Positions 1 through 64,000 of a DNA stretch of 64,000 nt are shown one piece after another. A program made the position numbers and the translations under genes. Position 1 is the stretch's first letter; each line of letters begins with the position of its first letter. Source of the stretch: Psychrobacter sp. BI730 (GTDB taxonomy: Bacteria; Pseudomonadota; Gammaproteobacteria; Pseudomonadales; Moraxellaceae). The notes under the pieces were generated by a model, which had not been told where the DNA came from, ran no database searches, and saw nothing but the letters and a program-made list of their open reading frames with translations. Where the stretch lies: NCBI RefSeq assembly GCF_013414195.1, contig NZ_JAATTV010000004.1:62001-126000 (forward strand), read 5' to 3'.

Positions 1-534
1 GCAGCGCTGTTTAATCCGCATCACAATCAGGAGCTTGCCATCGCTTTTAAAGAAGCATTTAGCCAGCCAGTTTTTGCATTACGTATCGGCGGTAATGACT
101 TGTTTGCAGCATTGCGCTTACGCCGCCCAAAAAACAGTATTGTCTATGACTCGCCTATCGGTACGTTGGCTTATCAAATGCTGGGCTGTTTTGTGCCGCA
201 TGGTTTTTATCTTACCGCGCCAGTATTTGAGTATTTAGACCAGCCGACATTGTTTATGCAAGAGCTAAACCGAGATGTCAGCTTAGGGATGGTGGGCAAA
301 ACTGTCATTCATCCAAGCCAAATCGCCCTAGTACAGCAAGCTTACTGTGTGCCATTGAGTACATTGGATGAAGCACAAGCGATCCTTCACTCTGAGGCCA
401 AAGCGGTATTTAAGTACAATAATACGATGCTAGAGCCTGCGACGCACCGTGCTTGGGCGACTGAAATCGTCAATCGTGCAGAAGCCTTTGGAACCATTGA
501 CGATGGACATAGCCAGTACAGCTCACGAATGTAG
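1..534 (+). CDS. HpcH/HpaI aldolase/citrate lyase-like protein, C-terminal part
   Basis: The reading frame is open from the first base of the window, so the gene starts upstream and only about 177 C-terminal residues are seen. The stretch RIGGNDL followed by a helix and a second conserved block (GKTVIHPSQI) is typical of the C-C bond lyase TIM-barrel family that includes citrate lyase beta subunit (CitE) and HpcH/HpaI aldolases. These enzymes cleave or form carbon-carbon bonds in CoA-thioester or 2-keto-acid substrates. The IHPSQ block lies near the C-terminal end of the barrel in CitE-like proteins. Substrate cannot be told from this fragment. A strong terminator follows about 50 bases after the stop. 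Family is fairly sure; exact function is not. Confidence 0.75.
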   Translation, partial: AALFNPHHNQELAIAFKEAFSQPVFALRIGGNDLFAALRLRRPKNSIVYDSPIGTLAYQMLGCFVPHGFYLTAPVFEYLDQPTLFMQELNRDVSLGMVGKTVIHPSQIALVQQAYCVPLSTLDEAQAILHSEAKAVFKYNNTMLEPATHRAWATEIVNRAEAFGTIDDGHSQYSSRM

Positions 535-584
535 CTATCATCGCTGATACAGATGGTTGTCTGCTATTTAACAACTCACACTAT

Positions 585-622
585 GAAAAAAGCCGCTATC
601 AAATACAGGTAGCGGCTTTTTT
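585..622. terminator. Bidirectional rho-independent terminator
   Basis: The arms AAAGCCGCTA and TAGCGGCTTT form a GC-rich stem with a 12-base loop. An A tract lies on one side and a T tract on the other. It sits between two convergent genes, so it probably serves both. Confidence 0.85.
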
Positions 623-686
623 ATATAGAGATTTGCTTAGGACTTCTATAGATATAAGGCTTCAAAGCTCTCGAACAATATCTATA

Positions 687-1499
687 TTAAGCACAACTTT
701 CCAAAAACTGACGAAGTACTTGGTTCACTTGATCAGGCTCTTCTACTGTCGATGTATGACCCGCATCTTTGATAATGGCAAGCTTGGATCCAGCGATAGC
801 AAAATGCATGCGTTCAGATTTGGCATAAGGCGTGGCGGCATCTTCGTCACCTACCACAATTAGTGTTGGCGTTGTAATCTCACCCAGCTGCTCATAAGTA
901 CCTGTACGCTCAATCACGCCCATTGTTGCTTTGACCACGCCGCCCTTGCGATTGCTTTGTAGCATCGTTAGCCACTGCTTACGGTCAGATTTACGCAGCT
1001 TATCTGCCAAGAACGTACTGCCAAACATGATTGGCATCACTTTATTACTCACACGCTTCATACCTAACCAGCGAATCGCTTTCACTAGCTTGCGATACTG
1101 AGGGATATTTTTTGGATCTTCAGGGTCAGCAGAGGTTTCTAACAGCGTTAATGACAACAACAACTCAGGACGTTTGAGCGCGATACGTTGAGCCACGAAC
1201 CCGCCCATAGATAGCCCAACAAAGTGACATTTATCAATACCAAGCGCTGCAAGTAAGCCAAGCGTATCTTCAGTCAGCGTCTCCATATCATAGCCAGACT
1301 TAGTAACCTGCGACTGACCTTGCCCGCGAAAATCAAAAGCAATACAACGATAGTCTGTTTGAAAATGCTCTACTTGCTTATCATACATCTGTGAGCTCCA
1401 CAGTAGACCGTGAGCAAATACGATAACGGGCTTTTGTGTGTCGTTCGGTGCACTGTCTTCGTAATAAATATCAGCGTTACTTACAGTGATAGTTGGCAT
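687..1499 (-). CDS. Alpha/beta hydrolase (3-oxoadipate enol-lactonase-like)
   Basis: A 270-residue alpha/beta-hydrolase-fold protein. The oxyanion-loop HGL is at residues 30-32, the nucleophile elbow GLSMGG has Ser97, an acidic residue lies in VVGDEDAATP near residue 218, and the catalytic His is in DAGHTS near 248. The layout resembles PcaD-type 3-oxoadipate enol-lactonases and related carboxylesterases, but no beta-ketoadipate genes surround it, so the substrate is open. I chose ATG at 1499 because AAGGA stands 8 bases ahead; a GTG two codons upstream overlaps that site. It is probably a single-gene unit that converges on the preceding terminator. Confidence 0.8.
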   Translation of the reverse strand: MPTITVSNADIYYEDSAPNDTQKPVIVFAHGLLWSSQMYDKQVEHFQTDYRCIAFDFRGQGQSQVTKSGYDMETLTEDTLGLLAALGIDKCHFVGLSMGGFVAQRIALKRPELLLSLTLLETSADPEDPKNIPQYRKLVKAIRWLGMKRVSNKVMPIMFGSTFLADKLRKSDRKQWLTMLQSNRKGGVVKATMGVIERTGTYEQLGEITTPTLIVVGDEDAATPYAKSERMHFAIAGSKLAIIKDAGHTSTVEEPDQVNQVLRQFLESCA

Positions 1500-1838
1500 A
1501 ACCACATCCTTGTTTGATCAATGAAAAGTTCGAGCGTACCCTTGTGTCTTTTACGACTCTTTTACGCTCAACCTGGCATATTAGCATAATCCATTAGCCC
1601 CTTAGGTCATAGCCTTTTTACGAGCCAGTCGTTTTGTCCCATTAGTTAGCATCAGCTTTTACGATAGAATAGGAAAGTTTACCAGTATATAGATGTGTCT
1701 TAAGCGCCCACAAAACACGCTTTTATAATCGTAGCAAGCTGCTATAGTAATCAGCATTGAACCATTTTTACCTTTATCTCAAAGTATTGTCATTGATACA
1801 AAATATTAAAACAGTCATTTAAAATAAGGAAATCTCAA
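1500..1838. other. Intergenic region between two divergent genes
   Basis: About 340 bases hold no convincing gene. It must carry the promoters of the minus-strand hydrolase and the plus-strand enoyl-CoA hydratase. I see AT-rich stretches but no promoter or operator good enough to name. Confidence 0.5.
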
Positions 1839-2636
1839 ATGTCACAGTCTCTCGTCGATTATCAAGTTGCAGAGCACATTGCTACTATTACCTTTAACGA
1901 TCCAAAAAGCTTAAATGCCTTTGGCACACCCTTAAAAAACCAAGTCTTGATAGCGCTAGATAAAGCGGCTGCAGATGATCAAGTACGGGTAATTATTTTG
2001 CAAGGGGCTGGTGGTAACTTCTCAAGCGGCGGCGATATTAAAGAGATGTTGTCTGAAGGATTAGACAAGGATATTGTTTCAAACAAATTAAGAGGCATGG
2101 TAGAAGGTGCAGGCGAAGTCAGCTTAAAATTACGTCATATTCATAAGCCGATTATTGCCAAATTAGAAGGTGCTGTGGCAGGTGCTGGCATGAACTTGGC
2201 GCTTACTTGTGACTTCCGAATTGCCGCAGACAATGCAAAGTTTGTACAAGCGTTCGTTAATATCGGCCTAGTTCCAGATGCGGGTGGTATTTACTTATTA
2301 AACCAATTGGTTGGTGCAGCAAAAGCCACTGAACTTGTGATGCTGGGTGATAAACTGAAAGCCGAAGACATGGCACGTTTAAATCTAGTGAACAACGTAG
2401 TAAGTATTGACGAGCTAGAAGCCACCGTACAAGCATTGGCATTACGATTGAGCCAACTGCCAGGCAAAGCATTGGCCGCTATGAAAGAGAGCTTCAATGT
2501 TCACGCCTTCTCTGGTTTGAGCGCAGCTTTAGATACGGAAGTAGAGCAGCAGACCGTAATGGCAAAAACCGATGACTTTATCGAAGGGGTTAGCGCCTTT
2601 ATAGCAAAGCGTAAGCCTGTATATCAAGGTAAATAA
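1839..2636 (+). CDS. Enoyl-CoA hydratase/isomerase family protein
   Basis: A 265-residue crotonase-fold protein. The oxyanion-hole segment FSSGGDIKEML is near residues 61-71 and the second conserved block AGAGMNLALTCDFRIA near 111-126. The motif IGLVPDAGG carries Asp where the isomerase PaaG/PaaB-type enzymes have their catalytic Asp, instead of the Glu of true hydratases. It may therefore be an isomerase acting on acyl-CoA intermediates. No paa or fatty-acid oxidation operon is near, so the pathway is unknown. The start has AAGGA well placed upstream. A strong terminator follows, so the gene is probably monocistronic. Confidence 0.82.
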   Translation: MSQSLVDYQVAEHIATITFNDPKSLNAFGTPLKNQVLIALDKAAADDQVRVIILQGAGGNFSSGGDIKEMLSEGLDKDIVSNKLRGMVEGAGEVSLKLRHIHKPIIAKLEGAVAGAGMNLALTCDFRIAADNAKFVQAFVNIGLVPDAGGIYLLNQLVGAAKATELVMLGDKLKAEDMARLNLVNNVVSIDELEATVQALALRLSQLPGKALAAMKESFNVHAFSGLSAALDTEVEQQTVMAKTDDFIEGVSAFIAKRKPVYQGK

Positions 2637-2658
2637 CAAGATAAACAATGATACCATC

Positions 2659-2692
2659 AAAAAAGGGCTGCCAATATGGTAGCCCTTTTTTT
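2659..2692. terminator. Bidirectional rho-independent terminator
   Basis: AAAAGGGCT and AGCCCTTTT pair around an 11-base loop with T/A tracts on both sides, between a plus-strand gene and a convergent minus-strand gene. Confidence 0.85.
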
Positions 2693-2706
2693 GTCAACGC
2701 CTTTAA

Positions 2707-3147
2707 TTAAGAAGCGGACGCTAGTTTAGAATGATAAGGTAAAGTAAATATCTTGTCAAAAATCAGAGTAAAGGTAAACGTATAAACTAAGAAAAATAGC
2801 AGTAGCGCCACTTCCATCATAAAGGCTTTTACTAGACCAACATCGTACCAAATCATATAAAGTGGCAAGCAGATCAACACTAGCCCGCCTTCAAAACCAA
2901 AAGCATGAACACTGCGTATCCATAACGTGCGACGTACAATACGTCTGCGGCGTTCCCACGCTTCAAAAGCGGTATTATATATAAAGTTCCAAACGACGGC
3001 TGCTACCGACATCATTACGGCGATTGGTAAAGATTCTGATGCATCACTGTGACTGAGTTTCATCAATATAAGGGTAGATAAGATAATCGCGATAATTTCG
3101 AAGGCGGTCACATAAATTAAGCGACGTTTAAGCGGTGATAAGGTCAT
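2707..3147 (-). CDS. PACE-family multidrug/biocide efflux protein
   Basis: About 146 residues with four predicted membrane helices in two pairs, matching the bacterial transmembrane pair architecture of AceI-type proton-coupled exporters (chlorhexidine, acriflavine and similar cations). Family signatures are visible: an acidic residue in the first helix (Glu17, equivalent to Glu15 of AceI), WNFIYNTAFEAWERR at the end of helix two, RSVHAFGFEGG in helix three, and the final YTFTFTLIFDKIF. ATG at 3147 is preferred over an upstream TTG: GGAG lies 9 bases ahead of it and Glu falls at the expected place. It sits in the inner membrane. Physiological substrates of the family may be polyamines. Confidence 0.88.
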   Translation of the reverse strand: MTLSPLKRRLIYVTAFEIIAIILSTLILMKLSHSDASESLPIAVMMSVAAVVWNFIYNTAFEAWERRRRIVRRTLWIRSVHAFGFEGGLVLICLPLYMIWYDVGLVKAFMMEVALLLFFLVYTFTFTLIFDKIFTLPYHSKLASAS

Positions 3148-3356
3148 CAACCAAGACTCCAAAGCACCTGTATTTAAACAGCAAGGTGCATGTCAAAGTA
3201 TCGGTCCGTCCCGAGTTAGAAAAGATAAATAAAGTGCAGAGCCACGGTTTCCGCCTGCCCCTATATTATACATAACATAGCGTAGAAAATCAGCCAGTAC
3301 ATTTATACAGACGTAAACAGATTTATCAAAAACCGACTTTATCCTAGGCCAGACTA

Positions 3357-3797
3357 TTTTGCTGGCGGGCCCCATTGATTGGTTTCAGGCTTAGTATCAT
3401 TAGCACAAAATACAAGAAACACAATGCCGCCTATCAGTGGTATTAAGGATATTAAAAACCACCATCCTGAGCGACCCGTATCATGTAACCTGCGAATACC
3501 AACAGCAATACTGGGTAAAGCAAGACCAAGCGCTACAACTATATAAACAGGCCCTGTTTCTGCGTCAAAAATAATTGCATCTATTATCATCGCAAAAATT
3601 GCCAAGATCATATATACCAAAGAAAAATACCAAAACTCTTTACGGCGTGCCCGACCAGAGAAATTGACATAATTTCTCATGCACTTTTTGAACCAATCAA
3701 TGATTCCATAATTTGCTTCAGCATTATGATTGTTAGCCATCGTAGATCTGGGCAGTGGCGGCGGAGTCGCTTTATCAAGCTTAATATTATTTTCCAT
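3357..3797 (-). CDS. DUF805 family membrane protein
   Basis: About 147 residues. A polar N-terminal tail of 30-odd residues leads into FSGRARRKEFWYFSL, the usual opening of DUF805 proteins, followed by three to four hydrophobic helices and the family motif IRRLHDTGRSGWW. The tail after the last helix contains NDTKPETNQWGPPAK, also typical (the N-x-WGP ending). Function of the family is unknown; members are inner-membrane proteins often encoded alone. Met20 is a possible shorter start, but neither start has a strong ribosome site. It may share transcription with the PACE gene downstream, although 200 bases separate them. Confidence 0.85.
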
Positions 3798-3920
3798 AGG
3801 GCTTTTTATCTCGGTCGTGAAAAGTAGAAATCGTCAGTGAAAATTATCAACAATTGGCTTTGATTATAGATACTCAATAAAAGTTTGTAAATGAATACTA
3901 GTTTTCTTAGAGTCATTAAT

Positions 3921-3958
3921 AAAAAACCCCGCATCATGACGATACGGGGTTATTTTTT
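3921..3958 (-). terminator. Rho-independent terminator behind acnB
   Basis: A short stem of ACCCCG paired with CGGGGT, with A and T tracts on both flanks. It lies about 60 bases past the acnB stop on the minus strand. Confidence 0.75.
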
Positions 3959-4013
3959 ATGTATAAAGTTTTTAGTATAAAGCCTCTAATTTTAAAAGCT
4001 TATATACTCAAGA

Positions 4014-6617
4014 TTAGGTCAACTGAGCAACGTTAATCTTGTCTGCTTCTTCAGTATAGTCTTCCATACGGTCGAAGTTCATGTATTGATAGACTTCATC
4101 ACCCATGCTGTTTAGCATACCAGCATACTGCTGATACTCATCGTTAGTCGGCAATTTACCAAGTACCGCTGCGACTGCTGCAAGCTCTGCAGAAGCTAGG
4201 TATACGTTAGCGCCTTGACCTAGACGGTTCGGGAAGTTACGAGTTGAGGTCGATACCGCAGTAGATTTCGGTGCGATACGTGCTTGGTTACCCATACATA
4301 GTGAACAACCTGGCATTTCAGTACGAGCGCCGGCTTGTGCATAGATGTTGTAGTAACCCTCTTCCATCAACTGACGTGCATCCATCTTAGTAGGTGGCGC
4401 AATCCATAGGCGAGTCTTCAGGCTTCCTGCTGGTACGTCTTGTAGCAATTTACCAGCGGCACGGAAGTGACCGATGTTGGTCATACATGAACCAATGAAT
4501 ACTTCATCAATGGTATCACCAGCCACGTCTGCTAGCGTTTTTGCATCATCTGGATCGTTCGGGCAGCAAAGGATCGGCTCTTTGATTTCGCTCATATCGA
4601 TAGTGATGTCGATCGCGTATTCAGCATCGTCATCAGCACGCATGAGGCTTGGGTTAGCCAACCACTCTTGCATTTGCTCAACACGGCGGCTGATCGTACG
4701 TGCATCGCCATAGCCTTCTGAGATCATCCACTTAAGCAGCGTGATGTTTGAGTTTAGGTACTCAGTCACTGATGCTTCAGACAAAGTGATGGTACAACCA
4801 GCAGCACTACGCTCAGCTGAGGCATCAGATAATTCAAACGCTTGCTCAGCGGTCAAGTCTTCTAGACCTTCGATTTCGAGAATACGGCCGTTGAACTCGT
4901 TGATTTTACCTTTCTTATCAACTGTCAAGTAACCTTCTTTGATCGCTTGATAAGGGATAGCATGTACTAGGTCACGTAGAGTGATACCAGCTTGACGCTC
5001 ACCAACAAAACGAACACGAACAGATTCAGGCATATCAAGTGGCATTACACCAGTTGCCGCTGCGAAAGCAACTAGACCAGAACCCGCTGGGAACGAGATA
5101 CCCATTGGGAAACGAGTATGCGAGTCACCACCAGTACCAACGGTATCTGGAAGTAGCATACGGTTCAACCATGAGTGAATGATACCATCACCTGGACGTA
5201 AGCTTACGCCGCCACGGTTCATGATAAAGTCAGGTAGTGTATGCTGAGTCTCAACGTCAACTGGCTTTGGATAAGCAGCAGTATGACAGAATGACTGCAT
5301 CACGAGATCCGCTTGGAAACCTAAACATGCTAAGTCTTTTAGCTCATCACGCGTCATCGGACCAGTCGTATCTTGAGAACCGACCGTCGTCATCTTAGGC
5401 TCACAGTACATACCTGGACGTACGCCTGTCAGGCCACACGCTTTACCAACCATTTTCTGTGCAAGCGTAAAGCCTTTACCGGTATCAGCTGGCTCTTCTG
5501 GCTTAGCAAAGATATCTGAATGACCAAGACCCATATACTCACGAGCACGGTTAGTCAAACCACGACCAACGATTAATGGAATACGGCCGCCAGCACGAAC
5601 TTCATCAAGCAATGTTGGTGAGTTTAGTGAGAACGTTGATAGTACTTCATCAGAGTCATGCTTAGTGATTTTGCCTTCGTACGGATAGATGTCAAATACA
5701 TCGCCCATGTTTAGGTTATCGACTGCCACTTTTTCGATTGGCAATGCGCCAGAATCTTCCATCGTGTTGAAGAAGATAGGAGCGATATTGTTACCAAGTA
5801 CGAGACCGCCGCCACGTTTGTTTGGCACGTTAGGGATATCTTCACCCATCAACCAAAGTACTGAGTTGGTCGCAGACTTACGGCTAGAACCAGTACCAAC
5901 AACGTCACCAACATAGGCTAGCGGATGGCCTTTTTCTTTCAGTGCTTCGATTTGCTTCATTGGGCCAACAACGCCCTCTTCGTCAGCATTGATGCCGTCA
6001 CGAGAGTTTTTGTGCATGGCTAGTGAATGCAATGGGATATCAGGACGGCTCCATGCGTCTTGCGCAGGTGACAAGTCATCCGTGTTGGTTTCGCCAGTTA
6101 CTTTAAACGTCGTGTAAGTGGTTTTCTTTGGTACTTCAGCACGGTTCAAGAACCATTCTGCGTCAGCCCAAGACTGAATCACTTCTTTAGCAATAGTGTT
6201 GCCAGCTTCAGCTTTTTCAGTCACGTCATTGAACGCGTCAAATACTAGCAAAGTTTTCTTTAGTGCTTCAGCAGCGTCTTGTGCAACTTCGCTATCATCT
6301 AGTGCAGCAACTAGTGGCTGAACGTTGTAGCCACCTTGCATAGTGCCTAGAATTTCAACAGCTTTTTGCTTGCTGATAAGTGGTGATGATGTTTCACCCT
6401 TTAAGATAGCAGCCAAAAATGCCGCTTTAACGTATGCTGCTTGGTCAACACCAGCAGGGATACGGTTTTCTAATAGGTTCATCAAGAACGCATCTTCGCC
6501 TGCAGGCGGGTTCTTTAATAATTCAACCAACTCTACTACTTGTTTTTCATTTAGTGGTAGGGGTACAGTTCCTAGCTCAGCACGTTCTTCGACATGTTTA
6601 CGATAAGCTTCTAACAC
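4014..6617 (-). CDS. acnB: Aconitate hydratase B
   Basis: 867 residues, close to the 865 of E. coli AcnB. AcnB isomerises citrate to isocitrate in the TCA cycle using a 4Fe-4S cluster. The N-terminus ([15 protein letters not shown]) matches AcnB, followed by the HEAT-like domain, the swivelling domain, and catalytic domains with [19 protein letters not shown] and [19 protein letters not shown]. Cluster cysteines are visible in the GSCMTN and [10 protein letters not shown] segments. The start is GTG with GAGGA 8 bases ahead. It is transcribed alone, with a terminator behind it. In E. coli the apo-form binds mRNA; whether that holds here is not shown by the sequence. Confidence 0.97.
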
Positions 6618-7037
6618 AATAGTCGTCCTCGTCAGTTGGGGTGTAGCACATTACGTGGGTAGTCAGCATGACTGCCTGCGTCTATATACTATATGAAATA
6701 ATTATCCGTGCAATCATAGCTTAAAACGCTTTAAATGTTAATGGCTCAGCTCTGAAAAGGCGCATAGTAAGGCCATATTGAACATTTATTATAAAAATAG
6801 TGCCATCAATAATATGATTGTAGCGCTCATTATAACTGGCATTTGCCTGATTACGCTTGTCAATAAGTACTTGCTTTATGACTGAGCAGACACCATATGA
6901 CTGATATACGATTTTGTAAGAAATAACTTCGATAAAATTTCGCTTAAAAAAATGTAGCAATATCGATATATTAGCAGCCGATTTATTAACAGTCGATTTG
7001 GTAAAAACATTTTGGTGTAAACATTAAGGACGACGAT
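6618..7037. other. Intergenic region between divergent acnB and the CMD-family gene
   Basis: About 420 AT-rich bases. Small open frames on the minus strand (for example 6721-6960) have no ribosome site, no recognisable domain and odd composition, and I treat them as chance. Promoters for both flanking genes must lie here, but none stands out. A modest GGACGACG site precedes the plus-strand start at 7038. Confidence 0.5.
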
Positions 7038-7448
7038 ATGACTGATAGCAATACGGACAACAATACTAACTATGACAATGGTCTCAAGGTACGCACTGAG
7101 GTGATGGGTGAGCAGCATGTCAAACGCTCGCTTGATGCTGCCACAGGATTTACCCAACCGCTGCAAGACTGGATTATCGAACACGCTTGGGGCAGCACTT
7201 GGCAAGATGACTCAGTATTACCACGCAAGTATCGCTCATTAATCACTATTGCCTTTTTAATTGCTCAAAAAAGCCCAAACGAGTTGAAAGGACATATACG
7301 CGGTGCCATTAACAATGGGGCCAGTGTTGCTGAGATTAGAGAAGTGCTCATGCATAGCTTGCCGTACTGCGGTGCACCTGCTACTCAAGAAGCGTTTCGC
7401 GCTGCCATAGATATACTGAATGAGTTGGAAATCGATATAGATATTTAA
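7038..7448 (+). CDS. Carboxymuconolactone decarboxylase family protein (PcaC-like)
   Basis: 136 residues that align by eye with 4-carboxymuconolactone decarboxylase. An opening VRTEVMGEQHVKRSL is followed by the WGSTWQD segment, LPRKYRSLITIAFLIA, HIRGAINNGAS and the terminal LPYCGAPATQEAFRAA. The order and spacing match PcaC of the beta-ketoadipate pathway, which decarboxylates gamma-carboxymuconolactone, including the LPYCG motif near the active site. No other pca gene lies nearby, so it may act on another substrate or be a peroxidase-type relative. The first 16 residues are a polar, Asn/Asp-rich extension. It sits about 150 bases ahead of lipA in the same direction. Confidence 0.85.
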   Translation: MTDSNTDNNTNYDNGLKVRTEVMGEQHVKRSLDAATGFTQPLQDWIIEHAWGSTWQDDSVLPRKYRSLITIAFLIAQKSPNELKGHIRGAINNGASVAEIREVLMHSLPYCGAPATQEAFRAAIDILNELEIDIDI

Positions 7449-7515
7449 AACTATGGTCGTCCGAGCAATCATAGTAATCTTAACAATATTGTTTAAAAAT
7501 TGACGACCAAATTTC

Positions 7516-7524
7516 TGCTATAAT
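7516..7524 (+). promoter_or_regulatory. Extended -10 promoter candidate for lipA
   Basis: TGCTATAAT is a perfect extended -10 element (TGn plus TATAAT), about 72 bases before the lipA start. No good -35 is seen at the right distance, as expected for extended -10 promoters. A near-identical TTCTGCTATA context stands ahead of the MTA phosphorylase gene. Confidence 0.6.
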
Positions 7525-7596
7525 ATCTGCACTCATAAAACATTCTGATAATTCCATAAACCCTTATAATATAAAGGGTTAAGAGATAACTCCATT

Positions 7597-8640
7597 ATGA
7601 CAACTGCCGTACAAACACATGTACCTGCTGCTAAGGCCAAACCAAAAAAAGCCATCCAAGGCGAAAAGCTACGTGGCTATGACAAAGTTGCCCGTATCCC
7701 AATTAAGGTGATCCCGACTGTCGAGGCAAAGAAAAAGCCTGATTGGATTCGGGTAAAAATGTCCTCGCCTGCTGAAGTCGCTCGTATCAAAGCAACCTTG
7801 CGTGAGCAAAAGCTTTATACCGTCTGTGAAGAAGCAGCCTGCCCTAACCTGCCACAGTGCTTCGCTGATGGTACAGCCACCTTTATGATCATGGGTGATA
7901 TCTGTACGCGTCGCTGCCCGTTCTGTGATGTAGGTCATGGTCGTCCTAATGAGCTAGACAAGGATGAGCCGCGTCATACCGCTGAGACCATTCAAGGTCT
8001 ACAACTTAAGTATGCCGTAATCACCTCTGTCGATCGCGATGATCTAAAAGACGGCGGTGCGGGACATTTTGTGGAAGTGCTAAACGAGTCAAGAGCACTT
8101 AGCCCAAACTGCTTGATTGAAATCCTAGTACCAGATTTCCGTGGCCGTATGGATATTGCATTGGATTTATTGACAGAGACTGCACCAGATGTGTTTAACC
8201 ACAATATCGAAACGGTGCCACGTCTATACAAAGCTTTCCGTCCGGGTTCTGATTATCAGCATTCGCTAGATTTGCTTAAGATTTATAAAGAGCGTCGTCC
8301 TGATATCGCCACCAAGTGCGGCTTTATGGTTGGTCTTGGTGAGACAGAAGAAGAGATCTATGCGCTACTTGATGATCTAAAAGCGCATGACGTGGATATG
8401 ATCACGATTGGTCAGTATCTACAGCCTAGTAAAAACCACGCCCCTGTTGATCGTTATGTCCATCCAGATGAGTTCCAACGCTATATGGACTACGGCAAAA
8501 AAATCGGCTTCTTTAGCATTTGGGCAGGCCCAATGGTACGCTCAAGCTACTTTGCAGATCGTCAGTACTACGGCGAAGACTGCCCAGCACCTATCCGTAG
8601 CAAAAAAGCGCTAGAAGCTGAAGGCAAACTTGGCTGCTAA
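7597..8640 (+). CDS. lipA: Lipoyl synthase
   Basis: 347 residues. LipA is a radical SAM enzyme that inserts two sulfurs into the octanoyl group on E2 and H proteins, giving the lipoyl cofactor. Both clusters are visible: the auxiliary-cluster cysteines Cys77, Cys82 and Cys88 ([12 protein letters not shown]) and the radical SAM cluster CTRRCPFC (Cys103, Cys107, Cys110). [21 protein letters not shown] and the C-terminal VRSSYFAD stretch with its conserved serine are also present. The N-terminus has a basic 25-residue extension. AAGAG lies ahead of the start. A lipB gene is not in this window. A terminator follows. Confidence 0.97.
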
Positions 8641-8706
8641 TTTAGCAATCAAGTGAGATGAAAGTAATTGTGAACAGCAGTCGCTAAAACATTTCTTAAG
8701 AATATT

Positions 8707-8748
8707 AAAAAGGGTGAATAACAAATTTGTTATTCACCCTTTTTTTGA
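8707..8748. terminator. Bidirectional rho-independent terminator
   Basis: A 17-base arm beginning AAGGGTGAATAAC pairs with its complement ending GTTATTCACCCTT, flanked by A and T tracts. It separates lipA from the convergent TRAP operon. Confidence 0.9.
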
Positions 8749-8784
8749 GCTTTGTTAGATTTAAGAATGATTAAACCTAACGCT

Positions 8785-10827
8785 TTACACGGTTAAAGTT
8801 GGCGTCGGCTTTCCAGCTGTTTTTATATTGAATGCAGCAATACCAAGGACGATCACACCACCTGCGATACCAGTCGTAATCTCAGGATAAATCAATAATA
8901 AAGCGCCAATAGCTAAGATGAAACGAGTCACCGTATTCATACCACCTCTGAAATACCCTTCAAGTGCCGAGCTCAGCGCAATAACACCCGTCACCGAAGT
9001 CACTACCACTGTAATGATATCTACAATAGGTGGCAGCGGAAAATCTTTTGCCGTAACTGCTAGGCCAGTTGGATCTATCATCAACATCGTTGGATTATAA
9101 ATAAACATAAACGGCACGATGAATCCTGCGAGGGCAAGTTTGAGGGACAAGAACCCTGTCTTCATCGGATCACCACCGGATATACCTGCACCCGCAAAGG
9201 CTGCGAGACACACAGGCGGTGTAATATTGGCAAAGATACCAAAATAGAAAACAAACATGTGCGCTGACAAGATTGGAATATCAAAACCGGCCAATGCTGG
9301 TGCAGCCATGGTCGCCGTAATGATATAGGCAGGAATAGATGGTAATCCCATGCCCAAGACCATTGATGCCAACATCGTTAAGATAAGCGTAAAGAATAAT
9401 GATCCTGCACCTAACGTGACGATAGATGACGTCATCACCGTACCAAAACTGGTCAGACTCACCACCCCAATGATAATACCAACGACCGCACAAGCAGCCA
9501 TAACCGCTAGCGACTGGCGCGCACCATCTTCCAATGCACCCAGAATATCAGAAAAGCTCATGCGCGTTTCGGCACGTAGCATACTGATCACAACGGTAAA
9601 ACCAATGGTATAAGCTGCTGCATATCCCACAGGTACGTTTCTGATCAATAAGAAAATCAAAAAGACAATTGGTAATAGCATATGACCGCGGGCTTTCAAT
9701 ACTTCTTTGACCGCTGGTAGATTTTCTTTAGCAATACCTTTTAGATCACGACGTCCAGCACGGAAATGCACCTGCGCAATGACGCCTAAATAGTACAATA
9801 TCGCTGGCAATAATGCTGCTAAAGCAATCGTGCTATACGGCAAGCCTGTGGTCTCCGCCATAATAAAGGCACTGGCACCCATAATCGGTGGCAAAATCTG
9901 TCCACCGACCGAAGCACTGGCTTCAACTGCACCTGCGAAATCTTTGTGATAGCCGACTTTTTTCATCAATGGAATGGTAAAGGCACCCGTACTAACCACA
10001 TTTGATAAAGCTGAGCCATTGATACTACCCATAAAGCCACTAGAGATGACTGCTACTTTTGCAGGCCCGCCCTTCTTATGACCAGCGATGGCCAATGCCA
10101 AATCATTAAACAACTGCCCCATTCCCGAACGGGCTAAGAATGCACCGAAGAGAATGAATAAGAAGATAAAGGTGACCGATGCACCAATCGCAACAGAGTA
10201 CAAACCTTCTGTTTTTAAGAATAATTGACCAAAGATATCACCCATATCATAAGGACGAGTCAGTAGCCTATCGGGCATAAAATCTAAATGACTGACAAAT
10301 GGATAGGCCAAAAATATGCCTGCCAAGATTGGCAAAATCCAACCAGTGATACGGCGGCTGCCTTCTAGTACGCAGACTACCGTAATCAAGGAAAATATCA
10401 CATCGACCTGATTGGCCATGCCGCCACGCGAGGTCACGATATCTTGATATTCATAGATGAGATAGCCCATACCGGATAGAGACAGGGCAAACCAAATCCA
10501 GTCATACCATGCCACTCGCTTGCGACTGCTTTTTTTGCTGGCTGGAAAAATTAGGAATATCAATGCAAAACCAACACCCACGTGTACAGAGCGCTGTAAC
10601 AGTGCTGGCATTGGATTAAAAGTAATATATAAATGAAACAGTGAATAGAGTATACAAATGCCAGCAATAAAATATTTTACTGGTCCTTGAGTGATATGAC
10701 GCGTGATTGACTCTCGGTCATATTTTTCCAATACTGCTCGGTTGACCGCATCCGCCTCAGCATCGTTATCAACTTGAGCATCTGGCATGGTAGTCACACT
10801 ACCTTGATCCGTCACTTGGGAGTTCAT
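8785..10827 (-). CDS. TRAP transporter fused permease (DctQ-DctM type)
   Basis: About 680 residues. An N-terminal cytoplasmic tail is followed by four to five helices (small DctQ-like part, with PASKKSSRKRVAWYDWIWF in a loop) and then the large DctM-like domain with conserved segments FGAFLARSGMGQLFNDLALA, SGSINGSALSNVVSTGAFTIPLMKKVG-type pore residues, ASVGGQILPPIMGA and VLGMGLPSIPAYI. These fused permeases partner TAXI-type binding proteins and move organic acids with a sodium or proton gradient. The ATG at 10827 has AAAGGA upstream and is preferred over an earlier TTG-like start. It overlaps the DUF1850 gene by about 29 bases, which suggests translational coupling. Confidence 0.93.
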   Translation of the reverse strand: MNSQVTDQGSVTTMPDAQVDNDAEADAVNRAVLEKYDRESITRHITQGPVKYFIAGICILYSLFHLYITFNPMPALLQRSVHVGVGFALIFLIFPASKKSSRKRVAWYDWIWFALSLSGMGYLIYEYQDIVTSRGGMANQVDVIFSLITVVCVLEGSRRITGWILPILAGIFLAYPFVSHLDFMPDRLLTRPYDMGDIFGQLFLKTEGLYSVAIGASVTFIFLFILFGAFLARSGMGQLFNDLALAIAGHKKGGPAKVAVISSGFMGSINGSALSNVVSTGAFTIPLMKKVGYHKDFAGAVEASASVGGQILPPIMGASAFIMAETTGLPYSTIALAALLPAILYYLGVIAQVHFRAGRRDLKGIAKENLPAVKEVLKARGHMLLPIVFLIFLLIRNVPVGYAAAYTIGFTVVISMLRAETRMSFSDILGALEDGARQSLAVMAACAVVGIIIGVVSLTSFGTVMTSSIVTLGAGSLFFTLILTMLASMVLGMGLPSIPAYIITATMAAPALAGFDIPILSAHMFVFYFGIFANITPPVCLAAFAGAGISGGDPMKTGFLSLKLALAGFIVPFMFIYNPTMLMIDPTGLAVTAKDFPLPPIVDIITVVVTSVTGVIALSSALEGYFRGGMNTVTRFILAIGALLLIYPEITTGIAGGVIVLGIAAFNIKTAGKPTPTLTV

Positions 10828-11362
10828 GACAAAAGTCCTTTTTAAATCTATCAATTAAATCATACGTCTTAGGCATGATCACCACTTCAGAATAGTCTGG
10901 CACCCACTGGTGAATCAAGAAACGATGACCACCATAATCCATTTCACCTTTGGTCAGTCTAGATACGACCCAATTAAGGCGAGGCAGTTTTTCGTTGATT
11001 TGATAACCCAGATAGCCAGGCTTTTGTATAGGAGCGAGCATTTCGGTGGAGGGTGTCCCCGCACCGAACGCTTCAAAATAGGTCGTGGTCAGTAACAGCT
11101 CCGCACCTTCTGTACTGCTGCCGTCTATGCGTTGATACTGCTCTTCCCACCACTGTTTTTCTACAGAATGTATCCAACGTAGCTGAAAGTCAGGCTCCGT
11201 GAAATAGCAGACCTTATCATCAGCACCGTCTACGCCTGCGACTCGCACTTCAACGACAGACTGAAGCGTAGAGCCTAACCATAGCGTAAAAAAAACCAGC
11301 GCTGCAATAAATGCCGCGCCAGTTGATAACCATAATGAATTACTTGGCTGCTTGTTCGTCAT
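10799..11362 (-). CDS. DUF1850 protein of a TAXI TRAP operon
   Basis: 187 residues with one N-terminal membrane segment (roughly residues 12-33) and a periplasmic remainder. Sequences such as FRWxHSVEK-like LRWIHSVEKQWWEEQY and TTTYFEAFGAGTPS are the usual DUF1850 features, found almost only between TAXI binding proteins and fused TRAP permeases. Function is unknown; an accessory or substrate-handling role is inferred from the constant gene order. Its start overlaps the end of the binding-protein gene by 23 bases and its end overlaps the permease gene, so all three are likely translated as a coupled set. Confidence 0.88.
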   Translation of the reverse strand: MTNKQPSNSLWLSTGAAFIAALVFFTLWLGSTLQSVVEVRVAGVDGADDKVCYFTEPDFQLRWIHSVEKQWWEEQYQRIDGSSTEGAELLLTTTYFEAFGAGTPSTEMLAPIQKPGYLGYQINEKLPRLNWVVSRLTKGEMDYGGHRFLIHQWVPDYSEVVIMPKTYDLIDRFKKDFCHELPSDGSR

Positions 11363-12359
11363 AGTACTTTTTAGCTCCAGGATGGATTGGGGCTACCATG
11401 CCATCACGAGCGGTTTCTAGACTGATATCATTGGCCGCTTGGTGAGCTGTTTTTAGACCATCTAAATTATCAAATAATGCTTTGGTTAGTTTATAACCAT
11501 CCGCTTCAGACAGATCAGAGCTAACCAATAGTGCATTCATAATTGCTGCAGTTGGTACGGCTGTTTCGTTGCCATAAGTGCCAGCAGGAATCTCAAAGGT
11601 TTTGAAGTAAGGCTTGGTCGCGATGATTTCTTTTAGCTTGTCTTGATTGATAGTGACAATCTGTAAATCTAAACCTTGCTCTAACTCCATCAAAGATGAG
11701 TTTGGTAGGCCACTACTAAAGAATGCCGCTTCGATCTTACCTGCTTTCATACCATCAGCAGCTTCAGCAAAGCCTAGATAATCAACGGTGACATCATCAT
11801 ATGTGATACCAAACCCTTCAAGTAAAGTACGAGCATTCACTTCTGTACCAGAACCTTGATCGCCTACAGCAATACGCTTGCCTCGTAAATCTTCAATGTT
11901 TTTGATACCAGATTTTTTCGAGGTCACGATTTGCACCACATTAGGGTACAAAACAGCAATCTGCTGAATGTTGGTGATTGGCTGCTCAAAGTTGTTTTTA
12001 CCTTCGACAGCATCCGTCACCACGTCACTTAGTGCCAAGACCATGTCGACCTTGCCTTGGGTTAATAGATTGACGTTTTCAACCGATGCGCCAGTGGTTT
12101 GAGTTTTTGAGTTTACACCAAAAGTTTTGACATAGACTTCAGACAATGAAGTACCAATGATGTTGTAAGGGCCAGATGCACCGCCAGTAGCGATGGTCAA
12201 AAACTTAGTATCAAGCTTATCTGCTGCAGTATCCGTTGCCGCGCTATCTGCAGATGCAGTATCACTGCCCTCTGAGCTTGGAGATGAGCATGCGGTTAGA
12301 CCTAGCGCAGCACTCAACATAGCTGACAAAAGTAATGGGGATTTTAAAGAATTAAGCAT
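11340..12359 (-). CDS. TAXI family TRAP transporter solute-binding lipoprotein
   Basis: 339 residues. The N-terminus is a lipoprotein signal (hydrophobic run ending LGLTAC, lipid Cys about residue 22), then a Ser/Asp/Ala-rich linker. The mature domain starts FLTIATGGASGPYNIIGTSL, the TAXI signature, and continues with GKVDMVLALSDV and GKRIAVGDQGSGTEVNARTLL. It would capture a solute (glutamate or another organic acid in studied relatives) and deliver it to the permease two genes downstream. I chose ATG at 12359: AAGGA lies 8 bases ahead. An ATG three codons earlier abuts the ribosome site, and a longer frame would hide the signal peptide. Confidence 0.92.
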   Translation of the reverse strand: MLNSLKSPLLLSAMLSAALGLTACSSPSSEGSDTASADSAATDTAADKLDTKFLTIATGGASGPYNIIGTSLSEVYVKTFGVNSKTQTTGASVENVNLLTQGKVDMVLALSDVVTDAVEGKNNFEQPITNIQQIAVLYPNVVQIVTSKKSGIKNIEDLRGKRIAVGDQGSGTEVNARTLLEGFGITYDDVTVDYLGFAEAADGMKAGKIEAAFFSSGLPNSSLMELEQGLDLQIVTINQDKLKEIIATKPYFKTFEIPAGTYGNETAVPTAAIMNALLVSSDLSEADGYKLTKALFDNLDGLKTAHQAANDISLETARDGMVAPIHPGAKKYYDEQAAK

Positions 12360-12844
12360 TGAATTCATCCTTGAAGTAATCGGTTTTATACGTTTAACAA
12401 TATCCGTATTTATACATAAATACGTTACAGACGAGTAATAATATAGTAATTCTGTCAATAAATAAACCTTAGCTTACTTTCTATTTTTCTTTCAATACCT
12501 TATATTTAAAGCTATTAGAGAAAATATAGGTCATTCATCAATTGTACTAATATATATATGTATGTTTTGCTATGCGAAACAAAGTTTCATTTAATAAATA
12601 TTAAAACAAAAATTGTCGCTATTGTAAACCTTTATCGATATCTGAAAAATATTGTCATATCGCATTATTTCTTAGGAATCTTTAGATATAGCAAATTAAT
12701 GAGAATTCTCTATTTATAACTATCTCAATTTATAACTATAAGGACAAAAGTTCTGCTATATTTTATCTGAGCTATTTTTTGGTTCAGGATATTACATGGC
12801 ACTAGTCTGTGTCTCTCTTTTATTAACCCATTCGGATAGTCCTT
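12360..12844. other. AT-rich divergent regulatory region
   Basis: About 485 bases with no gene, between the minus-strand TRAP operon and plus-strand mtnP. It includes GAGAATTCTC, a 10-base palindrome at 12701-12710 (slightly Fur-box-like in setting, not convincing), and two copies of TTTATAACTAT about 16 bases apart near 12713-12740. A candidate extended -10 for mtnP is listed separately. Confidence 0.5.
12754..12762 (+). promoter_or_regulatory. Extended -10 promoter candidate for MTA phosphorylase
   Basis: TGCTATATT is a TGn-extended -10 element. It would give a leader of about 75 bases before the ATG at 12845. No clear -35 is present. Confidence 0.45.
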
Positions 12845-13738
12845 ATGACCATACCTCACACGGAAGTACTAGCAACATTATCTGCTGATATTGCTATCAT
12901 CGGTGGCAGCGGTCTCTACCAAATGTCATCACTGACCAACAAACGCAGTGTGACGATACAGACGCCTTATGGCAGTCCATCTGATGATATTGTCTTAGGT
13001 GAGCTTGAGGGAGTGACCGTTGCTTTTTTGACGAGGCATGGTCAGGGACATAGACTGACGCCGTCCGAAGTACCTTATCGAGCCAATATCTATGCGCTAA
13101 AAACGCTTGGGGTACGCTATATCGTCTCCGTATCAGCAGTTGGCTCATTGCAAGCGCATCTTAAGCCATTAGATATGGTCGTGCCTGATCAAATGATTGA
13201 TATGACCAAGCAGCGAGTGAGTACGTTCTTCGGTGAAGGTGCCGTCGCCCATGTGTCGATGGCAGACCCACTATGCCCTGCCCTAGCAGAACTCTTGACG
13301 CGCGCTTATGACAAAGCGGATATTACAGAAGGCACTAGTCACCCACAGGCGACTTATGTCTGTATCGAAGGGCCTCAATTCTCAACTCGGGCAGAGTCAG
13401 AATGGTATCGTCAGATGCAGGCAGATGTTATTGGCATGACCAATATGCCAGAAGCCAAATTGGCACGTGAAGCCAGTATTGCTTATGCCACGTTAGCTCT
13501 GGTGACAGATTTCGACTGTTGGCATCCAACGGAAGAAGCCGTCAGTGCCGACTATGCGATAAAGAACCTAATGAAAAATGCGGACAATGCTCAAAAAGTG
13601 ATACAGAAAGCCGTGGCTTTGATTGCTGCTGAACTACCTGATTCAATCGCCCATAATGCTCTTGCACAAGCATTGGTCACACCTATAGATGCGATGGACG
13701 AACATACCAAGATCAGACTGGCCGCCTTGCTAACGTAA
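12845..13738 (+). CDS. mtnP: S-methyl-5'-thioadenosine phosphorylase
   Basis: 297 residues of the purine phosphorylase PNP/MTAP family. It splits methylthioadenosine, the polyamine-synthesis by-product, into adenine and methylthioribose-1-phosphate. Motifs: IGGSGLYQM (phosphate loop), RHGQGH, YRANIYALKTLGV, VSAVGSL, EGPQFSTRAES and IGMTNMPEAKLAREA. The base-recognition segment TDFDCWH, with two Asp residues as in human MTAP, points to adenine rather than hypoxanthine. A 45-residue C-terminal tail makes it a little longer than the 245-residue methylthioinosine enzymes of Pseudomonas. No other methionine-salvage gene is nearby. Terminator downstream. Confidence 0.88.
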   Translation: MTIPHTEVLATLSADIAIIGGSGLYQMSSLTNKRSVTIQTPYGSPSDDIVLGELEGVTVAFLTRHGQGHRLTPSEVPYRANIYALKTLGVRYIVSVSAVGSLQAHLKPLDMVVPDQMIDMTKQRVSTFFGEGAVAHVSMADPLCPALAELLTRAYDKADITEGTSHPQATYVCIEGPQFSTRAESEWYRQMQADVIGMTNMPEAKLAREASIAYATLALVTDFDCWHPTEEAVSADYAIKNLMKNADNAQKVIQKAVALIAAELPDSIAHNALAQALVTPIDAMDEHTKIRLAALLT

Positions 13739-13814
13739 TCTTGATACTTATTTTCCATCTTAAACTGACTACTGCTAATCGGTCTAATTTTAATCGTGCT
13801 GTTTCCCATTGAAT

Positions 13815-13851
13815 CAAAAAAGGCCATTATCTAAAATAATGGCCTTTTTTA
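13815..13851. terminator. Bidirectional rho-independent terminator
   Basis: AAAAAAGGCCATTAT pairs with ATAATGGCCTTTTTT around a short loop, between mtnP and the convergent arsM. Confidence 0.9.
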
Positions 13852-13899
13852 TAATTAAGCATGTATATTTAAATTTATGCTAAATACACCACTTTAATG

Positions 13900-14943
13900 T
13901 TAGCAACAACCACCTGCACCAGATGCCAGCATCATAGGTTGATTAAATGGCATTAATTCACCGCAACCTGCAAAAATACCGTAGTGGCGACTGTCATCAC
14001 CGATAAACTCAAAATGCGGCGCAAAGCGCGATTCTTGCAGCATTCGAAACGTATTGCCACATACTGGGAATACCCGACCAGCTTCGATAGCATGATGTTT
14101 ATCTAAATCAAACCGATGCGGGGACTGCTCGATAGAGCCTTTATATATCACCGCTTGTCCGTGATCTTCGCAAGCATCCTCAAGCGAGTCGATTTTAAAT
14201 AAGCGGTAAGTTGCAGAGAAAAACTGAATATCACCGATTTTAGCCGCCAAAGCAGGATCTGTAATCTCAAGTGGGCGATCTTCAACCAAACGTATGTCTA
14301 AGAATCCTGCATCTCGTGACAAACGGTTAAAATCCTTCCAATACAATGCGCCGCTCAAACACTCTCCATATAAGACTGGGTCATCGATCAGATGTTGCGG
14401 GATACGGCGATCAGCATAGACATCAGAAAAATAAAACTCTCCACCAGGTTTCAGTAAGCGCTGCACACTGGCCATGACCGCAGCTTTATCTGGTGATAGA
14501 TTGATAACGCAGTTTGAGACGATAATATCAAAGCTATTAGCCTCAAGGTCTAGTTCATCTAGTTTCTCGATATAGCCATGCAAAAATGTCACATTATCAT
14601 AACCAAACTTATCGACATGATAGGCTTGATGCTGTCTGGCCACGGCTAGCTGCTCATCAGTCATATCCACACCGACTACGTGCCCACTCTCGCCCACCAG
14701 TTGCGCTAATGCATAGACATCTCGGCCTGAGCCACTGCCCAAATCTAAAATTCGACAGCCTTCAAGCAGTGCTGGACACACCAGACCACAGCCGTAATAG
14801 CGATTCAATACTTCATCATGAATATTTGCGAGTAATGGCTTGAGCCACTCAGGCATATTGCTGATATCACAACAAGCCGAGGTCTTTAGATCATTGGTAC
14901 CCTGTAACTCTTTTCCATAGTAATTTTGCACGACGTCATGCAT
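13900..14943 (-). CDS. arsM: Arsenite S-adenosylmethionine methyltransferase
   Basis: 347 residues. ArsM methylates arsenite using SAM. The SAM-binding motif DLGSGSGRD is at 67-75. The three catalytic/As-binding cysteines of ArsM enzymes can be placed: Cys52 (YYGCGLV), Cys145 (SNCVINLSP) and Cys195 (YGECLSGALYWKDF). An N-terminal CC pair (24-25) and a C-terminal GAGGCC tail add further thiols. The C-terminal domain (FKIDSLEDACEDHGQAVIYKG) is the usual ArsM extension. It ends a minus-strand cluster with ArsS and two glycosyltransferases, which points to arsenosugar synthesis rather than simple volatilisation. AAGGA precedes the start. Confidence 0.95.
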   Translation of the reverse strand: MHDVVQNYYGKELQGTNDLKTSACCDISNMPEWLKPLLANIHDEVLNRYYGCGLVCPALLEGCRILDLGSGSGRDVYALAQLVGESGHVVGVDMTDEQLAVARQHQAYHVDKFGYDNVTFLHGYIEKLDELDLEANSFDIIVSNCVINLSPDKAAVMASVQRLLKPGGEFYFSDVYADRRIPQHLIDDPVLYGECLSGALYWKDFNRLSRDAGFLDIRLVEDRPLEITDPALAAKIGDIQFFSATYRLFKIDSLEDACEDHGQAVIYKGSIEQSPHRFDLDKHHAIEAGRVFPVCGNTFRMLQESRFAPHFEFIGDDSRHYGIFAGCGELMPFNQPMMLASGAGGCC

Positions 14944-15078
14944 AACAATATCCTTATTGAATGTGCCATCCAGTTAAAATTCTTAGTGAATCATCTTAGA
15001 ATATGCAACTACATTAGTGAGTTTATCAACCTAGTTGTCACTTATCGGTTATCAGTAGTTATCCACTTTGATATTGAG

Positions 15079-15714
15079 TTAAAAGTCTGGCCAGCCTGAC
15101 GGTAAATGCTTTAGATCTTTAGGCTCATCAATATCATGTAAAGGGTCGAATAGTGCCAGTGTCCAGCCTAATGCCGCCATGCGTTGCTTGGTGACAGCAG
15201 CAACACTAGGCGTACTCCAAACAATGTCCGAAAACATGCTGTCATTAACTTGTTTAAATCCTAACAACACATACCCACCATCAGTCGCTGGAAGCATGAC
15301 CGCATCGTGTTGATCTAGCTGCTGTACCGCTGTCTGAATACGTGCTGTCGTAAGACTAGGGCAATCCGTACCAATTAATACAACCTTGTCAAAACGTTGC
15401 AATGCGAGCTGACTGGCTATCAACATACGCAAACCCAAATCACCGTCGGCCTGCGCAGACCAACGTAATGAGTCAGGCAAATCAAGCGCCTGCCAACATG
15501 GATCTATTGGTGCTGGACTCACACATAGCTCAACAGCAAAGCCCGTATCAACGGCATGCTCAATACTATGCAATAATAGTTGCCTTGCCATACGTGCAGC
15601 GCCATCTACCCCTAGCGCTGGCTGCAAACGGGTTTTTGCCTTGTTGCGTGCTGGATATTTTGCAAACAGAATGATGCAGGTATCTTGCTGTCTTGCAGAT
15701 GAATCAGCTGTCAC
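15079..15714 (-). CDS. rSAM-associated glycosyltransferase 1 (TIGR04282/DUF2064-like)
   Basis: 211 residues of the family named rSAM/selenodomain-associated transferase 1. It has a nucleotide-sugar transferase-like fold with ILFAKYPARNKAKTRL at the start (a CofC/MobA-like nucleotide loop), VVLIGTDCPSLTTARI with the Asp-x-x metal site in the middle, and LPATDGGYVLLGF. In arsenosugar clusters this protein is placed in building or modifying the sugar part; biochemistry is not settled. The start codon is GTG with a weak ribosome site. It lies between arsM and the second glycosyltransferase, about 135 bases from arsM. Confidence 0.87.
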   Translation of the reverse strand: MTADSSARQQDTCIILFAKYPARNKAKTRLQPALGVDGAARMARQLLLHSIEHAVDTGFAVELCVSPAPIDPCWQALDLPDSLRWSAQADGDLGLRMLIASQLALQRFDKVVLIGTDCPSLTTARIQTAVQQLDQHDAVMLPATDGGYVLLGFKQVNDSMFSDIVWSTPSVAAVTKQRMAALGWTLALFDPLHDIDEPKDLKHLPSGWPDF

Positions 15715-15798
15715 TATAACGGTCTCTCAATTAGTCAAATGTACAAGGACGAACTCTTTCTTCTGTTGTCTATCATGTTTATAAATCAAACAATCTCA

Positions 15799-16518
15799 CT
15801 ACTTATGGTAGCGTTGCTTTAAAACTTTAGGCGATACACCGCGCCAATAATCAAAGCGTAAATGCCACATCAAGAAAATCGTCCGCCATGTGCCATGCTG
15901 CTGCCAACGCCGCGCTGAGGTCGTGACTTTGCTTTTTAGACAAGCTGGTCGAGAAATTTTCTTTAGCCGTTTACACAGTTCTATATCTTCCATCAGTGGC
16001 TGATCAGGATAGCCACCAATCTGCTCGAACAAAGACTTTTTGATAAATATTGCTTGATCACCAGTGGCTATATCCATTAAGCGCGAGCGTTGATTTATCA
16101 TTAATCCGACGATGTTTAACAATGGCTCATGACTATCTAAACGCACATTAAAACGTCCCCAATCGTACTGAGCTACTGCCTGCTGAACGTTATCTATCGC
16201 GTCAGCTGGCAGCTCGGTATCAGCATGTAAAAATAGCAGTACATCACCTGTTGCCAACATAGCGCCCGCATTCATTTGCTGAGCGCGTCCTATGGTAGAG
16301 TCGATAACATGCCAATCAATGATTGATTGAGCAGTCTCTATACTTTTGAGCATCTCTTTGGCGACAGTAACTGAACCATCCACTGAACCACCATCGACCA
16401 ATATCACTTGCTGCGGTGCCGGAGCGAGACTGACAATCTGAGCCATAAGCTCAGGCAAGTTATCCGCTTCATTTAATATCGGAATGATGATGGAAAGTTT
16501 CAATGGATATACCGTCAC
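15799..16518 (-). CDS. rSAM-associated glycosyltransferase 2 (TIGR04283-like)
   Basis: 239 residues, a GT-A-fold family 2 glycosyltransferase. Motifs: LSIIIPILNEADNLPEL at the N-terminus, VILVDGGSVDGS, the DxD-like LFLHADTELP, and GDQAIFIKKSLFEQIGGYP followed by MEDIELCKRLK. This is the subfamily that travels with the ArsS radical SAM protein. It may transfer a glycosyl unit during arsenosugar assembly (inferred). The start is GTG without a clear Shine-Dalgarno; a TTG five codons later is an alternative. Basic, Trp-rich C-terminal residues could touch the membrane. It is 30 bases downstream of the DUF547 gene, so co-transcription is likely. Confidence 0.88.
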   Translation of the reverse strand: MTVYPLKLSIIIPILNEADNLPELMAQIVSLAPAPQQVILVDGGSVDGSVTVAKEMLKSIETAQSIIDWHVIDSTIGRAQQMNAGAMLATGDVLLFLHADTELPADAIDNVQQAVAQYDWGRFNVRLDSHEPLLNIVGLMINQRSRLMDIATGDQAIFIKKSLFEQIGGYPDQPLMEDIELCKRLKKISRPACLKSKVTTSARRWQQHGTWRTIFLMWHLRFDYWRGVSPKVLKQRYHK

Positions 16519-16548
16519 GTTAATCAGCGAGCAAGATTAAAAACTGGC

Positions 16549-17370
16549 TTATTTTTTATTCAAATTCCAGTTGTAATCGTTATAGCTTATTTTTATCTTG
16601 CCTTGTTTGAGATCCGCTGTCTGAGCTTTACTCAATCCTAGTGACGAGCTATAACGACCTAGAAACCCTGCTAAATCTTTTGTGCCGCGCCAGTTGGTTG
16701 CAAAATCCTCTTTATACCATTTAAAAATTGGTGATACTTTAAGCGTATCGCCTTTGAGACTGTTGCGGCTACTGTCTGCTAAAAACTTAGACGTTGCCTG
16801 CTCTAACTGACTGTCTAAACGCTTGCCAGTAAAGGCATCATCTTGCAGTGCAGGGCAACCAATACTGGCACAATTGACCGCAAAGTGAATGCGCGGATCG
16901 TTGTAGCGTTTAGAACCACGAATCAGGTTATGCTCGATATCATCAAGTGAGCGCGTCTTACCAAGTAGCGAAACAAACTCTTGCTTCCATGGTGACCCAA
17001 ACAGTCCGCCAATATCTTTGATAGATTTGACGTTTGGATATTTCGTCAATACCAAATCTACCGTACCAGCGTTATAAACGTTGATTAAAAATGCCAACTG
17101 CTCATTTTTACTCCAACGATTAAACTCTGATTGAGATACCTTGCTCGTCGCTTCTAGATAGCTTGTCAGCTTACTTTGATCTGCTTTCATACCAGCATAA
17201 TTGACTACTGAAGCTTTGCCACCGTTGGTCATGGTCACATGCTTATTTAATAAGCTATCCCAGCTCTGATGGTTGAAGTCAGCATGAGCAGCCACGCTTG
17301 CTAATAAAATAGTCGTGGCAATCACTGGTTGGGCGAAAAACGTCTTCGCAGCAAAGTTAAATACTGACAT
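16549..17370 (-). CDS. Exported DUF547 protein of the arsenosugar-type cluster
   Basis: 273 residues. The N-terminus carries a cleavable signal (hydrophobic stretch ending VAAHA, cleavage near residue 31), so it is probably periplasmic. The DUF547 core is clear: AFLINVYNAGTVDLVLTKYP, then SLDDIEHNLIRG, DPRIHFAVNCASIGCPALQ and the C-terminal SPIFKWYKEDF. A His in DDIEHNLIR and the Cys pair of NCASIGCP are conserved in the family and resemble a thiol-active site, but no activity is established. GGAG lies 9 bases before the ATG. DUF547 genes recur beside ArsS and these transferases, so a shared pathway is likely. Confidence 0.87.
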   Translation of the reverse strand: MSVFNFAAKTFFAQPVIATTILLASVAAHADFNHQSWDSLLNKHVTMTNGGKASVVNYAGMKADQSKLTSYLEATSKVSQSEFNRWSKNEQLAFLINVYNAGTVDLVLTKYPNVKSIKDIGGLFGSPWKQEFVSLLGKTRSLDDIEHNLIRGSKRYNDPRIHFAVNCASIGCPALQDDAFTGKRLDSQLEQATSKFLADSSRNSLKGDTLKVSPIFKWYKEDFATNWRGTKDLAGFLGRYSSSLGLSKAQTADLKQGKIKISYNDYNWNLNKK

Positions 17371-17424
17371 AGGACTTACTCCGTTTACACTGATTGTTTT
17401 TTACCTAAATTTTTATGTATGCTA

Positions 17425-17514
17425 AAAGCACTTATGTTTAAAGTGCTTAGGCTTAAAGAATCTATGTTTAAAGTGCTTATATTGAAAGTGCTTATATTAA
17501 AATCACTTGCATTA
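17425..17514. repeat. Six degenerate 15-bp tandem repeats behind arsS
   Basis: Units start at 17425, 17440, 17455, 17470, 17485 and 17500, each exactly 15 bases. The commonest form is AAAGTGCTTATATTA; units 4 and 5 differ by one base, while unit 6 is the most divergent. Sub-sequences AGCACTT and AAGTGCT are complementary, so RNA across the array could fold. It fills the gap between arsS and the DUF547 gene. Confidence 0.85.
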
Positions 17515-17520
17515 GAACGG

Positions 17521-18513
17521 CTAAGGCATGTCCACTAGCACTGGCTCTACTGTCTCTTCTTCTAACGCGCCACCACAACTACTGCCTTGTCCTGCTGTAC
17601 AGCCATAACAGTGGTCAGCAATGGCGATGTCATCACCAGAAGGGTTTTGCGTTAACAAATCACTTAGGTGTCGCCGTGACTTGTTGGGGACAGGTATCTC
17701 TAACTGCTGATTGAAATCACAATCAAACAGCTCACCCAACCAGTTGACACTAATGGTCGAACGGCACATGACCTCAGCTAAATTGGCAGCCATATAATTG
17801 GCTTTGAGCAAATCCATATACGGGTGGAACTGGTTTTTTGCCAATAGCACCGCCCCAAAACGCTGAATGGGCATATTTGTTAGGGCAAATAAATGATTAA
17901 ACTCAATATCAAAGTGCGCTTTTAACTCACGCTTATAGTCTGCTTCAAGCTGTTGTTGATTAGGCGGTAGCGTCGCGCCTTGCGGATTGAAAACCAAGTT
18001 TAATGTCAAATCTGAACTAGGCTTGCCATACCCCAACTGATTGAGCTTTTGCAATCCCAATATACTGTCATCAAACGCACCTTTACCCCGCTGCTTATCG
18101 ACATTTTCTAGGGAATAGCAAGGCAAAGAAGCCACCACTTCCACTTGATTGTCTGCTAAAAACTGCGCCATATCCTCATAACCCTCTTCCATCAGAATGG
18201 TCAGATTACAGCGGTCTATTACTTTGACACCTAATGCCCGAGCGGCATTGACCAAATACTTAAAATCCTCATGCATCTCAGGCGCACCGCCCGTCAAATC
18301 AAGCGTATCGATGTTTTGTGCTTGTAATACCTTCGGTATCAGCTCAACCAACTCACGTGACATCATCTCGGTACGATAAGGGCTTGCAGCCACATGACAG
18401 TGCACGCAGGACATATTACATAAGTAGCCCATATTGACTTGCAATATCGTCAATTGACGTCGTTTTATCGCTGGAAAATCAGTATGCTCAAGTAACTCGA
18501 TAGTTGATTTCAT
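17521..18513 (-). CDS. arsS: Arsenosugar biosynthesis radical SAM protein ArsS
   Basis: 330 residues. The radical SAM cluster motif CNMSCVHC has Cys32, Cys36 and Cys39. The C-terminal region, HCYGCTAGQGSSCGG with Cys302, Cys305 and Cys313, is the Cys-rich tail of the ArsS family (radical SAM/Cys-rich domain, TIGR04167-like). Some relatives carry selenocysteine in that tail; here the codon is TGT, plain Cys. ArsS is thought to join the 5'-deoxyadenosyl group to dimethylarsenic, making the arsenosugar precursor. It is the first of the four closely grouped genes arsS, DUF547 and the two transferases, with arsM behind. No strong ribosome site is seen ahead of the ATG. Confidence 0.93.
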   Translation of the reverse strand: MKSTIELLEHTDFPAIKRRQLTILQVNMGYLCNMSCVHCHVAASPYRTEMMSRELVELIPKVLQAQNIDTLDLTGGAPEMHEDFKYLVNAARALGVKVIDRCNLTILMEEGYEDMAQFLADNQVEVVASLPCYSLENVDKQRGKGAFDDSILGLQKLNQLGYGKPSSDLTLNLVFNPQGATLPPNQQQLEADYKRELKAHFDIEFNHLFALTNMPIQRFGAVLLAKNQFHPYMDLLKANYMAANLAEVMCRSTISVNWLGELFDCDFNQQLEIPVPNKSRRHLSDLLTQNPSGDDIAIADHCYGCTAGQGSSCGGALEEETVEPVLVDMP

Positions 18514-18763
18514 GGTGGTCTAAAATCCTGTTAGCAGTACAACTAAAAAAGGATAGCAACGTGACATTAAAGATTAGAAAACACAGATAGCGCATTGCTT
18601 TTACTGTTTATTTATAAGGTTTACAACGTAAAACCTTATTGCTCACTTTACGGTTTATCTAATCAATCATACCTGATTATCAATAAGCATTGACAACTAA
18701 TCATATGGATTTTATGGTTTATTCTAAATGAGCATTAACCTTCGTTAGTTCTTATCAGCTTCG

Positions 18764-19954
18764 TCAATTCTTATTAACTTCGATAAAACGCTTATCGATA
18801 TACTTCTTGAGATGCCATACCCAGCGGCCTTGTAGATTTACATTACCCCAACTACCAATGGCGTATTTATCGCCGCAAGACAGTAGATATAGCGTGCGTG
18901 ATTTTGGCTGATAACTCTTCATTACGCTCTCTTGTAGATAAGCCAACAAATTATCGGCTTCGACAGCACCGCCATGCACTGAGTGAACCCCCGAATGCGC
19001 CACGTATTTATCGATTCGTGTCGCCACATCACCAACCGCAAACACATTAGAATGAGAGACGCTCTGTTGCTTATCGTTTACCGCGACAAACCCATCACCT
19101 TCTATCTCCAAATCCGTAGAAGCCGTCCATGCCGAGCCTATGACGCCAGTCGCAGCGATGACAGCATTTATGGGCAATGATTTATGGGTGGTCGATAATT
19201 TACCGTCACGATAATCGGTCGCTCGTTCTCGAATTATCGTAATGCCATGACGATGTAACTGCTTAATGACCCGTTGTCGAAAGCCTGAATTAAACCCTGA
19301 CAATAGATTCTCACCGCATACTAATGTCACCTGATGATTACGATTGATGTTCCGTAGCGCGACTTGAGCGGCCATCACCAACTCTATTGCCGCAGCGCCT
19401 GCCCCAATAATAGCCAATTGATACCTTTCAGATGACTGGGCATCCTTCAAAATCCGCTGCCATTGGGTGATAAATGTTGATAACGGTCGTATGGCAATCA
19501 CGTCAGTATTAGCATGGGCATTAACAGCGCCAACATCAACATCACTGTCGCTTCTGTGATCATTGTGATTGTATAGCCAACGCATGTCTGTATCTGCGCC
19601 CGTATTTAGAGACAAGACATCGTAGTTAAAAACCGTTTGTTCATCTCCTTTCGTAACCACCTTGTTTGACACTGCATTTACTTGCACAAGTGACTGCTGC
19701 ACGAATCGCACGCCTGCTCGCATACAAAGCGATTTGATATCGATACTGATATCATGCAATTGATAATGCCCTGCCATCCAACCCGGTAACATGCCAGAAT
19801 AGATGGTTTGCGGTTGCTCACTAATTAAGTGAATGTCTGTATCTGTCGTATCGGTATTCTTCAAACGCGCTGTGCTAAGTCGGCGTAACATGCCAATGTG
19901 AGCGTGACCTGCGCCTGCCAATAGTAGTGTCTTTTTCGATGGAAATTTTGTCAT
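18764..19954 (-). CDS. NAD(FAD)-dependent oxidoreductase (TIGR03169-like, SelD-N-terminal type)
   Basis: About 396 residues. The FAD-binding start LLLAGAGHAHIGMLRRLS with the GHAH variant, then SEQPQTIYSGMLPGWMAGHYQL, identify the family found fused ahead of selenide-water dikinase (SelD) in some bacteria. Further motifs: LAIIGAGAAAIELVMA (NAD-binding) and VFAVGDVATR. Here it stands alone with no SelD. It lies 250 bases upstream of arsS on the same strand, so a redox role in the arsenic cluster is plausible but inferred; it could also be an NDH-2- or sulfide-quinone-reductase-like enzyme. ATG at 19954 is preferred to a TTG at 19969. Confidence 0.82.
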   Translation of the reverse strand: MTKFPSKKTLLLAGAGHAHIGMLRRLSTARLKNTDTTDTDIHLISEQPQTIYSGMLPGWMAGHYQLHDISIDIKSLCMRAGVRFVQQSLVQVNAVSNKVVTKGDEQTVFNYDVLSLNTGADTDMRWLYNHNDHRSDSDVDVGAVNAHANTDVIAIRPLSTFITQWQRILKDAQSSERYQLAIIGAGAAAIELVMAAQVALRNINRNHQVTLVCGENLLSGFNSGFRQRVIKQLHRHGITIIRERATDYRDGKLSTTHKSLPINAVIAATGVIGSAWTASTDLEIEGDGFVAVNDKQQSVSHSNVFAVGDVATRIDKYVAHSGVHSVHGGAVEADNLLAYLQESVMKSYQPKSRTLYLLSCGDKYAIGSWGNVNLQGRWVWHLKKYIDKRFIEVNKN

Positions 19955-20322
19955 AGATGATTTTATCAAGGCGGTTGGTTGCTGTTAGTGTTTGATCGAA
20001 TGTTGATTAATATAAATGACTTTAAAAACTCATTTAAAAGTATCATATAAATAAGACCAGTCTGTTGCGGATGAACAGTAAGAGCGTAAATGGCTTATGT
20101 GGTTTATACAGACTCAGCGATAGTCACTGCTTTAACCGTTATTGTTAGAGCGATACCTTGTATAACTGAATTAAAATCATAAAATAAGGTGAAATTATTT
20201 ATCATCGCCCAGTACAATAGGACAGTATAAGAGCCGCAGGATAAATTGCGCTACTTGACTCATTATTTGAGAAATATCGTCAAAACCGTTAATGAAAATT
20301 ATAAGTAATCAAGGAACATTAC
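19955..20322. other. Divergent intergenic region
   Basis: About 370 bases without a gene. It holds the upstream region of the minus-strand arsenic cluster and the promoter of the plus-strand hydrolase. I see no confident ArsR-type operator or sigma-70 promoter. Confidence 0.45.
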
Positions 20323-21279
20323 ATGAGTACCAATATCGATACCAGTAACGATCACATTTTGTCTTCTGACAATATTCACTACTTGCACCATGACTTTTTT
20401 GAACCAAGTAGCAAAGACGTCGAGATTAGCGCAACTTTACTGATTGTGCATGGCATGGCAGAGCACAGCGGTCGCTATAGCGATTTTGCACAGTTTTTGG
20501 CAGACAATGGTATCGCTGTGGCCACTTACGATCATTTGGGTCATGGACAGACTATCAAAACTGAGGCCGATCTCGGATTTTTCGGTGAAGAGCATCCGGT
20601 ACAGTCGCTTTTGAAAGACGTGATTGTGATGGCCGATAGCCTAAAAGATCGTCATCCAGACGTTCCGCATTTTGTGATGGGTCACTCGATGGGCTCATTT
20701 ATCGTGCGTAATGTACTTAAGCATCATGCGCATAATTTCACAGGCGCCATCTTAATGGGTTCCGCAGACGCCAACCCACTGGCTAAGGTTTTGTTACCTA
20801 TTAACAAACTACTGGCCAGAGTCGCCCCACGACAACCGAATACAGTTTTTGCCAAGGTAATGAATAAAGTCCTGAACAGCCAACTATCTGATCGCAATTC
20901 GTCCTCACAGTTTGCCTGGCTGAGTGAAAATACTGCAAACATTGAAGCCTATGAAGCCGATCCTAAGACTGGTTTTGACTTTACCAATAATGGCTTTATG
21001 ACATTGTTTACGCTCATGGATACTGGGCTGAATAAAAATTGGGCTACCACTATCGCCAAAAACTTCCCGATGCTGTTTATTAGCGGTGAAGATGATCCGA
21101 TTGGTGAAATGGGTCGCGGTATACGTAGGGTTGTCACACGTTTGGACAAGCGTCATTTCAGTCATGTCGATATTCAGCTGTATCCTAATATGCGCCATGA
21201 AGTGCTGCACGAAAAGGATAAGCAGACTGTGTATCAAGATATTTTAGAGTGGATAGAGACCAACACGACAGACGATTAA
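20323..21279 (+). CDS. Lysophospholipase / monoacylglycerol lipase-like alpha/beta hydrolase
   Basis: 318 residues of the Hydrolase_4 (serine aminopeptidase S33/lysophospholipase) group. Motifs: LIVHGMAEHSGRYSDFA with the HGMAEH oxyanion segment near residue 44, YDHLGHGQT, and the nucleophile elbow MGHSMGSF with Ser near 128. A late acidic residue lies in SGEDDPIGE and a His in MRHEVLHE. Enzymes of this type release fatty acids from monoacyl lipids. It is cytosolic, as there is no signal peptide. AAGGA precedes the ATG. dapD follows after 220 bases. Confidence 0.87.
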   Translation: MSTNIDTSNDHILSSDNIHYLHHDFFEPSSKDVEISATLLIVHGMAEHSGRYSDFAQFLADNGIAVATYDHLGHGQTIKTEADLGFFGEEHPVQSLLKDVIVMADSLKDRHPDVPHFVMGHSMGSFIVRNVLKHHAHNFTGAILMGSADANPLAKVLLPINKLLARVAPRQPNTVFAKVMNKVLNSQLSDRNSSSQFAWLSENTANIEAYEADPKTGFDFTNNGFMTLFTLMDTGLNKNWATTIAKNFPMLFISGEDDPIGEMGRGIRRVVTRLDKRHFSHVDIQLYPNMRHEVLHEKDKQTVYQDILEWIETNTTDD

Positions 21280-21503
21280 ATCATGATAAATGAGTTGTTT
21301 TGAGAGGATACCTGAAAACAACTCATTCAATATTGTCATAATAAGACCCTCAACGCGTTTGCTAAAAGTGGTCAAATTAGCGACAATACGGCAAGCAAGT
21401 TTTTGGGCCAAGCCATACCTTGAATTTTCTTTAGGCTGGGTCATATAAGTCTTTAACCATAACATTAAGATCACCCTCCCTTTCATTCATTTTAGGAACC
21501 TTT

Positions 21504-22325
21504 ATGTCATTACAACAAACCATCGAACAAGCATTTGAAAATCGCAACGAATACAGCCCAGCTAATATGCCACAAGATGTGCGTGATGCTATCAATCAAG
21601 TACTTGAGAAACTAGATAACGGTAGCCTGCGCGTAGCAGAAAAGAAAGATGGCGAATGGGTCGTCAATCAGTGGGCCAAAAAAGCCGTACTATTGTCTTT
21701 CCGTCTAAACGACAACTACGTCCAAGCCGCTGGCGAACACGTACAGTTCTATGACAAAGTACCGACTAAATTTGCTAACTGGACAGAAGCACAGTTTAAA
21801 GAAGCAGGCGTACGCGTTGTACCACCAGCTGTCGCGCGTAGAGGTTCATTCATCGCAGCAGGCGCAGTATTGATGCCGTCATACGTCAACATCGGTGCCT
21901 ATGTCGATCAAGGCGCAATGGTTGATACATGGGCGACTGTTGGTTCATGTGCTCAAATCGGTAAAAACGTGCATTTATCAGGCGGCGTTGGCATCGGTGG
22001 TGTATTAGAGCCATTGCAAGCAAACCCTACTATCATTGAAGACAACTGCTTCATCGGTGCGCGCTCTGAAATCGTTGAAGGCGTTATCGTTGAAGAAGGC
22101 GCTGTCATCTCTATGGGTGTCTACATCGGTCAATCGACGCGCATCTATGATCGCGAGACTGGCGAGATTCATCGTGGCCGTGTACCAGCAGGTTCTGTTG
22201 TTGTACCAGGTAGCTTACCGTCAGAAGACGGCACTCACAGCTTGTACGCTGCTATCATTGTGAAAAAAGTTGACGCGCAAACTCGTGCAAAAACATCAGT
22301 AAACGAGCTATTACGCCTAGCCTAA
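21504..22325 (+). CDS. dapD: Tetrahydrodipicolinate N-succinyltransferase
   Basis: 273 residues, the normal DapD length. DapD transfers succinyl from succinyl-CoA to tetrahydrodipicolinate in the succinylase branch of lysine/diaminopimelate synthesis. The N-terminal helical domain is followed by a left-handed beta-helix of hexapeptide repeats: [44 protein letters not shown], and [17 protein letters not shown]. The C-terminal [23 protein letters not shown] is also typical. AGGAA lies ahead of the start. Terminator directly behind. Confidence 0.97.
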
Positions 22326-22372
22326 ATACTTAGTACGTACCATTATTTGGTACATAATATTGTTTTATATGA

Positions 22373-22404
22373 AGATGCTGGAGGATGACTCCAGCATCTT
22401 TTTT
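22373..22404 (+). terminator. Rho-independent terminator of dapD
   Basis: AGATGCTGGA pairs with TCCAGCATCT around a 7-base loop, followed by a T tract. Confidence 0.9.
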
Positions 22405-22550
22405 GCAGCTTAATATAACGCGTTACGTTATAATCCTCTTTTAGTTTGTCTTTATACAAACACAAAATCATTCGTACCATCCCCTGCCTTTTTATTACGA
22501 TTGATAAGCGCTTCATCGTCTTATCGACCTTTAACTGTATTTGAAATATT

Positions 22551-23282
22551 ATGAGTGAATCATCATTACGCACCGCCGCTATCCCTGTCACTGACCCTGA
22601 AGCAGGGTTGCGTCTGACTGAGATTTTTTATTCCTTACAAGGTGAGGCAATCACTTCAGGCTTGCCGACGATATTTGTGCGTCTAACAGGCTGTCCGCTG
22701 CGCTGCGTCTATTGTGATACCGAATATGCTTTTACTGGCGGCGAACGTCAATCATTAGAAACCATCATAGAAACCATCAAAGGTTATCCGTGCAAGCGCA
22801 TCTGTCTGACTGGCGGTGAGCCGTTAGCACAGCCAAATGCCATTGAATTGATGAAACGTTTGCTGAGCGATGGGTATGAGATATCCCTTGAAACCGCAGG
22901 CGCGCTCACGGTAGAAAACGTGCCAACAGCAGTCAGTAAGGTAATGGATCTCAAAACGCCAAGCTCAGGCGAAGTCGATAAAAATCTATGGTCAAACCTC
23001 GACTATCTCACTCAGCACGACCAGATCAAGTTTGTCATTATGAATCGTACAGATTACGACTGGGCAAAAACTAAATTGACCGAGTATAAGCTAAACGAAT
23101 TGGTCGGTACGGTGTGGTTCTCTCCGATGTTTAATGTCGCAGATGATGTCGATGAACAGCTTAGCCCTGAAGTACCTGTACTGGCGCGCGAGCTAGCAGA
23201 ATGGATGTTGGCTGATGCCTTGCCAGTTCGCTTTCAGCTGCAATTGCATAAGATCATCTGGGCAGATGCCAAAGGCAAGTAA
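22551..23282 (+). CDS. queE: 7-carboxy-7-deazaguanine synthase
   Basis: 243 residues. QueE is the radical SAM enzyme that contracts carboxy-tetrahydropterin to carboxy-deazaguanine on the way to queuosine in tRNA. LTEIFYSLQGEAITSGLPTIFVRLTGC leads into the cluster motif with Cys48, Cys52 and Cys55 (CPLRCVYC), the CxxxCxxC form. Also seen: CDTEYAFTGG, ICLTGGEPLAQP and LETAGA. No queC or queD is nearby. The ribosome site is weak. The end of the gene is odd: the 14-bp segment carrying its stop codon is tandemly repeated after it. Confidence 0.94.
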   Translation: MSESSLRTAAIPVTDPEAGLRLTEIFYSLQGEAITSGLPTIFVRLTGCPLRCVYCDTEYAFTGGERQSLETIIETIKGYPCKRICLTGGEPLAQPNAIELMKRLLSDGYEISLETAGALTVENVPTAVSKVMDLKTPSSGEVDKNLWSNLDYLTQHDQIKFVIMNRTDYDWAKTKLTEYKLNELVGTVWFSPMFNVADDVDEQLSPEVPVLARELAEWMLADALPVRFQLQLHKIIWADAKGK

Positions 23283-23310
23283 CTATCAGCAAGTAATTAT
23301 CAGCAAGTAA
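23275..23310. repeat. 14-bp tandem repeat over the queE stop codon
   Basis: GCAAGTAACTATCA, GCAAGTAATTATCA and a partial GCAAGTAA lie head to tail. The first copy includes the queE stop TAA. Confidence 0.8.
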
Positions 23311-23357
23311 CAAACAAAAAGTATGAACACGTTGAGTGCCATGGATAAGGTAGCGGT

Positions 23358-24515
23358 ATGATCAAACTCATTTTATTGGGCTTGTTAGCAGGTGCGTTTT
23401 TTAGCTCGACATTTATCTTAAATGAGCTTATGAGTAGCGCAGGTGGACATTGGTTTTGGTCAGCAAGTCTACGCTATGTCTTTATGCTATTGATTATCAC
23501 CGCCGTTATTACGATGCAACATGGCTTTGGTCGTGTTAAAGCGCTAATGAGAATTTTTCTTCAGCATTGGGGCTTTTGGTGCATTACTGGCAGTATTGGG
23601 TTTGGACTGTTTTATACTGGTATTTGCTATGCCGCAGATCATGTTGCGGGATGGGTAGTAGCAGCTACCTTTATGTTTACCGTCGTCACCAGTTTGCTTG
23701 TGCTATCGGCATTTGGTCAACGTTTTGACAAAAAATTCATCGTATATGCTGTCATTGTCTTTATCGGTGTAGCACTCGTCAATATCAGTGAAGGTCTGCG
23801 TGCTGCCTCTATAACTGACGCCGTCCCCTTGTCTGACATGCTGCTTTACGGTGCGCTACCTGCTCTTATCGCTGCTTTTAGCTACCCAATTGGCAACCAG
23901 CTGGTTTGGCAGGCTTCTCATAATGCCCGCCAGCGCAATACTGAATTACAGAAGGCAGCAGAGTTTAACGATCAAAAAGCTAGCATCAGTATTAGTATTG
24001 ATATCAGTGAGCAGAATGAACCACTCATATCCGAAGCTTATGATTTGCCAGCTACGACATATGATGCTACCGACCTCGATAGCGTACTTCAAAGTAACAA
24101 CACTGCGGCAACCTCATCCCTACAAAATCTAATTGCTCGTATTCCTTCTATCGAAACCACGCTACTGCAAAATGCCTTTAACAAAGTGTGGCTAATGACT
24201 CTTGGGTGTTTGCCATTTTGGCTGTTTTTGGGCATTATAGTGCGCCCTGACCAGCCCCACCCCTCACAAATAATCAATACGTTGCTCGTTGCTCTATTGG
24301 CAGGCGTGGCAGCGACCACTATATTTCTGTATGCGCGCGAGCAAGCTGTTACTTCAAGCGAGGTTGCAGGCGTTGACTCAACCCAAGCCAGTGAAGTTAT
24401 CTTTGCTTTGATTGGGGGTATATTATTATTAGATAACGCCATACCTTCGGCGATGGGACTGTTCGGTATAGGGCTAATTATTGTAGGGCTGATATTATTT
24501 GCAAAAGATGGCTAA
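23358..24515 (+). CDS. EmrE-like DMT superfamily transporter
   Basis: 385 residues with about ten membrane helices in two halves. The opening LILLGLLAGAFFSSTFILNELM and GHWFWSASLRYVFM match the putative multidrug resistance efflux transporter family (PF13536-type) of the drug/metabolite superfamily; GSIGFGLFYTGICYAADH is another conserved part. Between the halves lies a long polar linker, roughly residues 190-270, rich in Ser, Asp, Asn and Thr, that is not usual for the family. Substrate unknown. It sits 75 bases behind queE and may be co-transcribed with it, though the link looks accidental. Confidence 0.8.
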   Translation: MIKLILLGLLAGAFFSSTFILNELMSSAGGHWFWSASLRYVFMLLIITAVITMQHGFGRVKALMRIFLQHWGFWCITGSIGFGLFYTGICYAADHVAGWVVAATFMFTVVTSLLVLSAFGQRFDKKFIVYAVIVFIGVALVNISEGLRAASITDAVPLSDMLLYGALPALIAAFSYPIGNQLVWQASHNARQRNTELQKAAEFNDQKASISISIDISEQNEPLISEAYDLPATTYDATDLDSVLQSNNTAATSSLQNLIARIPSIETTLLQNAFNKVWLMTLGCLPFWLFLGIIVRPDQPHPSQIINTLLVALLAGVAATTIFLYAREQAVTSSEVAGVDSTQASEVIFALIGGILLLDNAIPSAMGLFGIGLIIVGLILFAKDG

Positions 24516-24607
24516 ATAACACTACGCCTATTTCGTCAAATTTATACATTGAATAGCCACCTAAAAAACACCTATCACTTTGATGATCTCGATTTGGCAA
24601 TATAACC

Positions 24608-25243
24608 ATGGGTAATGCTTTGATTTTTCCTGATATTCTATTATATTTATTGGACATGGTTGGCATTGTTGCCTGCGCGATTGCAGGGACTTTGCTTGCG
24701 CAGCATAAAGGCTTTGATATCGCTGGGTGTATTCTAGTGGCGATGGTCAATGCCATCGGCGGTGGAACATTGCGTGATATGGCTCTCGACCGTCATCCTC
24801 TATTTTGGATGACTGATCTTAATTACGTGATCGTTATCACGGTGACCTCCCTTATCTTACAAATATTCTTTCACCTTTATCATAAGATTGATAATGCGTT
24901 AAAGCTCTTTGATGCTATTGGGCTGGCTGCCTTCAGTGTCATTGGTTTTAAGGTGGCCTTAACCCTAGATACGTCTCCCCTCATTGCTATTATGATGGGC
25001 GTCTGGACTGCCATCATTGGTGGTTTGCTACGTGATATCATTTGTAATGAGATTCCGCTGGTACTACAGCGTGAGATTTATATTACTGCCAGTATCGCAG
25101 GGTCTGTGACCTATTTATGCTTACAGTATTTTGGGGTGGGCGCCAGTCTCAACGAATTTATTATGCTGTTTGTCATCTTCGCGGTACGTATGCTCGCGCT
25201 CAGATTCGACTGGCATCTGCCTTCTATTCGGCTCGTAAACTGA
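24608..25243 (+). CDS. TRIC cation channel / UPF0126 family protein (copy 1)
   Basis: 211 residues, about seven hydrophobic helices, made of two internally similar halves. GIVACAIAGTLLA, VAMVNAIGGGTLRDMALDRHPLFWM and the second-half GVWTAIIGGLLRDIICNEIPLVLQREIYITA are the family signatures; the GGGTxRD and GGxxRD repeats form the pore-like pair. Bacterial TRIC relatives conduct potassium; YicG-type members have also been linked to glycine or metabolite transport. The first of two tandem paralogues, separated by 71 bases. Weak ribosome site. Confidence 0.88.
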   Translation: MGNALIFPDILLYLLDMVGIVACAIAGTLLAQHKGFDIAGCILVAMVNAIGGGTLRDMALDRHPLFWMTDLNYVIVITVTSLILQIFFHLYHKIDNALKLFDAIGLAAFSVIGFKVALTLDTSPLIAIMMGVWTAIIGGLLRDIICNEIPLVLQREIYITASIAGSVTYLCLQYFGVGASLNEFIMLFVIFAVRMLALRFDWHLPSIRLVN

Positions 25244-25314
25244 TTAATTGAGCAAGACTCTGCTGAGATAGCCTTTGTTTGACTGACAATAATTGAAAAT
25301 AGTGAGAACTGCCC

Positions 25315-25980
25315 ATGTTGGCTATCGTATTGGACCCTACCGTACTGATCACTACTTTTGACCCGCGCTCTTTGATATATTTCTTCGATATGATTGGCAT
25401 CATCGCCTGTAGCGTCTCCGGAACGATACTTGCCAAGCACAAAAACTTTGACGTCTTCGGCTGTCTGCTCGTGTCTATTGTCACTGCTATCGGTGGCGGT
25501 ACGGTACGTGATGTCATTCTGGATCGCCATCCGTTATTTTGGATGGTAGATATGAGCTATCTGACCCTCATTACGATTTCATCGCTAGCGATGCAGATAT
25601 TTTTTCATCCAAACTCCAGACGAGTGGATAAATTCCTCAAACTATCTGACACCATTGGCTTGTCAGCATTTACGCTGATCGGTATCAAAGTCGCTGATAG
25701 TATGGGTGCCAATGTGCCTGTAGCACTATTGTTAGGTGTGATTACCATCGTGGTTGGTGGCATCATTCGCGATATGATTTGCAATGAGATTCCATTGGTA
25801 CTACAGCAAGAGATTTATATCACCGCAGCGTTGACAGGTGGGGTTCTGTACTTTGCTCTAAAGAATTTAGGCGTGACAGATTGGGTAGCTGACATCTCTA
25901 CGATGAGTACGATTTTTACTTTGCGTATGCTGGCTATTCGTTACGATTGGCAGTTCCCCACATTAGAGTGGAAATACTAA
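25315..25980 (+). CDS. TRIC cation channel / UPF0126 family protein (copy 2)
   Basis: 221 residues, clearly paralogous to the preceding gene: GIIACSVSGTILAKHKNFDVFGC, VTAIGGGTVRDVILDRHPLFWM, and GVITIVVGGIIRDMICNEIPLVLQQEIYITA. About seven membrane helices. Similarity runs the whole length but is far from identical, so the duplication is old. Two copies could make a heteromeric channel or have split substrates; the sequence does not decide. GAGAA stands ahead of the ATG. It converges on recJ. Confidence 0.88.
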   Translation: MLAIVLDPTVLITTFDPRSLIYFFDMIGIIACSVSGTILAKHKNFDVFGCLLVSIVTAIGGGTVRDVILDRHPLFWMVDMSYLTLITISSLAMQIFFHPNSRRVDKFLKLSDTIGLSAFTLIGIKVADSMGANVPVALLLGVITIVVGGIIRDMICNEIPLVLQQEIYITAALTGGVLYFALKNLGVTDWVADISTMSTIFTLRMLAIRYDWQFPTLEWKY

Positions 25981-26062
25981 TACTAGGGCGTGTCTTCATT
26001 TCAAAAATACCAACGCGCCCATATTTGAGCGCGTTTAGTATTATCGGTTTGACATTGTCGCT

Positions 26063-27937
26063 TTACCCTTGCTCTACCACAGCCAAATCCTTGACCATCA
26101 GCTGTAAGCTTTGTTTGCCATTCCATTCATTGATGTCTAGCTGAAATAACAAATGGACTTGCTTAGCACGGTAATCCCACGCCTCATTATCGAAGTTAAA
26201 GCAAATTGCCTCTATCGGATATTGAACGTCTGGATAACGCAGCGATAACTTAAGATGTTTGTCTTTTAAAATCTTAAAGCTCAATACCTCAAACACACCG
26301 TCAAATATCGGTGGCGCAAACCCATGACCCCAGATACTGGCATCGGCTAAATGCTCAGCAAACCATAAGCTAAAGTCACTCGCTTGCAAAGGTCCATCGG
26401 TGAATTTTTGCTCTGCAAATACCTCATCATCCATCTGAGCCATCACTTCATTAAAAGCGGTGACAAATGCCTCAAAGTTACGGCGCTTGAGGGTCAGGCC
26501 TGCTGCCATCGCATGCCCGCCGAAATGACTGATTAAGTCTGGATAACGCTCAGCAACTTGTTCAATCGCATCACGGATATGTACGCCAGCGATAGAACGT
26601 GCAGAGCCTTTAATGGCACTATCTTCATCGGTTTGTTCAGTATCTGCTGGTGCAAATACGATACTGGGTAAATAATGGCTTTCTTTTAAGCGACCAGCGA
26701 CAATGCCAATGACTCCTTGATGCCAGTCATCTTGATACAGGATAATACTACGCGCGCCTGCATTGCTGGCTTTAGCAGTAGAGACAGCTTGAGTAGCCAT
26801 ATTCTGAGTAACAAGCGCTTGAGTAATTGTGTCATCGTTACTAGTATTATCATTATCCTTGATATCGCCACTCACACTCTCGTCGCTATCATCTTTATTA
26901 GCCAATGCTTGTACGATACTATCAGCTTGCGCACGCATCTCGCCCTCTACATGACGACGCGTACGGTTCAGCTGTTCAAGCTCTTGTGCCAAACGTTGTG
27001 CGGTGCTCCAGTCTTCAGTTAATAAGCACTCGATACCGATGCGCATATTGTCCATGCGCCCAGCTGCATTGATACGTGGGCCTAATACAAAACCGAAATC
27101 CTGCGCATGAAGCTGCTTGGGATTACGGCCCGCTTGCTCAAGCAATGCTAATATTCCCATACAGCAGCGGCCTTGACGAATAGCCGATAATCCATGATAT
27201 ACCAAGATACGGTTGTTTTTATCGAGTACCCCAACGTCTGCAATCGTCCCAAGTGCGACCAAATCCAAATATTGGCTAACCTGTACCGTAGACTTGCCAG
27301 CTTCGCGGCGCAGCTTTGCTAAGCGTCCGAGCACATAAAACGCGACTCCAACTCCGACCAGTGCTTTACTGGCAAAGTCACAACCTAGCTGATTGGGATT
27401 GACTACCGCTTCCGCAGGTGGCGTCTCTTTGGTCGTGAGATGATGGTCAGTGATAATCACCGTGATACCATCAGCTTGGGCTCGCGCTACCCCTTCATGA
27501 CTTGAGATGCCATTATCAACCGTCACTATCATATCTGGCTGAAAAGTCTCAATGCCTAACTCGACAATCTCTGGCGTCAGGCCATAACCGTACTTAAAAC
27601 GATCTGGTACTAGGAAATCAACGACCGCACCCATCTTTGTGAGCGCACGCATCATTAAGGCTGTACTGGTGGCACCGTCACAGTCAAAGTCACCAACGAT
27701 CAAGATGCGCTGACGCTCATCAATGGCCACATCTAATAAGCGCACGGCTTCAGTGACACCGTGCAGGGCCTCAGCAGGCAATAGACCTGACAGGCTAGTC
27801 TCCAGCTCATCAGGCGCAGTGATACCTCGCCCTGCATACAGACGGGCAAGCGTGAATGATTGAGCGGCAAATGGTTGCAGCGCGGCGGGCAACTCGTCGA
27901 TGCGAGTGCTGGTATAACGGGGGGTTAAATTTAGCAT
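26063..27937 (-). CDS. recJ: Single-strand-specific exonuclease RecJ
   Basis: 624 residues (E. coli 577). RecJ degrades single-stranded DNA 5' to 3' in recombination and mismatch repair. Manganese-site motifs are seen: IVGDFDCDGATSTALM near residue 80, MIVTVDNGISSHEG, the DHH signature VIITDHHLT near 160, and GPRINAAGRM. The DHHA1 part holds HQGVIGIVAGRL and SHFGGHAMAAGL. The extra length is an acidic, low-complexity insert at about residues 342-390 (many Asp, Ser, Thr) between the two domains, probably disordered. Transcribed toward the TRIC genes; no strong ribosome site. Confidence 0.95.
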   Translation of the reverse strand: MLNLTPRYTSTRIDELPAALQPFAAQSFTLARLYAGRGITAPDELETSLSGLLPAEALHGVTEAVRLLDVAIDERQRILIVGDFDCDGATSTALMMRALTKMGAVVDFLVPDRFKYGYGLTPEIVELGIETFQPDMIVTVDNGISSHEGVARAQADGITVIITDHHLTTKETPPAEAVVNPNQLGCDFASKALVGVGVAFYVLGRLAKLRREAGKSTVQVSQYLDLVALGTIADVGVLDKNNRILVYHGLSAIRQGRCCMGILALLEQAGRNPKQLHAQDFGFVLGPRINAAGRMDNMRIGIECLLTEDWSTAQRLAQELEQLNRTRRHVEGEMRAQADSIVQALANKDDSDESVSGDIKDNDNTSNDDTITQALVTQNMATQAVSTAKASNAGARSIILYQDDWHQGVIGIVAGRLKESHYLPSIVFAPADTEQTDEDSAIKGSARSIAGVHIRDAIEQVAERYPDLISHFGGHAMAAGLTLKRRNFEAFVTAFNEVMAQMDDEVFAEQKFTDGPLQASDFSLWFAEHLADASIWGHGFAPPIFDGVFEVLSFKILKDKHLKLSLRYPDVQYPIEAICFNFDNEAWDYRAKQVHLLFQLDINEWNGKQSLQLMVKDLAVVEQG

Positions 27938-28254
27938 GAGCGTATTCTACTGGCTTTAGCAGAGGCTCACAATGACAATTTATACTACCTCTGTGTATCA
28001 TTAGGCATTGTGCAACCTGATGAATAATGCCTGTAAATTAGCAATAATTGATACTGCCATTTTTATAGCTCATGTAAACTGCCTTCGTTTAATCACTTAC
28101 AAAAAAGGTGCATAGTATGAGTAATTTCATTCATTTTGCTACAAAGCAATGATTGTAAGCCACGCATAAATCCATAAAATAGTAAGCAACTGAAGAATTT
28201 GTTGTTTATTGAACTTTTTATCATTTATATTTTAATTATTTATAAGGACACTTT
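27938..28254. other. Intergenic region between recJ and the DUF697-like gene
   Basis: About 317 AT-rich bases holding the divergent promoters. No named element is supported. A 12-codon frame near 28118 has AAAGG upstream but nothing else in its favour. Confidence 0.4.
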
Positions 28255-28770
28255 ATGAAAACCACGCCACTTGCTGAAAAACTTCCAAATACGATCGACC
28301 CTAACCTAGACCTTGAGAAGGTTAAAAAAGAATGTCAGGGAATGGTAAAAAGACGCGCTAGAGTTTCTGCTGGTGTAGCGGTTGTGCCAGTACCATTTTT
28401 TGATGTGGCAGTTGACGCGGGGATGTTGACGCAGTTGATTCCAGAGATTAGTGAGCGTTTTGGTCTCATTGAAGACCGTCAATCAGCCATTAACTTGGAA
28501 TCTCGCGAAGTGCATTGGAGCGCAGTAAAAGATCGTACTGTAGATTTCGCTGGACTCATGGCAACACGCGGTATCGTTAAGAAAACCATTCAAGGTTTCG
28601 GTGGTCGTATCGCTGCCAAACAAGTGACTAAGTTTATCCCACTTGGCGGTCAATTAGTTGCTGCGACTATGGGCTATACGATTTTTAAGAAAATCGCTAA
28701 TGACCATATCAACGAATGCTATAAATTGGCGAAAGATATTCAGCAAAAAGAACACGGCAAAAACGTATAA
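28255..28770 (+). CDS. DUF697/YcjF-like hypothetical protein
   Basis: 171 residues. The core VKRRARVSAGVAVVPVPFFDVAVDAGMLTQLIPEISERFGL resembles the hydrophobic pair of helices in DUF697-type proteins, which often accompany GTPases. A second hydrophobic segment, FIPLGGQLVAATMGYTIFKKIA, lies near the C-terminus. So it is probably membrane-associated, with charged ends. No GTPase is adjacent here. AAGGA precedes the ATG and a terminator follows, so it forms its own unit. Function unknown. Confidence 0.72.
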   Translation: MKTTPLAEKLPNTIDPNLDLEKVKKECQGMVKRRARVSAGVAVVPVPFFDVAVDAGMLTQLIPEISERFGLIEDRQSAINLESREVHWSAVKDRTVDFAGLMATRGIVKKTIQGFGGRIAAKQVTKFIPLGGQLVAATMGYTIFKKIANDHINECYKLAKDIQQKEHGKNV

Positions 28771-28798
28771 ATAAGCCGAATAGCTTAGTCTATATCAA

Positions 28799-28830
28799 GC
28801 CAGTTAAGTGATTACTTAGCTGGCTTTTTT
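28799..28830 (+). terminator. Rho-independent terminator
   Basis: GCCAGTTAAGT and ACTTAGCTGGC form a stem with a 4-base loop, followed by a T tract. Confidence 0.88.
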
Positions 28831-28954
28831 GTGGTTAATACATATAGGTTATAGAGTTCTAAAATAAAATGCGCCTGTGGTTAATGATGTCATTGCTAGG
28901 TTTTACTGATAAAATACAGCTTTATTTATGACAGACACCTTAAAGGGCTAACTT

Positions 28955-29344
28955 ATGAAAAAAATCTTGGCTTCAACGATGATGCTAGCGACTTTTGCCT
29001 TGGCGGGATGTACCTCAACAGGTACTACAAACAACGGTACAGGTACAGCAATCGGTACCGCAAACGAGATCGGCATGAATGTTTTTAGAGCTGCGATCGA
29101 CAACCAATGCCGTAGCCAAATTGAAAAACAAAACGCATGGCGTGTTGCAAGCGTCGCCATGACAGAAGCACAGCAAGAATCTGTTAAAACCAATGTTTGT
29201 GGCTGTGTCAGTGAGCAAGCACCGCAGCAAGTAACGATTGTTGAGCTGGGCAATGCCGCGATTGACTCTCAGTACCGTACTCAGTTAGTCGCACAAGTCG
29301 TCGCCAAATCTCTACAGAGCTGCTATACAAGCTTTGTTCAATAG
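28955..29344 (+). CDS. Small lipoprotein of unknown function
   Basis: 129 residues. A classic lipoprotein signal (MKKILASTMMLATFALAGC) puts the lipid-bearing Cys at residue 19. After it comes a Thr/Gly/Asn-rich linker, then a domain with four further cysteines: CRSQIEKQ, NVCGCVSEQAPQ and LQSCYTS. Those could form disulfides in the periplasm. I do not recognise the domain. AAGGG precedes the ATG, and a terminator closes the unit. Likely anchored in the outer membrane, as there is no Asp after the Cys. Confidence 0.8.
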   Translation: MKKILASTMMLATFALAGCTSTGTTNNGTGTAIGTANEIGMNVFRAAIDNQCRSQIEKQNAWRVASVAMTEAQQESVKTNVCGCVSEQAPQQVTIVELGNAAIDSQYRTQLVAQVVAKSLQSCYTSFVQ

Positions 29345-29378
29345 AACAATTAAGTTATTTATTAGAATAAAAAATAAT

Positions 29379-29414
29379 AAAAAGGGTGCGTTATACATAA
29401 TGCACCCTTTTTAT
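29379..29414. terminator. Bidirectional rho-independent terminator
   Basis: AAAAAGGGTGC and GCACCCTTTTT pair, with A and T tracts on the two sides, between the lipoprotein gene and a convergent hypothetical gene. Confidence 0.85.
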
Positions 29415-29442
29415 TGCTAATAGATTGGTTAAATTAATTAGC

Positions 29443-29820
29443 CTAAAATTTATTTGTGTCAGATGCTTGAGACGTTATAGAAGCCGTAAAAGGTAATGAT
29501 TGGCTGCGACGGAAATACTTCGAGGTGCTATCTATAATTTTATCTACTTCCTTAATTAAATCATTGATTACATCATCATAAATACCATGATATAGCTCTT
29601 TTTCAAATGCTGTAAATGGGTGCTTGCGCGACGCTGAACCCACCTCAGTGACACCGTCTTTACTATAAAAAATATCTACGCGACCATCACTATTCAACAC
29701 ACAATTTAATAGTCCACCTTCAATTTCCATCTCTACGCGTTCTGGCATAAAAATATAGTCATCTACATTGATAAGCTTTTTCTCTACTTCTCGTTTAAAA
29801 AATGATTTGATATCGAACAT
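29443..29820 (-). CDS. Hypothetical protein, 125 residues
   Basis: Not recognised. No signal peptide or membrane helix is evident; the protein is charged, with an N-terminal FFKREVEKKL helix, a beta-rich middle (MEIEGGLLNCVLNSDGRVDIFYSKDGVTEVG) and a helical C-terminal half (YDDVINDLIKEVDKIIDSTSKYF), then a Ser/Thr-rich tail. AGGGA stands 7 bases ahead of the ATG and codon use looks like the neighbours, so it is probably a real cytoplasmic protein. It shares the terminator with the lipoprotein gene. Confidence 0.6.
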   Translation of the reverse strand: MFDIKSFFKREVEKKLINVDDYIFMPERVEMEIEGGLLNCVLNSDGRVDIFYSKDGVTEVGSASRKHPFTAFEKELYHGIYDDVINDLIKEVDKIIDSTSKYFRRSQSLPFTASITSQASDTNKF

Positions 29821-30120
29821 AGGTACATCCCTAACTTTATAATTATAAGATACGTGAGCATGCCGAGCACTGTGACTGTTACCCCGTATTAATCTACGTG
29901 ATTAACGGGTCATGCTTTACTCAGTTATCCTATAAGATAGCGTTAGATTATTTAAGGTGCGATATGTAAAACTGCGTTTGATGTTGGTAAAAATGTGCGA
30001 TTCATCATGGCTTCAATATAGGCCTAGCAAAACAGGCTCAGAAAAACAGACCCAACAAAAAAGGAAGCTGCCAATAAGCAACTTCCCTTCTATATTATAG
30101 AACTGCATGAACTAACTTAA
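29821..30120. other. Intergenic region behind the HisC-like gene
   Basis: 300 bases. Besides the terminator at its right end, it contains an imperfect hairpin near 29883-29909 (CCCGT arm pairing with ACGGG) without a T tract. No gene seen. Confidence 0.45.
30057..30087 (-). terminator. Rho-independent terminator of the HisC-like gene
   Basis: On the minus strand GGAAG and CTTCC pair with extra inner pairs, followed by a run of six T. Confidence 0.75.
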
Positions 30121-31173
30121 TTAAACCCAACCCTTTTCACGAAATGATTTAAGCACTTGTACAAATACTGCCATCTCATCAGGTCTGCCAAGTGTTAAGC
30201 GATTAAAGCCAGTGATTGGCGCAAACTCACGCCCGACCGCAATACCATGTTCGCGCATTCTATCGATATAGGTTTGCACATCGCCTTTTATTTCATGGAA
30301 TATAAAGCTTGCCTGCGATGGCAAGTAGCGTAAGCCAAGCTCATCTAATATTTGCTCAACCAGCTGACGCGATTGATTGGCCGTACGTAAGCTCAATGCT
30401 AGAAAATCTTCATCATCAAGAGTCGCTAATGCAGCCACGGCACCTGCCAAGTTGGTATTATCAATCGAGATGAAAGCCTCTAGTTTGCCTATCATTTGCG
30501 GGCTAGCAACTGCATAGCCGACACGCATGCCAGCGAGTGCACATAGTTTTGAAAAAGTACGCACCACAACGATATTTTCTGAGTACTCCTCTCGTATCCA
30601 TGCGACACCACTCTCAAAACTTGGATCAGTCACATACTCCGAATAAGCTTCATCTAATAAAAAGTAATGGTTACTTGGTGCATTTCCTACCCATTCTTTG
30701 AGCTTTACTGTGTCAGTAATAGTCGACGTTGGGTTGTTTGGATTGCACAGATAAAACAAGCTAATACCGTCAAAGTCATCAGCCACTTTTTGCATACTTT
30801 GCAAGTCAAAGGCGTAATTTTCAGTCATCAGCGGTACTTTTACCACAGGTACATCGATAGATGTTGCATATAACTCAGCATAGGCAAAGGTTGGATGCGG
30901 CACAATAACTTGGAATTTTTTGCCTGCTACCAATGCTTGATTTTGTAGCATTTGGACGACAGTACGAATATTTTCACTAGAGCCACTGCCCAGTGAAATT
31001 TGACTCTCTGTCACACCGTTTATCTCAGCGACTTTGGTAATCAGAGCCGCACGTTGGTCATCGGGATAACGAAAGCCGATGTCTAGAGAGTCGATAACCG
31101 CTTGTTTGGCAGCATCTGACATGCCGAGTGAGTTTTCGTTAGAGTTTAATTCTATTAAGTTATTGGTAAGCAC
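30121..31173 (-). CDS. HisC-like PLP aminotransferase
   Basis: 350 residues of fold-type I, class II aminotransferase. LNSNENSLG near the N-terminus is the histidinol-phosphate aminotransferase signature, followed by LGSGSSENIRTV (cofactor phosphate site), YLCNPNNPTS, LDEAYSEYV and the PLP-lysine segment TFSKLCALAGMRVGYA. HisC converts imidazole-acetol phosphate to histidinol phosphate, but family members also act on aromatic amino acids. There is no his operon here, so it may be a second HisC or an aromatic/other aminotransferase. The start is GTG with a weak ribosome site. It is a single-gene unit with its own terminator. Confidence 0.83.
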   Translation of the reverse strand: MLTNNLIELNSNENSLGMSDAAKQAVIDSLDIGFRYPDDQRAALITKVAEINGVTESQISLGSGSSENIRTVVQMLQNQALVAGKKFQVIVPHPTFAYAELYATSIDVPVVKVPLMTENYAFDLQSMQKVADDFDGISLFYLCNPNNPTSTITDTVKLKEWVGNAPSNHYFLLDEAYSEYVTDPSFESGVAWIREEYSENIVVVRTFSKLCALAGMRVGYAVASPQMIGKLEAFISIDNTNLAGAVAALATLDDEDFLALSLRTANQSRQLVEQILDELGLRYLPSQASFIFHEIKGDVQTYIDRMREHGIAVGREFAPITGFNRLTLGRPDEMAVFVQVLKSFREKGWV

Positions 31174-31484
31174 AGTGAATAATACGCCTAGATTATGTCC
31201 ATTCCAAAAATTTAGTCTGTGTTGATAATGTGAGCTATAAAAACAGTAAGCCTAGCCTACCAAGAACATTACACGTACTCGGCTTATTAGCTTGTGCCTT
31301 AAATTTTTGAAATATTATATGGATGGTGAGGTTTATGCGGATATGGTAAGTGGCAATGCGGTGTATTACAAGTATTCTACACATTCCGATATTGAATAAA
31401 CCATAAAAAAGTGGGGTACTCAAAAAGCACCCCACCTTCGATATTACTTAGCCTCTTTTTAGCTTCAATATTCGACCTACGCTA
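31174..31484. other. Intergenic region between uvrB and the HisC-like gene
   Basis: 311 bases with the uvrB terminator near the right end and presumably the promoter of the HisC-like gene. No small gene is supported. Confidence 0.45.
31405..31436 (-). terminator. Rho-independent terminator of uvrB
   Basis: GTGGGGT and ACCCCAC pair with a short loop; on the minus strand a T run follows. It lies about 50 bases past the uvrB stop. Confidence 0.85.
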
Positions 31485-33596
31485 TCAGATTAAATGTGCT
31501 TTTAACTCCAGCACTTTATCACGCGTTTTTGCTGCTTCTTCAAACTTCAAATCACGCGACATTTGCTGCATTTGCTTCTCTAGACGTTTGATTTCTTTGG
31601 CAAGTAAGTCAGGACTACGTAAGATATTGATATCGACATCAGGTAGATTACTCTTAACTGGGATAGCTTGATTGTCATTGGCATCCAAGCTTTCGCCCGT
31701 ATCAATCTTGTCCGTGATACTACGGCGAGCACCTTTTGGCGTGATGTTATGCTCAAGGTTAAAGGCAATCTGCTTATCACGGCGGCGATCCGTCTCATCT
31801 ATTGCCTTTTGCATACTTGGCGTAATGCGATCGGCATAGAGAATGGCTTTACCATTTAAGTGACGCGCTGCACGACCAATGGTCTGAATAAGTGAACGCT
31901 CTGAACGCAAAAAGCCTTCTTTATCAGCATCAAATATCGCTACCAATGATACCTCTGGCATATCCAAGCCTTCACGTAATAAGTTGATACCGACCAGCAC
32001 ATCATGCACGCCAGTACGGAGCTCATGGATAATCTGCATACGCTCAACAGTATCGATGTCCGAATGTAGATAGGCGACTTTGACATCGTATTCTTTCAGA
32101 TAACTGGTCAGATCTTCCGACATACGCTTAGTCAATGTGGTAATCAGTACACGCTCGTCCTTTTCACGGCGTTTGGTAATCTCTGATAGCACATCATCGA
32201 CTTGCGTCAAGACTGGACGTATCTCAATCTCAGGATCAATCAGACCCGTCGGACGGACGACCTGCTCTACGACTTGCTCGCTATGCTCAAGCTCATACAA
32301 TGCTGGCGTGGCACTCACATAAATAGTTTTGGGCTTAATACGTTCCCACTCTTCAAACTTCATCGGGCGGTTATTCATCGCACTGGGTAGTCTAAAACCA
32401 TAATTGACCAAGTTTTCTTTACGCGATCTATCGCCTTTATACATCGCGCCAATCTGTGAAACCGTCACATGTGATTCATCAAGGAACAACAAGGCATCTT
32501 CTGGAATATAATCAAACAACGTCGGCGGCGCTTCTCCTGATGGACGACCAGAGAGATGCTGTGAGTAGTTTTCGATACCGTTACAGTAACCAAGCTGCTG
32601 AATCATCTCCAAGTCATATTGAGTACGCTCTTTGAGACGCTGTGCTTCAATAAGTTTGTTGTTGTCACGGAAGTACTCTAAACGCGGCTCTAACTCAGCA
32701 CGAATAGTATGGCTAGCAGCTTCTAGCTTATTACGCGGCGTCACATAGTGCGACTTTGGATAAATGGTAATACGTGGCACACTGCGCACCGTCTTACCCG
32801 TTAAAGGATCAAACCACGTAATCTTTTCAACTTCGTTATCGAATAAATGCACACGTACGGCTAGCTGCTCAGACTCAGCAGGATAGATATCTAATAGCTC
32901 TCCACGCAAGCGATACGTACCACGGCCAAAATCTAGCTCGTTACGTGTGTACTGCATCTCAACCAAACGCTTGATAGTCGCTGTACGATCGATGTTATCG
33001 CCTACAACGACATGCAATAGCATTTTTAGATAGCTCTCTGGATCACCCAGACCATAAATGCATGATACCGAAGCGACGATAATCGCATCACGGCGTTCTA
33101 GCAAAGCACGCGTGGCTGACAGGCGCATCTGATCAATATGATCATTGATGGCGCTGTCTTTTTCGATAAAGGTATCACTAGCAGCGACATACGCTTCTGG
33201 CTGATAATAATCATAATAGCTGACAAAATATTCGACCGCATTATTAGGAAAGAACGATTTGAACTCACCATATAGCTGAGCCGCTAACGTTTTGTTGTGC
33301 GCCATGATAATGGTCGGACGCTGAGTTTCAGCGATGACCTTCGCCATGGTATAGGTCTTACCAGAGCCAGTCACACCTAGTAGCAACTGCTCGTCCATGT
33401 CCGAATTGATACCGTTAACTAGCTTTTTGATGGCTTGCGGCTGGTCGCCTGCTGGCTCAAAGTCAGTCACCATCTCAAAGGCACGACTTGATATTTGCGT
33501 CCCTGACGCATTAACACCACTAATTTCAGCTTCGCCTTGGAGCTGAGTGGCCAATTGATTTAACTGACGCGATGAGCGCGGTTCAGGCATTCGCAT
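31485..33596 (-). CDS. uvrB: Excinuclease ABC subunit B
   Basis: 703 residues (E. coli 673). UvrB verifies DNA damage in nucleotide excision repair with UvrA and UvrC. Walker A is [16 protein letters not shown], the beta-hairpin segment is [11 protein letters not shown], helicase motifs include [32 protein letters not shown] and QTIGRAARH, and the C-terminal UVR motif is [24 protein letters not shown]. The slightly greater length comes from a 25-residue N-terminal extension and a polar insert near residues 625-650. AAGAA-like ribosome site. Promoter not identified; no SOS box clear enough to list. Confidence 0.97.
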
Positions 33597-34078
33597 AATG
33601 GCTTTCTTCTTCTTAAGGTTTATAACAATATGGGGTCTGAGCAGCAGTTTTTAAAGGAGAATAAGGAGTCTTATCCTATAGTCGAAACGCTCTCTCGCTG
33701 CCCAAAATATAAGTATATAAATGTACAATTTATCAAAAGTTAAAGCCTAATATTAGCGGATAAAACTTACATCGTTATAAAAAACGCACACAGTATTCGA
33801 TAAATTTACAAAGCTTTTCACGGTTAACAAACTCGTTACACGACCACTCAACAAAGCCTAACACTCAAGGGTTCCAACACTGAGTTAAGCTGCTATTATC
33901 GTTCTTGAATTAACAAGTTGATGACTTTTGAGTATTAGTGAGCAGTACTAGTGAATAAATAGCTTTATAGCAATTCGTATCATTAGCTTTAACTTGATTG
34001 TCATCGAATAGAAGACCAATAAAAATACATTGAACTTTCATTCAATATAATAATTTTAAATAAATGACGGAGTAAAAT
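33597..34078. other. Divergent intergenic region between uvrB and dps
   Basis: About 480 AT-rich bases holding two opposite promoters. No OxyR, LexA or IHF site can be claimed by eye, and no small gene is supported. Confidence 0.45.
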
Positions 34079-34561
34079 ATGAGAGAACGTTACGCAAGTG
34101 GTATTTCAGACGAAACTGCGAAAAAAATGATTGATTTGCTAAACGCTAACCTAGCAAACGTTATTGATTTAACCTTAGATGGCAAACAGTGCCATTGGAA
34201 TCTACAAGGCACTGGCTTTATCGGTGTGCATCAATTATTAGATGAGACATCAGATCGTATCCTCGAAGTATCAGATACTATCGCAGAGCGCATTGTGATT
34301 TTAGGGGGTCAACCAAACGGTTTGGCAAGTCGCGTAGTCAAAGAGTCTATCTTAGATGATTATCCAACTGACATCACTGAAGTAGATCAGCATGTGCGTG
34401 AGCTAACTAGCCGCTATAAAAAAGTCGCAGAGACATTGCGTGAAGCAATTGCCACAGCTGGCGATGCAGGTGATGAAGACACCGCTGACTTATTTACAGA
34501 AGCTAGCCGTATCGTTGATAAAGACGCATGGTTCATCGGTGCAAACGCACCAAAGAAATAA
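34079..34561 (+). CDS. dps: Dps-family DNA-protecting ferritin
   Basis: 160 residues. Dps forms a hollow dodecamer that oxidises and stores iron and shields DNA in starvation and oxidative stress. The ferroxidase ligands sit in CHWNLQGTGFIGVHQLLDE (His, His, Asp, Glu across two subunits) and the helix LEVSDTIAERIVILGG, then VDQHVRELTSRYKKVAETLREAI. The N-terminus MRERYASGISDE is charged but lacks the long Lys-rich DNA-binding tail of E. coli Dps. GGAG precedes the ATG. A 7-bp repeat and a terminator follow the gene. Confidence 0.93.
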   Translation: MRERYASGISDETAKKMIDLLNANLANVIDLTLDGKQCHWNLQGTGFIGVHQLLDETSDRILEVSDTIAERIVILGGQPNGLASRVVKESILDDYPTDITEVDQHVRELTSRYKKVAETLREAIATAGDAGDEDTADLFTEASRIVDKDAWFIGANAPKK

Positions 34562-34581
34562 TAGCATTCAATTTGACTAGT

Positions 34582-34609
34582 CACTAAGCACTAAGCACTA
34601 AGCACTAGA
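34582..34609. repeat. Short tandem repeat behind dps
   Basis: CACTAAG is repeated three times, ending in a fourth variant copy CACTAGA, between the dps stop and its terminator. Confidence 0.85.
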
Positions 34610-34614
34610 GTTAT

Positions 34615-34646
34615 AAAAAAAGCCGTCATAGTTGACGGCTTTTTCG
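34615..34646. terminator. Bidirectional rho-independent terminator
   Basis: AAAAAGCCGTCA and TGACGGCTTTTT pair around a short loop. It lies between dps and the convergent CDF gene. Confidence 0.9.
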
Positions 34647-34732
34647 TGTCTAGGTTTTTGAATTTAGCAAACGTACTTAAAAGCATTCGATATGACATAC
34701 ATATTACATATTCAATCCATCAAACCCCCAGA

Positions 34733-35821
34733 TTAAATATTCTCTAAACTTAGCAGCTCAGCGTTAGGTTCGGACAGCGTCAAGATAGCCTCTTGAAAGA
34801 CTGGGTTACCTCTAAATAAATTTTCAATCTCTTCAAACTTCTGAGCGATATGCTCTTCTTTTTGATTGCCTGCGATATCTACTGCCGCCACCATAAATAT
34901 CTTTTTTGGGCCGACCCACTCTAAGTGCAGGTAAGACACACTATCGATATCTGGATGATTCAGCAGCTCGCTCAAAACGTATTCGTGCATCCGGTCAGTG
35001 ACTCTATGCCCGACTAAGAAATCTCGGTTACGACTAATCAAGAATATCGCGACGACGCCCAATAGTAGACCGACAATGATAGACCCTAACGCATCCCAAT
35101 ATGGTTCGCCCGTATAAGCGTGCATACCCATAGCAGCAGCGGCAATCACCAAACCGATGACTGCTGCTAAATCTTCAAAGAATACGCCGCGCAACGTTGG
35201 GTTGGACGTATCTACGACATAGCCAAGTGCACTGATATCGAGCGCTTCACCATGCTTTTTACTTTGTCTGTATGCCTGAATCAATGAGATCCCTTCGAGC
35301 ACAAACGCTACTGCCAATACGATAAAGCCAATCGTATAGTTAGCCTCAGACTCAGTAGCGTTCCATTCCTTAATACCGGTATAGATAGAGACAATCGAAC
35401 CTGCCGTAAATACACCGAAAGCCGCAATCATCGACCAAACATAAGACTCTTTGCCGTAGCCTAACGGATGGCTTTTATCAGCAGGTTTGATAGATTTTTT
35501 TTCTGCGACGATGAGCAAAGTACCATTACCAGCATCTGCCCATGAGTGAGCTGCCTCTGCAATCATGGAGGCTGAGCCTGTCATAAAGGCGGCAACGGTT
35601 TTTGCGATTGCAATAACTAGATTGGCCCCGACTGCAATTAACACAGTGATCAGTGAGCCTGAATGCTCATCATTGGTTTCAGGGCTTTGATTAAGGGTAT
35701 GTTTTAATTCAGGGTCATTTGGAATTTTAGGATTGCCCGCCCCACGCGCGCGAGGTGTTTGCGCCTTAGGAGAGGCTGGTAAATGACGCTGGGGATTAGC
35801 AATAGATGGCTTTAGACTCAT
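34733..35821 (-). CDS. Cation diffusion facilitator transporter (SLC30A9-like)
   Basis: 362 residues. CDF proteins export Zn, Mn, Fe or Co against protons. After a disordered, Pro-rich N-terminus of about 50 residues come six membrane helices. SASMIAEAAHSWADAGNGTLL in helix two carries the metal-site His and Asp, followed by HPLGYGKESYVWSMIAAFGVF, a sequence typical of the SLC30A9-like subgroup. Later, YWDALGSIIVGLLLG has the helix-five Asp. The cytoplasmic C-terminal domain (YLHLEWVGPKKIFMVAAVDI) is the metal-chaperone-like fold. Metal unknown; a weak ribosome site. Confidence 0.88.
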   Translation of the reverse strand: MSLKPSIANPQRHLPASPKAQTPRARGAGNPKIPNDPELKHTLNQSPETNDEHSGSLITVLIAVGANLVIAIAKTVAAFMTGSASMIAEAAHSWADAGNGTLLIVAEKKSIKPADKSHPLGYGKESYVWSMIAAFGVFTAGSIVSIYTGIKEWNATESEANYTIGFIVLAVAFVLEGISLIQAYRQSKKHGEALDISALGYVVDTSNPTLRGVFFEDLAAVIGLVIAAAAMGMHAYTGEPYWDALGSIIVGLLLGVVAIFLISRNRDFLVGHRVTDRMHEYVLSELLNHPDIDSVSYLHLEWVGPKKIFMVAAVDIAGNQKEEHIAQKFEEIENLFRGNPVFQEAILTLSEPNAELLSLENI

Positions 35822-35964
35822 GCTAGACTCACTGAAATAAGGTATTGATAGTAGAATTTTTCGCCGTAGATGAATGGCTTGAAATATATATCAGCTTAAA
35901 ATAAGCGCTCTACAATATCAGTGTCTTTTTAGTGAGTCGTTGTATAAATTATTAATTCAATAAA

Positions 35965-36024
35965 CCTAGATAACTTTATACAATTTTAGATAGTTTTAAA
36001 TAACTTTAGATAGCTTTGAATAAC
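35965..36024. repeat. Three degenerate 20-bp tandem repeats
   Basis: Copies at 35965, 35985 and 36005. The last two match at 18 of 20 bases, with unit TTTAGATAGCTTTGAATAAC. The array ends six bases from the thioesterase stop codon. Confidence 0.8.
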
Positions 36025-36029
36025 TTGGG

Positions 36030-36590
36030 CTACTTTTCCACCTCGGCATCTTCTTCGTTCTCGCCAAACTGCTTATTAATCTCTTCGAAGTCACAACTAG
36101 GACGATGTGAGCTTTCCATACGCAGTTTCTTTCGTTCTTTGGCTGCATCAGCTCGACACTGCTGCATCTTGTTTTTGATATCGAGTGGTGGTGCAGAGGT
36201 TGGTTTACCGTTGTCATCGATAGCCACCATCGTAAAGTAACAGCTATTGGTATGACGAACAGTACGACCCCGCACATCTTCTGCTTCGACGCGGATACCT
36301 ACTTCCATTGAGGTATTACCAACATAATTGACACTGGCTGCAAAAGTAACCAGCTCGCCCACATATATCGGCTCACGGAACATCACCTGATCGACAGACA
36401 GTGTCACCACATAGTTACCACTATAGCGACTGGCACAAGCATAAGCGACCTGATCAAGCATCTTGAGCAAATCCCCACCATGCACATTGCCAATGAAATT
36501 CGCCATATCAGGCGTCATCAGTACTGACATGTATAGCTCATGGTTTAATGGGGCTTTTTTGGCAGTGGAGCTGGTATTGTATTGCGGCAT
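36030..36590 (-). CDS. Acyl-CoA thioesterase (hotdog fold)
   Basis: 186 residues. The hotdog core is clear: LMTPDMANFIGNVHGGDLLKMLDQVAYACASRY, where NVHGG plus the later Asp form the catalytic region of YciA/BACH-type thioesterases, then VDQVMFREPIYVGELVTFAASVNYVG and SCYFTMVAIDDNGK. The C-terminus adds about 40 charged residues rich in Lys, Glu and Arg. These enzymes hydrolyse acyl-CoA esters to free acid and CoA. AAGGAA precedes the ATG. Single-gene unit, with a repeat array right behind it. Confidence 0.9.
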   Translation of the reverse strand: MPQYNTSSTAKKAPLNHELYMSVLMTPDMANFIGNVHGGDLLKMLDQVAYACASRYSGNYVVTLSVDQVMFREPIYVGELVTFAASVNYVGNTSMEVGIRVEAEDVRGRTVRHTNSCYFTMVAIDDNGKPTSAPPLDIKNKMQQCRADAAKERKKLRMESSHRPSCDFEEINKQFGENEEDAEVEK

Positions 36591-36741
36591 AATATTCCTT
36601 AATGGTTTGACACTTATTTATTATGTCTACCATTTATACAGCAGGTCGCCGTATAGCACAAACAGACCTCTGTCATTAGACAGTCTAAATTGTGTAAATC
36701 AGGGCTATTTAAACAGCGTTATATAGGCCAAGATATAAGCA

Positions 36742-37152
36742 TTAGCTTAACCAGTGAAAGCGATACGCAAGCCACGCTACTATGGCGCTAACCGAACCGG
36801 TCAAAATACCACCCCATACAAAGTCAACCAACGCTGTATCTAGCGTAAAGCCCTTATACAGTGCTAAATTGGTAAAGTCGTATGTGCCATAAGCCATCAA
36901 GCCAATCAGACCACCAAGCAAGAAGATATGACCAACGGATGCGCCAGCTTTGATTTGCGGATACAGAACCAAAATACAAAGTGCCAATATATAAAACATA
37001 TAAAACACGCCAGCGGCCATCATGTTTGGCTCATCAGCCAATAGATGCCCTATACGCGACTCATAAAAGGCGCCTTTCATGGTCGTCAGCCATACAGCAT
37101 CGACACCCAAAAAGATAACCACAGCAGCGAGATAAATAAAAACGTAACCCAT
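36742..37152 (-). CDS. DUF2177 family membrane protein
   Basis: 136 residues with four predicted helices. The DUF2177 pattern is visible: VDAVWLTTMKGAFYESRIGHLLADEPN near the N-terminus, GGLIGLMAYGTYDFTNLALYKGFT in the third segment, and VDFVWGGILTGSVSA in the fourth. The family is widespread with no established function. It is 40 bases downstream of the LysR-family gene on the same strand, so they probably share a message. AAGGGA stands ahead of the ATG. Confidence 0.9.
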   Translation of the reverse strand: MGYVFIYLAAVVIFLGVDAVWLTTMKGAFYESRIGHLLADEPNMMAAGVFYMFYILALCILVLYPQIKAGASVGHIFLLGGLIGLMAYGTYDFTNLALYKGFTLDTALVDFVWGGILTGSVSAIVAWLAYRFHWLS

Positions 37153-37191
37153 GATGTCATCCCTTATAAAATGAATAAAAACGTATAAAAG

Positions 37192-38097
37192 TTATAATGT
37201 CAGTCGTGGTTGAATAAAGTCTAAAAATGCCAGAATACGCGAAGATACAGCACTGTTTTTATAATATACTGCCTGTATGGCTTCACGGTTGTTTGGTCTG
37301 ACTATCGCCTCAGGCAATACTTCAACCAATCGTCCAGATTCCAAATCTTCACCAATCATAAAATGTGACAATAAAGCAATACCTTGATGATTCAAACATA
37401 GCTGACGTAAGGTCTCGCCGCTACTGCCAGTCATATGAAAATTCAGTTTAACTGGAGTTTTTAGTGGCCAGCTATTTAGTTTTGACGCATCGTTAAAGCC
37501 AATTAATTTATGAGTGCTTAAATCATCAACATTCAAATTATCAATATGAGTCACTTCATTATGCTGGTGTAAGTATTCAGGACTGGCTACTAGCCGCAGC
37601 TTACTTTTACCTAATAGACGTGCATGCAAATTTGAGTCTTTTAAGTCGCCAATTCTGATAGCTAGATCCGTCTTATGCTCAAGCAAATCAATAATATTGT
37701 CATGCGAGGTAAGGTCGAGAGTGATATGTGGATACTGCGCCACAAAATCACCAACCAAAGGCGTCAGTTGATGAAAGACAAACGGGCTCGCGGCGTCAAT
37801 CCGTAAATGCCCACTCGGCGCTTGTTTTAACAGCTTAATCGCTTCTTCACCGGTATATAACGTATTTAAACTCTCACGCGCATATCTTATAAAGACATGC
37901 CCTTCCTCCGTCAGCTCCAAGCGCCGTGTCGTTCTATTTAGCAGCGTGCATTGCAGCGTGTCTTCGAGTCTGGACACCGCACGAGATACTTTGGCAACCT
38001 GCTGATTCAGTAAGTTGGCAGCGCCAGTAAAGCTACCCGTGTCTACTACCGTCAAAAATATCTCTATGTCTTCTGTTTTAGCATGTCCCATCATCAT
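37192..38097 (-). CDS. LysR-family transcriptional regulator
   Basis: 301 residues. The N-terminal winged helix (IEIFLTVVDTGSFTGAANLLN, then VSRAVSRLEDTLQCTLLNRTTR) and the periplasmic-binding-like effector domain from about residue 90 (SGHLRIDAASPFVFHQLTPLV) match the CrgA/AaeR-like subgroup. It is divergent from an MFS exporter gene, the usual layout for a regulator of that transporter. Three consecutive Met codons make the exact start uncertain; the ribosome site AAAGG lies 5 to 11 bases ahead of them and is itself inside a perfect inverted repeat, which suggests autoregulation. Confidence 0.92.
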   Translation of the reverse strand: MMMGHAKTEDIEIFLTVVDTGSFTGAANLLNQQVAKVSRAVSRLEDTLQCTLLNRTTRRLELTEEGHVFIRYARESLNTLYTGEEAIKLLKQAPSGHLRIDAASPFVFHQLTPLVGDFVAQYPHITLDLTSHDNIIDLLEHKTDLAIRIGDLKDSNLHARLLGKSKLRLVASPEYLHQHNEVTHIDNLNVDDLSTHKLIGFNDASKLNSWPLKTPVKLNFHMTGSSGETLRQLCLNHQGIALLSHFMIGEDLESGRLVEVLPEAIVRPNNREAIQAVYYKNSAVSSRILAFLDFIQPRLTL

Positions 38098-38100
38098 GAT

Positions 38101-38125
38101 TACCTTTACAAAATCGACAAAGGTA
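38101..38125. promoter_or_regulatory. LysR-type operator (T-N11-A box)
   Basis: TACCTTT and AAAGGTA are perfect inverted arms with an 11-base spacer, the exact LysR T-N11-A geometry. The left arm covers the ribosome site of the regulator gene; the MFS gene starts 78 bases from the right arm. Confidence 0.75.
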
Positions 38126-38202
38126 TTTTGTCATTTGTGCTGTTTTTTGCAAACTATAAATCCGTCAAACTACGCGCATCATTTAATTATTAGGATGTCG
38201 TT

Positions 38203-39375
38203 ATGCCACTCGCTTTATGGGCGCTTACTCTAAGCGCATTTGCAATTGGGACAACCGAATTTGTCATCGTTGGTCTGGTACCAACTATTGCCGCAGATCT
38301 AGGCGTGAGCTTACCTTCAGCAGGGTTACTCGTTAGCCTATATGCTGTCGGTGTTGCCATCGGTGCCCCTATACTTACCGCACTCACTGGCCGCTGGAAT
38401 CGCAAAATAGTACTGATGAGCCTAATGGGTCTGTTTGTCATCGGCAACTTGCTGGCTTGGCAAGCCCCAAGTTATGAAACCTTAATACTTGCCCGTATCT
38501 TGACCGGTCTGGCGCATGGTGTGTTTTTCTCTATTGGTTCCATGATTGCTACCAGCCTTGTCAGTAAAGAAAAAGAAGCCAGCGCGATTGCCATTATGTT
38601 TACTGGGCTTACCGTGGCGCTCGTCACTGGCGTACCCCTTGGTACATGGATTGGACAGCATTTCGGTTGGCGCGCTACGTTTTTGGTCGTCTCAGTACTG
38701 GGTTTAATCGCTTTAATCGGTAGCGCAATATTGGTACCGAAAAACCTTAAGAAATCTATCCCTGCAACGTTCAAAGAACAATTACAAGTCATTGTAAAAC
38801 CACAACTACTGGTAGTTTATCTAATGACTATCCTTGGCTATGGCGGTACGTTTACGGCATTTACCTATCTAGCCCCTATCTTAGAACAGCAGACCAAATT
38901 TGCACCATCAGCCATTGGGCTTATCATGCTCGTATATGGCGTGTCCGTTGCTATTGGTAATATCTGGGGCGGAAAACTTGCAGATAAACGCGGCCCTATT
39001 AGTGCGCTTAGCATTATATTTAGCGCCTTAAGTGTCATTCTTTTACTGTTCACCTTTACTATGCAGTCCAAGATTGCTGCTGTGCTGACTATTTTGGTAT
39101 GGGGTGCTTTCGCCTTTGGTAATGTACCAGGTCTACAAATCTACGTGGTCAAACAAGCTGAAAAATATACGCCAAACGCTGTCGATGTTGCTTCTGGATT
39201 GAACATTGCTGCATTTAATATCGGTATTGCACTAGGCTCAATCATCGGTGGTAGCGTGGTTGAAAATATGTCATTGCAAGACACGGCTTGGATCGGTGCT
39301 GTTATCTCTTTAATGGCACTGGCGGTAACACGCTACTCCGGTCTGCGTGATAAGCGTGCCCTACAAACATCATAG
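38203..39375 (+). CDS. MFS exporter (DHA1, AraJ/YdhP-like)
   Basis: 390 residues, twelve predicted helices. The first helix (FAIGTTEFVIVGLVPTIAADLG) and the loop motif GRWNRKIVLMSLMGLF are characteristic of the DHA1 sugar-efflux/arabinose-efflux group, whose members export sugars, purine nucleosides or drugs. LARILTGLAHGVFFSIGSMIA and PLGTWIGQHFGWRATFLVV (motif C and helix five) agree. Likely under control of the divergent LysR protein. GGATG lies 8 bases ahead of the ATG. Degenerate tandem repeats follow its stop. Confidence 0.9.
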   Translation: MPLALWALTLSAFAIGTTEFVIVGLVPTIAADLGVSLPSAGLLVSLYAVGVAIGAPILTALTGRWNRKIVLMSLMGLFVIGNLLAWQAPSYETLILARILTGLAHGVFFSIGSMIATSLVSKEKEASAIAIMFTGLTVALVTGVPLGTWIGQHFGWRATFLVVSVLGLIALIGSAILVPKNLKKSIPATFKEQLQVIVKPQLLVVYLMTILGYGGTFTAFTYLAPILEQQTKFAPSAIGLIMLVYGVSVAIGNIWGGKLADKRGPISALSIIFSALSVILLLFTFTMQSKIAAVLTILVWGAFAFGNVPGLQIYVVKQAEKYTPNAVDVASGLNIAAFNIGIALGSIIGGSVVENMSLQDTAWIGAVISLMALAVTRYSGLRDKRALQTS

Positions 39376-39379
39376 AACT

Positions 39380-39424
39380 TTTCAATATATAACCTTTCGA
39401 TGTACAACCTCTCAACATATGGGT
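39380..39424. repeat. Three degenerate 15-bp tandem repeats behind the MFS gene
   Basis: Units at 39380, 39395 and 39410, for example TTTCAATATATAACC and TTTCGATGTACAACC. The third is more worn. It begins four bases past the stop codon. Confidence 0.6.
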
Positions 39425-39491
39425 CTCAAACTGTTAGTGCAGTATGAAATCCTATGAAGGTTATAAACAAACCATATCTATATCACCTAAC

Positions 39492-40946
39492 TTATACCGA
39501 TGCTGTGTCTAACGTATCTGCATCGTTGAAGACAGTCTCATCGTTCAAAACCGTTTTATGATTTAAGACGGCAGATGGCAGATCAGAAAAATGTAGCGTA
39601 TCAATGTTGTTAGGCTTCACCGCTGTAACTTGTACCACACCGATCGTGCGCTCCAAAAACCCACCTTCGCAATAGCAAAAGTAAAACTCCCATAGGCGGA
39701 TAAAGGCATCGTCATAGCCAAGCGCTTGAATCTCTGCACGCTGCGCCATAAACGCAGCACGCCAGTCACGCAGCGTGTACGCATAATCAAAGCCATAATC
39801 ATGTAATTGCTTTACGACCATATCGGTCTGCTTAGTAAACTGTGTCGTCAGCTCTTGGTTTGAGAGCAGACAACCACCTGGGAAAATATGCGTTTGGATA
39901 AAATCGACTGAATCGATATAGTCTTGATAATTCTGATCGTTAAAGGTGATGGCCTGTAATACCATAAGACCTGTCGGCTTGAGTAAGCTATTACACTTAG
40001 CAAAGAAAGTCGGTAAGTACTCATGCCCCACCGCTTCAATCATCTCGATACTGACTAACTTGTCATATTGACCTGTCAGCTCGCGGTAATCTTGCTTAAG
40101 CAATGTAATCTTGTCAGACAGACCTGCCGCCTCGACTCGTCGCTGTGCTTCATCATACTGGGCATCAGAGATAGTCGTGGTAGTCACATGGCAGCCGTAA
40201 TGCTTGGCCGCAAAGATAGCAAAGCCGCCCCACCCTGTACCAATTTCGATCACATTATCATCAGCACTAAGCTGTAAACGTTGGCATATAAGCGACAGTT
40301 TGTGCTGCTGAGCATCGCTAAGCGTCACGTCAGGCGTAGGATAGACTGCTGATGAATACATCATCGTATCGTCCAAAAACCGCTCATACATGTCATTACC
40401 CAAATCATAATGCGCTAGGATATTGGATTTGGAGCCAGATTTGTCATTGCTACGAAGCTGATGCTTCGCTTTTTCAAATGCTTTACTAATACCAGCAAAA
40501 CGATTTTCTAGTTTATTGAGCACTGCTAAGTTACGAGCCGCCAAACGAATCAAACCTGTTAGATCATCCGTATCCCATTCACCATTGATATAACTGTCTG
40601 CTAGCGCGATAGAGCCACCAAGTAATAGCTGACGATAGACAGCGCTATCATGAATCTGTAGCGTCACATGTAGCGAATGGCGACCAACCGCCGAGCTACT
40701 AGCATCGTTAGTAGCTACTTTACCAAAACTTCTTGTCTTAGGTTCCTGCTCGTCAAACGTTTCAATCAGCGTGAGGCTACCAAACTGAACATGCTGTAAC
40801 GCACGAAATATAAGCTTTCTCGCTAAGTTATTCACACTATTGCTGACTGGCTGTAGTACAGCACTTTCATTAACCACTTTGCTCACACGAGCAGTTAATT
40901 TTTCTAGTTTTGTGACTGGTGCTCGATCGGTCGGTCGTGCTGGCAT
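39492..40946 (-). CDS. Cyclopropane-fatty-acyl-phospholipid synthase family protein
   Basis: 484 residues, longer than E. coli Cfa (382). Cfa enzymes transfer a methylene from SAM to double bonds of membrane acyl chains. ANILAHYDLGNDMYERFLDDTMMYSSAVYP is the lipid-binding start of the catalytic domain, followed by the SAM motif VIEIGTGWGGFAIFAA, VSIEMIEAVG, IQTHIFPGGCLLS and FYFCYCEGGFLERTIGVVQV. The N-terminal 70 residues and a Thr/Asp-rich C-terminal tail account for much of the extra length. It is last in a four-gene minus-strand set with DUF1365, FAD oxidoreductase and SDR genes, so the actual product may be a different modified fatty acid. Confidence 0.9.
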   Translation of the reverse strand: MPARPTDRAPVTKLEKLTARVSKVVNESAVLQPVSNSVNNLARKLIFRALQHVQFGSLTLIETFDEQEPKTRSFGKVATNDASSSAVGRHSLHVTLQIHDSAVYRQLLLGGSIALADSYINGEWDTDDLTGLIRLAARNLAVLNKLENRFAGISKAFEKAKHQLRSNDKSGSKSNILAHYDLGNDMYERFLDDTMMYSSAVYPTPDVTLSDAQQHKLSLICQRLQLSADDNVIEIGTGWGGFAIFAAKHYGCHVTTTTISDAQYDEAQRRVEAAGLSDKITLLKQDYRELTGQYDKLVSIEMIEAVGHEYLPTFFAKCNSLLKPTGLMVLQAITFNDQNYQDYIDSVDFIQTHIFPGGCLLSNQELTTQFTKQTDMVVKQLHDYGFDYAYTLRDWRAAFMAQRAEIQALGYDDAFIRLWEFYFCYCEGGFLERTIGVVQVTAVKPNNIDTLHFSDLPSAVLNHKTVLNDETVFNDADTLDTASV

Positions 40947-41068
40947 CGTGTATTTATCCTTGTTTAAATGCTTTGTTTTTTAGTGATTCATTTTTAGTAT
41001 TACATTGACAAAATTTTTGGATTGTTGATATTTGAAAATTGCTGTAACTGTAAGACATCTTTTTGCGA

Positions 41069-42088
41069 TCAAGACTGCTGGCTGCTTTTCTGTTGACTGT
41101 CGGCCAATTTTTCATCGTAGTTGATATATGGCACTTTTTTTATCGCATAGAGCTTGAACGCGTGCCAATAAATACGGGTTAATGATGTCATATTCATCAA
41201 AGGGTTTTTTCGCAAGCTATGACGAACAGCCTCTTCTGTCATCGGTACGCCTGATATCTTTATACCAGTTTTTAGAACTTCACCGCGCTCATCGCTGATA
41301 TTGATAGCGATACGCACTTGTAAGCCAGTATTAGGCAGCTCATCCGTTTTAGTACCTTTTACCGTAACCTGCCAGCGGTACAGCTGGTCAATAGGGTTAA
41401 AAGGTGATACGTGAAAGTCCTTGTCACGACAGAACTCAGTATTCTCTCCTTCTAACAGAAACCCGTAGTAATGACGCTTGTCCCATGGCGTATTAGACAC
41501 CTCAGCTAATAGATGAGTGGGCGTTTGCTGCGCATTAAACCCCAAGTAAAAATTGACTGGGCTAAAGTACATGCCAGCATTACGGCAGACGAGCAATCCC
41601 AACATATCGCCTTCAGGTGCGCTACCTGCATGTTTTTCAAATGCCTGGCTTAGACGTTTTTTCAGCGTTTGAACAGACTCTACATTACTATCAAGTTTTT
41701 TATCATTGCTTAGGCTATTATTACTCTGTATGTCAGTATGCTGTAGATAATCATTAGGACAGAATCGTTGTAGCGCCTTTTTCTTTGTTGAAAATAGAGG
41801 CAGACCTTGCGCTAGTAGCTTTTTCGGTAATACTTTACGCAATGGTAATTTTTCTAAAAACTTACTCTCGTCAAATGACACCGTGCTAATTTCAGGAAGC
41901 TCCTTCCCTTTCGCAAGCACGCTAATATTAACGCCCCAATAGCGATAAGGGTAAACGAATTTATTTACACTAGGTAGCAGCCGACTGTGCCATGTCGTAC
42001 CCTCAAACAGCTGATGCGGCAATGCATTTGTATCATAAGAATACTCATGACTTGGCATAGTATTGGTATCTTGAGCGGGCGTGGTCAT
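41069..42088 (-). CDS. DUF1365 family protein
   Basis: 339 residues. DUF1365 proteins recur beside the FAD oxidoreductase and Cfa-like enzyme seen here. Features: HSRLLPSVNKFVYPYRYWGVNI, LLVCRNAGMYFSPVNFYLGF, VSNTPWDKRHYYGFLLEG and KDFHVSPFNPIDQLYRWQ, all usual for the family. A polar insert rich in Ser/Asn near residues 115-140 is not. Function is unproven; lipid-modification is inferred from context. AAGAG stands before the ATG. 84 bases separate it from the oxidoreductase gene. Confidence 0.88.
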   Translation of the reverse strand: MTTPAQDTNTMPSHEYSYDTNALPHQLFEGTTWHSRLLPSVNKFVYPYRYWGVNISVLAKGKELPEISTVSFDESKFLEKLPLRKVLPKKLLAQGLPLFSTKKKALQRFCPNDYLQHTDIQSNNSLSNDKKLDSNVESVQTLKKRLSQAFEKHAGSAPEGDMLGLLVCRNAGMYFSPVNFYLGFNAQQTPTHLLAEVSNTPWDKRHYYGFLLEGENTEFCRDKDFHVSPFNPIDQLYRWQVTVKGTKTDELPNTGLQVRIAINISDERGEVLKTGIKISGVPMTEEAVRHSLRKNPLMNMTSLTRIYWHAFKLYAIKKVPYINYDEKLADSQQKSSQQS

Positions 42089-42172
42089 AAATAGTCTCTT
42101 GGGTAACGGTGTGCTTTTCGTATGGCGAATCTTTCAAAACACTTAGAATACATAATGGCGTTAATCGTCATA

Positions 42173-43897
42173 TTATTTGGTTTTACGGCGACCGAATAAG
42201 CCACGTTTCTTATATCGGCTCGTCTCAGCAGTTGAACTCTGCAAACGATTAGCATACTCAACCAGCTCCTGATTAGTAGTCGCAGTGATAATTTGACGCT
42301 TATCAAGTTTGCGTGCCTTTGTGTCAGCCTTTATCGGCAAGTCTTTATAACGAAACGGCGTATGTGCACTATCCGTATTAGGCAAATGCGCTGGATCAAC
42401 CTCATCTTTTATATCGATATCATGGCCGAGCGCCTGACATACACGTAGACCGCTGCGTACGCCATCTTCATGAAAGCCATTAAACCAATATGCCCCGCAA
42501 AAATGCGTGTGCAACCCAGCGCCAGAGATGCTTGACCATTTGGTTTGCGCCTCAATCATCTTTAGATCGAACACTGGATGACTATAATCAATGCTTTTGA
42601 CGATTTGCTTATCATCGACTTCATGATTAAGCGTAACCAAATAATTATGCTTCTTGGTCAGACGCTGCAAGATATTCATATGATACGTTAGCACTGGTTT
42701 TTCAGGTGGTTGTGTATTTACGCCAGCTTGATTCTTGTCTGTCACATTGGCTGAAGTTTTTTCATCGATAAGGTAATTCCAGCTTGCCCATGCCAGTGGC
42801 TTCTTAGGTAAGACACTCGTATCGGTGTGCAATACTGCCGTGTTTTTGGTAAAGCGGAAGTGACTCAGCACCTCTGACTCATCGGTACTGGCATCTTTTA
42901 GAATCTTCAATGCGGTGTCTGCATGGCAGGCAAAAATGACTTCATCGAATACAAGATTTTCGCTACGATTGTCAGCGTTACCTTTATCCTGCACTGTCAA
43001 AGCATTCTGTACTGTCAAAATCACTTGCTCACCATCACGCGTCACAGACTGTACTGGACTGTTAACTCGCACTTTACCGCCCGCTTTGATAAAGCGTGGG
43101 ATCAGTTTATTAACGTATTGTTTTGAGCCACCTTTGATCGTAAACCATTGCGGACGATTGACCACATCGAGCAAGCCATGATTGTCAAAGAATTGCGCAA
43201 AAAACACCAATGGGAAATCTGGTACTTCATCCAGACTGGTTGACCAAATGGCTGAGACCATCGGTAGCAGATAATTATTGGTCAATAGCTGACCATAGTT
43301 TTTTTGTGCTAGATAACCACCGAGTGTCTGCTCAGTAAGTCCGCTAATGTCTTGCCCCGCAGCACGCGCATTATCATAATCTTGACGTAGCTGCTTAATG
43401 TGCTTATTAAACTGCAAGATATCTTTGATAAATTGCCAAAATTTCGGATTGAGTACGTTTTTGCGCTGCGATAATAAGGTGTTGAGCGTATGCCCATTGT
43501 ATTCAAAATGACGTGCAGTGTTTTTGACAGAAAAGCTCATGTCCGTTGCCTGAAAAGGCACCTGTAACTCATGAAGCAAACGAAAGAAGTTCGGGTATGT
43601 GCGCTCATTAAAAACAATAAATCCTGTATCTATCGCACTACTCTCTACATTGCTACTCTTTGCTTTTCTACCGTCTTGTAGCACCACATCAATCGTGTTT
43701 ACATGCCCGCCGATATAATCATTGGCTTCAAATACCGTCACATCATGTTGCGTACCTAAATAATGGGCGCATGTCAGTCCTGATACACCTGAGCCGATGA
43801 TAGCAATACGTTTTTGGGCAGTCTGATGGTCAGAATCTGTTGCAGCATCGGTAGCATTTTTTTGGTTACTTGCACGCTTGAAACGAGTAAACGGCAT
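42173..43897 (-). CDS. FAD-dependent oxidoreductase of a lipid-modification operon
   Basis: 574 residues. The Rossmann start IAIIGSGVSGLTCAHYLG follows a 27-residue polar leader. DVTVFEANDYIGGHVNTIDV (with a small insert after) and GFIVFNERTYPNFFRLL mark the amine-oxidase-like NAD/FAD family found with Cfa-like enzymes. ACHADTALKIL and FCGAYWFNGFHEDGVRSGLRVCQAL are the C-terminal FAD contacts. A Gln/Asn-rich insert sits around residue 390, and the tail past residue 500 is basic (KKRGLFGRRKTK). It may oxidise or desaturate fatty chains (inferred). AAGGGA precedes the start. Confidence 0.88.
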   Translation of the reverse strand: MPFTRFKRASNQKNATDAATDSDHQTAQKRIAIIGSGVSGLTCAHYLGTQHDVTVFEANDYIGGHVNTIDVVLQDGRKAKSSNVESSAIDTGFIVFNERTYPNFFRLLHELQVPFQATDMSFSVKNTARHFEYNGHTLNTLLSQRKNVLNPKFWQFIKDILQFNKHIKQLRQDYDNARAAGQDISGLTEQTLGGYLAQKNYGQLLTNNYLLPMVSAIWSTSLDEVPDFPLVFFAQFFDNHGLLDVVNRPQWFTIKGGSKQYVNKLIPRFIKAGGKVRVNSPVQSVTRDGEQVILTVQNALTVQDKGNADNRSENLVFDEVIFACHADTALKILKDASTDESEVLSHFRFTKNTAVLHTDTSVLPKKPLAWASWNYLIDEKTSANVTDKNQAGVNTQPPEKPVLTYHMNILQRLTKKHNYLVTLNHEVDDKQIVKSIDYSHPVFDLKMIEAQTKWSSISGAGLHTHFCGAYWFNGFHEDGVRSGLRVCQALGHDIDIKDEVDPAHLPNTDSAHTPFRYKDLPIKADTKARKLDKRQIITATTNQELVEYANRLQSSTAETSRYKKRGLFGRRKTK

Positions 43898-43959
43898 AAA
43901 AGCATTCCCTTCTGTATTTTTCTGTCGATATGATGGCTGAGAGTTCTACTGATAGTAGA

Positions 43960-44697
43960 TTATTTTTTATTAAGTTTTTCACTAACTTGCTGCCAGACCA
44001 AATCAGGCAACGTACCTAAGGCTTTTAATGGCATAGTTAATTTCTTTGGGAATTCAATCACCTCATGCCCGCTTTCGATACCGTCACGTATGGCTTGACT
44101 TGCCTGCGCTGGCGTCTGGATAAATGGCATCGGAAAGTCATTCTGTTTGGTCATCGGTGTCTCAACAAAACCAGGTACGACTAAGCTAACTGACACATCA
44201 TGCGGAGCAAGGCTAATCTGTAAGGTCTTCATCAGATAATGGATAGCAGCTTTTGAGCTACCATAAGCTTCAGCGCGCGCAAAAGGCACATAAGCAGATG
44301 CTGAACCGATACCGACCAAGCGACCTTTTGAAGCGATTAGCTTTGGCAGCACTCCTTCGATCGCATGAGACAACGTTCCCATATTGACTGACATGACTTT
44401 CATAAACACACTGCTATCAAAGTTCGGCATATCTAAGTACTCGCACATGCCAGCGCCGCAAATAGCTAGATCGACATTGTCGATTTTTTCAAAAGCTTCG
44501 ATGACCTTTTCTCGATCCATGAGGTCTAAATCAATCGTATCTGCGCCTAACGCCTGAAGCTCTGCCAACGCTTCATTGTCACGGCCGACCGCATATACAT
44601 AATGATCTGCTAGCAGATAGTCTTTTGCCAACTGCTTACCAATGCCTGACGTTGCCCCAGTAATGAGAATATGTAATTTTTCAGTAGAATCTGTCAT
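43960..44697 (-). CDS. Short-chain dehydrogenase/reductase
   Basis: 245 residues. Cofactor loop ILITGATSGIGKQLAKDYL (TGxxxGIG), the NAG-like AICGAGMCEY, Ser in GIGSASAYVPFARA and the catalytic YGSSK pair (Tyr-x-x-x-Lys). This is the classical SDR plan, reducing or oxidising a hydroxyl or keto group with NAD(P). It heads the four-gene operon SDR, FAD oxidoreductase, DUF1365, Cfa-like, spaced by 62, 84 and 122 bases. AAGGA lies ahead of the ATG. Substrate unknown. Confidence 0.9.
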   Translation of the reverse strand: MTDSTEKLHILITGATSGIGKQLAKDYLLADHYVYAVGRDNEALAELQALGADTIDLDLMDREKVIEAFEKIDNVDLAICGAGMCEYLDMPNFDSSVFMKVMSVNMGTLSHAIEGVLPKLIASKGRLVGIGSASAYVPFARAEAYGSSKAAIHYLMKTLQISLAPHDVSVSLVVPGFVETPMTKQNDFPMPFIQTPAQASQAIRDGIESGHEVIEFPKKLTMPLKALGTLPDLVWQQVSEKLNKK

Positions 44698-45260
44698 CGT
44701 AAATATCCTTTTTGAGTATTCTTATCTTTTTAAGTATTTTCATAATATGGAATTAGTGCATTTGAACTGATTGCTTAATAAAAAATCAAACCTTTGATAA
44801 CAGCTATCTATTATCGTTATTCTTGGCAGATATCATTGGTCGCATTTCATTAAGCTATAAGCCATTTTATTTAACAAATCTAAATAATTGTAGTGGTCAG
44901 CTATAGGTTTATTGTTGTGTCTTCGCAATCATATGGGCTTAAGCTTAAGCTCAGCGTGTTATTTGTCATTTCCACAAGTACCCTGCTATCACAAGCAACA
45001 ACACAATATTCTGTTACTAGCGTCATAAGACAGCTCAATATCAGCATGCTACAATGCAAAAACTAATGCAAAAACTAGCAATCGCGTCGTTTGCCGAAGC
45101 ATCATCAGCATCATCTATAATCGAATGAGCGCCGTACCACGGTAAGATGACGCTATCTTTTCTTAAACTATCTGACATCTTATCCTGATAGCAATGAAAA
45201 CGTTATATAATTAATATCAGATTTTCACCAACCCCACACTCATATAAAAAAGGATCTCTC
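44698..45260. other. Long divergent intergenic region
   Basis: 563 bases between the lipid operon and aspC. Seen: TTAAGCTTAA palindrome near 44940, two copies of ATGCAAAAACTA near 45053-45078, and a CTATC / TGATAG pair near 45150-45190. No gene, and no confident operator, is supported. Confidence 0.45.
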
Positions 45261-46463
45261 ATGAGCGAGTTGCAACTGTCTGACCGCGTCAACAACATCC
45301 AACCATCACCTACGCTAGCGATTACCAATAAAGCCAAAGAGCTAAAAGCAGCTGGTAAAGATATTATCGGTTTGGGCGCTGGTGAACCTGATTTTGATAC
45401 CCCTGAACACATCAAAAAAGCAGCAATCGATGCAATCAATGATGGCTTCACTAAATATACGGCTGTCGATGGTACGCCAGAGCTAAAAACAGCCATCATC
45501 GAGAAATTCAAGCGCGACAACGACATCAGCTATGAGCCAAACGAAATCCTAGTATCAGTCGGTGGTAAGCAGTCATTCTTTAACCTTGCCCAGGCATTTA
45601 TCAATCCTGGCGACGAAGTCATCATCCCAGCACCATACTGGGTCAGCTATCCTGACATGGTTATCATCGCAGAAGGCGTGCCAGTCATCGTCAAATGCCC
45701 AGCTGAACAAGACTTCAAAATCACCCCTGAGCAGCTAGAAGAAGCCATCACTGACAAGACTAAATTGTTGGTATTAAATAGCCCATCTAACCCAACAGGT
45801 ATGATTTATACATTAGATGAGCTAAAGGCCATCGCTGAAGTATTGAAAAAGCATCCACAAGTCTATGTAGCTTCAGACGATATGTACGAGCACATCCGCT
45901 GGACAGGTGATAAGTTCTACAATATCTTAAACGCGGCACCTGAGCTAAAAGATCGCGCCATCATCTTGAACGGTGTGTCTAAAGCATATGCAATGACAGG
46001 CTGGCGTATCGGCTATGCGGGTGGCCCTGCTAAGCTAATCGGCGCCATGAAAAAGGTGCAGTCACAATCTACCTCTTGCCCAACGTCAATCAGCCAAGTA
46101 GCTGCCGAAGTTGCTATCAGTGGTGATCAAAGTGTACTAGAGCCAATGGTAGCCGCTTTTGAGAAACGCTGTGACCTAGTCGTAGATGGTCTAAATGCCA
46201 TCAAAGGCATTACTTGTTTACGTCCTGATGGCGCATTCTATGTATACCCAAATATCGTACCGCTAATCAAAGCAGCTGGCCTGTCGTCATGTACTGAATT
46301 CTCAGCATGGTTATTGGACAAAGTAGGCGTAGCAGTTGTACCTGGCGATGCATTCGGTCTTGGCGGCTATATGCGTATCTCGTACGCTACTGATGAGGCA
46401 ACATTGAAAGATGCCCTATCGCGTATCGAAAAAGCAGTGGCTGACTTAGACGTTGCTGAATAA
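45261..46463 (+). CDS. aspC: Aspartate aminotransferase (class I)
   Basis: 400 residues. Converts aspartate and 2-oxoglutarate to oxaloacetate and glutamate. The fold-type I motifs: GLGAGEPDFDTPEHIKKAA at the start, VGGKQSFFNLAQAFINPGD, LNSPSNPTGMIY, the Tyr/Asp contact DDMYEHI, and the PLP-lysine segment SKAYAMTGWRIGYAGGP near residue 239, with the C-terminal MRISYATD arginine. This is the Ib-type AspAT of many bacteria. AAAGGA precedes the ATG. A strong terminator closes the unit. Confidence 0.92.
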   Translation: MSELQLSDRVNNIQPSPTLAITNKAKELKAAGKDIIGLGAGEPDFDTPEHIKKAAIDAINDGFTKYTAVDGTPELKTAIIEKFKRDNDISYEPNEILVSVGGKQSFFNLAQAFINPGDEVIIPAPYWVSYPDMVIIAEGVPVIVKCPAEQDFKITPEQLEEAITDKTKLLVLNSPSNPTGMIYTLDELKAIAEVLKKHPQVYVASDDMYEHIRWTGDKFYNILNAAPELKDRAIILNGVSKAYAMTGWRIGYAGGPAKLIGAMKKVQSQSTSCPTSISQVAAEVAISGDQSVLEPMVAAFEKRCDLVVDGLNAIKGITCLRPDGAFYVYPNIVPLIKAAGLSSCTEFSAWLLDKVGVAVVPGDAFGLGGYMRISYATDEATLKDALSRIEKAVADLDVAE

Positions 46464-46497
46464 ATTTTAAAAAGCAACGAGTCTTACCGCTGTTCAT

Positions 46498-46539
46498 AAA
46501 AAAGACGCCATATACATTCTATAGGGCGTCTTTTTTTAC
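46498..46539 (+). terminator. Rho-independent terminator of aspC
   Basis: AAAGACGCC and GGGCGTCTTT form a stem followed by a T tract. Confidence 0.87.
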
Positions 46540-46619
46540 GCGAGTCTTGGGCATAACTAGGAAAAACACGCTATCTCATCATTAAAATGATAATTTTTAC
46601 TAATTATGCAAAAAAAGGC

Positions 46620-46647
46620 TTGACGTATTTTTTAACTTTGCTAGAAT
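46620..46647 (+). promoter_or_regulatory. Sigma-70 promoter of tRNA-Asn
   Basis: TTGACG at 46620 and TAGAAT at 46642 are spaced by 16 bases. GCCCC follows the -10, which resembles the GC discriminator of stable-RNA promoters. Transcription would start about 65 bases before the tRNA. Confidence 0.75.
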
Positions 46648-46719
46648 ACGCCCCACTTAGCAAGAACTCGTTAGAGACTTCTAAGGCTCGTTGTAAGCGA
46701 TTAAACACTTACAGCCTAT

Positions 46720-46795
46720 TCTCCAATAGCTCAGTTGGTAGAGCAACGGACTGTTAATCCGTGTGTCCCTGGTTCGAGCCCAGGTTGGAGAGCCA
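46720..46795 (+). tRNA. tRNA-Asn (GTT)
   Basis: 76 bases with acceptor arms TCTCCAA and TTGGAGA, discriminator G and encoded CCA. The anticodon loop CTGTTAA holds GTT at 46753-46755. The T-loop GGTTCGAGCC and D-loop GCTCAGTTGGTAGAGC are standard, and the sequence is close to E. coli tRNA-Asn. Confidence 0.97.
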
Positions 46796-46848
46796 CATTT
46801 TAGTAGTAAATTTCTTGAGTCAATTTTGATTCAATTATGGCATTTGCC

Positions 46849-46880
46849 AAAACCCTCATCAATTTGATGAGGGTTTTTTT
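46849..46880 (+). terminator. Rho-independent terminator of tRNA-Asn
   Basis: AAACCCTCATCAA pairs perfectly with TTGATGAGGGTTT, followed by a T run. Confidence 0.92.
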
Positions 46881-46894
46881 ATGCGTATCATTTA

Positions 46895-47219
46895 GGGTCT
46901 GTTGAACATTCAAATGTGGTACTGGCAGTGACTATTTTTTAGACAATACGCAGTGAAATTTTTGACGCCTAGTCGTTCTAGGTTAGACAATTTCGCCATA
47001 TATTGGCAAAAAACAGCCCTGTCCTCCACTCGAGCACAGCTCTCGTCTTGCAAACGGGCAAAGCAGTGCTTTACTCGATCCGTTCTCAAGGCTGATGCTA
47101 AAATCACCTCAAACGTTGTTGTAAGCCTAGTTAAGGTCTCGACATTATCGTCGGTTTACGCCTAGTTTGATGCGATTTTCGCGATCAGCAGTCCTAATAT
47201 TTGAATGTTCAACAGACCC
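46895..47219. mobile_element. 325-bp MITE with 21-bp perfect terminal repeats and TA duplication
   Basis: The ends are perfect inverted copies starting GGGTCTGTTGAACATTCAA (46895-46915 and 47199-47219). Each is flanked by TA (46893-46894 and 47220-47221), fitting a two-base target duplication as made by IS630/Tc1 or some IS5-group transposases. The interior has no coding gene; the short open frames inside cross the terminal repeats or lack starts. So it is a non-autonomous element moved in trans. It landed just behind the tRNA-Asn terminator. Confidence 0.85.
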
Positions 47220-47353
47220 TAATATTGTTTATCTATTTTGCCGCTTTGATAAGCGCTAATCACTACTTTGTCTCATACTTGATTATGACCATAATATTTA
47301 AAAATGAATATCATTGTCACGATAGGATATTACTGTAGTAAGTTTTTCATCAG

Positions 47354-48661
47354 TTAGCTTGGCAATAGTGGTAGCCAGAATACCAATGCTAACAGTGTCA
47401 CTAACAACACAGGTGGCGTGATCAGTAGACCAATTTTTATGTACTGTCCCCAGCTAATTTTGTAGTCCTTTTCTGCCAACACATGTAACCATAGTAAAGT
47501 AGCAAGACTACCAATCGGCGTAAATTTAGGGCCCAAATCATTACCGATGACGTTGGCATAAATCATTAGCTCTCGCGTTGCGGCAGGCACTTGTGCTTGA
47601 TCAATCGCAAGCGCGCCGACTAAGGTTGCTGGCATATTATTCATAACAGAAGCAACTATCGCTGATAAAAACCCAGTCCCAACGGTAGCAATGACTGCGC
47701 CTTGTTGTCCTAACCAGTTAAGTACCTGCACACCATAGGCAGTAAGTCCTGCATTACCCAGACCATATACCACCAAATACATGCCGATTGAAAATAGTAC
47801 GATTTGCCAAGGTGCTTTACGTACTACATCGCTCACAGAGACCACGGAACCTCGCCCGCCTTGCCATATACGACCAGCGATTGCCATTAATGCAACAGCA
47901 GCGATGCCCGTGACCAGTGAAATAGGTAGCCCCAACGGCTCTGTTGCAAAGTAGGCGACCAGTAGCAAACCTAATAACGGAAAGGCAGCTCGGAATACCA
48001 ATGGATCGGTAATGGCAGACTCTGGAGCGCTTAGCTCGCTAGTCGAGTAGGTTTTTGGAATATGACGTGCATAGACAATCCACAACACCAGTAGCGTCGC
48101 TAATACAGACATTATATTGACTGGTACCATCACAGCCGCATAACGACCGAAACCAATATCAAAATAATTGGCACTGACGATATTGACTAAATTTGAGGTG
48201 ACCAATGGCAGACTTGCCGTATCAGCGATAAAACCAGTCGCTATGATAAATGCCAGCGCTGATGGTGGCGAAAATTTCAGACGTAGCAAGATAGCGATGA
48301 CAATCGGGGTCAGTAGTAGCGCAGCACCATCATTGGCAAAAAAGGCAGAAATAAAGGCGCCGAGCACGACAATCATCGGAAACAATAAGCGCCCTTGTCC
48401 ATTGCCAAGGCGTGCCACATGTAATGCAGCCCAGCCAAAAAACCCTGCCCGATCTAAGATAAGCGAGATGATGATCAGCGCTACAAAAGTAAAGGTCGCA
48501 TCCCAGACAATATTCCAGACGATACCCACATCTGATAACTGCACGACGCCAAGCGCTAACGCGACTAAAGCACCACCCATGGCGCTCCAACCGATGCCCA
48601 ATCCTTTAGGTTGCCAAATAACTAAGACTAAAGTGACCACAAAAATAGCAAATGCAAGCAT
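47354..48661 (-). CDS. arsB: Arsenite efflux permease ArsB
   Basis: 435 residues, twelve predicted helices, the normal ArsB length (429 in E. coli R773). It exports arsenite and antimonite, alone with proton drive or energised by ArsA (none seen here). The opening [65 protein letters not shown] and [22 protein letters not shown] match ArsB closely. It is the last gene of the arsR-arsC-arsH-arsB set, 67 bases after arsH. AAGG lies 6 bases ahead of the ATG. Confidence 0.95.
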
Positions 48662-48728
48662 TGTACAACCTTACTTAAGCTGATTTTATTCAGGCGATTT
48701 AATATAGGAAATTAGATCGATTAGGAGG

Positions 48729-49502
48729 TTAGATCGATTTTTGATTGACGCGGCTCGATACTTCTTCAGCACTCTCAACGCGTTCTGAATAACGATCAGT
48801 GAGATAATCTGAACGTCCGCGTGTGAGCCAGGTAAACTTCACTAGTTCTTCACAGACATCGACAAGACGCAGATATAACGGAGACATATCCATGCGATTG
48901 TCGTCGTTGAACTCTAAGAACGCTTTGGGTATCGAAGATTGGTTGGGGATAGTAATCATCCGCATCCAGCGCCCGAGAATACGCATTTGATTAACTGTAT
49001 TAAAGCTCTGACTACCGCCGCTGACTTGCATCAGTGCTAGGGTTTTACCTTGAGTTGGACGCACGCCACCTAGTGACAGCGGTATCCAGTCGATTTGCGC
49101 TTTCATGATACTGGTAATACTGCCGTGACGCTCTGGACTCACCCACAGCATGCCTTCTGACCACTGCGCCAGCTCCCGTAACTCTTGCACTTTGGGATGG
49201 TCTGCGTCTACATCGTCAGGCAACGGCAAGCCGGATGGATCAAACATTTTTACTTCACAACCATACCAACGTAGCAATCGGCTAGACTCTTCAGCGGCCA
49301 ATCTAGAAAACGAGCGCGCACGGACAGAACCGTATAGCACTAATATTTTCGGTGGATGACGTGAGTCATTTGGCGCAACCAAAGAATCAATGTCGATAGG
49401 CTGAAGATTATCTATATCAATATTGGGCAAATCGTCTAAGCTAAATTCTGGCGAAACAGTAGGATCAACTGCTACTATTTGGTCAACCTCAGTGTTTGTC
49501 AT
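48729..49502 (-). CDS. arsH: Arsenical resistance flavoprotein ArsH
   Basis: 257 residues. ArsH is an NADPH-dependent FMN reductase that oxidises trivalent methylated and aromatic arsenicals. After a 50-residue acidic leader come the flavodoxin-like loop [43 protein letters not shown] (the ArsH signature) and [20 protein letters not shown] at 49502 has GAGG 9 bases ahead. The gene overlaps arsC by 14 bases (coupled translation). Its presence with ArsM in the same genome fits detoxification of methylarsenite. Confidence 0.94.
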
Positions 49503-49896
49503 GAGTAACAACCTCGCCGTCTTCTTTTGTAAAGCTACTTACTGGATTTGCTAACAACTCAAACACACGCTCTGACGGACGGCATAGAGCAGCGCCTTTA
49601 TCAGTCACTACGATAGGACGGTTGATTAAAATAGGATGCGCAATCATGGCATCGATAATTTGGTCGTCAGACAACTCAGGATTATCCAGACCAAGCTCAT
49701 CATTGATAGCTTCTTTGCTTCTTAACAGCTCTCTAGGCGAAATCTGCATTTGTGCCAACAGCTCCACTAAACGGTCGCGCGTTGGTGTATTTTTCAGATA
49801 TTCCACCATTTCTGGCTCTTCACCTGACGCCTTAATAATGGCAAGTGTGTTACGAGATGTACCACATTTAGGATTATGAAAGATTAATGGCTTCAT
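49489..49896 (-). CDS. arsC: Glutaredoxin-dependent arsenate reductase
   Basis: 135 residues of the ArsC/Spx fold. It reduces arsenate to arsenite using glutaredoxin and glutathione. The catalytic Cys11 lies in [12 protein letters not shown], and the arginines of the R773-type site are likely Arg60-equivalent in LRSKE, Arg near 94 in LINRPIVVT and Arg near 107 in [11 protein letters not shown]. Sits 44 bases behind arsR and overlaps arsH. AGGTG stands ahead of the ATG. Makes arsenite for ArsB to export. Confidence 0.95.
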
Positions 49897-49940
49897 AGTA
49901 TTTACACCTATTTTATGTATTTATTGAATTGATAATTGGT

Positions 49941-50303
49941 TTAATCATTACTTTGCTCAGCAGACTCATTTACTCTGCAGCCACTCAGGCTATCCATGAG
50001 TGACGCACACAGTTCTGGATGTCCCGCACAGCAATCTTGCAACAGGAACTGAATGACGTTATCCATATGTGATAGCGCGGCCCGATAGATAATCTGTCGG
50101 CTATGACGCTGTGAGACCACCCACCCTGCCCGTGCCAGCACCGATAGGTGGGCTGACATTGTATTATGAGGGACAGAGAGCTGACGGGCTATTTCGCCCG
50201 CAGGTAGGCCTTCAGGCTCATGGCTGACTAGCAGCTTAAAAGCCTTTAAACGAGTATCTTGAGAGAGCGCAGCAAAGCTTGCGATAGCATTAGTTATTTC
50301 CAT
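49941..50303 (-). CDS. arsR: ArsR-family arsenic-responsive repressor
   Basis: 120 residues. Winged helix: DTRLKAFKLLVSHEPEGLPAGEIARQLSVPHNTMSAHLSVLARAGWV, then the wing SQRHSRQIIYRAA. The R773-type ELCVCDL site on the recognition helix is absent. Instead a C-terminal cluster CCAGHPELC (Cys91, Cys92, Cys99) resembles the C-terminal thiol site of Acidithiobacillus AfArsR, with Cys109 a possible extra. It should release DNA on binding arsenite. First gene of the operon. The start codon overlaps an inverted repeat, listed separately. Confidence 0.93.
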   Translation of the reverse strand: MEITNAIASFAALSQDTRLKAFKLLVSHEPEGLPAGEIARQLSVPHNTMSAHLSVLARAGWVVSQRHSRQIIYRAALSHMDNVIQFLLQDCCAGHPELCASLMDSLSGCRVNESAEQSND

Positions 50304-50325
50304 ATGTCCGATAATATAGACATAT
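50302..50325. promoter_or_regulatory. Putative ArsR operator at the arsR start
   Basis: ATATGTC and GACATAT are 7-base inverted arms with a 10-base spacer. The left arm overlaps the arsR start codon on the minus strand. Confidence 0.55.
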
Positions 50326-50653
50326 TAAAATAATTCAATGTTTGACAGATATTTTTAATCTAAAAAAGATATATCTGTGTAATTAAACTATATACATCAA
50401 CGAGTAAAAGCGATTAACCAAATAGTGGAAATAATGATCACCCCACCTTTTCAACCTAAAATTCTCTACGTTTGGCCTTATGTAAATAACAAGTTTAATA
50501 TATGTTATTGTATATTGATGATACTTAGAAGTTCATGCTAGATTGAATGCAAGTTTATGCAAGAGTAAAACTAGATTTGGCTGGTAGCTCTCGCTCTGTA
50601 CTGCCAATAAACCTGATTAAAATAACTATTATGATTAAAACAACAATAAGGAA
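50304..50653. other. Divergent region between arsR and the MBL/rhodanese pseudogene
   Basis: 350 AT-rich bases with the two inverted repeats listed and no gene. It separates the minus-strand ars operon from the plus-strand broken gene. Confidence 0.5.
50345..50378. promoter_or_regulatory. Second inverted repeat upstream of arsR
   Basis: ACAGATAT and ATATCTGT, 8-base arms 18 bases apart, about 50 bases upstream of arsR and 280 before the MBL/rhodanese gene. It could be a second operator site for either divergent unit. Confidence 0.45.
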
Positions 50654-51536
50654 ATGACCATGCTACTAGAGAAAATTAAGACACCTGGACTTTCGCACTT
50701 ATCCTATTTGGTAGGCTCTGGCGGTCAAGCAGCGGTAATTGATCCACGTCGTGACTGTGCGATATATGTAGAAAAAGCGCGTGCAGCAGGACTTGAAATT
50801 ACTCATATTTTTGAAACACATCGTAATGAGGATTTGGTTTCTGGCGCATCTATCTTGGCTGCAATGACAGGGGCAACAGTTTTGCATGGACCCAATCCAG
50901 AACAACCTGTTGTCTACGCTGAGACCGCACGTAATGGTGATTGTTTTCCAATTGGCCAATTAGAAATTCATGTCTTAGAAACGCCTGGTCATACCGATGA
51001 TCATCTTGCTTATGCGCTGTTTGACACGGCGTACCCAGATAAGGCGGTTGGCGTTTTTACCGGTGATGCGCTCTTTGTAGGTGATTGAAGAAGGACAAAG
51101 CTTGGCACTGATTGCCTCTGATGAAGATCAACTGGCGACTGCGATGGAGCATCTGGTACGTATTGCTTTTGATAATATTGTCGGTGGCTATGTGGGTGTC
51201 GTCCCTGCCGCTGCCAAAGGGGAACAGATGCAGCAAACCCCTATGATCGATACAACTGAGGTAGAGAGTCGCCTTAATAGTGCTCAAAATTGGACATTGC
51301 TCGATGTACGCGATATCGATGAGAGGAATACCAATGCGATCGAAGGGTCACAGCATATCTATGTTGGTCACCTGAATGAGCGTTGGCATGAGCTTGACCA
51401 AAGTCGTCACTATACCTTGATGTGTGCCAGTGGTGCTCGGGCAACAATAGCAGCAGGATGGCTTGCTAGTCGAGGTTTTGAGCACATTGATATCTATTTA
51501 GGGTCAATGGGTGCATGGCAAGCAACGCATGACTAA
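50654..51536 (+). pseudogene. Broken MBL-fold/rhodanese fusion gene
   Basis: Two partial frames. The first, 50654-51088, gives the N-terminal part of a metallo-beta-lactamase-fold persulfide-dioxygenase-like protein (THIFETHRNEDLVSG, LETPGHTDDH, VFTGDALFVGD) and stops at TGA. The next frame, from GTG at 51081 to 51536, resumes within a rhodanese-like domain (IEEGQSLALIASDEDQLATA) and ends with a full rhodanese with active Cys in LMCASGARATIA. Intact proteins of this design run about 450 residues, so roughly 150 are missing between GD and IEEG. Part of the MBL metal site and the first rhodanese core are gone. Good ribosome site ahead of the first ATG. Confidence 0.82.
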
Positions 51537-51644
51537 CCCTTTATTCGTAGATAAAATTTGCAATGAGCTAAAACGCGTCTCAAGTTTTAAACAATGAGTT
51601 TTAAGCAAAGACATTTTAAAGTGCTATAACTAGGATAAATACAA

Positions 51645-51697
51645 CGACCCTTCTTTTACTCAGTATAAGACTGATATAAAAGAAGGGTCGTCGTTTT
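51645..51697. terminator. Long-stem terminator
   Basis: ACGACCCTTCTTTTA pairs with TAAAAGAAGGGTCGT around a loop of about 20 bases, with a short T run after. It lies behind the pseudogene. Confidence 0.7.
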
Positions 51698-51803
51698 AGC
51701 TGACCTTTAAGCGATATGAATTAAGTAAATATCAGTCATAATACTAGACTCTAACTCTTACTTTATTTCCTTATCTGACTTATCACTCATAAAACATAGA
51801 TAC

Positions 51804-51834
51804 AAAAAAACCCCAAACAACCTAATGCTTGAGG
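51804..51834 (-). terminator. Terminator of the tRNA-Val/tRNA-Asp unit
   Basis: On the minus strand CCTCAA pairs with TTGGGG (one GU pair), followed by seven T. It lies about 45 bases past tRNA-Asp. Confidence 0.65.
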
Positions 51835-51876
51835 CGAAACTTGCTTAAACTTAACCGTTTAAATTCGTTTTGAATA

Positions 51877-51953
51877 TGGCGCAGCGGACGGGACTCGAAC
51901 CCGCGACCCCCGGCGTGACAGGCCGGTATTCTAACCAACTGAACTACCGCTGC
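51877..51953 (-). tRNA. tRNA-Asp (GTC)
   Basis: 77 bases. Acceptor arms GCAGCGG and CCGCTGC, discriminator G, encoded CCA. The anticodon loop CTGTCAC holds GTC, and the variable and T arms (GGGTTCGAGTCCCG) match bacterial tRNA-Asp. Confidence 0.97.
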
Positions 51954-51990
51954 TTAGGTCTCTTAGCTTGTTTAGCCACTTGCTAAGAAG

Positions 51991-52066
51991 TGGTGGGTGA
52001 TGACGGATTCGAACCGCCGACATTCTGCGTGTAAGGCAGACGCTCTACCAACTGAGCTAATCACCC
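51991..52066 (-). tRNA. tRNA-Val (TAC)
   Basis: 76 bases. Acceptor arms GGGTGAT and ATCACCC, discriminator A, encoded CCA. The anticodon loop CTTACAC holds TAC, and GGTTCGAATCC forms the T loop. It lies 37 bases upstream of tRNA-Asp on the minus strand, and the two share a promoter. Confidence 0.97.
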
Positions 52067-52146
52067 TTCGAATAACTGCTATGCAATTTATTCAACAGCA
52101 ACTGAGCTCTTAAGTTTGTCACTAAGCTCCGTTGCTGTGGGAGTGT

Positions 52147-52174
52147 ATTATATAGATTTACTGTTGGGTGTCAA
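52147..52174 (-). promoter_or_regulatory. Strong sigma-70 promoter of the tRNA-Val/Asp unit
   Basis: Consensus TTGACA and TATAAT on the minus strand with 16 bases between. It lies about 80 bases upstream of tRNA-Val. Confidence 0.85.
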
Positions 52175-52290
52175 ACAGTATTTACCACTTTTTTAGATAT
52201 TTTTTCGATTTTTATTAGAATATCTAGCAAGCATTTGTTTTTATTGATTTTATATTTTCATATAAAATCAATGTTTTTTAGATTTAATGC

Positions 52291-52776
52291 TTATTTATTG
52301 GCTAATGCTTGCTCGATGTCATTTTTAATGGCTTCTGGCTTGGTCGTTGGTGCATAACGGTCAATAACCTGACCTTTACTATCGACTAGGAACTTGGTGA
52401 AATTCCACTTGATACCATCTGTCAGCACGCCACCCTTTTGTTCTTTTAGCCATTCATAGATAGGATGAGCATTTGCGCCATTGACATCAGTCTTTGCCAT
52501 CATTGGAAAACTGACACCATAGTTCTTTTGGCAAAACGCACCAATCTCATCATTACTACCTGGATCTTGGCTACCAAATTGATTACAAGGAAAACCGATA
52601 ACCACCAGTCCTTGATTCTTATATTGTTGATATAGTGACTCTAAACCTTCGAACTGCGGCGTAAATCCACATTTGCTTGCGGTATTGACGATTAATAATA
52701 CTTTATCTTGGTAATCTGAAAATGCTTGTGAGTTACCATCCATGCGCTCAGCCGTAAAATCATAAATTGTGCTCAT
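52291..52776 (-). CDS. Glutathione peroxidase family protein
   Basis: 161 residues. Thioredoxin-fold peroxidase with catalytic Cys36 in NTASKCGFTPQ (Cys, not selenocysteine), the GFPCNQFG block with Gln, and KWNFTKFLVD with the Trp and Asn of the catalytic tetrad. Reduces hydroperoxides, in bacteria often with thioredoxin rather than glutathione. Full length. AAGGA precedes the ATG. The neighbour msrB, on the same strand, is another repair enzyme for oxidised thiols, 137 bases upstream. Confidence 0.93.
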   Translation of the reverse strand: MSTIYDFTAERMDGNSQAFSDYQDKVLLIVNTASKCGFTPQFEGLESLYQQYKNQGLVVIGFPCNQFGSQDPGSNDEIGAFCQKNYGVSFPMMAKTDVNGANAHPIYEWLKEQKGGVLTDGIKWNFTKFLVDSKGQVIDRYAPTTKPEAIKNDIEQALANK

Positions 52777-52913
52777 TATTTATCCTTAAATTGAGGTTTT
52801 TATTGTTTTGGGTGTTTATGCGCTACTTCTTTTTCTATCATACACCTAATAAAACTATTGAAAGGGAAGCACCTTGTACTTCCCTTTCACATTTCTAATA
52901 CTACTTAGCCTAC

Positions 52914-53339
52914 TTACTTCTCAGACTTATCTAAATCGATAGATACTGAGTTGATGCAATAGCGCATGCCTGTTGTCTCAGTAGGGCCATCAGGGAATAC
53001 ATGACCCAAATGTGCGCCGCAGTTACTGCAAGTGACTTCAGTACGAGTCATGCCTAGCGAGTTATCGACGTGCTCTTCAATCGCGCTGTTATCGATACCT
53101 TGGTCAAAACTTGGCCAGCCACAGCTAGCATCAAATTTATTGCTTGAGTCAAATAAGCTTGCACCGCAGCCCTTACAGCGGTAAACGCCATCATCTGTCG
53201 CATCATTATATACACCTGTAAATGGGCGTTCAGTGCCCTTCTCACGCATAATATGATACTCATCAGCGGTTAAACGCTCTTTCCAGTCAGCTTCAGTCAA
53301 CTGGCTGATTTCTTCTTTGCTTAGTTGGTTGTCTTGCAT
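52914..53339 (-). CDS. msrB: Peptide-methionine (R)-S-oxide reductase
   Basis: 141 residues. Repairs methionine-R-sulfoxide in proteins. Zinc ligands Cys55 and Cys58 (CKGCG) and Cys104 and Cys107 (CSNCG) are in place, as is catalytic Cys128 in [10 protein letters not shown], with Cys73 (SCGWPSF) a possible resolving residue. GHVFPDGP and GWPSFDQ are typical. The N-terminus is acidic and helical, no signal. AAGGA lies ahead of the ATG. It is upstream of the glutathione peroxidase gene. Confidence 0.95.
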
Positions 53340-53628
53340 AATTTATCCTTATTCGAGTATTTATTATCTAATCTCGGTAACTATTTTATCGCCATATGAT
53401 TATGAGAACGACGTGCTCTATCTGTTGGTTATCGGCACACTATTCAAGGCATATATAAGAAAAGTACTCTCTATATTGGGAGATAGAAAGCATGATTGAG
53501 GAGATTAACTGAGTCAAATATACCAAATTAATTTTGGATAATGATGGGTAAAGATGTAATTTTAATACCTATACATTTTATGCTCTATATAAGGGATTTA
53601 GAGATATAGAGAAATAAACCAAATGTTA

Positions 53629-53649
53629 ATTGCAAGATATACTTGCAAT
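53629..53649. promoter_or_regulatory. 21-bp palindromic operator candidate, distal copy
   Basis: ATTGCAAG and CTTGCAAT with a 5-base spacer, centred at 53639. It is the same kind of site as the one centred at 53703. Confidence 0.65.
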
Positions 53650-53692
53650 ACATAATTGAACCGATTATAAAATCATTTGCAAATTAACTATC

Positions 53693-53713
53693 AATGCAAT
53701 AATATCTTGCATT
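53693..53713. promoter_or_regulatory. 21-bp palindromic operator candidate over the -35
   Basis: AATGCAA and TTGCATT with a 7-base spacer. The right arm contains TTGCAT (53707), a possible -35 paired with TTTAAT at 53731 (18-base spacing). Bound protein would block that promoter. Confidence 0.65.
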
Positions 53714-53783
53714 AGTATTTAAATAAAATGTTTAATATATCTCTACTCTGAATAATTACTGATTAACAAAGGCTCATATAACA

Positions 53784-55442
53784 ATGTCTGACGACAATGG
53801 CAAAGGTACGCAAGCGGAACGACTGGTACAGTTGCGCCGTGACAAAGGATTTACTGCTGAGCAGCTAGCGCAAGCCATGACAGCCGCTGGTGCAAAAGTG
53901 AGCCGTGGTGCTATCTCAAACTGGGAGCGCGGTACCAATGGCATTGTCTCATCCAAGCTGCCTACACTCGCACGTATTTTGGGCTGTAGTGAAGGCTATC
54001 TGTTACGCGGCGACCTCAACAATGAGGTTATCTCTATTGATACGGACAAATTAAAATCATCTATAGAGCGCAGTGAATATCAAAAGCTAGATACGATTTC
54101 CCACACCCAGTCAGATATTAAAACAACTGATGCTCAGTCCACGAAACCTTTTACTGCTCCTAAAGGCTCAAAAACCAATTCGACAACCAATCCGAAAAAC
54201 GGTCATGCTATGAACACCATAAAAAAATCTGATAAATTACAAAACGTTTGCTATGACATTCGTGGTCCTCTATTGCAGACTGCGAATAAGATGGAAGCAG
54301 AAGGCAAACGCATATTAAAACTAAACGTGGGCAATCCAGCACCTTTTGGTTTAGAAGCCCCGCATGAGATTTTGCGTGATGTCGCTATGAACTTATCTGA
54401 GGCAACTGGCTATTCAGACTCGCAAGGGATTTTCTCAGCGCGCAAAGCCATTTTGCAATATTATCAATCAAAGGGATTGCTGTCGGCCGTTGACGTACGT
54501 GACGTATATTTGGGCAATGGGGTTTCTGAGCTTATTGTCATGACTATGCAGGCGTTGATGAATGATGGTGATGAAGTCCTGATTCCGATGCCAGACTACC
54601 CTCTTTGGACTGCCGCGGCCAACCTCGCTGGCGGTACTGCTGTGCACTATCGCTGTAATGAAGAAGACAACTGGCACCCTGATATTGAAGATATTAAGTC
54701 TAAAATCACGAGCAAAACGAAAGGTATCGTGGTTATTAACCCAAATAACCCGACAGGCTCCCTTTATAGCGATGAGTTATTAAAGCAAATTATCGAAGTT
54801 GCTAAAGAGCATGATTTAATCATCATGGCTGATGAGATTTACGATCGTATTCTCTATGATGACAATGTACATACCCCAATGAGCACCTTAACTGACGACG
54901 TGCTCGTACTCTCTTACAATGGTTTGTCGAAGTCGCATCGTATTGCAGGATTTCGCTCAGGTTGGATGATGGTATCAGGCCGCAAACAGCACGCAGCTGA
55001 CTTTATTGAAGGCGTAGATATGCTAGCATCCATGCGTCTTTGCTCTAATGTGCAGGGACAGTATGCTATTCAAACAGCGATGGGTGGGCATCAGAGCATG
55101 CAAGATCTGACTTCTGAAAAAGGTCGCCTATATAAACAACGTGAGATGGCAGTCTCACGTCTTAATGCTATCAAGGGTATTTCTTGTACCATGCCTCAAG
55201 GCGCGTTTTACTGTTTTCCGAAAATGGATCCAGAGGTTTACCCTATCACCGATGATATGGATTTTATGATGGACTTGCTCGTTGAAGAAAACGTATTGAT
55301 GGTTCAAGGTACTGGGTTTAACTGGGACAGACCCGACCATTTCCGTCTGGTGTTCTTACCTAATTTGCTTGACCTAGAAAATGCGATGGATAGGTTGGAC
55401 AGATTTTTTGCCAAGAAACGTAAGCAATTTGGTACCGAATAA
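53784..55442 (+). CDS. XRE-type HTH fused to AlaA-like aminotransferase
   Basis: 552 residues. Residues about 10-77 form a Cro/CI-type helix-turn-helix (LVQLRRDKGFTAEQLAQAM, then SRGAISNWERGTNGI and LARILGCSEGYLL). A polar Ser/Thr/Lys linker, about 80-142, leads to a complete class I aminotransferase resembling AlaA (glutamate-pyruvate): YDIRGPLLQTANKMEAEGK, LNVGNPAPFG, MPDYPLWTAA, NPNNPTGSLY, DEIYDRI and PLP-Lys in YNGLSKSHRIAGFRSG. Met143 would start a normal-length enzyme but has no ribosome site, so the fusion is the product. Such fusions are known in Moraxellaceae. It may sense PLP or amino-acid state and act on its own promoter (inferred). Confidence 0.9.
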   Translation: MSDDNGKGTQAERLVQLRRDKGFTAEQLAQAMTAAGAKVSRGAISNWERGTNGIVSSKLPTLARILGCSEGYLLRGDLNNEVISIDTDKLKSSIERSEYQKLDTISHTQSDIKTTDAQSTKPFTAPKGSKTNSTTNPKNGHAMNTIKKSDKLQNVCYDIRGPLLQTANKMEAEGKRILKLNVGNPAPFGLEAPHEILRDVAMNLSEATGYSDSQGIFSARKAILQYYQSKGLLSAVDVRDVYLGNGVSELIVMTMQALMNDGDEVLIPMPDYPLWTAAANLAGGTAVHYRCNEEDNWHPDIEDIKSKITSKTKGIVVINPNNPTGSLYSDELLKQIIEVAKEHDLIIMADEIYDRILYDDNVHTPMSTLTDDVLVLSYNGLSKSHRIAGFRSGWMMVSGRKQHAADFIEGVDMLASMRLCSNVQGQYAIQTAMGGHQSMQDLTSEKGRLYKQREMAVSRLNAIKGISCTMPQGAFYCFPKMDPEVYPITDDMDFMMDLLVEENVLMVQGTGFNWDRPDHFRLVFLPNLLDLENAMDRLDRFFAKKRKQFGTE

Positions 55443-55458
55443 ATCGTCGTACATCATT

Positions 55459-55499
55459 AAAAAAACGCTTATCGGCATGATGCTGATAAGCGTTTTTTA
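55459..55499. terminator. Bidirectional rho-independent terminator
   Basis: AAAACGCTTATC and GATAAGCGTTTT pair around a short loop, with A and T tracts outside, between convergent genes. Confidence 0.9.
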
Positions 55500-55558
55500 T
55501 TGCGTTGAACCTAGTGATTAAAACTCAATTATGATAATTCACTGATGAAAACAGCGCA

Positions 55559-57166
55559 TTAAAAAATGTTGCTCAATACAAGATAACTGATGGCAGACAT
55601 AGTAGCCGCTGCAGGTAGCGTCACAATCCAAGCCAAACCAATCGGCTTCATAAGCTTCCAGTTCGTATCTCTGTTGACAATACCGATACCTAATACCGCG
55701 CCTACTAGCGTGTGAGTACTTGATACAGGCAGACCCATAGTCGATGCGCCCATCACAACCGCCGCCGCCGCCAACTCAGCTGAGAAACCTGAAGCTGGAT
55801 GCATTTTCGCTAGATTGGTACCAACGGTTTGAATCACTTCTTTACCAATGAACCAAAGACCAACGATTAGTGCCACACCAAAAGTCAGCATGACAGCAGG
55901 TGGCACAGCAGCTTCAGTAGCGATACTATTAGTACGGATCACATCCATAATGGCGGCAAAAGGGCCAACGGCATTGGCAATATCGTTTGAACCATGACTA
56001 AAGGCAAAAGCTGACGCGGTAAAGACCTGCATCCAGCTAAACATAATGAATGTCGCTTTGGTCAAATCTTCTTTATGCTTACCGCGGATACTCTTGGTAT
56101 AGATATAAGTCGCTAACCATACTAGCGCCGCTATCATACCCATAATCAAGAAGCCCTGCAGCGTGGTCAGGCCGCTATTAACATTTTTTAGACCTTTAAA
56201 GACGACTAGAGAAGTCATCACCGCACCACCTGCGGCAGCAATGATAGGTACCCATTGCTTAAGTGCTTTTAGAGTATCAAGGCTACTACGCTCATTCTCA
56301 ATATCATAAAGCTTTTTGTAGTAATCAGTTTCTAGGTCTTCAACGACACAATCGTCATCTTTATAGATTTCCTGATCACGTAGCATCGCTGACGTATAGG
56401 CCAATTGCTCAGACTCTGTCAAACCATCCAAAAACTCTTTATGGTTTTGCTTTAAGACTTTTTTATTGCCTTTTAGCGTCGCAATATAAGCTTCGGTTTT
56501 ATCATTATATTCAATGATGTTTTTCTTAATTTGTCCATATAAAAGATAAGACAACACGCCACCTAGTAGCGGCGACAACACCCAAGAAATAGCGATAGTT
56601 CCAACCGTTCCCCAGTCTACCGTTGATAGCGCCATGTCCGTACCACCTAACGTGATACCTAAAACGATGGAGCTACCAATCACACCGCCAATAATGGAGT
56701 GTGTGGTCGAAACAGGCAGACCTTTTTTGGTCGCAAATAACAGCCAAAATGCTGCTGCAACCAATGCGGAGAGCATGACATAAATGAACTGATTGGGCGT
56801 CACTGATAGACCATCTAGATCGACAATGCCGCTTCGAATCGTATCAGTCACCTCCCCGCCTGCAAGGACTGCCCCCGATACTTCAAATATCGCGGCAATA
56901 CCCAATGCTTGCGGGATAGTCAACGTCCCTGCACCCACCGAAGTACCAAAGGAGTTGGCGACATCGTTACCACCGATATTGAATGCCATAAAGACACCAA
57001 AAGCGGTCGCCACAATGAATAGCGTCGTTTGCTGACGCATGGTGTAATCTAAACCCCACCACAAAAAGTAGGAAGTCATCGCAATCAGTAAAATGGCAAA
57101 AAATAGATTGATTCTCATAGAGCCAACTGGCTTGACTGACTCTGTAGAACTGCTGCTAATACCCAT
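55559..57166 (-). CDS. pitA: PiT-family inorganic phosphate transporter
   Basis: 535 residues with about ten to twelve helices. The family repeat is seen twice: FMAFNIGGNDVANSFGTSVGAGTLTIPQAL near the N-terminus and AFSHGSNDIANAVGPFAAI later, each with the PiT signature GGNDVAN/GSNDIAN. KKGLPVSTTHSIIGGVIG and MGLPVSSTHTLVGAVLG are the paired second motifs. A large cytoplasmic loop of about 100 residues (GNKKVLKQNHKEFLDGL) separates the halves. It brings in phosphate with a proton. AGGA precedes the ATG. Faces the HTH-aminotransferase across a terminator. Confidence 0.9.
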   Translation of the reverse strand: MGISSSSTESVKPVGSMRINLFFAILLIAMTSYFLWWGLDYTMRQQTTLFIVATAFGVFMAFNIGGNDVANSFGTSVGAGTLTIPQALGIAAIFEVSGAVLAGGEVTDTIRSGIVDLDGLSVTPNQFIYVMLSALVAAAFWLLFATKKGLPVSTTHSIIGGVIGSSIVLGITLGGTDMALSTVDWGTVGTIAISWVLSPLLGGVLSYLLYGQIKKNIIEYNDKTEAYIATLKGNKKVLKQNHKEFLDGLTESEQLAYTSAMLRDQEIYKDDDCVVEDLETDYYKKLYDIENERSSLDTLKALKQWVPIIAAAGGAVMTSLVVFKGLKNVNSGLTTLQGFLIMGMIAALVWLATYIYTKSIRGKHKEDLTKATFIMFSWMQVFTASAFAFSHGSNDIANAVGPFAAIMDVIRTNSIATEAAVPPAVMLTFGVALIVGLWFIGKEVIQTVGTNLAKMHPASGFSAELAAAAVVMGASTMGLPVSSTHTLVGAVLGIGIVNRDTNWKLMKPIGLAWIVTLPAAATMSAISYLVLSNIF

Positions 57167-57344
57167 ACGTTAGTACGTCCTGCGTAAGCTGATTAAAATT
57201 ATATGAGGTTGATAATATTGCGCTGCTACTCACAGTGCTTGTCGCAGCATCTAGTGAAGTAGCAATGGAAAATATATAACATAAGATTAGAAGGCCTTGA
57301 ACCGACTAGAGCGAAAGGGAAAGCACATCCTTCAACATGTCACA

Positions 57345-57394
57345 AAGCCGCAAGTGATATTGCCAAATCGTCTGATTACAGCATCTTGCGGCTT
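57345..57394. repeat. Spaced inverted repeat ahead of pitA
   Basis: AAGCCGCAAG and CTTGCGGCTT are perfect 10-base arms with a 30-base loop. They lie about 180 bases upstream of the pitA start and could fold in its leader. Confidence 0.6.
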
Positions 57395-57630
57395 ATATAT
57401 TTCTTAGCGATATTTGTGGTACTACTAACAGCTATTGTAACAATTTTTGTCGTAATTATTAAGTTATCTATACTAAATAACCAAAACACGTTGTTTGCTA
57501 AATTAAAATTATTATTTAGCAGGAGCTGTTTTGCGCTCTATTATATTAAATATGAGCACATAATGCATGATGATATTGCGAGATTTGTAACTGCGGGTGT
57601 ATACGGACAAGACCACACTCTGTAAAAGAC

Positions 57631-57661
57631 AGGATGGCTCGAATATGGTTCGAGCCATCCT
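57631..57661 (-). terminator. Hairpin behind the polyphosphate gene, likely terminator
   Basis: AGGATGGCTCGAA and TTCGAGCCATCCT are perfect arms around a 5-base loop. On the minus strand GTCTTTTA follows, a weak T tract, about 70 bases past the stop. Confidence 0.6.
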
Positions 57662-57733
57662 ACTTAGGAAACACGTGGAAAATACAATTATATAAATTTA
57701 TAAGAGTCCTTAAACTTCAGGCATCTTTGACAA

Positions 57734-59425
57734 CTATTTGCTTTCAGAAAATGCAGACAACTGCTCAATAGCATGATCTAACACGTCTAAACGCGCCTGA
57801 CGCTTTTCGTTGGTCGCAATAACACACCATGGCGCTGTCGTTGTATCCGTGCGTGCCAGCATATCTGCTGCAGACTGCACATAGTCTGACCATTTATCAC
57901 GGTTACGCCAGTCATCATCCGTTAGTTTAAATTGCTTATGCGGTGTTTCTTGACGATCTTCAAACCGTTTAAGCTGCTCTTTTTTATCAATCGCTAACCA
58001 ATACTTGATAACCAACGTTCCTGCTGCTGCCAAGTCCGCCTCGAAACGATTAATTTCATCATATGCTCGTTGCCATTCATTAGGAGACGCAAATCCTTCA
58101 ATGCGCTCAACCAACACACGCCCATACCAAGTACGATCAAAAATGGCGATACGGCTAATACGATTCGTTTGCTCGTCAGGCAATCTTGTCCAGAAACGCC
58201 ACAAGTAAGGATGCTGAGTCTCATATAACATCGGCGCGCCAATATTATAGATTTGATACTCGCGAGGATCTAGCGGTGCGACCAATCTTTTGATTGCGCC
58301 GCCCTTGCCGGCGGCATCCATCCCTTCAAAGGCAAACACAACATGCCGACCTTGGCGTGCACGTAGCAACTCAGCAAGCCGCGCTTGCTTCTCTGCCAAT
58401 GCCTCACGATAGTCGGACTTACTGATTTTTTTATCTTTAATAGACGTCAGCTGCTTAGGTATCGACACAGGCTCAAACTGTTTTTGCTTAGTATCTGAGT
58501 TAAGTTCCAGTTTCTTGGACTGGGAATCGTTTGCTGATATTTCATTATCATTGTCATCGCTATCTGCCTGACTACTCGCCAGCGCGGTTTGCATAGCATG
58601 TAGCACCAAATGACAAAAGTTATCAGCGGCCTCTAACTTATCATCACCATCAATAATGACCCAATCATCCTGTTGACGCAGCAAGGTTGCAGCCACTTCA
58701 TTAAACTTCTCAATGACTTGTTTATTATTCCAGTCAATTTGATACAAAAACTGCGGATCTGCCTCATCATCCTTTAAGCGACTGTGCAACGTTTCAATAT
58801 CGACATGAAACCAACATTTTAATAACTTGGTTTGATTGGCACTGAGATCGTTTTCAAATGCTTTTAGCGTGTCTAATTGCTGCTGTAGATAGTCTTGCCA
58901 CTGAGCGATAGGAAGCGAATTTTTACTTTTTTGACTTTTATCATTTGATAATGCTTCAAGGTTCTCACTATCGGATGTCGCCAGTCGCATGACATTGTAT
59001 AATAAATCAGCATACCAGTTGCCGAAATATACCATGACATCGCCATGACGCGGCATAGCGCTAGTATGCGCTTGCCAAATGGGTTGATAACTCAATGGCG
59101 AATGACCAATGGTTGCCTCAACTTTAAGCAGCCTTGGATCCACCCATTGCCTCAACTGTTTAACGGCGGTACCTTTACCTGCCTGCTCCATTCCATTAAC
59201 TAGTACTAACAGACCTGTTGGCTTATTGAGGGTCGGAGGCGTTTGCTGGCGAGTGGCTTTTAAAGCATACTGAGCCGTCACCAATGCCAGTCTAAGCGAA
59301 TCCTCATCCAGTGAAAACTGACTTAAAGGATTAGGCTTTAGACGCTGCTCCACAACTTGCTCGCTAAATTGTGTACTTACCGCTTGTGGTGCTTTTGGTT
59401 CAGTAGTATCATTTTTTTGAGACAT
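57734..59425 (-). CDS. pap: Polyphosphate:AMP phosphotransferase
   Basis: 563 residues, two PPK2-fold domains in tandem. PAP uses polyphosphate to phosphorylate AMP to ADP. Domain 1 has VLVNGMEQAGKGTAVKQLRQWV (Walker A near residue 74) but its Walker B region is less canonical. Domain 2 has the full FAFEGMDAAGKGGAIKRLV (near 355), FDRTWYGRVLVERIEGF and the lid RISRIAIFDRTWYG. Between them is a polar Ser/Asp/Asn linker of about 50 residues, so the protein is longer than the 475-residue Acinetobacter enzyme. It is upstream of the phosphate transporter on the same strand, which suits a polyphosphate link. Confidence 0.92.
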   Translation of the reverse strand: MSQKNDTTEPKAPQAVSTQFSEQVVEQRLKPNPLSQFSLDEDSLRLALVTAQYALKATRQQTPPTLNKPTGLLVLVNGMEQAGKGTAVKQLRQWVDPRLLKVEATIGHSPLSYQPIWQAHTSAMPRHGDVMVYFGNWYADLLYNVMRLATSDSENLEALSNDKSQKSKNSLPIAQWQDYLQQQLDTLKAFENDLSANQTKLLKCWFHVDIETLHSRLKDDEADPQFLYQIDWNNKQVIEKFNEVAATLLRQQDDWVIIDGDDKLEAADNFCHLVLHAMQTALASSQADSDDNDNEISANDSQSKKLELNSDTKQKQFEPVSIPKQLTSIKDKKISKSDYREALAEKQARLAELLRARQGRHVVFAFEGMDAAGKGGAIKRLVAPLDPREYQIYNIGAPMLYETQHPYLWRFWTRLPDEQTNRISRIAIFDRTWYGRVLVERIEGFASPNEWQRAYDEINRFEADLAAAGTLVIKYWLAIDKKEQLKRFEDRQETPHKQFKLTDDDWRNRDKWSDYVQSAADMLARTDTTTAPWCVIATNEKRQARLDVLDHAIEQLSAFSESK

Positions 59426-59742
59426 GATTACACTCGCTATTGTTATTGGGCTGCTTTACTAATGAATGACTTATGGGATAGCTCTCGATAAGATAACTCT
59501 CAACATTTTTATCTCATCGCTCATTTTTATCTCATTTAATCATAGCACTGCACCAATTGAGTAAATAATATTGCTGTGTAACAGATTGGTATTTGTATTC
59601 TTAATTATTTTCTTTTAAGGTGAACACAATTTTGGGTATAGGGTAGAACAGTTGTTGCAAGCCTTATAACCCTGACTCACAATATTTAAAACAACTATAC
59701 TTAAATTTGATTACCCTATTTACTTCTACAGGATTCACTGCC
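59426..59742. other. Divergent intergenic region
   Basis: 317 bases without a gene; two copies of TTTTTATCTCAT near 59506 and 59524. It must hold promoters for the polyphosphate gene (minus) and the hypothetical gene (plus), neither identified. Confidence 0.45.
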
Positions 59743-60456
59743 ATGACCGCTTTAGCTGATTTACAACAGCATTTGACACGTTTTTGGGCGATGCCTTATC
59801 ACCAAGATGATGAATTAAATGCTAAGCTCAAAGAAGTACAATCATGGCAACAAACACGTCTCCAGCAGACGCATCGCGAGCTATTTGAACAACCTAAAAA
59901 CCAACTAATGGCAGATTACTTTCTCACTCAGCTATATGGTGGCGAAGAATTCAAGTTATTGGCGGAGCAGTTAGCACGTATCCTGCCAAAAGCGAAAAAG
60001 CTAGAACGTCTTGCTAAAGAGTCAGCCCTAGAGGCTGGTAGCATGGGCATCCAAGCAGCGATTTTTGCCATTGAGCTAGATCTGCATTTAGCCCAGTGGT
60101 TACTCGCTCAGGATTTACCAGTAAACGAAGAGAATATGCTAACCGCCTACCGTACTGTCGATGAAGAAGACGAGCGCCGAGTTCAGATTGCTAATCTAAA
60201 AGACGTCTGTTATCGCACGGACAAACACCTAAACTCGTTTATGCTCAAAAAAGCCTTTGCACTAGCAAAAAGTACAGCCTATCGTCATGGCTACCAGCCG
60301 CTTTATGATTTTATTGATACAGGCTTTAAGGCCATGAAACCTCTGAGTAGCGTCAGCGATTTTATTGAGCCGTTCTGCGAGCGTGAACTGTCCATTATCG
60401 ATCAGGTTCATGATACGGATAATGGCAGTAAGCCGGTAGCGTTTGGTGTATCATAA
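59743..60456 (+). CDS. Conserved hypothetical protein with FFLEELYG-like motif
   Basis: 237 residues, nearly all helical, no signal or membrane segment. The stretch ADYFLTQLYGGEEFKLLAEQLARILPKAKKL resembles a motif (FFLEELYG) of an uncharacterised proteobacterial family; I cannot name it with certainty. DLKDVCYRTDKHLNSFMLKKAFALAK follows in the C-terminal half. ATG at 59743 has AGGA 9 bases ahead and is preferred over a start twelve codons upstream. It lies 88 bases ahead of ubiE in the same direction and might belong to the ubiquinone operon, or may simply sit in front of it. Confidence 0.75.
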   Translation: MTALADLQQHLTRFWAMPYHQDDELNAKLKEVQSWQQTRLQQTHRELFEQPKNQLMADYFLTQLYGGEEFKLLAEQLARILPKAKKLERLAKESALEAGSMGIQAAIFAIELDLHLAQWLLAQDLPVNEENMLTAYRTVDEEDERRVQIANLKDVCYRTDKHLNSFMLKKAFALAKSTAYRHGYQPLYDFIDTGFKAMKPLSSVSDFIEPFCERELSIIDQVHDTDNGSKPVAFGVS

Positions 60457-60543
60457 ACTCAATATGTTAAATAGCTAATTGACGCTTACTATTTAACGAC
60501 TTTCTCCGATAAAGACAATCATAAAAATAAATTCTAGGACAAC

Positions 60544-61647
60544 ATGATGACTGATAATGCAAAAGATAGCAGCGCTCCTTCTAATCAAGCCACAACGACT
60601 AATGGTCATTTGCAAGACAAACTGGTAAAAGACAGTATTGCTCATAATCAACAGATCAGCGCGCAGATATTACGTAATCAAACCACCAATGTCGTGCCGA
60701 GCAAGAATAACAGCGTTGCTAGTGATGACAATAGCGACTTTACTAAAGTTCAAGACCTACCTACTGGAACGCCGCAAGGCCAACAAACCACTATGCCAAA
60801 CAACGACAAAACGACTCGCACAAATACTTCAGAGCAAACCATAAAACAAACGCTATTCAATCAGCGTGATGATATCAATAATCCGCACACGCCTGAAACA
60901 GATGGTAATGAGCAGACGCATTTTGGCTATAAGACCGTCAATAAAGCAGAAAAACAAGCACGTGTGGCTGACGTATTCACTTCTGTTGCCAAAAAATACG
61001 ACATCATGAATGATTTGATGTCATTTGGTATTCATCGTCTATGGAAGCGCTATGCGATTAGTCTATCAGGCGTGCGTGCTGGTCAGCATGTCCTTGATAT
61101 CGCTGGTGGTACGGGCGATTTAGCCAAAGTATTTAGCCGTGAAGTCGGTAGAAATGGCCACGTAGTACTATCTGATATTAATGCTGCGATGTTAGAAGTG
61201 GGCCGTGAGCGCCTGATCAATGCTGGCTGTAACAACGTTGATTTTGTCTTGGCAAACGCTGAGACATTAGCGCCTTTTGATGACGAAAGCTTCGATTTAG
61301 TCACTATTAGCTTTGGTTTGCGTAACGTCACAGACAAAGATGCTGCCCTAAAGTCTATGTATCGCGTCCTAAAGCCAGGCGGTCGTCTCTTGATTTTGGA
61401 GTTCTCCAAGCCAGTCTTTGAGCCACTATCTAAAGCCTATGATTTGTATTCATTTACTGCATTGCCAGTGATGGGTAAGCTGATTGCTAATGACGCTGAA
61501 AGTTATCAGTACTTGGCTGAGTCAATTCGTATGCACCCTGATCAGCAGACACTTAAGCAGATGATGCAACAAGCTGGGTTTGAGAACTGTGACTATCATA
61601 ACCTGACTGCTGGTATCGTGGCTGTCCATCGCGGCTTTAAAGCGTAA
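60544..61647 (+). CDS. ubiE: Ubiquinone/menaquinone C-methyltransferase UbiE with long N-terminal extension
   Basis: 367 residues (E. coli 251). UbiE methylates the ring carbon of demethylubiquinone/demethylmenaquinone. The match begins at [21 protein letters not shown] (residue 125), then [19 protein letters not shown], the SAM site [26 protein letters not shown] and the C-terminal [17 protein letters not shown]. About 115 extra residues before that are rich in Asn, Gln, Thr, Ser and Asp and are probably disordered. The only well placed start is the ATG pair at 60544-60547; GGACAAC precedes it. First gene of ubiE-ubiJ-ubiB. Confidence 0.94.
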
Positions 61648-61765
61648 CGCTAAATTACGATTGGCAAGACCATTACGTTTAACAGACCCTATTGAACCTA
61701 ACACGAACACACGATGCGCTGATGCAGCTAATGCAAAGGCGCTCACTTAACGATGCGAGAGCCTT

Positions 61766-62470
61766 ATGCTGACTGTCCTTCTATTAGCTAGTGCCGAAAA
61801 GCTAATTAACATTGCCATTGCTAGTGATGAGATTACCAAAGCAGGTTTAGCGCCGCTTGCAGGTAAGGTGTTACGTCTTAATATGGGACTGCCTGAGATT
61901 CATTTAGACATCCTGTTCACTCATGAGCGTTTACGCTTTGAGCCAGTCACGACGGAGAGCGTATTTGAGCCAAGTGGCCAAATGAATGAGCGCCAAAAAG
62001 CTAGCATGGAGCGCGCACGTTTTGGTCATAGTCGTCCAGATTGTACCATTACCGTAGATAATGCTGCTCAACTGCTCAATTTGATGCGTGGCGCTGAAGG
62101 CAACCTGCCAATTGCTGGTGATTACAAGGTGCTAATGCAGCTCAAACAACTGGTTGCAGGATTTGATCCTGACGTGGCTGGACAGCTTGAACCATTTATT
62201 GGTAAACCAATGGCTAGCCAGTTACACCTTCTTATCTCTCAGCTTAAAGGTAGCTGGCGGCATAGTGCCAAACGTGCTTTTGATGAAGTCAGTGATTGGG
62301 CCAATGAAGTAGCTGGCAATAGCACACCTGATCCTATCGAGGTGGCTGAAGCAAATGATCTGAAACAGCAACTGTTAAAATTACGTGCTGACGTCGAACG
62401 AGAAGAAGCCAAACTTGCTGCTATCAAAGAAGAGCAAGCGCAGTTTCTCAATAACTCGTTTCATCAATAG
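61766..62470 (+). CDS. ubiJ: Ubiquinone biosynthesis accessory factor UbiJ
   Basis: 234 residues. An SCP2-like lipid-binding domain fills the first two-thirds (VLRLNMGLPEIHLDILFTHERLRFEP, then DCTITVDNAAQLLNLMRGAEGNLPIAGDYKVLMQLKQL); a helical region and a coiled coil at about 190-228 close it (LKQQLLKLRADVEREEAKLAAIKEEQ). UbiJ helps the soluble Ubi enzyme complex bind hydrophobic intermediates. It lies between ubiE and ubiB as in other gammaproteobacteria, so identity is well supported by context. AT-rich 118-base gap upstream; modest GAGAG ribosome site. Confidence 0.88.
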   Translation: MLTVLLLASAEKLINIAIASDEITKAGLAPLAGKVLRLNMGLPEIHLDILFTHERLRFEPVTTESVFEPSGQMNERQKASMERARFGHSRPDCTITVDNAAQLLNLMRGAEGNLPIAGDYKVLMQLKQLVAGFDPDVAGQLEPFIGKPMASQLHLLISQLKGSWRHSAKRAFDEVSDWANEVAGNSTPDPIEVAEANDLKQQLLKLRADVEREEAKLAAIKEEQAQFLNNSFHQ

Positions 62471-62572
62471 CCGATTGCATCAATCATAAATGAACGCTAT
62501 TACCGATGGCAATATTTGTGATTAAGCACAGCGCTTACCCCATTTTCGTCTTTGTTTAGAGTACCTAATCCC

Positions 62573-64000
62573 ATGCTATTATCGCACCGCGCTCGTCTAC
62601 TTCAGCTTTGGCGTATCGCCGCAATGTATCGCCTTGATACCCATTTTTCTATCGAAGAAGCACCGCAGCTGCAACCTTTGGCGCGATTAATTCGCATGCA
62701 TCCAGCAGCATGGGGCAAAAAGCACCAACCAAATGCGATTAAATATGCGCTTGAGGACATGGGTACGCTGTTTTTGAAACTTGGCCAGTTACTCTCAACA
62801 CGTCGCGACTTGGTACCGCCTGAGATTATCGCTCAATTGATTCAGTTGCAGGACAAAGTTAAGCCTTTTGACGCTGATATTGCTGTCGCTCAAATTCAGC
62901 ACCCTAAACATGGTCTTGGCCAGTCTATTGAAACCTTGTTTGCTCGGTTCGATATCAAACCGTTAGCGGCCGCTTCTATCGCCCAAGTTCATACGGCTGC
63001 CCTACATGATGGGCGTGAAGTCGTGGTAAAAGTGGTTCGCCCCGATATTCGCACTGTGATTGTTTCTGACTTTGAACTATTGCGGGAATTGGCAAGTTGG
63101 GCATCTGCGCGTATTGAAGCAGCACGTGCCGTTCATATCATCGATATTGTCGAAGACTATCGGCAAGTCATGCTCAACGAGCTAGATTTGACGCTTGAGG
63201 CTGATAATACTACTCAAATGCGTAATAACTTCTTGGGTTCAGCATTGATGTATGTGCCTGAAGTTTATGACGCTGCCAAAAACGTGATGGTCATGGAGCG
63301 TATCCAAGGTGTCCCTATCTCACAAGTTGAGGTGTTCGATCAGTTAGGCTATGACCGTGCAGCGCTTGCAGAAAAAGGCCTAACGATATTTTTTACCCAG
63401 GTCTTCCGCGATAACTTCTTTCATGCTGATATGCACCCAGGCAATGTGTTCGTAGAAACACCACCTGTGCAAACCTTACATGCAGGTATGTCAGCAGTTG
63501 ATTTAGGTCATGAACCACGCTATATCGGGCTTGATTGCGCCATCATGGGCACTTTATCAAAAAACGATCAGCTCATCGTGGCGCGGATGTTACTTGCCGT
63601 GATGAACAATAACTTTACCGCTGTGGTTGATATTGTTAGCCGTGCAGGTTGGATACCACCAAATGCTGATAAGCATGCCCTGATGCGTGATATGAAACGT
63701 ACCGTCGGTCCTATGCTACAAAAATCAATCGATGATATCGACTTTGCTGGCGTACTGATGCAGATTTTGGACATTGCGCGTAGACACCATATGAGTATCC
63801 CGCCGCAGCTGATGCTTCTGCTAAAAACCTTGGTCCATGTGGAAGGACTCGGTCGTGATTTATATCCTGACCTTGATATTTGGTCACTTGCCAAGCCAAT
63901 TCTAAGCAGTTGGATTAAAGAGCAGTTAGATCCTATGCGTAACCTACAGCAACTGCGCCAACAACTGCCTGAAATGCTCCTATCTACCACTGATATTCCC
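62573..64000 (+). CDS. ubiB: UbiB kinase-like protein, 5' part (runs off the window)
   Basis: The frame from ATG at 62573 is open to the window end, giving about 476 residues of a protein usually near 540. UbiB is an atypical kinase/ATPase for ubiquinone synthesis. It carries the KxGQ motif in FLKLGQLLSTRRDLVPP (near residue 68), the Ala-rich loop AAASIAQVH replacing the glycine loop, the Lys of VVKVVRP, the ELDLTLEADNT helix, and DNFFHADMHPGN with the catalytic Asp and Asn. VDLGHEPRYIGLDCAIMGTL holds a DLG/DFG-like site. C-terminal transmembrane part lies past the edge. The ribosome site is weak. Confidence 0.93.
   Translation, partial: MLLSHRARLLQLWRIAAMYRLDTHFSIEEAPQLQPLARLIRMHPAAWGKKHQPNAIKYALEDMGTLFLKLGQLLSTRRDLVPPEIIAQLIQLQDKVKPFDADIAVAQIQHPKHGLGQSIETLFARFDIKPLAAASIAQVHTAALHDGREVVVKVVRPDIRTVIVSDFELLRELASWASARIEAARAVHIIDIVEDYRQVMLNELDLTLEADNTTQMRNNFLGSALMYVPEVYDAAKNVMVMERIQGVPISQVEVFDQLGYDRAALAEKGLTIFFTQVFRDNFFHADMHPGNVFVETPPVQTLHAGMSAVDLGHEPRYIGLDCAIMGTLSKNDQLIVARMLLAVMNNNFTAVVDIVSRAGWIPPNADKHALMRDMKRTVGPMLQKSIDDIDFAGVLMQILDIARRHHMSIPPQLMLLLKTLVHVEGLGRDLYPDLDIWSLAKPILSSWIKEQLDPMRNLQQLRQQLPEMLLSTTDIP

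Follow-up and report, generated by a model that had tools for sequence, protein, structure and literature searches.

The window, a 64,000-nucleotide stretch of Psychrobacter DNA, probably carries an arsenosugar cluster at about 12845 to 19954 that includes an MTAP gene and whose products would act in the order ArsM, ArsS, MTAP, TIGR04282 and TIGR04283. Arsenosugars are generally the major water-soluble arsenic forms of marine algae, according to excerpts of PMC11009773; excerpts of PMC10456119 state that they reach people via the food chain and that the natural compounds are beta-D-ribofuranosides. The first-pass annotation had proposed a full arsenosugar route for this locus. Its ArsM and ArsS steps are backed by family membership and gene content, but deadenylation was missing from it and is best supplied by the adjoining MTAP.

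The chemistry of ArsM and ArsS has been established by others. In the proposed route, ArsM would convert arsenite to dimethylarsenic(III), and ArsS would add the 5'-deoxyadenosyl group of SAM to give 5'-deoxy-5'-dimethylarsinyl-adenosine, which would present MTAP with a close analogue of methylthioadenosine. With phosphate, MTAP would release adenine and 5-arsenoribose-1-phosphate (alpha); the TIGR04282 protein, of CofC/GlmU fold, would use an NTP to convert arsenoribose-1-phosphate to NDP-arsenoribose; and the TIGR04283 protein, an inverting GT2 enzyme, would transfer arsenoribose onto a glycerol-type acceptor, yielding the natural beta-riboside. The DUF547 protein would be an accessory, perhaps for handling the product in the periplasm or in lipids, as would the oxidoreductase, perhaps in redox upkeep of the arsenic or of the radical SAM enzyme. 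That dedicated phosphorolysis by MTAP, formation of NDP-arsenoribose by TIGR04282, transfer to a glycerol or lipid acceptor by TIGR04283 and periplasmic finishing or release by DUF547 all hold jointly is a tentative proposal, to which we give slightly less credence than doubt. If true, it would imply an arsenic-bearing NDP-sugar, and the passage from ArsS product to beta-riboside would be explained by one gene set.

Gene content and borders of the cluster

All six genes that the first-pass annotation had placed on the minus strand within 6 kb were recovered in place, as open reading frames with family profile matches (Table 1). The 6-kb extent itself did not stand, as position 13900 is not the end of the unit and the convergent MTAP gene had been left out; the earlier border was wrong, and the unit, with MTAP counted in, runs from about 12845 to 19954. 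Between the ArsM and MTAP genes lies a hairpin with a 15-bp stem (−17.9 kcal/mol, z −4.2), equalled by none of 200 shuffles, which is likely a two-way terminator for both. Being convergent, MTAP is not on the same transcript as the other cluster genes. The TAXI TRAP boundary gene was matched in 15 of 24 arsS-negative Psychrobacter genomes, and in five arsS-negative genomes the alpha/beta hydrolase gene adjoins the TRAP gene. Across the genus, the core gene set consists of ArsS, TIGR04283, TIGR04282 and MTAP. No plasmid record covered 80% of the cluster in one place, and eight gave partial matches. The earlier description of the host as marine or cold-adapted agrees with its Psychrobacter kinship.

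Table 1. Features of the cluster and its outer boundary genes
Feature	Position in window	Strand	Basis or remark
TAXI TRAP solute-binding protein	11340..12458	-	Outer boundary gene, outside the unit
MTAP	12845..13738	+	TIGR01694; adenine type; RsfP-like; arsS-associated
Hairpin with A and T tracts	13816..13850		Between convergent ArsM and MTAP genes
ArsM-like arsenite SAM methyltransferase	13900..14943	-	Cys52/145/195; CC at C-terminus
TIGR04282/DUF2064 protein	15079..15714	-	Profile score and structure model
TIGR04283 family-2 glycosyltransferase	15799..16518	-	Profile score; Pfam GT2
DUF547 protein	16549..17370	-	Pfam PF04784; signal-like N-terminus, judged by eye; predicted export
ArsS, radical SAM enzyme	17521..18513	-	TIGR04167 match
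FAD/NAD(P)H oxidoreductase, TIGR03169/FSP1-like	18764..19954	-	Alternative TTG start at 19969
Alpha/beta hydrolase	20323..21279	+	Outer boundary gene, outside the unit

ArsS scored 466.9 bits against TIGR04167 (cut-off, 300), and the CxxxCxxC motif (C32/C36/C39) and C-terminal cysteines (C302/C305/C313) reported at first pass were confirmed, with the Cys residues invariant across 15 rows. Cys52, Cys145 and Cys195 of the ArsM-like protein, likewise found as described, are presumably its catalytic cysteines. This triad and a Methyltransf_31 domain are the general features of an ArsM, although the protein fell below the cut-offs of PRK11873 (177.6 of 263 bits) and of the arsenosugar ArsM family NF038099 (102.6 of 400 bits). 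Because no ArsM cut-off was reached among the best 25 of 39 families scored, it was treated as a divergent ArsM and filed as ArsM-like. A PADLOC match of residues 59 to 179 to the anti-phage MADS protein mad2 (2.9e-24) was read as a shared methyltransferase domain; scanning the DUF547, oxidoreductase and ArsM proteins with PADLOC gave no other defence match.

Within the genus, ArsM was found in 23 of 36 arsS-positive genomes and in none of 24 arsS-negative genomes, a restriction that ties the locus to arsenic. In the 13 arsS-positive genomes where ArsM was not found, two of which (G057 and G059) are 85 to 86% complete, the arsS cluster may use methylated arsenic from other organisms. These 13 genomes would fit a Psychrobacter cluster that makes a product other than an arsenosugar or imports its dimethylarsenic from outside; given the presence of ArsM in the other 23 and its absence from arsS-negative genomes, we consider this unlikely.

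MTAP type and inheritance with arsS

The window MTAP scored 325.8 bits against TIGR01694, above the cut-off of 274.85, and 539.6 bits over 294 residues against the solved protein RsfP (4glf). Its base-pocket residues D222/D224/W226 form an adenine-type signature, in which we take the D222/D224 aspartate pair to be the mark of adenine specificity. The pocket residues given for RsfP in excerpts of PMC3561333 include 222D and 224D. Every one of the 56 MTAP rows that could be scored at loci with arsS carries the D-D-W signature, as do both rows from the arsS-negative genome G002. These row counts and those for the two transferases, like the rows of the ArsS tree, include near-copies, since some Psychrobacter genomes are probably represented by two loci. 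The other clade of the class, comprising 22 proteins, has N222 in 22, A224 in 21 and G226 in 22, and its sole typed protein is an inosine-type MTIP. The MTAP tree was a quick one that carries a long-branch warning; its rows comprise 11 fetched genus loci together with the window, the plasmid and others, and its "ars-linked" label includes L131, a row from G002. We propose that this adenine-type enzyme phosphorolyses the ArsS product.

Intact MTAP occurred in 35 of 36 arsS-positive but only 1 of 24 arsS-negative Psychrobacter genomes (Fisher p 2.4e-14; 60 genomes), and the remaining arsS-positive genome has a broken MTAP. On an rpoB tree of 53 of the 60 genomes, the arsS distribution requires 9 changes. 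Branches with good support yielded 7 independent pairs; MTAP parallels arsS in 6 to 7 of them and opposes it in none. This tree was also a quick one, omitting G025, G032, G043, G050, G052, G057 and G059, and its MTAP states were coded by hand, with a fragment in G037 scored as absent. The association extends to the empty site in five arsS-negative genomes, which lacks both arsS and MTAP. As the two genes are adjacent in Psychrobacter, they may have been deleted jointly without a functional tie. Genome G002 retains MTAP and both transferases without arsS; in G167 and G284, arsS adjoins MTAP, and TIGR04282 and TIGR04283 were not found in the stretch covered.

The top family matches of MTAP are salvage enzymes and the gene is convergent, separated from the cluster by a strong hairpin, as would be expected if it were an ordinary methionine-salvage gene and a neighbor by chance. 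MtnA, however, the only other salvage gene searched, was found in none of the 60 genus genomes, the host's own included (control genomes above cut-off, 8 of 14); therefore, standard methionine salvage is an unlikely role. Moreover, 23 of 24 arsS-negative genomes have no intact MTAP, the empty site seen in five arsS-negative genomes lacks it, and lineages outside the genus also have MTAP close to arsS, though arranged differently. With MtnA not found and MTAP co-inherited with arsS, we judged a salvage role very improbable.

A second possibility is that MTAP clears 5'-deoxyadenosine or MTA left by ArsS misfires and does not act on the pathway intermediate. ArsS is a radical SAM enzyme, and MTAPs can accept 5'-deoxyadenosine. 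Radical-SAM-like genes, though, also occur in 23 of 24 arsS-negative genomes (weak, off-family matches). Since 23 of these 24 lack an intact MTAP and MTAN reached its cut-off in none of them, such clean-up is not generally needed; MTAN was above cut-off in none of the 60 genus genomes, with two weak partial matches, and in 7 of 14 controls. Nor would a clean-up role account for adenine removal, for which the genus would then have no known enzyme. We regard it as deserving some weight but doubtful, and favor action of MTAP on the ArsS product.

Transferases and accessory proteins

The TIGR04282 protein scored 194 bits (cut-off, 134), and its structure model (pLDDT 94.6) has nucleotidylyltransferases as its closest solved structures. 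In each PDB comparison, the fifty rows listed were nucleotidyltransferases or unnamed proteins of the same fold, the nearest being CofC/FbiD, 3-phosphoglycerate guanylyltransferase, IspD, GlmU and TarI, with Z scores of 25.6 against 3cgx and 20.3 against 7p97. The entry 3cgx bears only the name "putative nucleotide-diphospho-sugar transferase." A K-T-R-L motif is present, with R29 in 131 of 131 rows, so that the predicted structure combines the fold and NTP-binding motif of a CofC/GlmU-like nucleotidylyltransferase. We propose the protein as a candidate nucleotidylyltransferase that would yield NDP-arsenoribose, and the model suggests that the NCBI name "glycosyltransferase" is better changed to nucleotidyltransferase. 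The NCBIfam names would instead make both TIGR04282 and TIGR04283 glycosyltransferases, with no NDP-arsenosugar; this is improbable if the modeled similarity to nucleotidyltransferases and the K-T-R-L motif are a guide. The TIGR04283 protein, a Pfam GT2 member (270.2 bits; cut-off, 182), has acidic active-site residues D103, E180 and D181 in 137 of 137 rows and is proposed as the candidate arsenoribose transferase.

The DUF547 protein matched PF04784 at 96.4 bits (gathering score, 27), and the cysteine pair of its CASxxCP motif (C167/C172) is invariant in 18 rows. Its claimed proximity to arsS holds in the genus (33 of 36 arsS-positive genomes, counting a shortened copy at locus L113) but not in the even class sample (5 of 60 loci). 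On the ArsS tree, DUF547 undergoes 12 changes, and it lies near arsS in 10 of 74 named loci; since it recurs near arsS in other lineages, we regard it as a repeated partner, not a general part. PDB sequence searches with the single protein and with an 18-row profile gave no useful match, and comparing its model (pLDDT 88.7) with known structures yielded nothing at E ≤ 0.001 in Foldseek or at Z ≥ 5 in VIA, which does not imply a new fold. The oxidoreductase, also said to neighbor arsS, does so in 21 of 36 genus cases (the window and 35 loci) but in only 1 of 60 loci of the even class sample. Although it matches TIGR03169 over nearly the full length (model span, 15 to 397 of 401 aa), its 283.6 bits lie under the cut-off of 310, so it is family-like and was not filed as a member; its relatives are FSP1/AIFM2. 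The label "SelD-type" proved misleading, as the protein is about 400 aa long, with no SelD domain fused to it.

Distribution beyond the genus and comparison with known systems

MTAP was found close to arsS in Microbulbifer, several Betaproteobacteria and an Acinetobacter plasmid, with differing gene orders. On the ArsS tree (FastTree; 159 rows with ArsS frames of at least 250 aa, including 10 fetched genus loci), ArsS-linked MTAPs, the genus included, fall into ten groups with varying offsets and strands. The even class sample, made of alternate rows among the first 119 of 137 above-cut-off matches listed, had MTAP beside arsS in 1 of 60 loci, given which the route in the wider class could differ. 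Among 74 named loci, a non-random set of the best 80 of 586 by query similarity with 6 Psychrobacter removed, MTAP was near arsS in 12, four of them at 8 to 9 kb; the oxidoreductase and DUF547 were about as common there, in 11 and 10 loci. These linkage counts are lower bounds, because 9 kb on both sides was available in only 40 of 60 and 40 of 74 loci. Class-wide, TIGR01694 was matched in 128 of 138 arsS-positive and 66 of 136 arsS-negative genomes, uncorrected for kinship; we give this little weight for that reason and because most typeable proteins are inosine-type. Typing covered the best 30 of 194 genomes' matches, one of them the window MTAP itself. Of the other 29, the N222 clade takes 22 and a long clade 7, with 6 of the latter from arsS-positive genomes (G167, G180, G201, G272, G295 and G314) and 1 from an arsS-negative genome (G113).

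An arsM-arsS arsenosugar pathway of Synechocystis was reportedly described by Xue in 2019; excerpts of PMC12159101 cite Cheng 2021. As far as those accounts go, the pathway and the window cluster share ArsM, the radical SAM enzyme ArsS and arsenic adenosylation. Compared with the pathway from the literature, not with its locus, the window cluster adds TIGR04282, TIGR04283, DUF547, the oxidoreductase and an adenine-type MTAP; these extra genes allow later arsenosugar steps to be assigned to genes, as proposals. The arsinothricin cluster arsQML also combines ArsM with a radical SAM enzyme forming a C-As bond (excerpts of PMC8552651), but there the enzyme transfers a 3-amino-3-carboxypropyl group (excerpts of PMC12159101) and the product is an amino acid, and the excerpted description in PMC8552651 mentions neither MTAP nor comparable transferases.

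Among the matches listed, open-licence titles and abstract openings contained nothing that connects arsenosugar synthesis with a phosphorylase or a nucleotidyltransferase, though such a link may have been published; human PNP and arsenic metabolism are the subject of PMC1257606, as far as its excerpt goes. Nor was a gene assignment for adenine removal after C-As bond formation found in excerpts of the open-licence literature. Genes were assigned in this sampled literature only for methylation and adenosylation, and the locus offers candidates, and predicts intermediates, for the next three steps.

The Acinetobacter portensis plasmid NZ_CP096121 resembles the window in carrying arsS, DUF547, TIGR04283, TIGR04282, an ArsM-like methyltransferase and a convergent mtnP. 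It differs in being plasmid-borne, in a TVP38-MerA-like oxidoreductase that replaces the TIGR03169 type, and in a phosphate transporter that separates the methyltransferase from mtnP. RsfP (PDB 4glf/4glj), described in excerpts of PMC3561333 as an MTAP from an Antarctic soil metagenome, is very close to the window MTAP in sequence. Unlike our reading of the window enzyme, it was studied there as a rhodamine B binder, its enzyme activity being deferred to a later study, and no word beginning with "arsen" occurs in the main text of PMC3561333. Through its kinship to the window MTAP, this crystallized orphan phosphorylase gains a likely function.

Gene content of the arsS cluster

The six-gene minus-strand observation of the first-pass annotation holds, and the positions of Cys52, Cys145 and Cys195 in ArsM agree with it; its interpretation, an arsenosugar route through ArsM and ArsS, was partly right, with the methylthioadenosine (MTA) phosphorylase (MTAP) gene left outside the cluster. 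ArsM scored under every ArsM cut-off shown in profile searches (best PRK11873, 177.6 versus 263 bits). The oxidoreductase, previously called SelD-type, scored 283.6 bits against the TIGR03169 cut-off of 310, and a profile search found no SelD domain in it. The nearest named ArsS by identity was that of Psychrobacter sp. APC 3281 (96%).

Features of the cluster and of its convergent neighbor
Feature	Position	Strand	Remark
FAD/NAD(P)H oxidoreductase	first of six genes; the six together span 19954 to 13900	minus	under the TIGR03169 cut-off
ArsS	second, after oxidoreductase	minus	passes curated cut-off by wide margin
DUF547 protein, exported	third, after ArsS	minus	
TIGR04283	fourth, after DUF547	minus	exceeds curated cut-off by wide margin
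TIGR04282	fifth, after TIGR04283	minus	exceeds curated cut-off by wide margin
ArsM-like methyltransferase	last of six, 3' end at 13900	minus	
Hairpin	13816-13850		strong; beyond ArsM
MTAP	12845-13738	plus	faces ArsM

Among 35 loci fetched from the genus, ArsS, TIGR04283 and TIGR04282 were constant (35/35 each), MTAP lay within the stretch in 34, and DUF547, ArsM and the oxidoreductase were found in 32, 21 and 20, respectively; the window carries all of these. In the MTAP exception, G032, the locus ends at a contig end and MTAP lies on a second contig (L133). One locus with neither ArsM nor oxidoreductase (L118, 9500-12767) has an amidohydrolase-like gene, assigned by eye, at the oxidoreductase position. 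Locus L126 has a small gene at 13821-14294, between MTAP and the TRAP gene.

Inheritance of MTAP with arsS in Psychrobacter

ArsS exceeded the family cut-off in 36 of the 60 genomes of the genus set (arsS+), and MTAP was intact in 35 of these; in the other, G057, it was in two broken pieces, and rpoB there also contained stops. The 24 arsS− genomes held one intact MTAP (G002) and one fragment (G037), giving a Fisher p of 2.4e-14 that does not incorporate kinship among these related genomes. An rpoB tree of 53 of the 60 genomes was therefore built, on which arsS presence amounts to 9 changes. On starred branches, seven independent pairs could be compared: MTAP followed arsS in 6 to 7 of them, and no pair showed the opposite direction (sign test, p 0.016-0.031).

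A search at E <= 1e-60 detected the flanking TRAP gene in 15 of 24 arsS− genomes. In five (G005, G018, G035, G053 and G056), it directly adjoins the hydrolase from the cluster's other end, and nothing at that site matches MTAP or any of the six cluster genes. G037 retains a 71-residue MTAP stub at its TRAP-flanked site, G050 the oxidoreductase, and G002 MTAP plus further genes of the cluster. The other seven TRAP-bearing genomes showed neither the flank nor a cluster gene within the 1.5 kb examined. Given these empty sites and remnants, the block spanning MTAP through the oxidoreductase is variably present, and MTAP belongs to the arsS unit.

The G002 locus (L381, 550-12000) is without arsS and arsM and retains MTAP, TIGR04282, TIGR04283, DUF547, TVP38-MerA and the oxidoreductase. 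TIGR04282 and TIGR04283 are separated there by genes resembling, by eye, an osmolyte ABC transporter, and TIGR04282 is in frame with a TadA-like deaminase.

An alternative role for MTAP would be methionine salvage. MtnA, the next enzyme of that pathway, was found in 0 of 60 genus genomes and exceeded its cut-off in 8 of 14 controls; for MTA nucleosidase, none of the 60 passed the cut-off (two gave weak partial matches), compared with 7 of 14 controls. These searches found no other use for MTAP in the genus.

Searches with the window protein and with PRK11873 found no ArsM in 13 of the 36 arsS+ genomes, and two ArsM-bearing control genomes were recovered in the second search; these 13 must either take up methylated arsenic from outside or have a different activity.

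Neighbors of arsS outside the genus

Among 74 named loci (the best 80 of 586 by similarity, with 6 from Psychrobacter removed), 12 had MTAP within approximately 9 kb of arsS, in Microbulbifer, Polaromonas, Hylemonella, Rhodoferax, Caldimonas, Pseudogulbenkiania and others; DUF547 (10) and the oxidoreductase (11) were similarly frequent. MTAP was also near arsS on an Acinetobacter portensis plasmid and in class genomes G167 and G284, and in only one of 60 evenly sampled class loci. Linked MTAPs were upstream or downstream of arsS, on the same or opposite strand, and 8-9 kb away in four named loci. An ArsS tree of 159 rows placed the 31 MTAP-linked rows, genus included, in ten groups; MTAP changed 10 times, DUF547 12 and the oxidoreductase 17, all three recurring in several lineages. 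Of the cluster MTAPs, 23 of 25, one being from the decayed G002 locus, formed one clade spanning Gamma- and Betaproteobacteria (quick tree, SH-aLRT 99). In the G167 and G284 loci (L373 and L360), MTAP directly follows arsS on the same strand, and TIGR04282 and TIGR04283 were not found in the stretch.

DUF547 is near-constant in the genus, yet 5 of the 60 class loci had it next to arsS; for the oxidoreductase, which is related to FSP1-type proteins, the count was 1 of 60. Neither the two invariant cysteines of DUF547 (CASxxCP) nor its model gave a functional lead. In Pseudoalteromonas, DUF547 occurs alongside a TVP38/FAD-oxidoreductase gene without arsS (L036, 5584-8557; arsS not in the stretch), so this pair also exists outside arsenic; it adjoins a TonB receptor, an ABC transporter, a CDP-alcohol phosphatidyltransferase and a sterol desaturase.

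In the even class sample, arsS had a sterol-desaturase-family gene within 9.5 kb in 14 of 60 loci and a TVP38/TMEM64 gene within that distance in 15, one or the other sometimes between TIGR04283 and TIGR04282 (L316, L321, L354 and others); these neighbors may hint that the end product is a lipid. A PiT-type phosphate transporter was near arsS in six of the 60 (L318, L330, L331, L338, L352 and L359), and on the Acinetobacter plasmid one separates ArsM from mtnP (L035, 14250-15362).

Proposed chemistry and type of the phosphorylase

ArsS adenosylates arsenic, according to PMC12159101, which makes its product a counterpart of methylthioadenosine in which dimethylarsenic replaces the methylthio group. 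Phosphorolysis of this product by MTAP would yield a ribose-1-phosphate that could serve as substrate for TIGR04282. NCBI names TIGR04282 a glycosyltransferase. The closest structures to its predicted model (pLDDT 94.6) were nucleotidyltransferases: 3cgx (Z 25.6 over 202 residues), 2i5e (21.1), 3-phosphoglycerate guanylyltransferase 7p97 (20.3) and Rv2983, or FbiD (18.4), followed by IspD, GlmU and TarI (13-15); Foldseek agrees with these neighbors. A K-T-R-L motif is nearly invariant (R in 131/131, K in 127, T in 125 and L in 126). Judged from the model, the glycosyltransferase name seems wrong, and TIGR04282 is more likely a nucleotidyltransferase. In TIGR04283, the acidic residues typical of family-2 glycosyltransferases are retained in 137/137 rows. 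An alpha sugar-1-phosphate and an inverting transferase give a beta-riboside. The beta-riboside is the natural form in a table of PMC10456119. The portions of the open-licence literature available contained no test of the reactions past ArsS on arsenic compounds.

MTAP rows from arsS-bearing loci carried D-D-W at 222/224/226 in 56/56 scorable cases. Most other class phosphorylases that could be typed were of a different kind: 22 in a separate clade had N222 in 22, A224 in 21 and G226 in 22, and the single one checked against NCBIfam was an S-methyl-5'-thioinosine phosphorylase. By these residues, an adenine-type MTAP would fit an adenosine-type substrate. The main interest of the locus therefore lies in the neighbor that was overlooked, an adenine-type phosphorylase inherited with arsS: it probably performs the deadenylation for which the six genes had no candidate, with a putative nucleotidyltransferase next.

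The solved relative RsfP (4glf and 4glj), from an Antarctic soil library, matched the window MTAP over 294 residues (539.6 bits). The RsfP paper deferred enzyme activity to later work, and its main text has no word beginning "arsen"; it describes rhodamine B bound in the substrate pocket and names D222 and D224 there.
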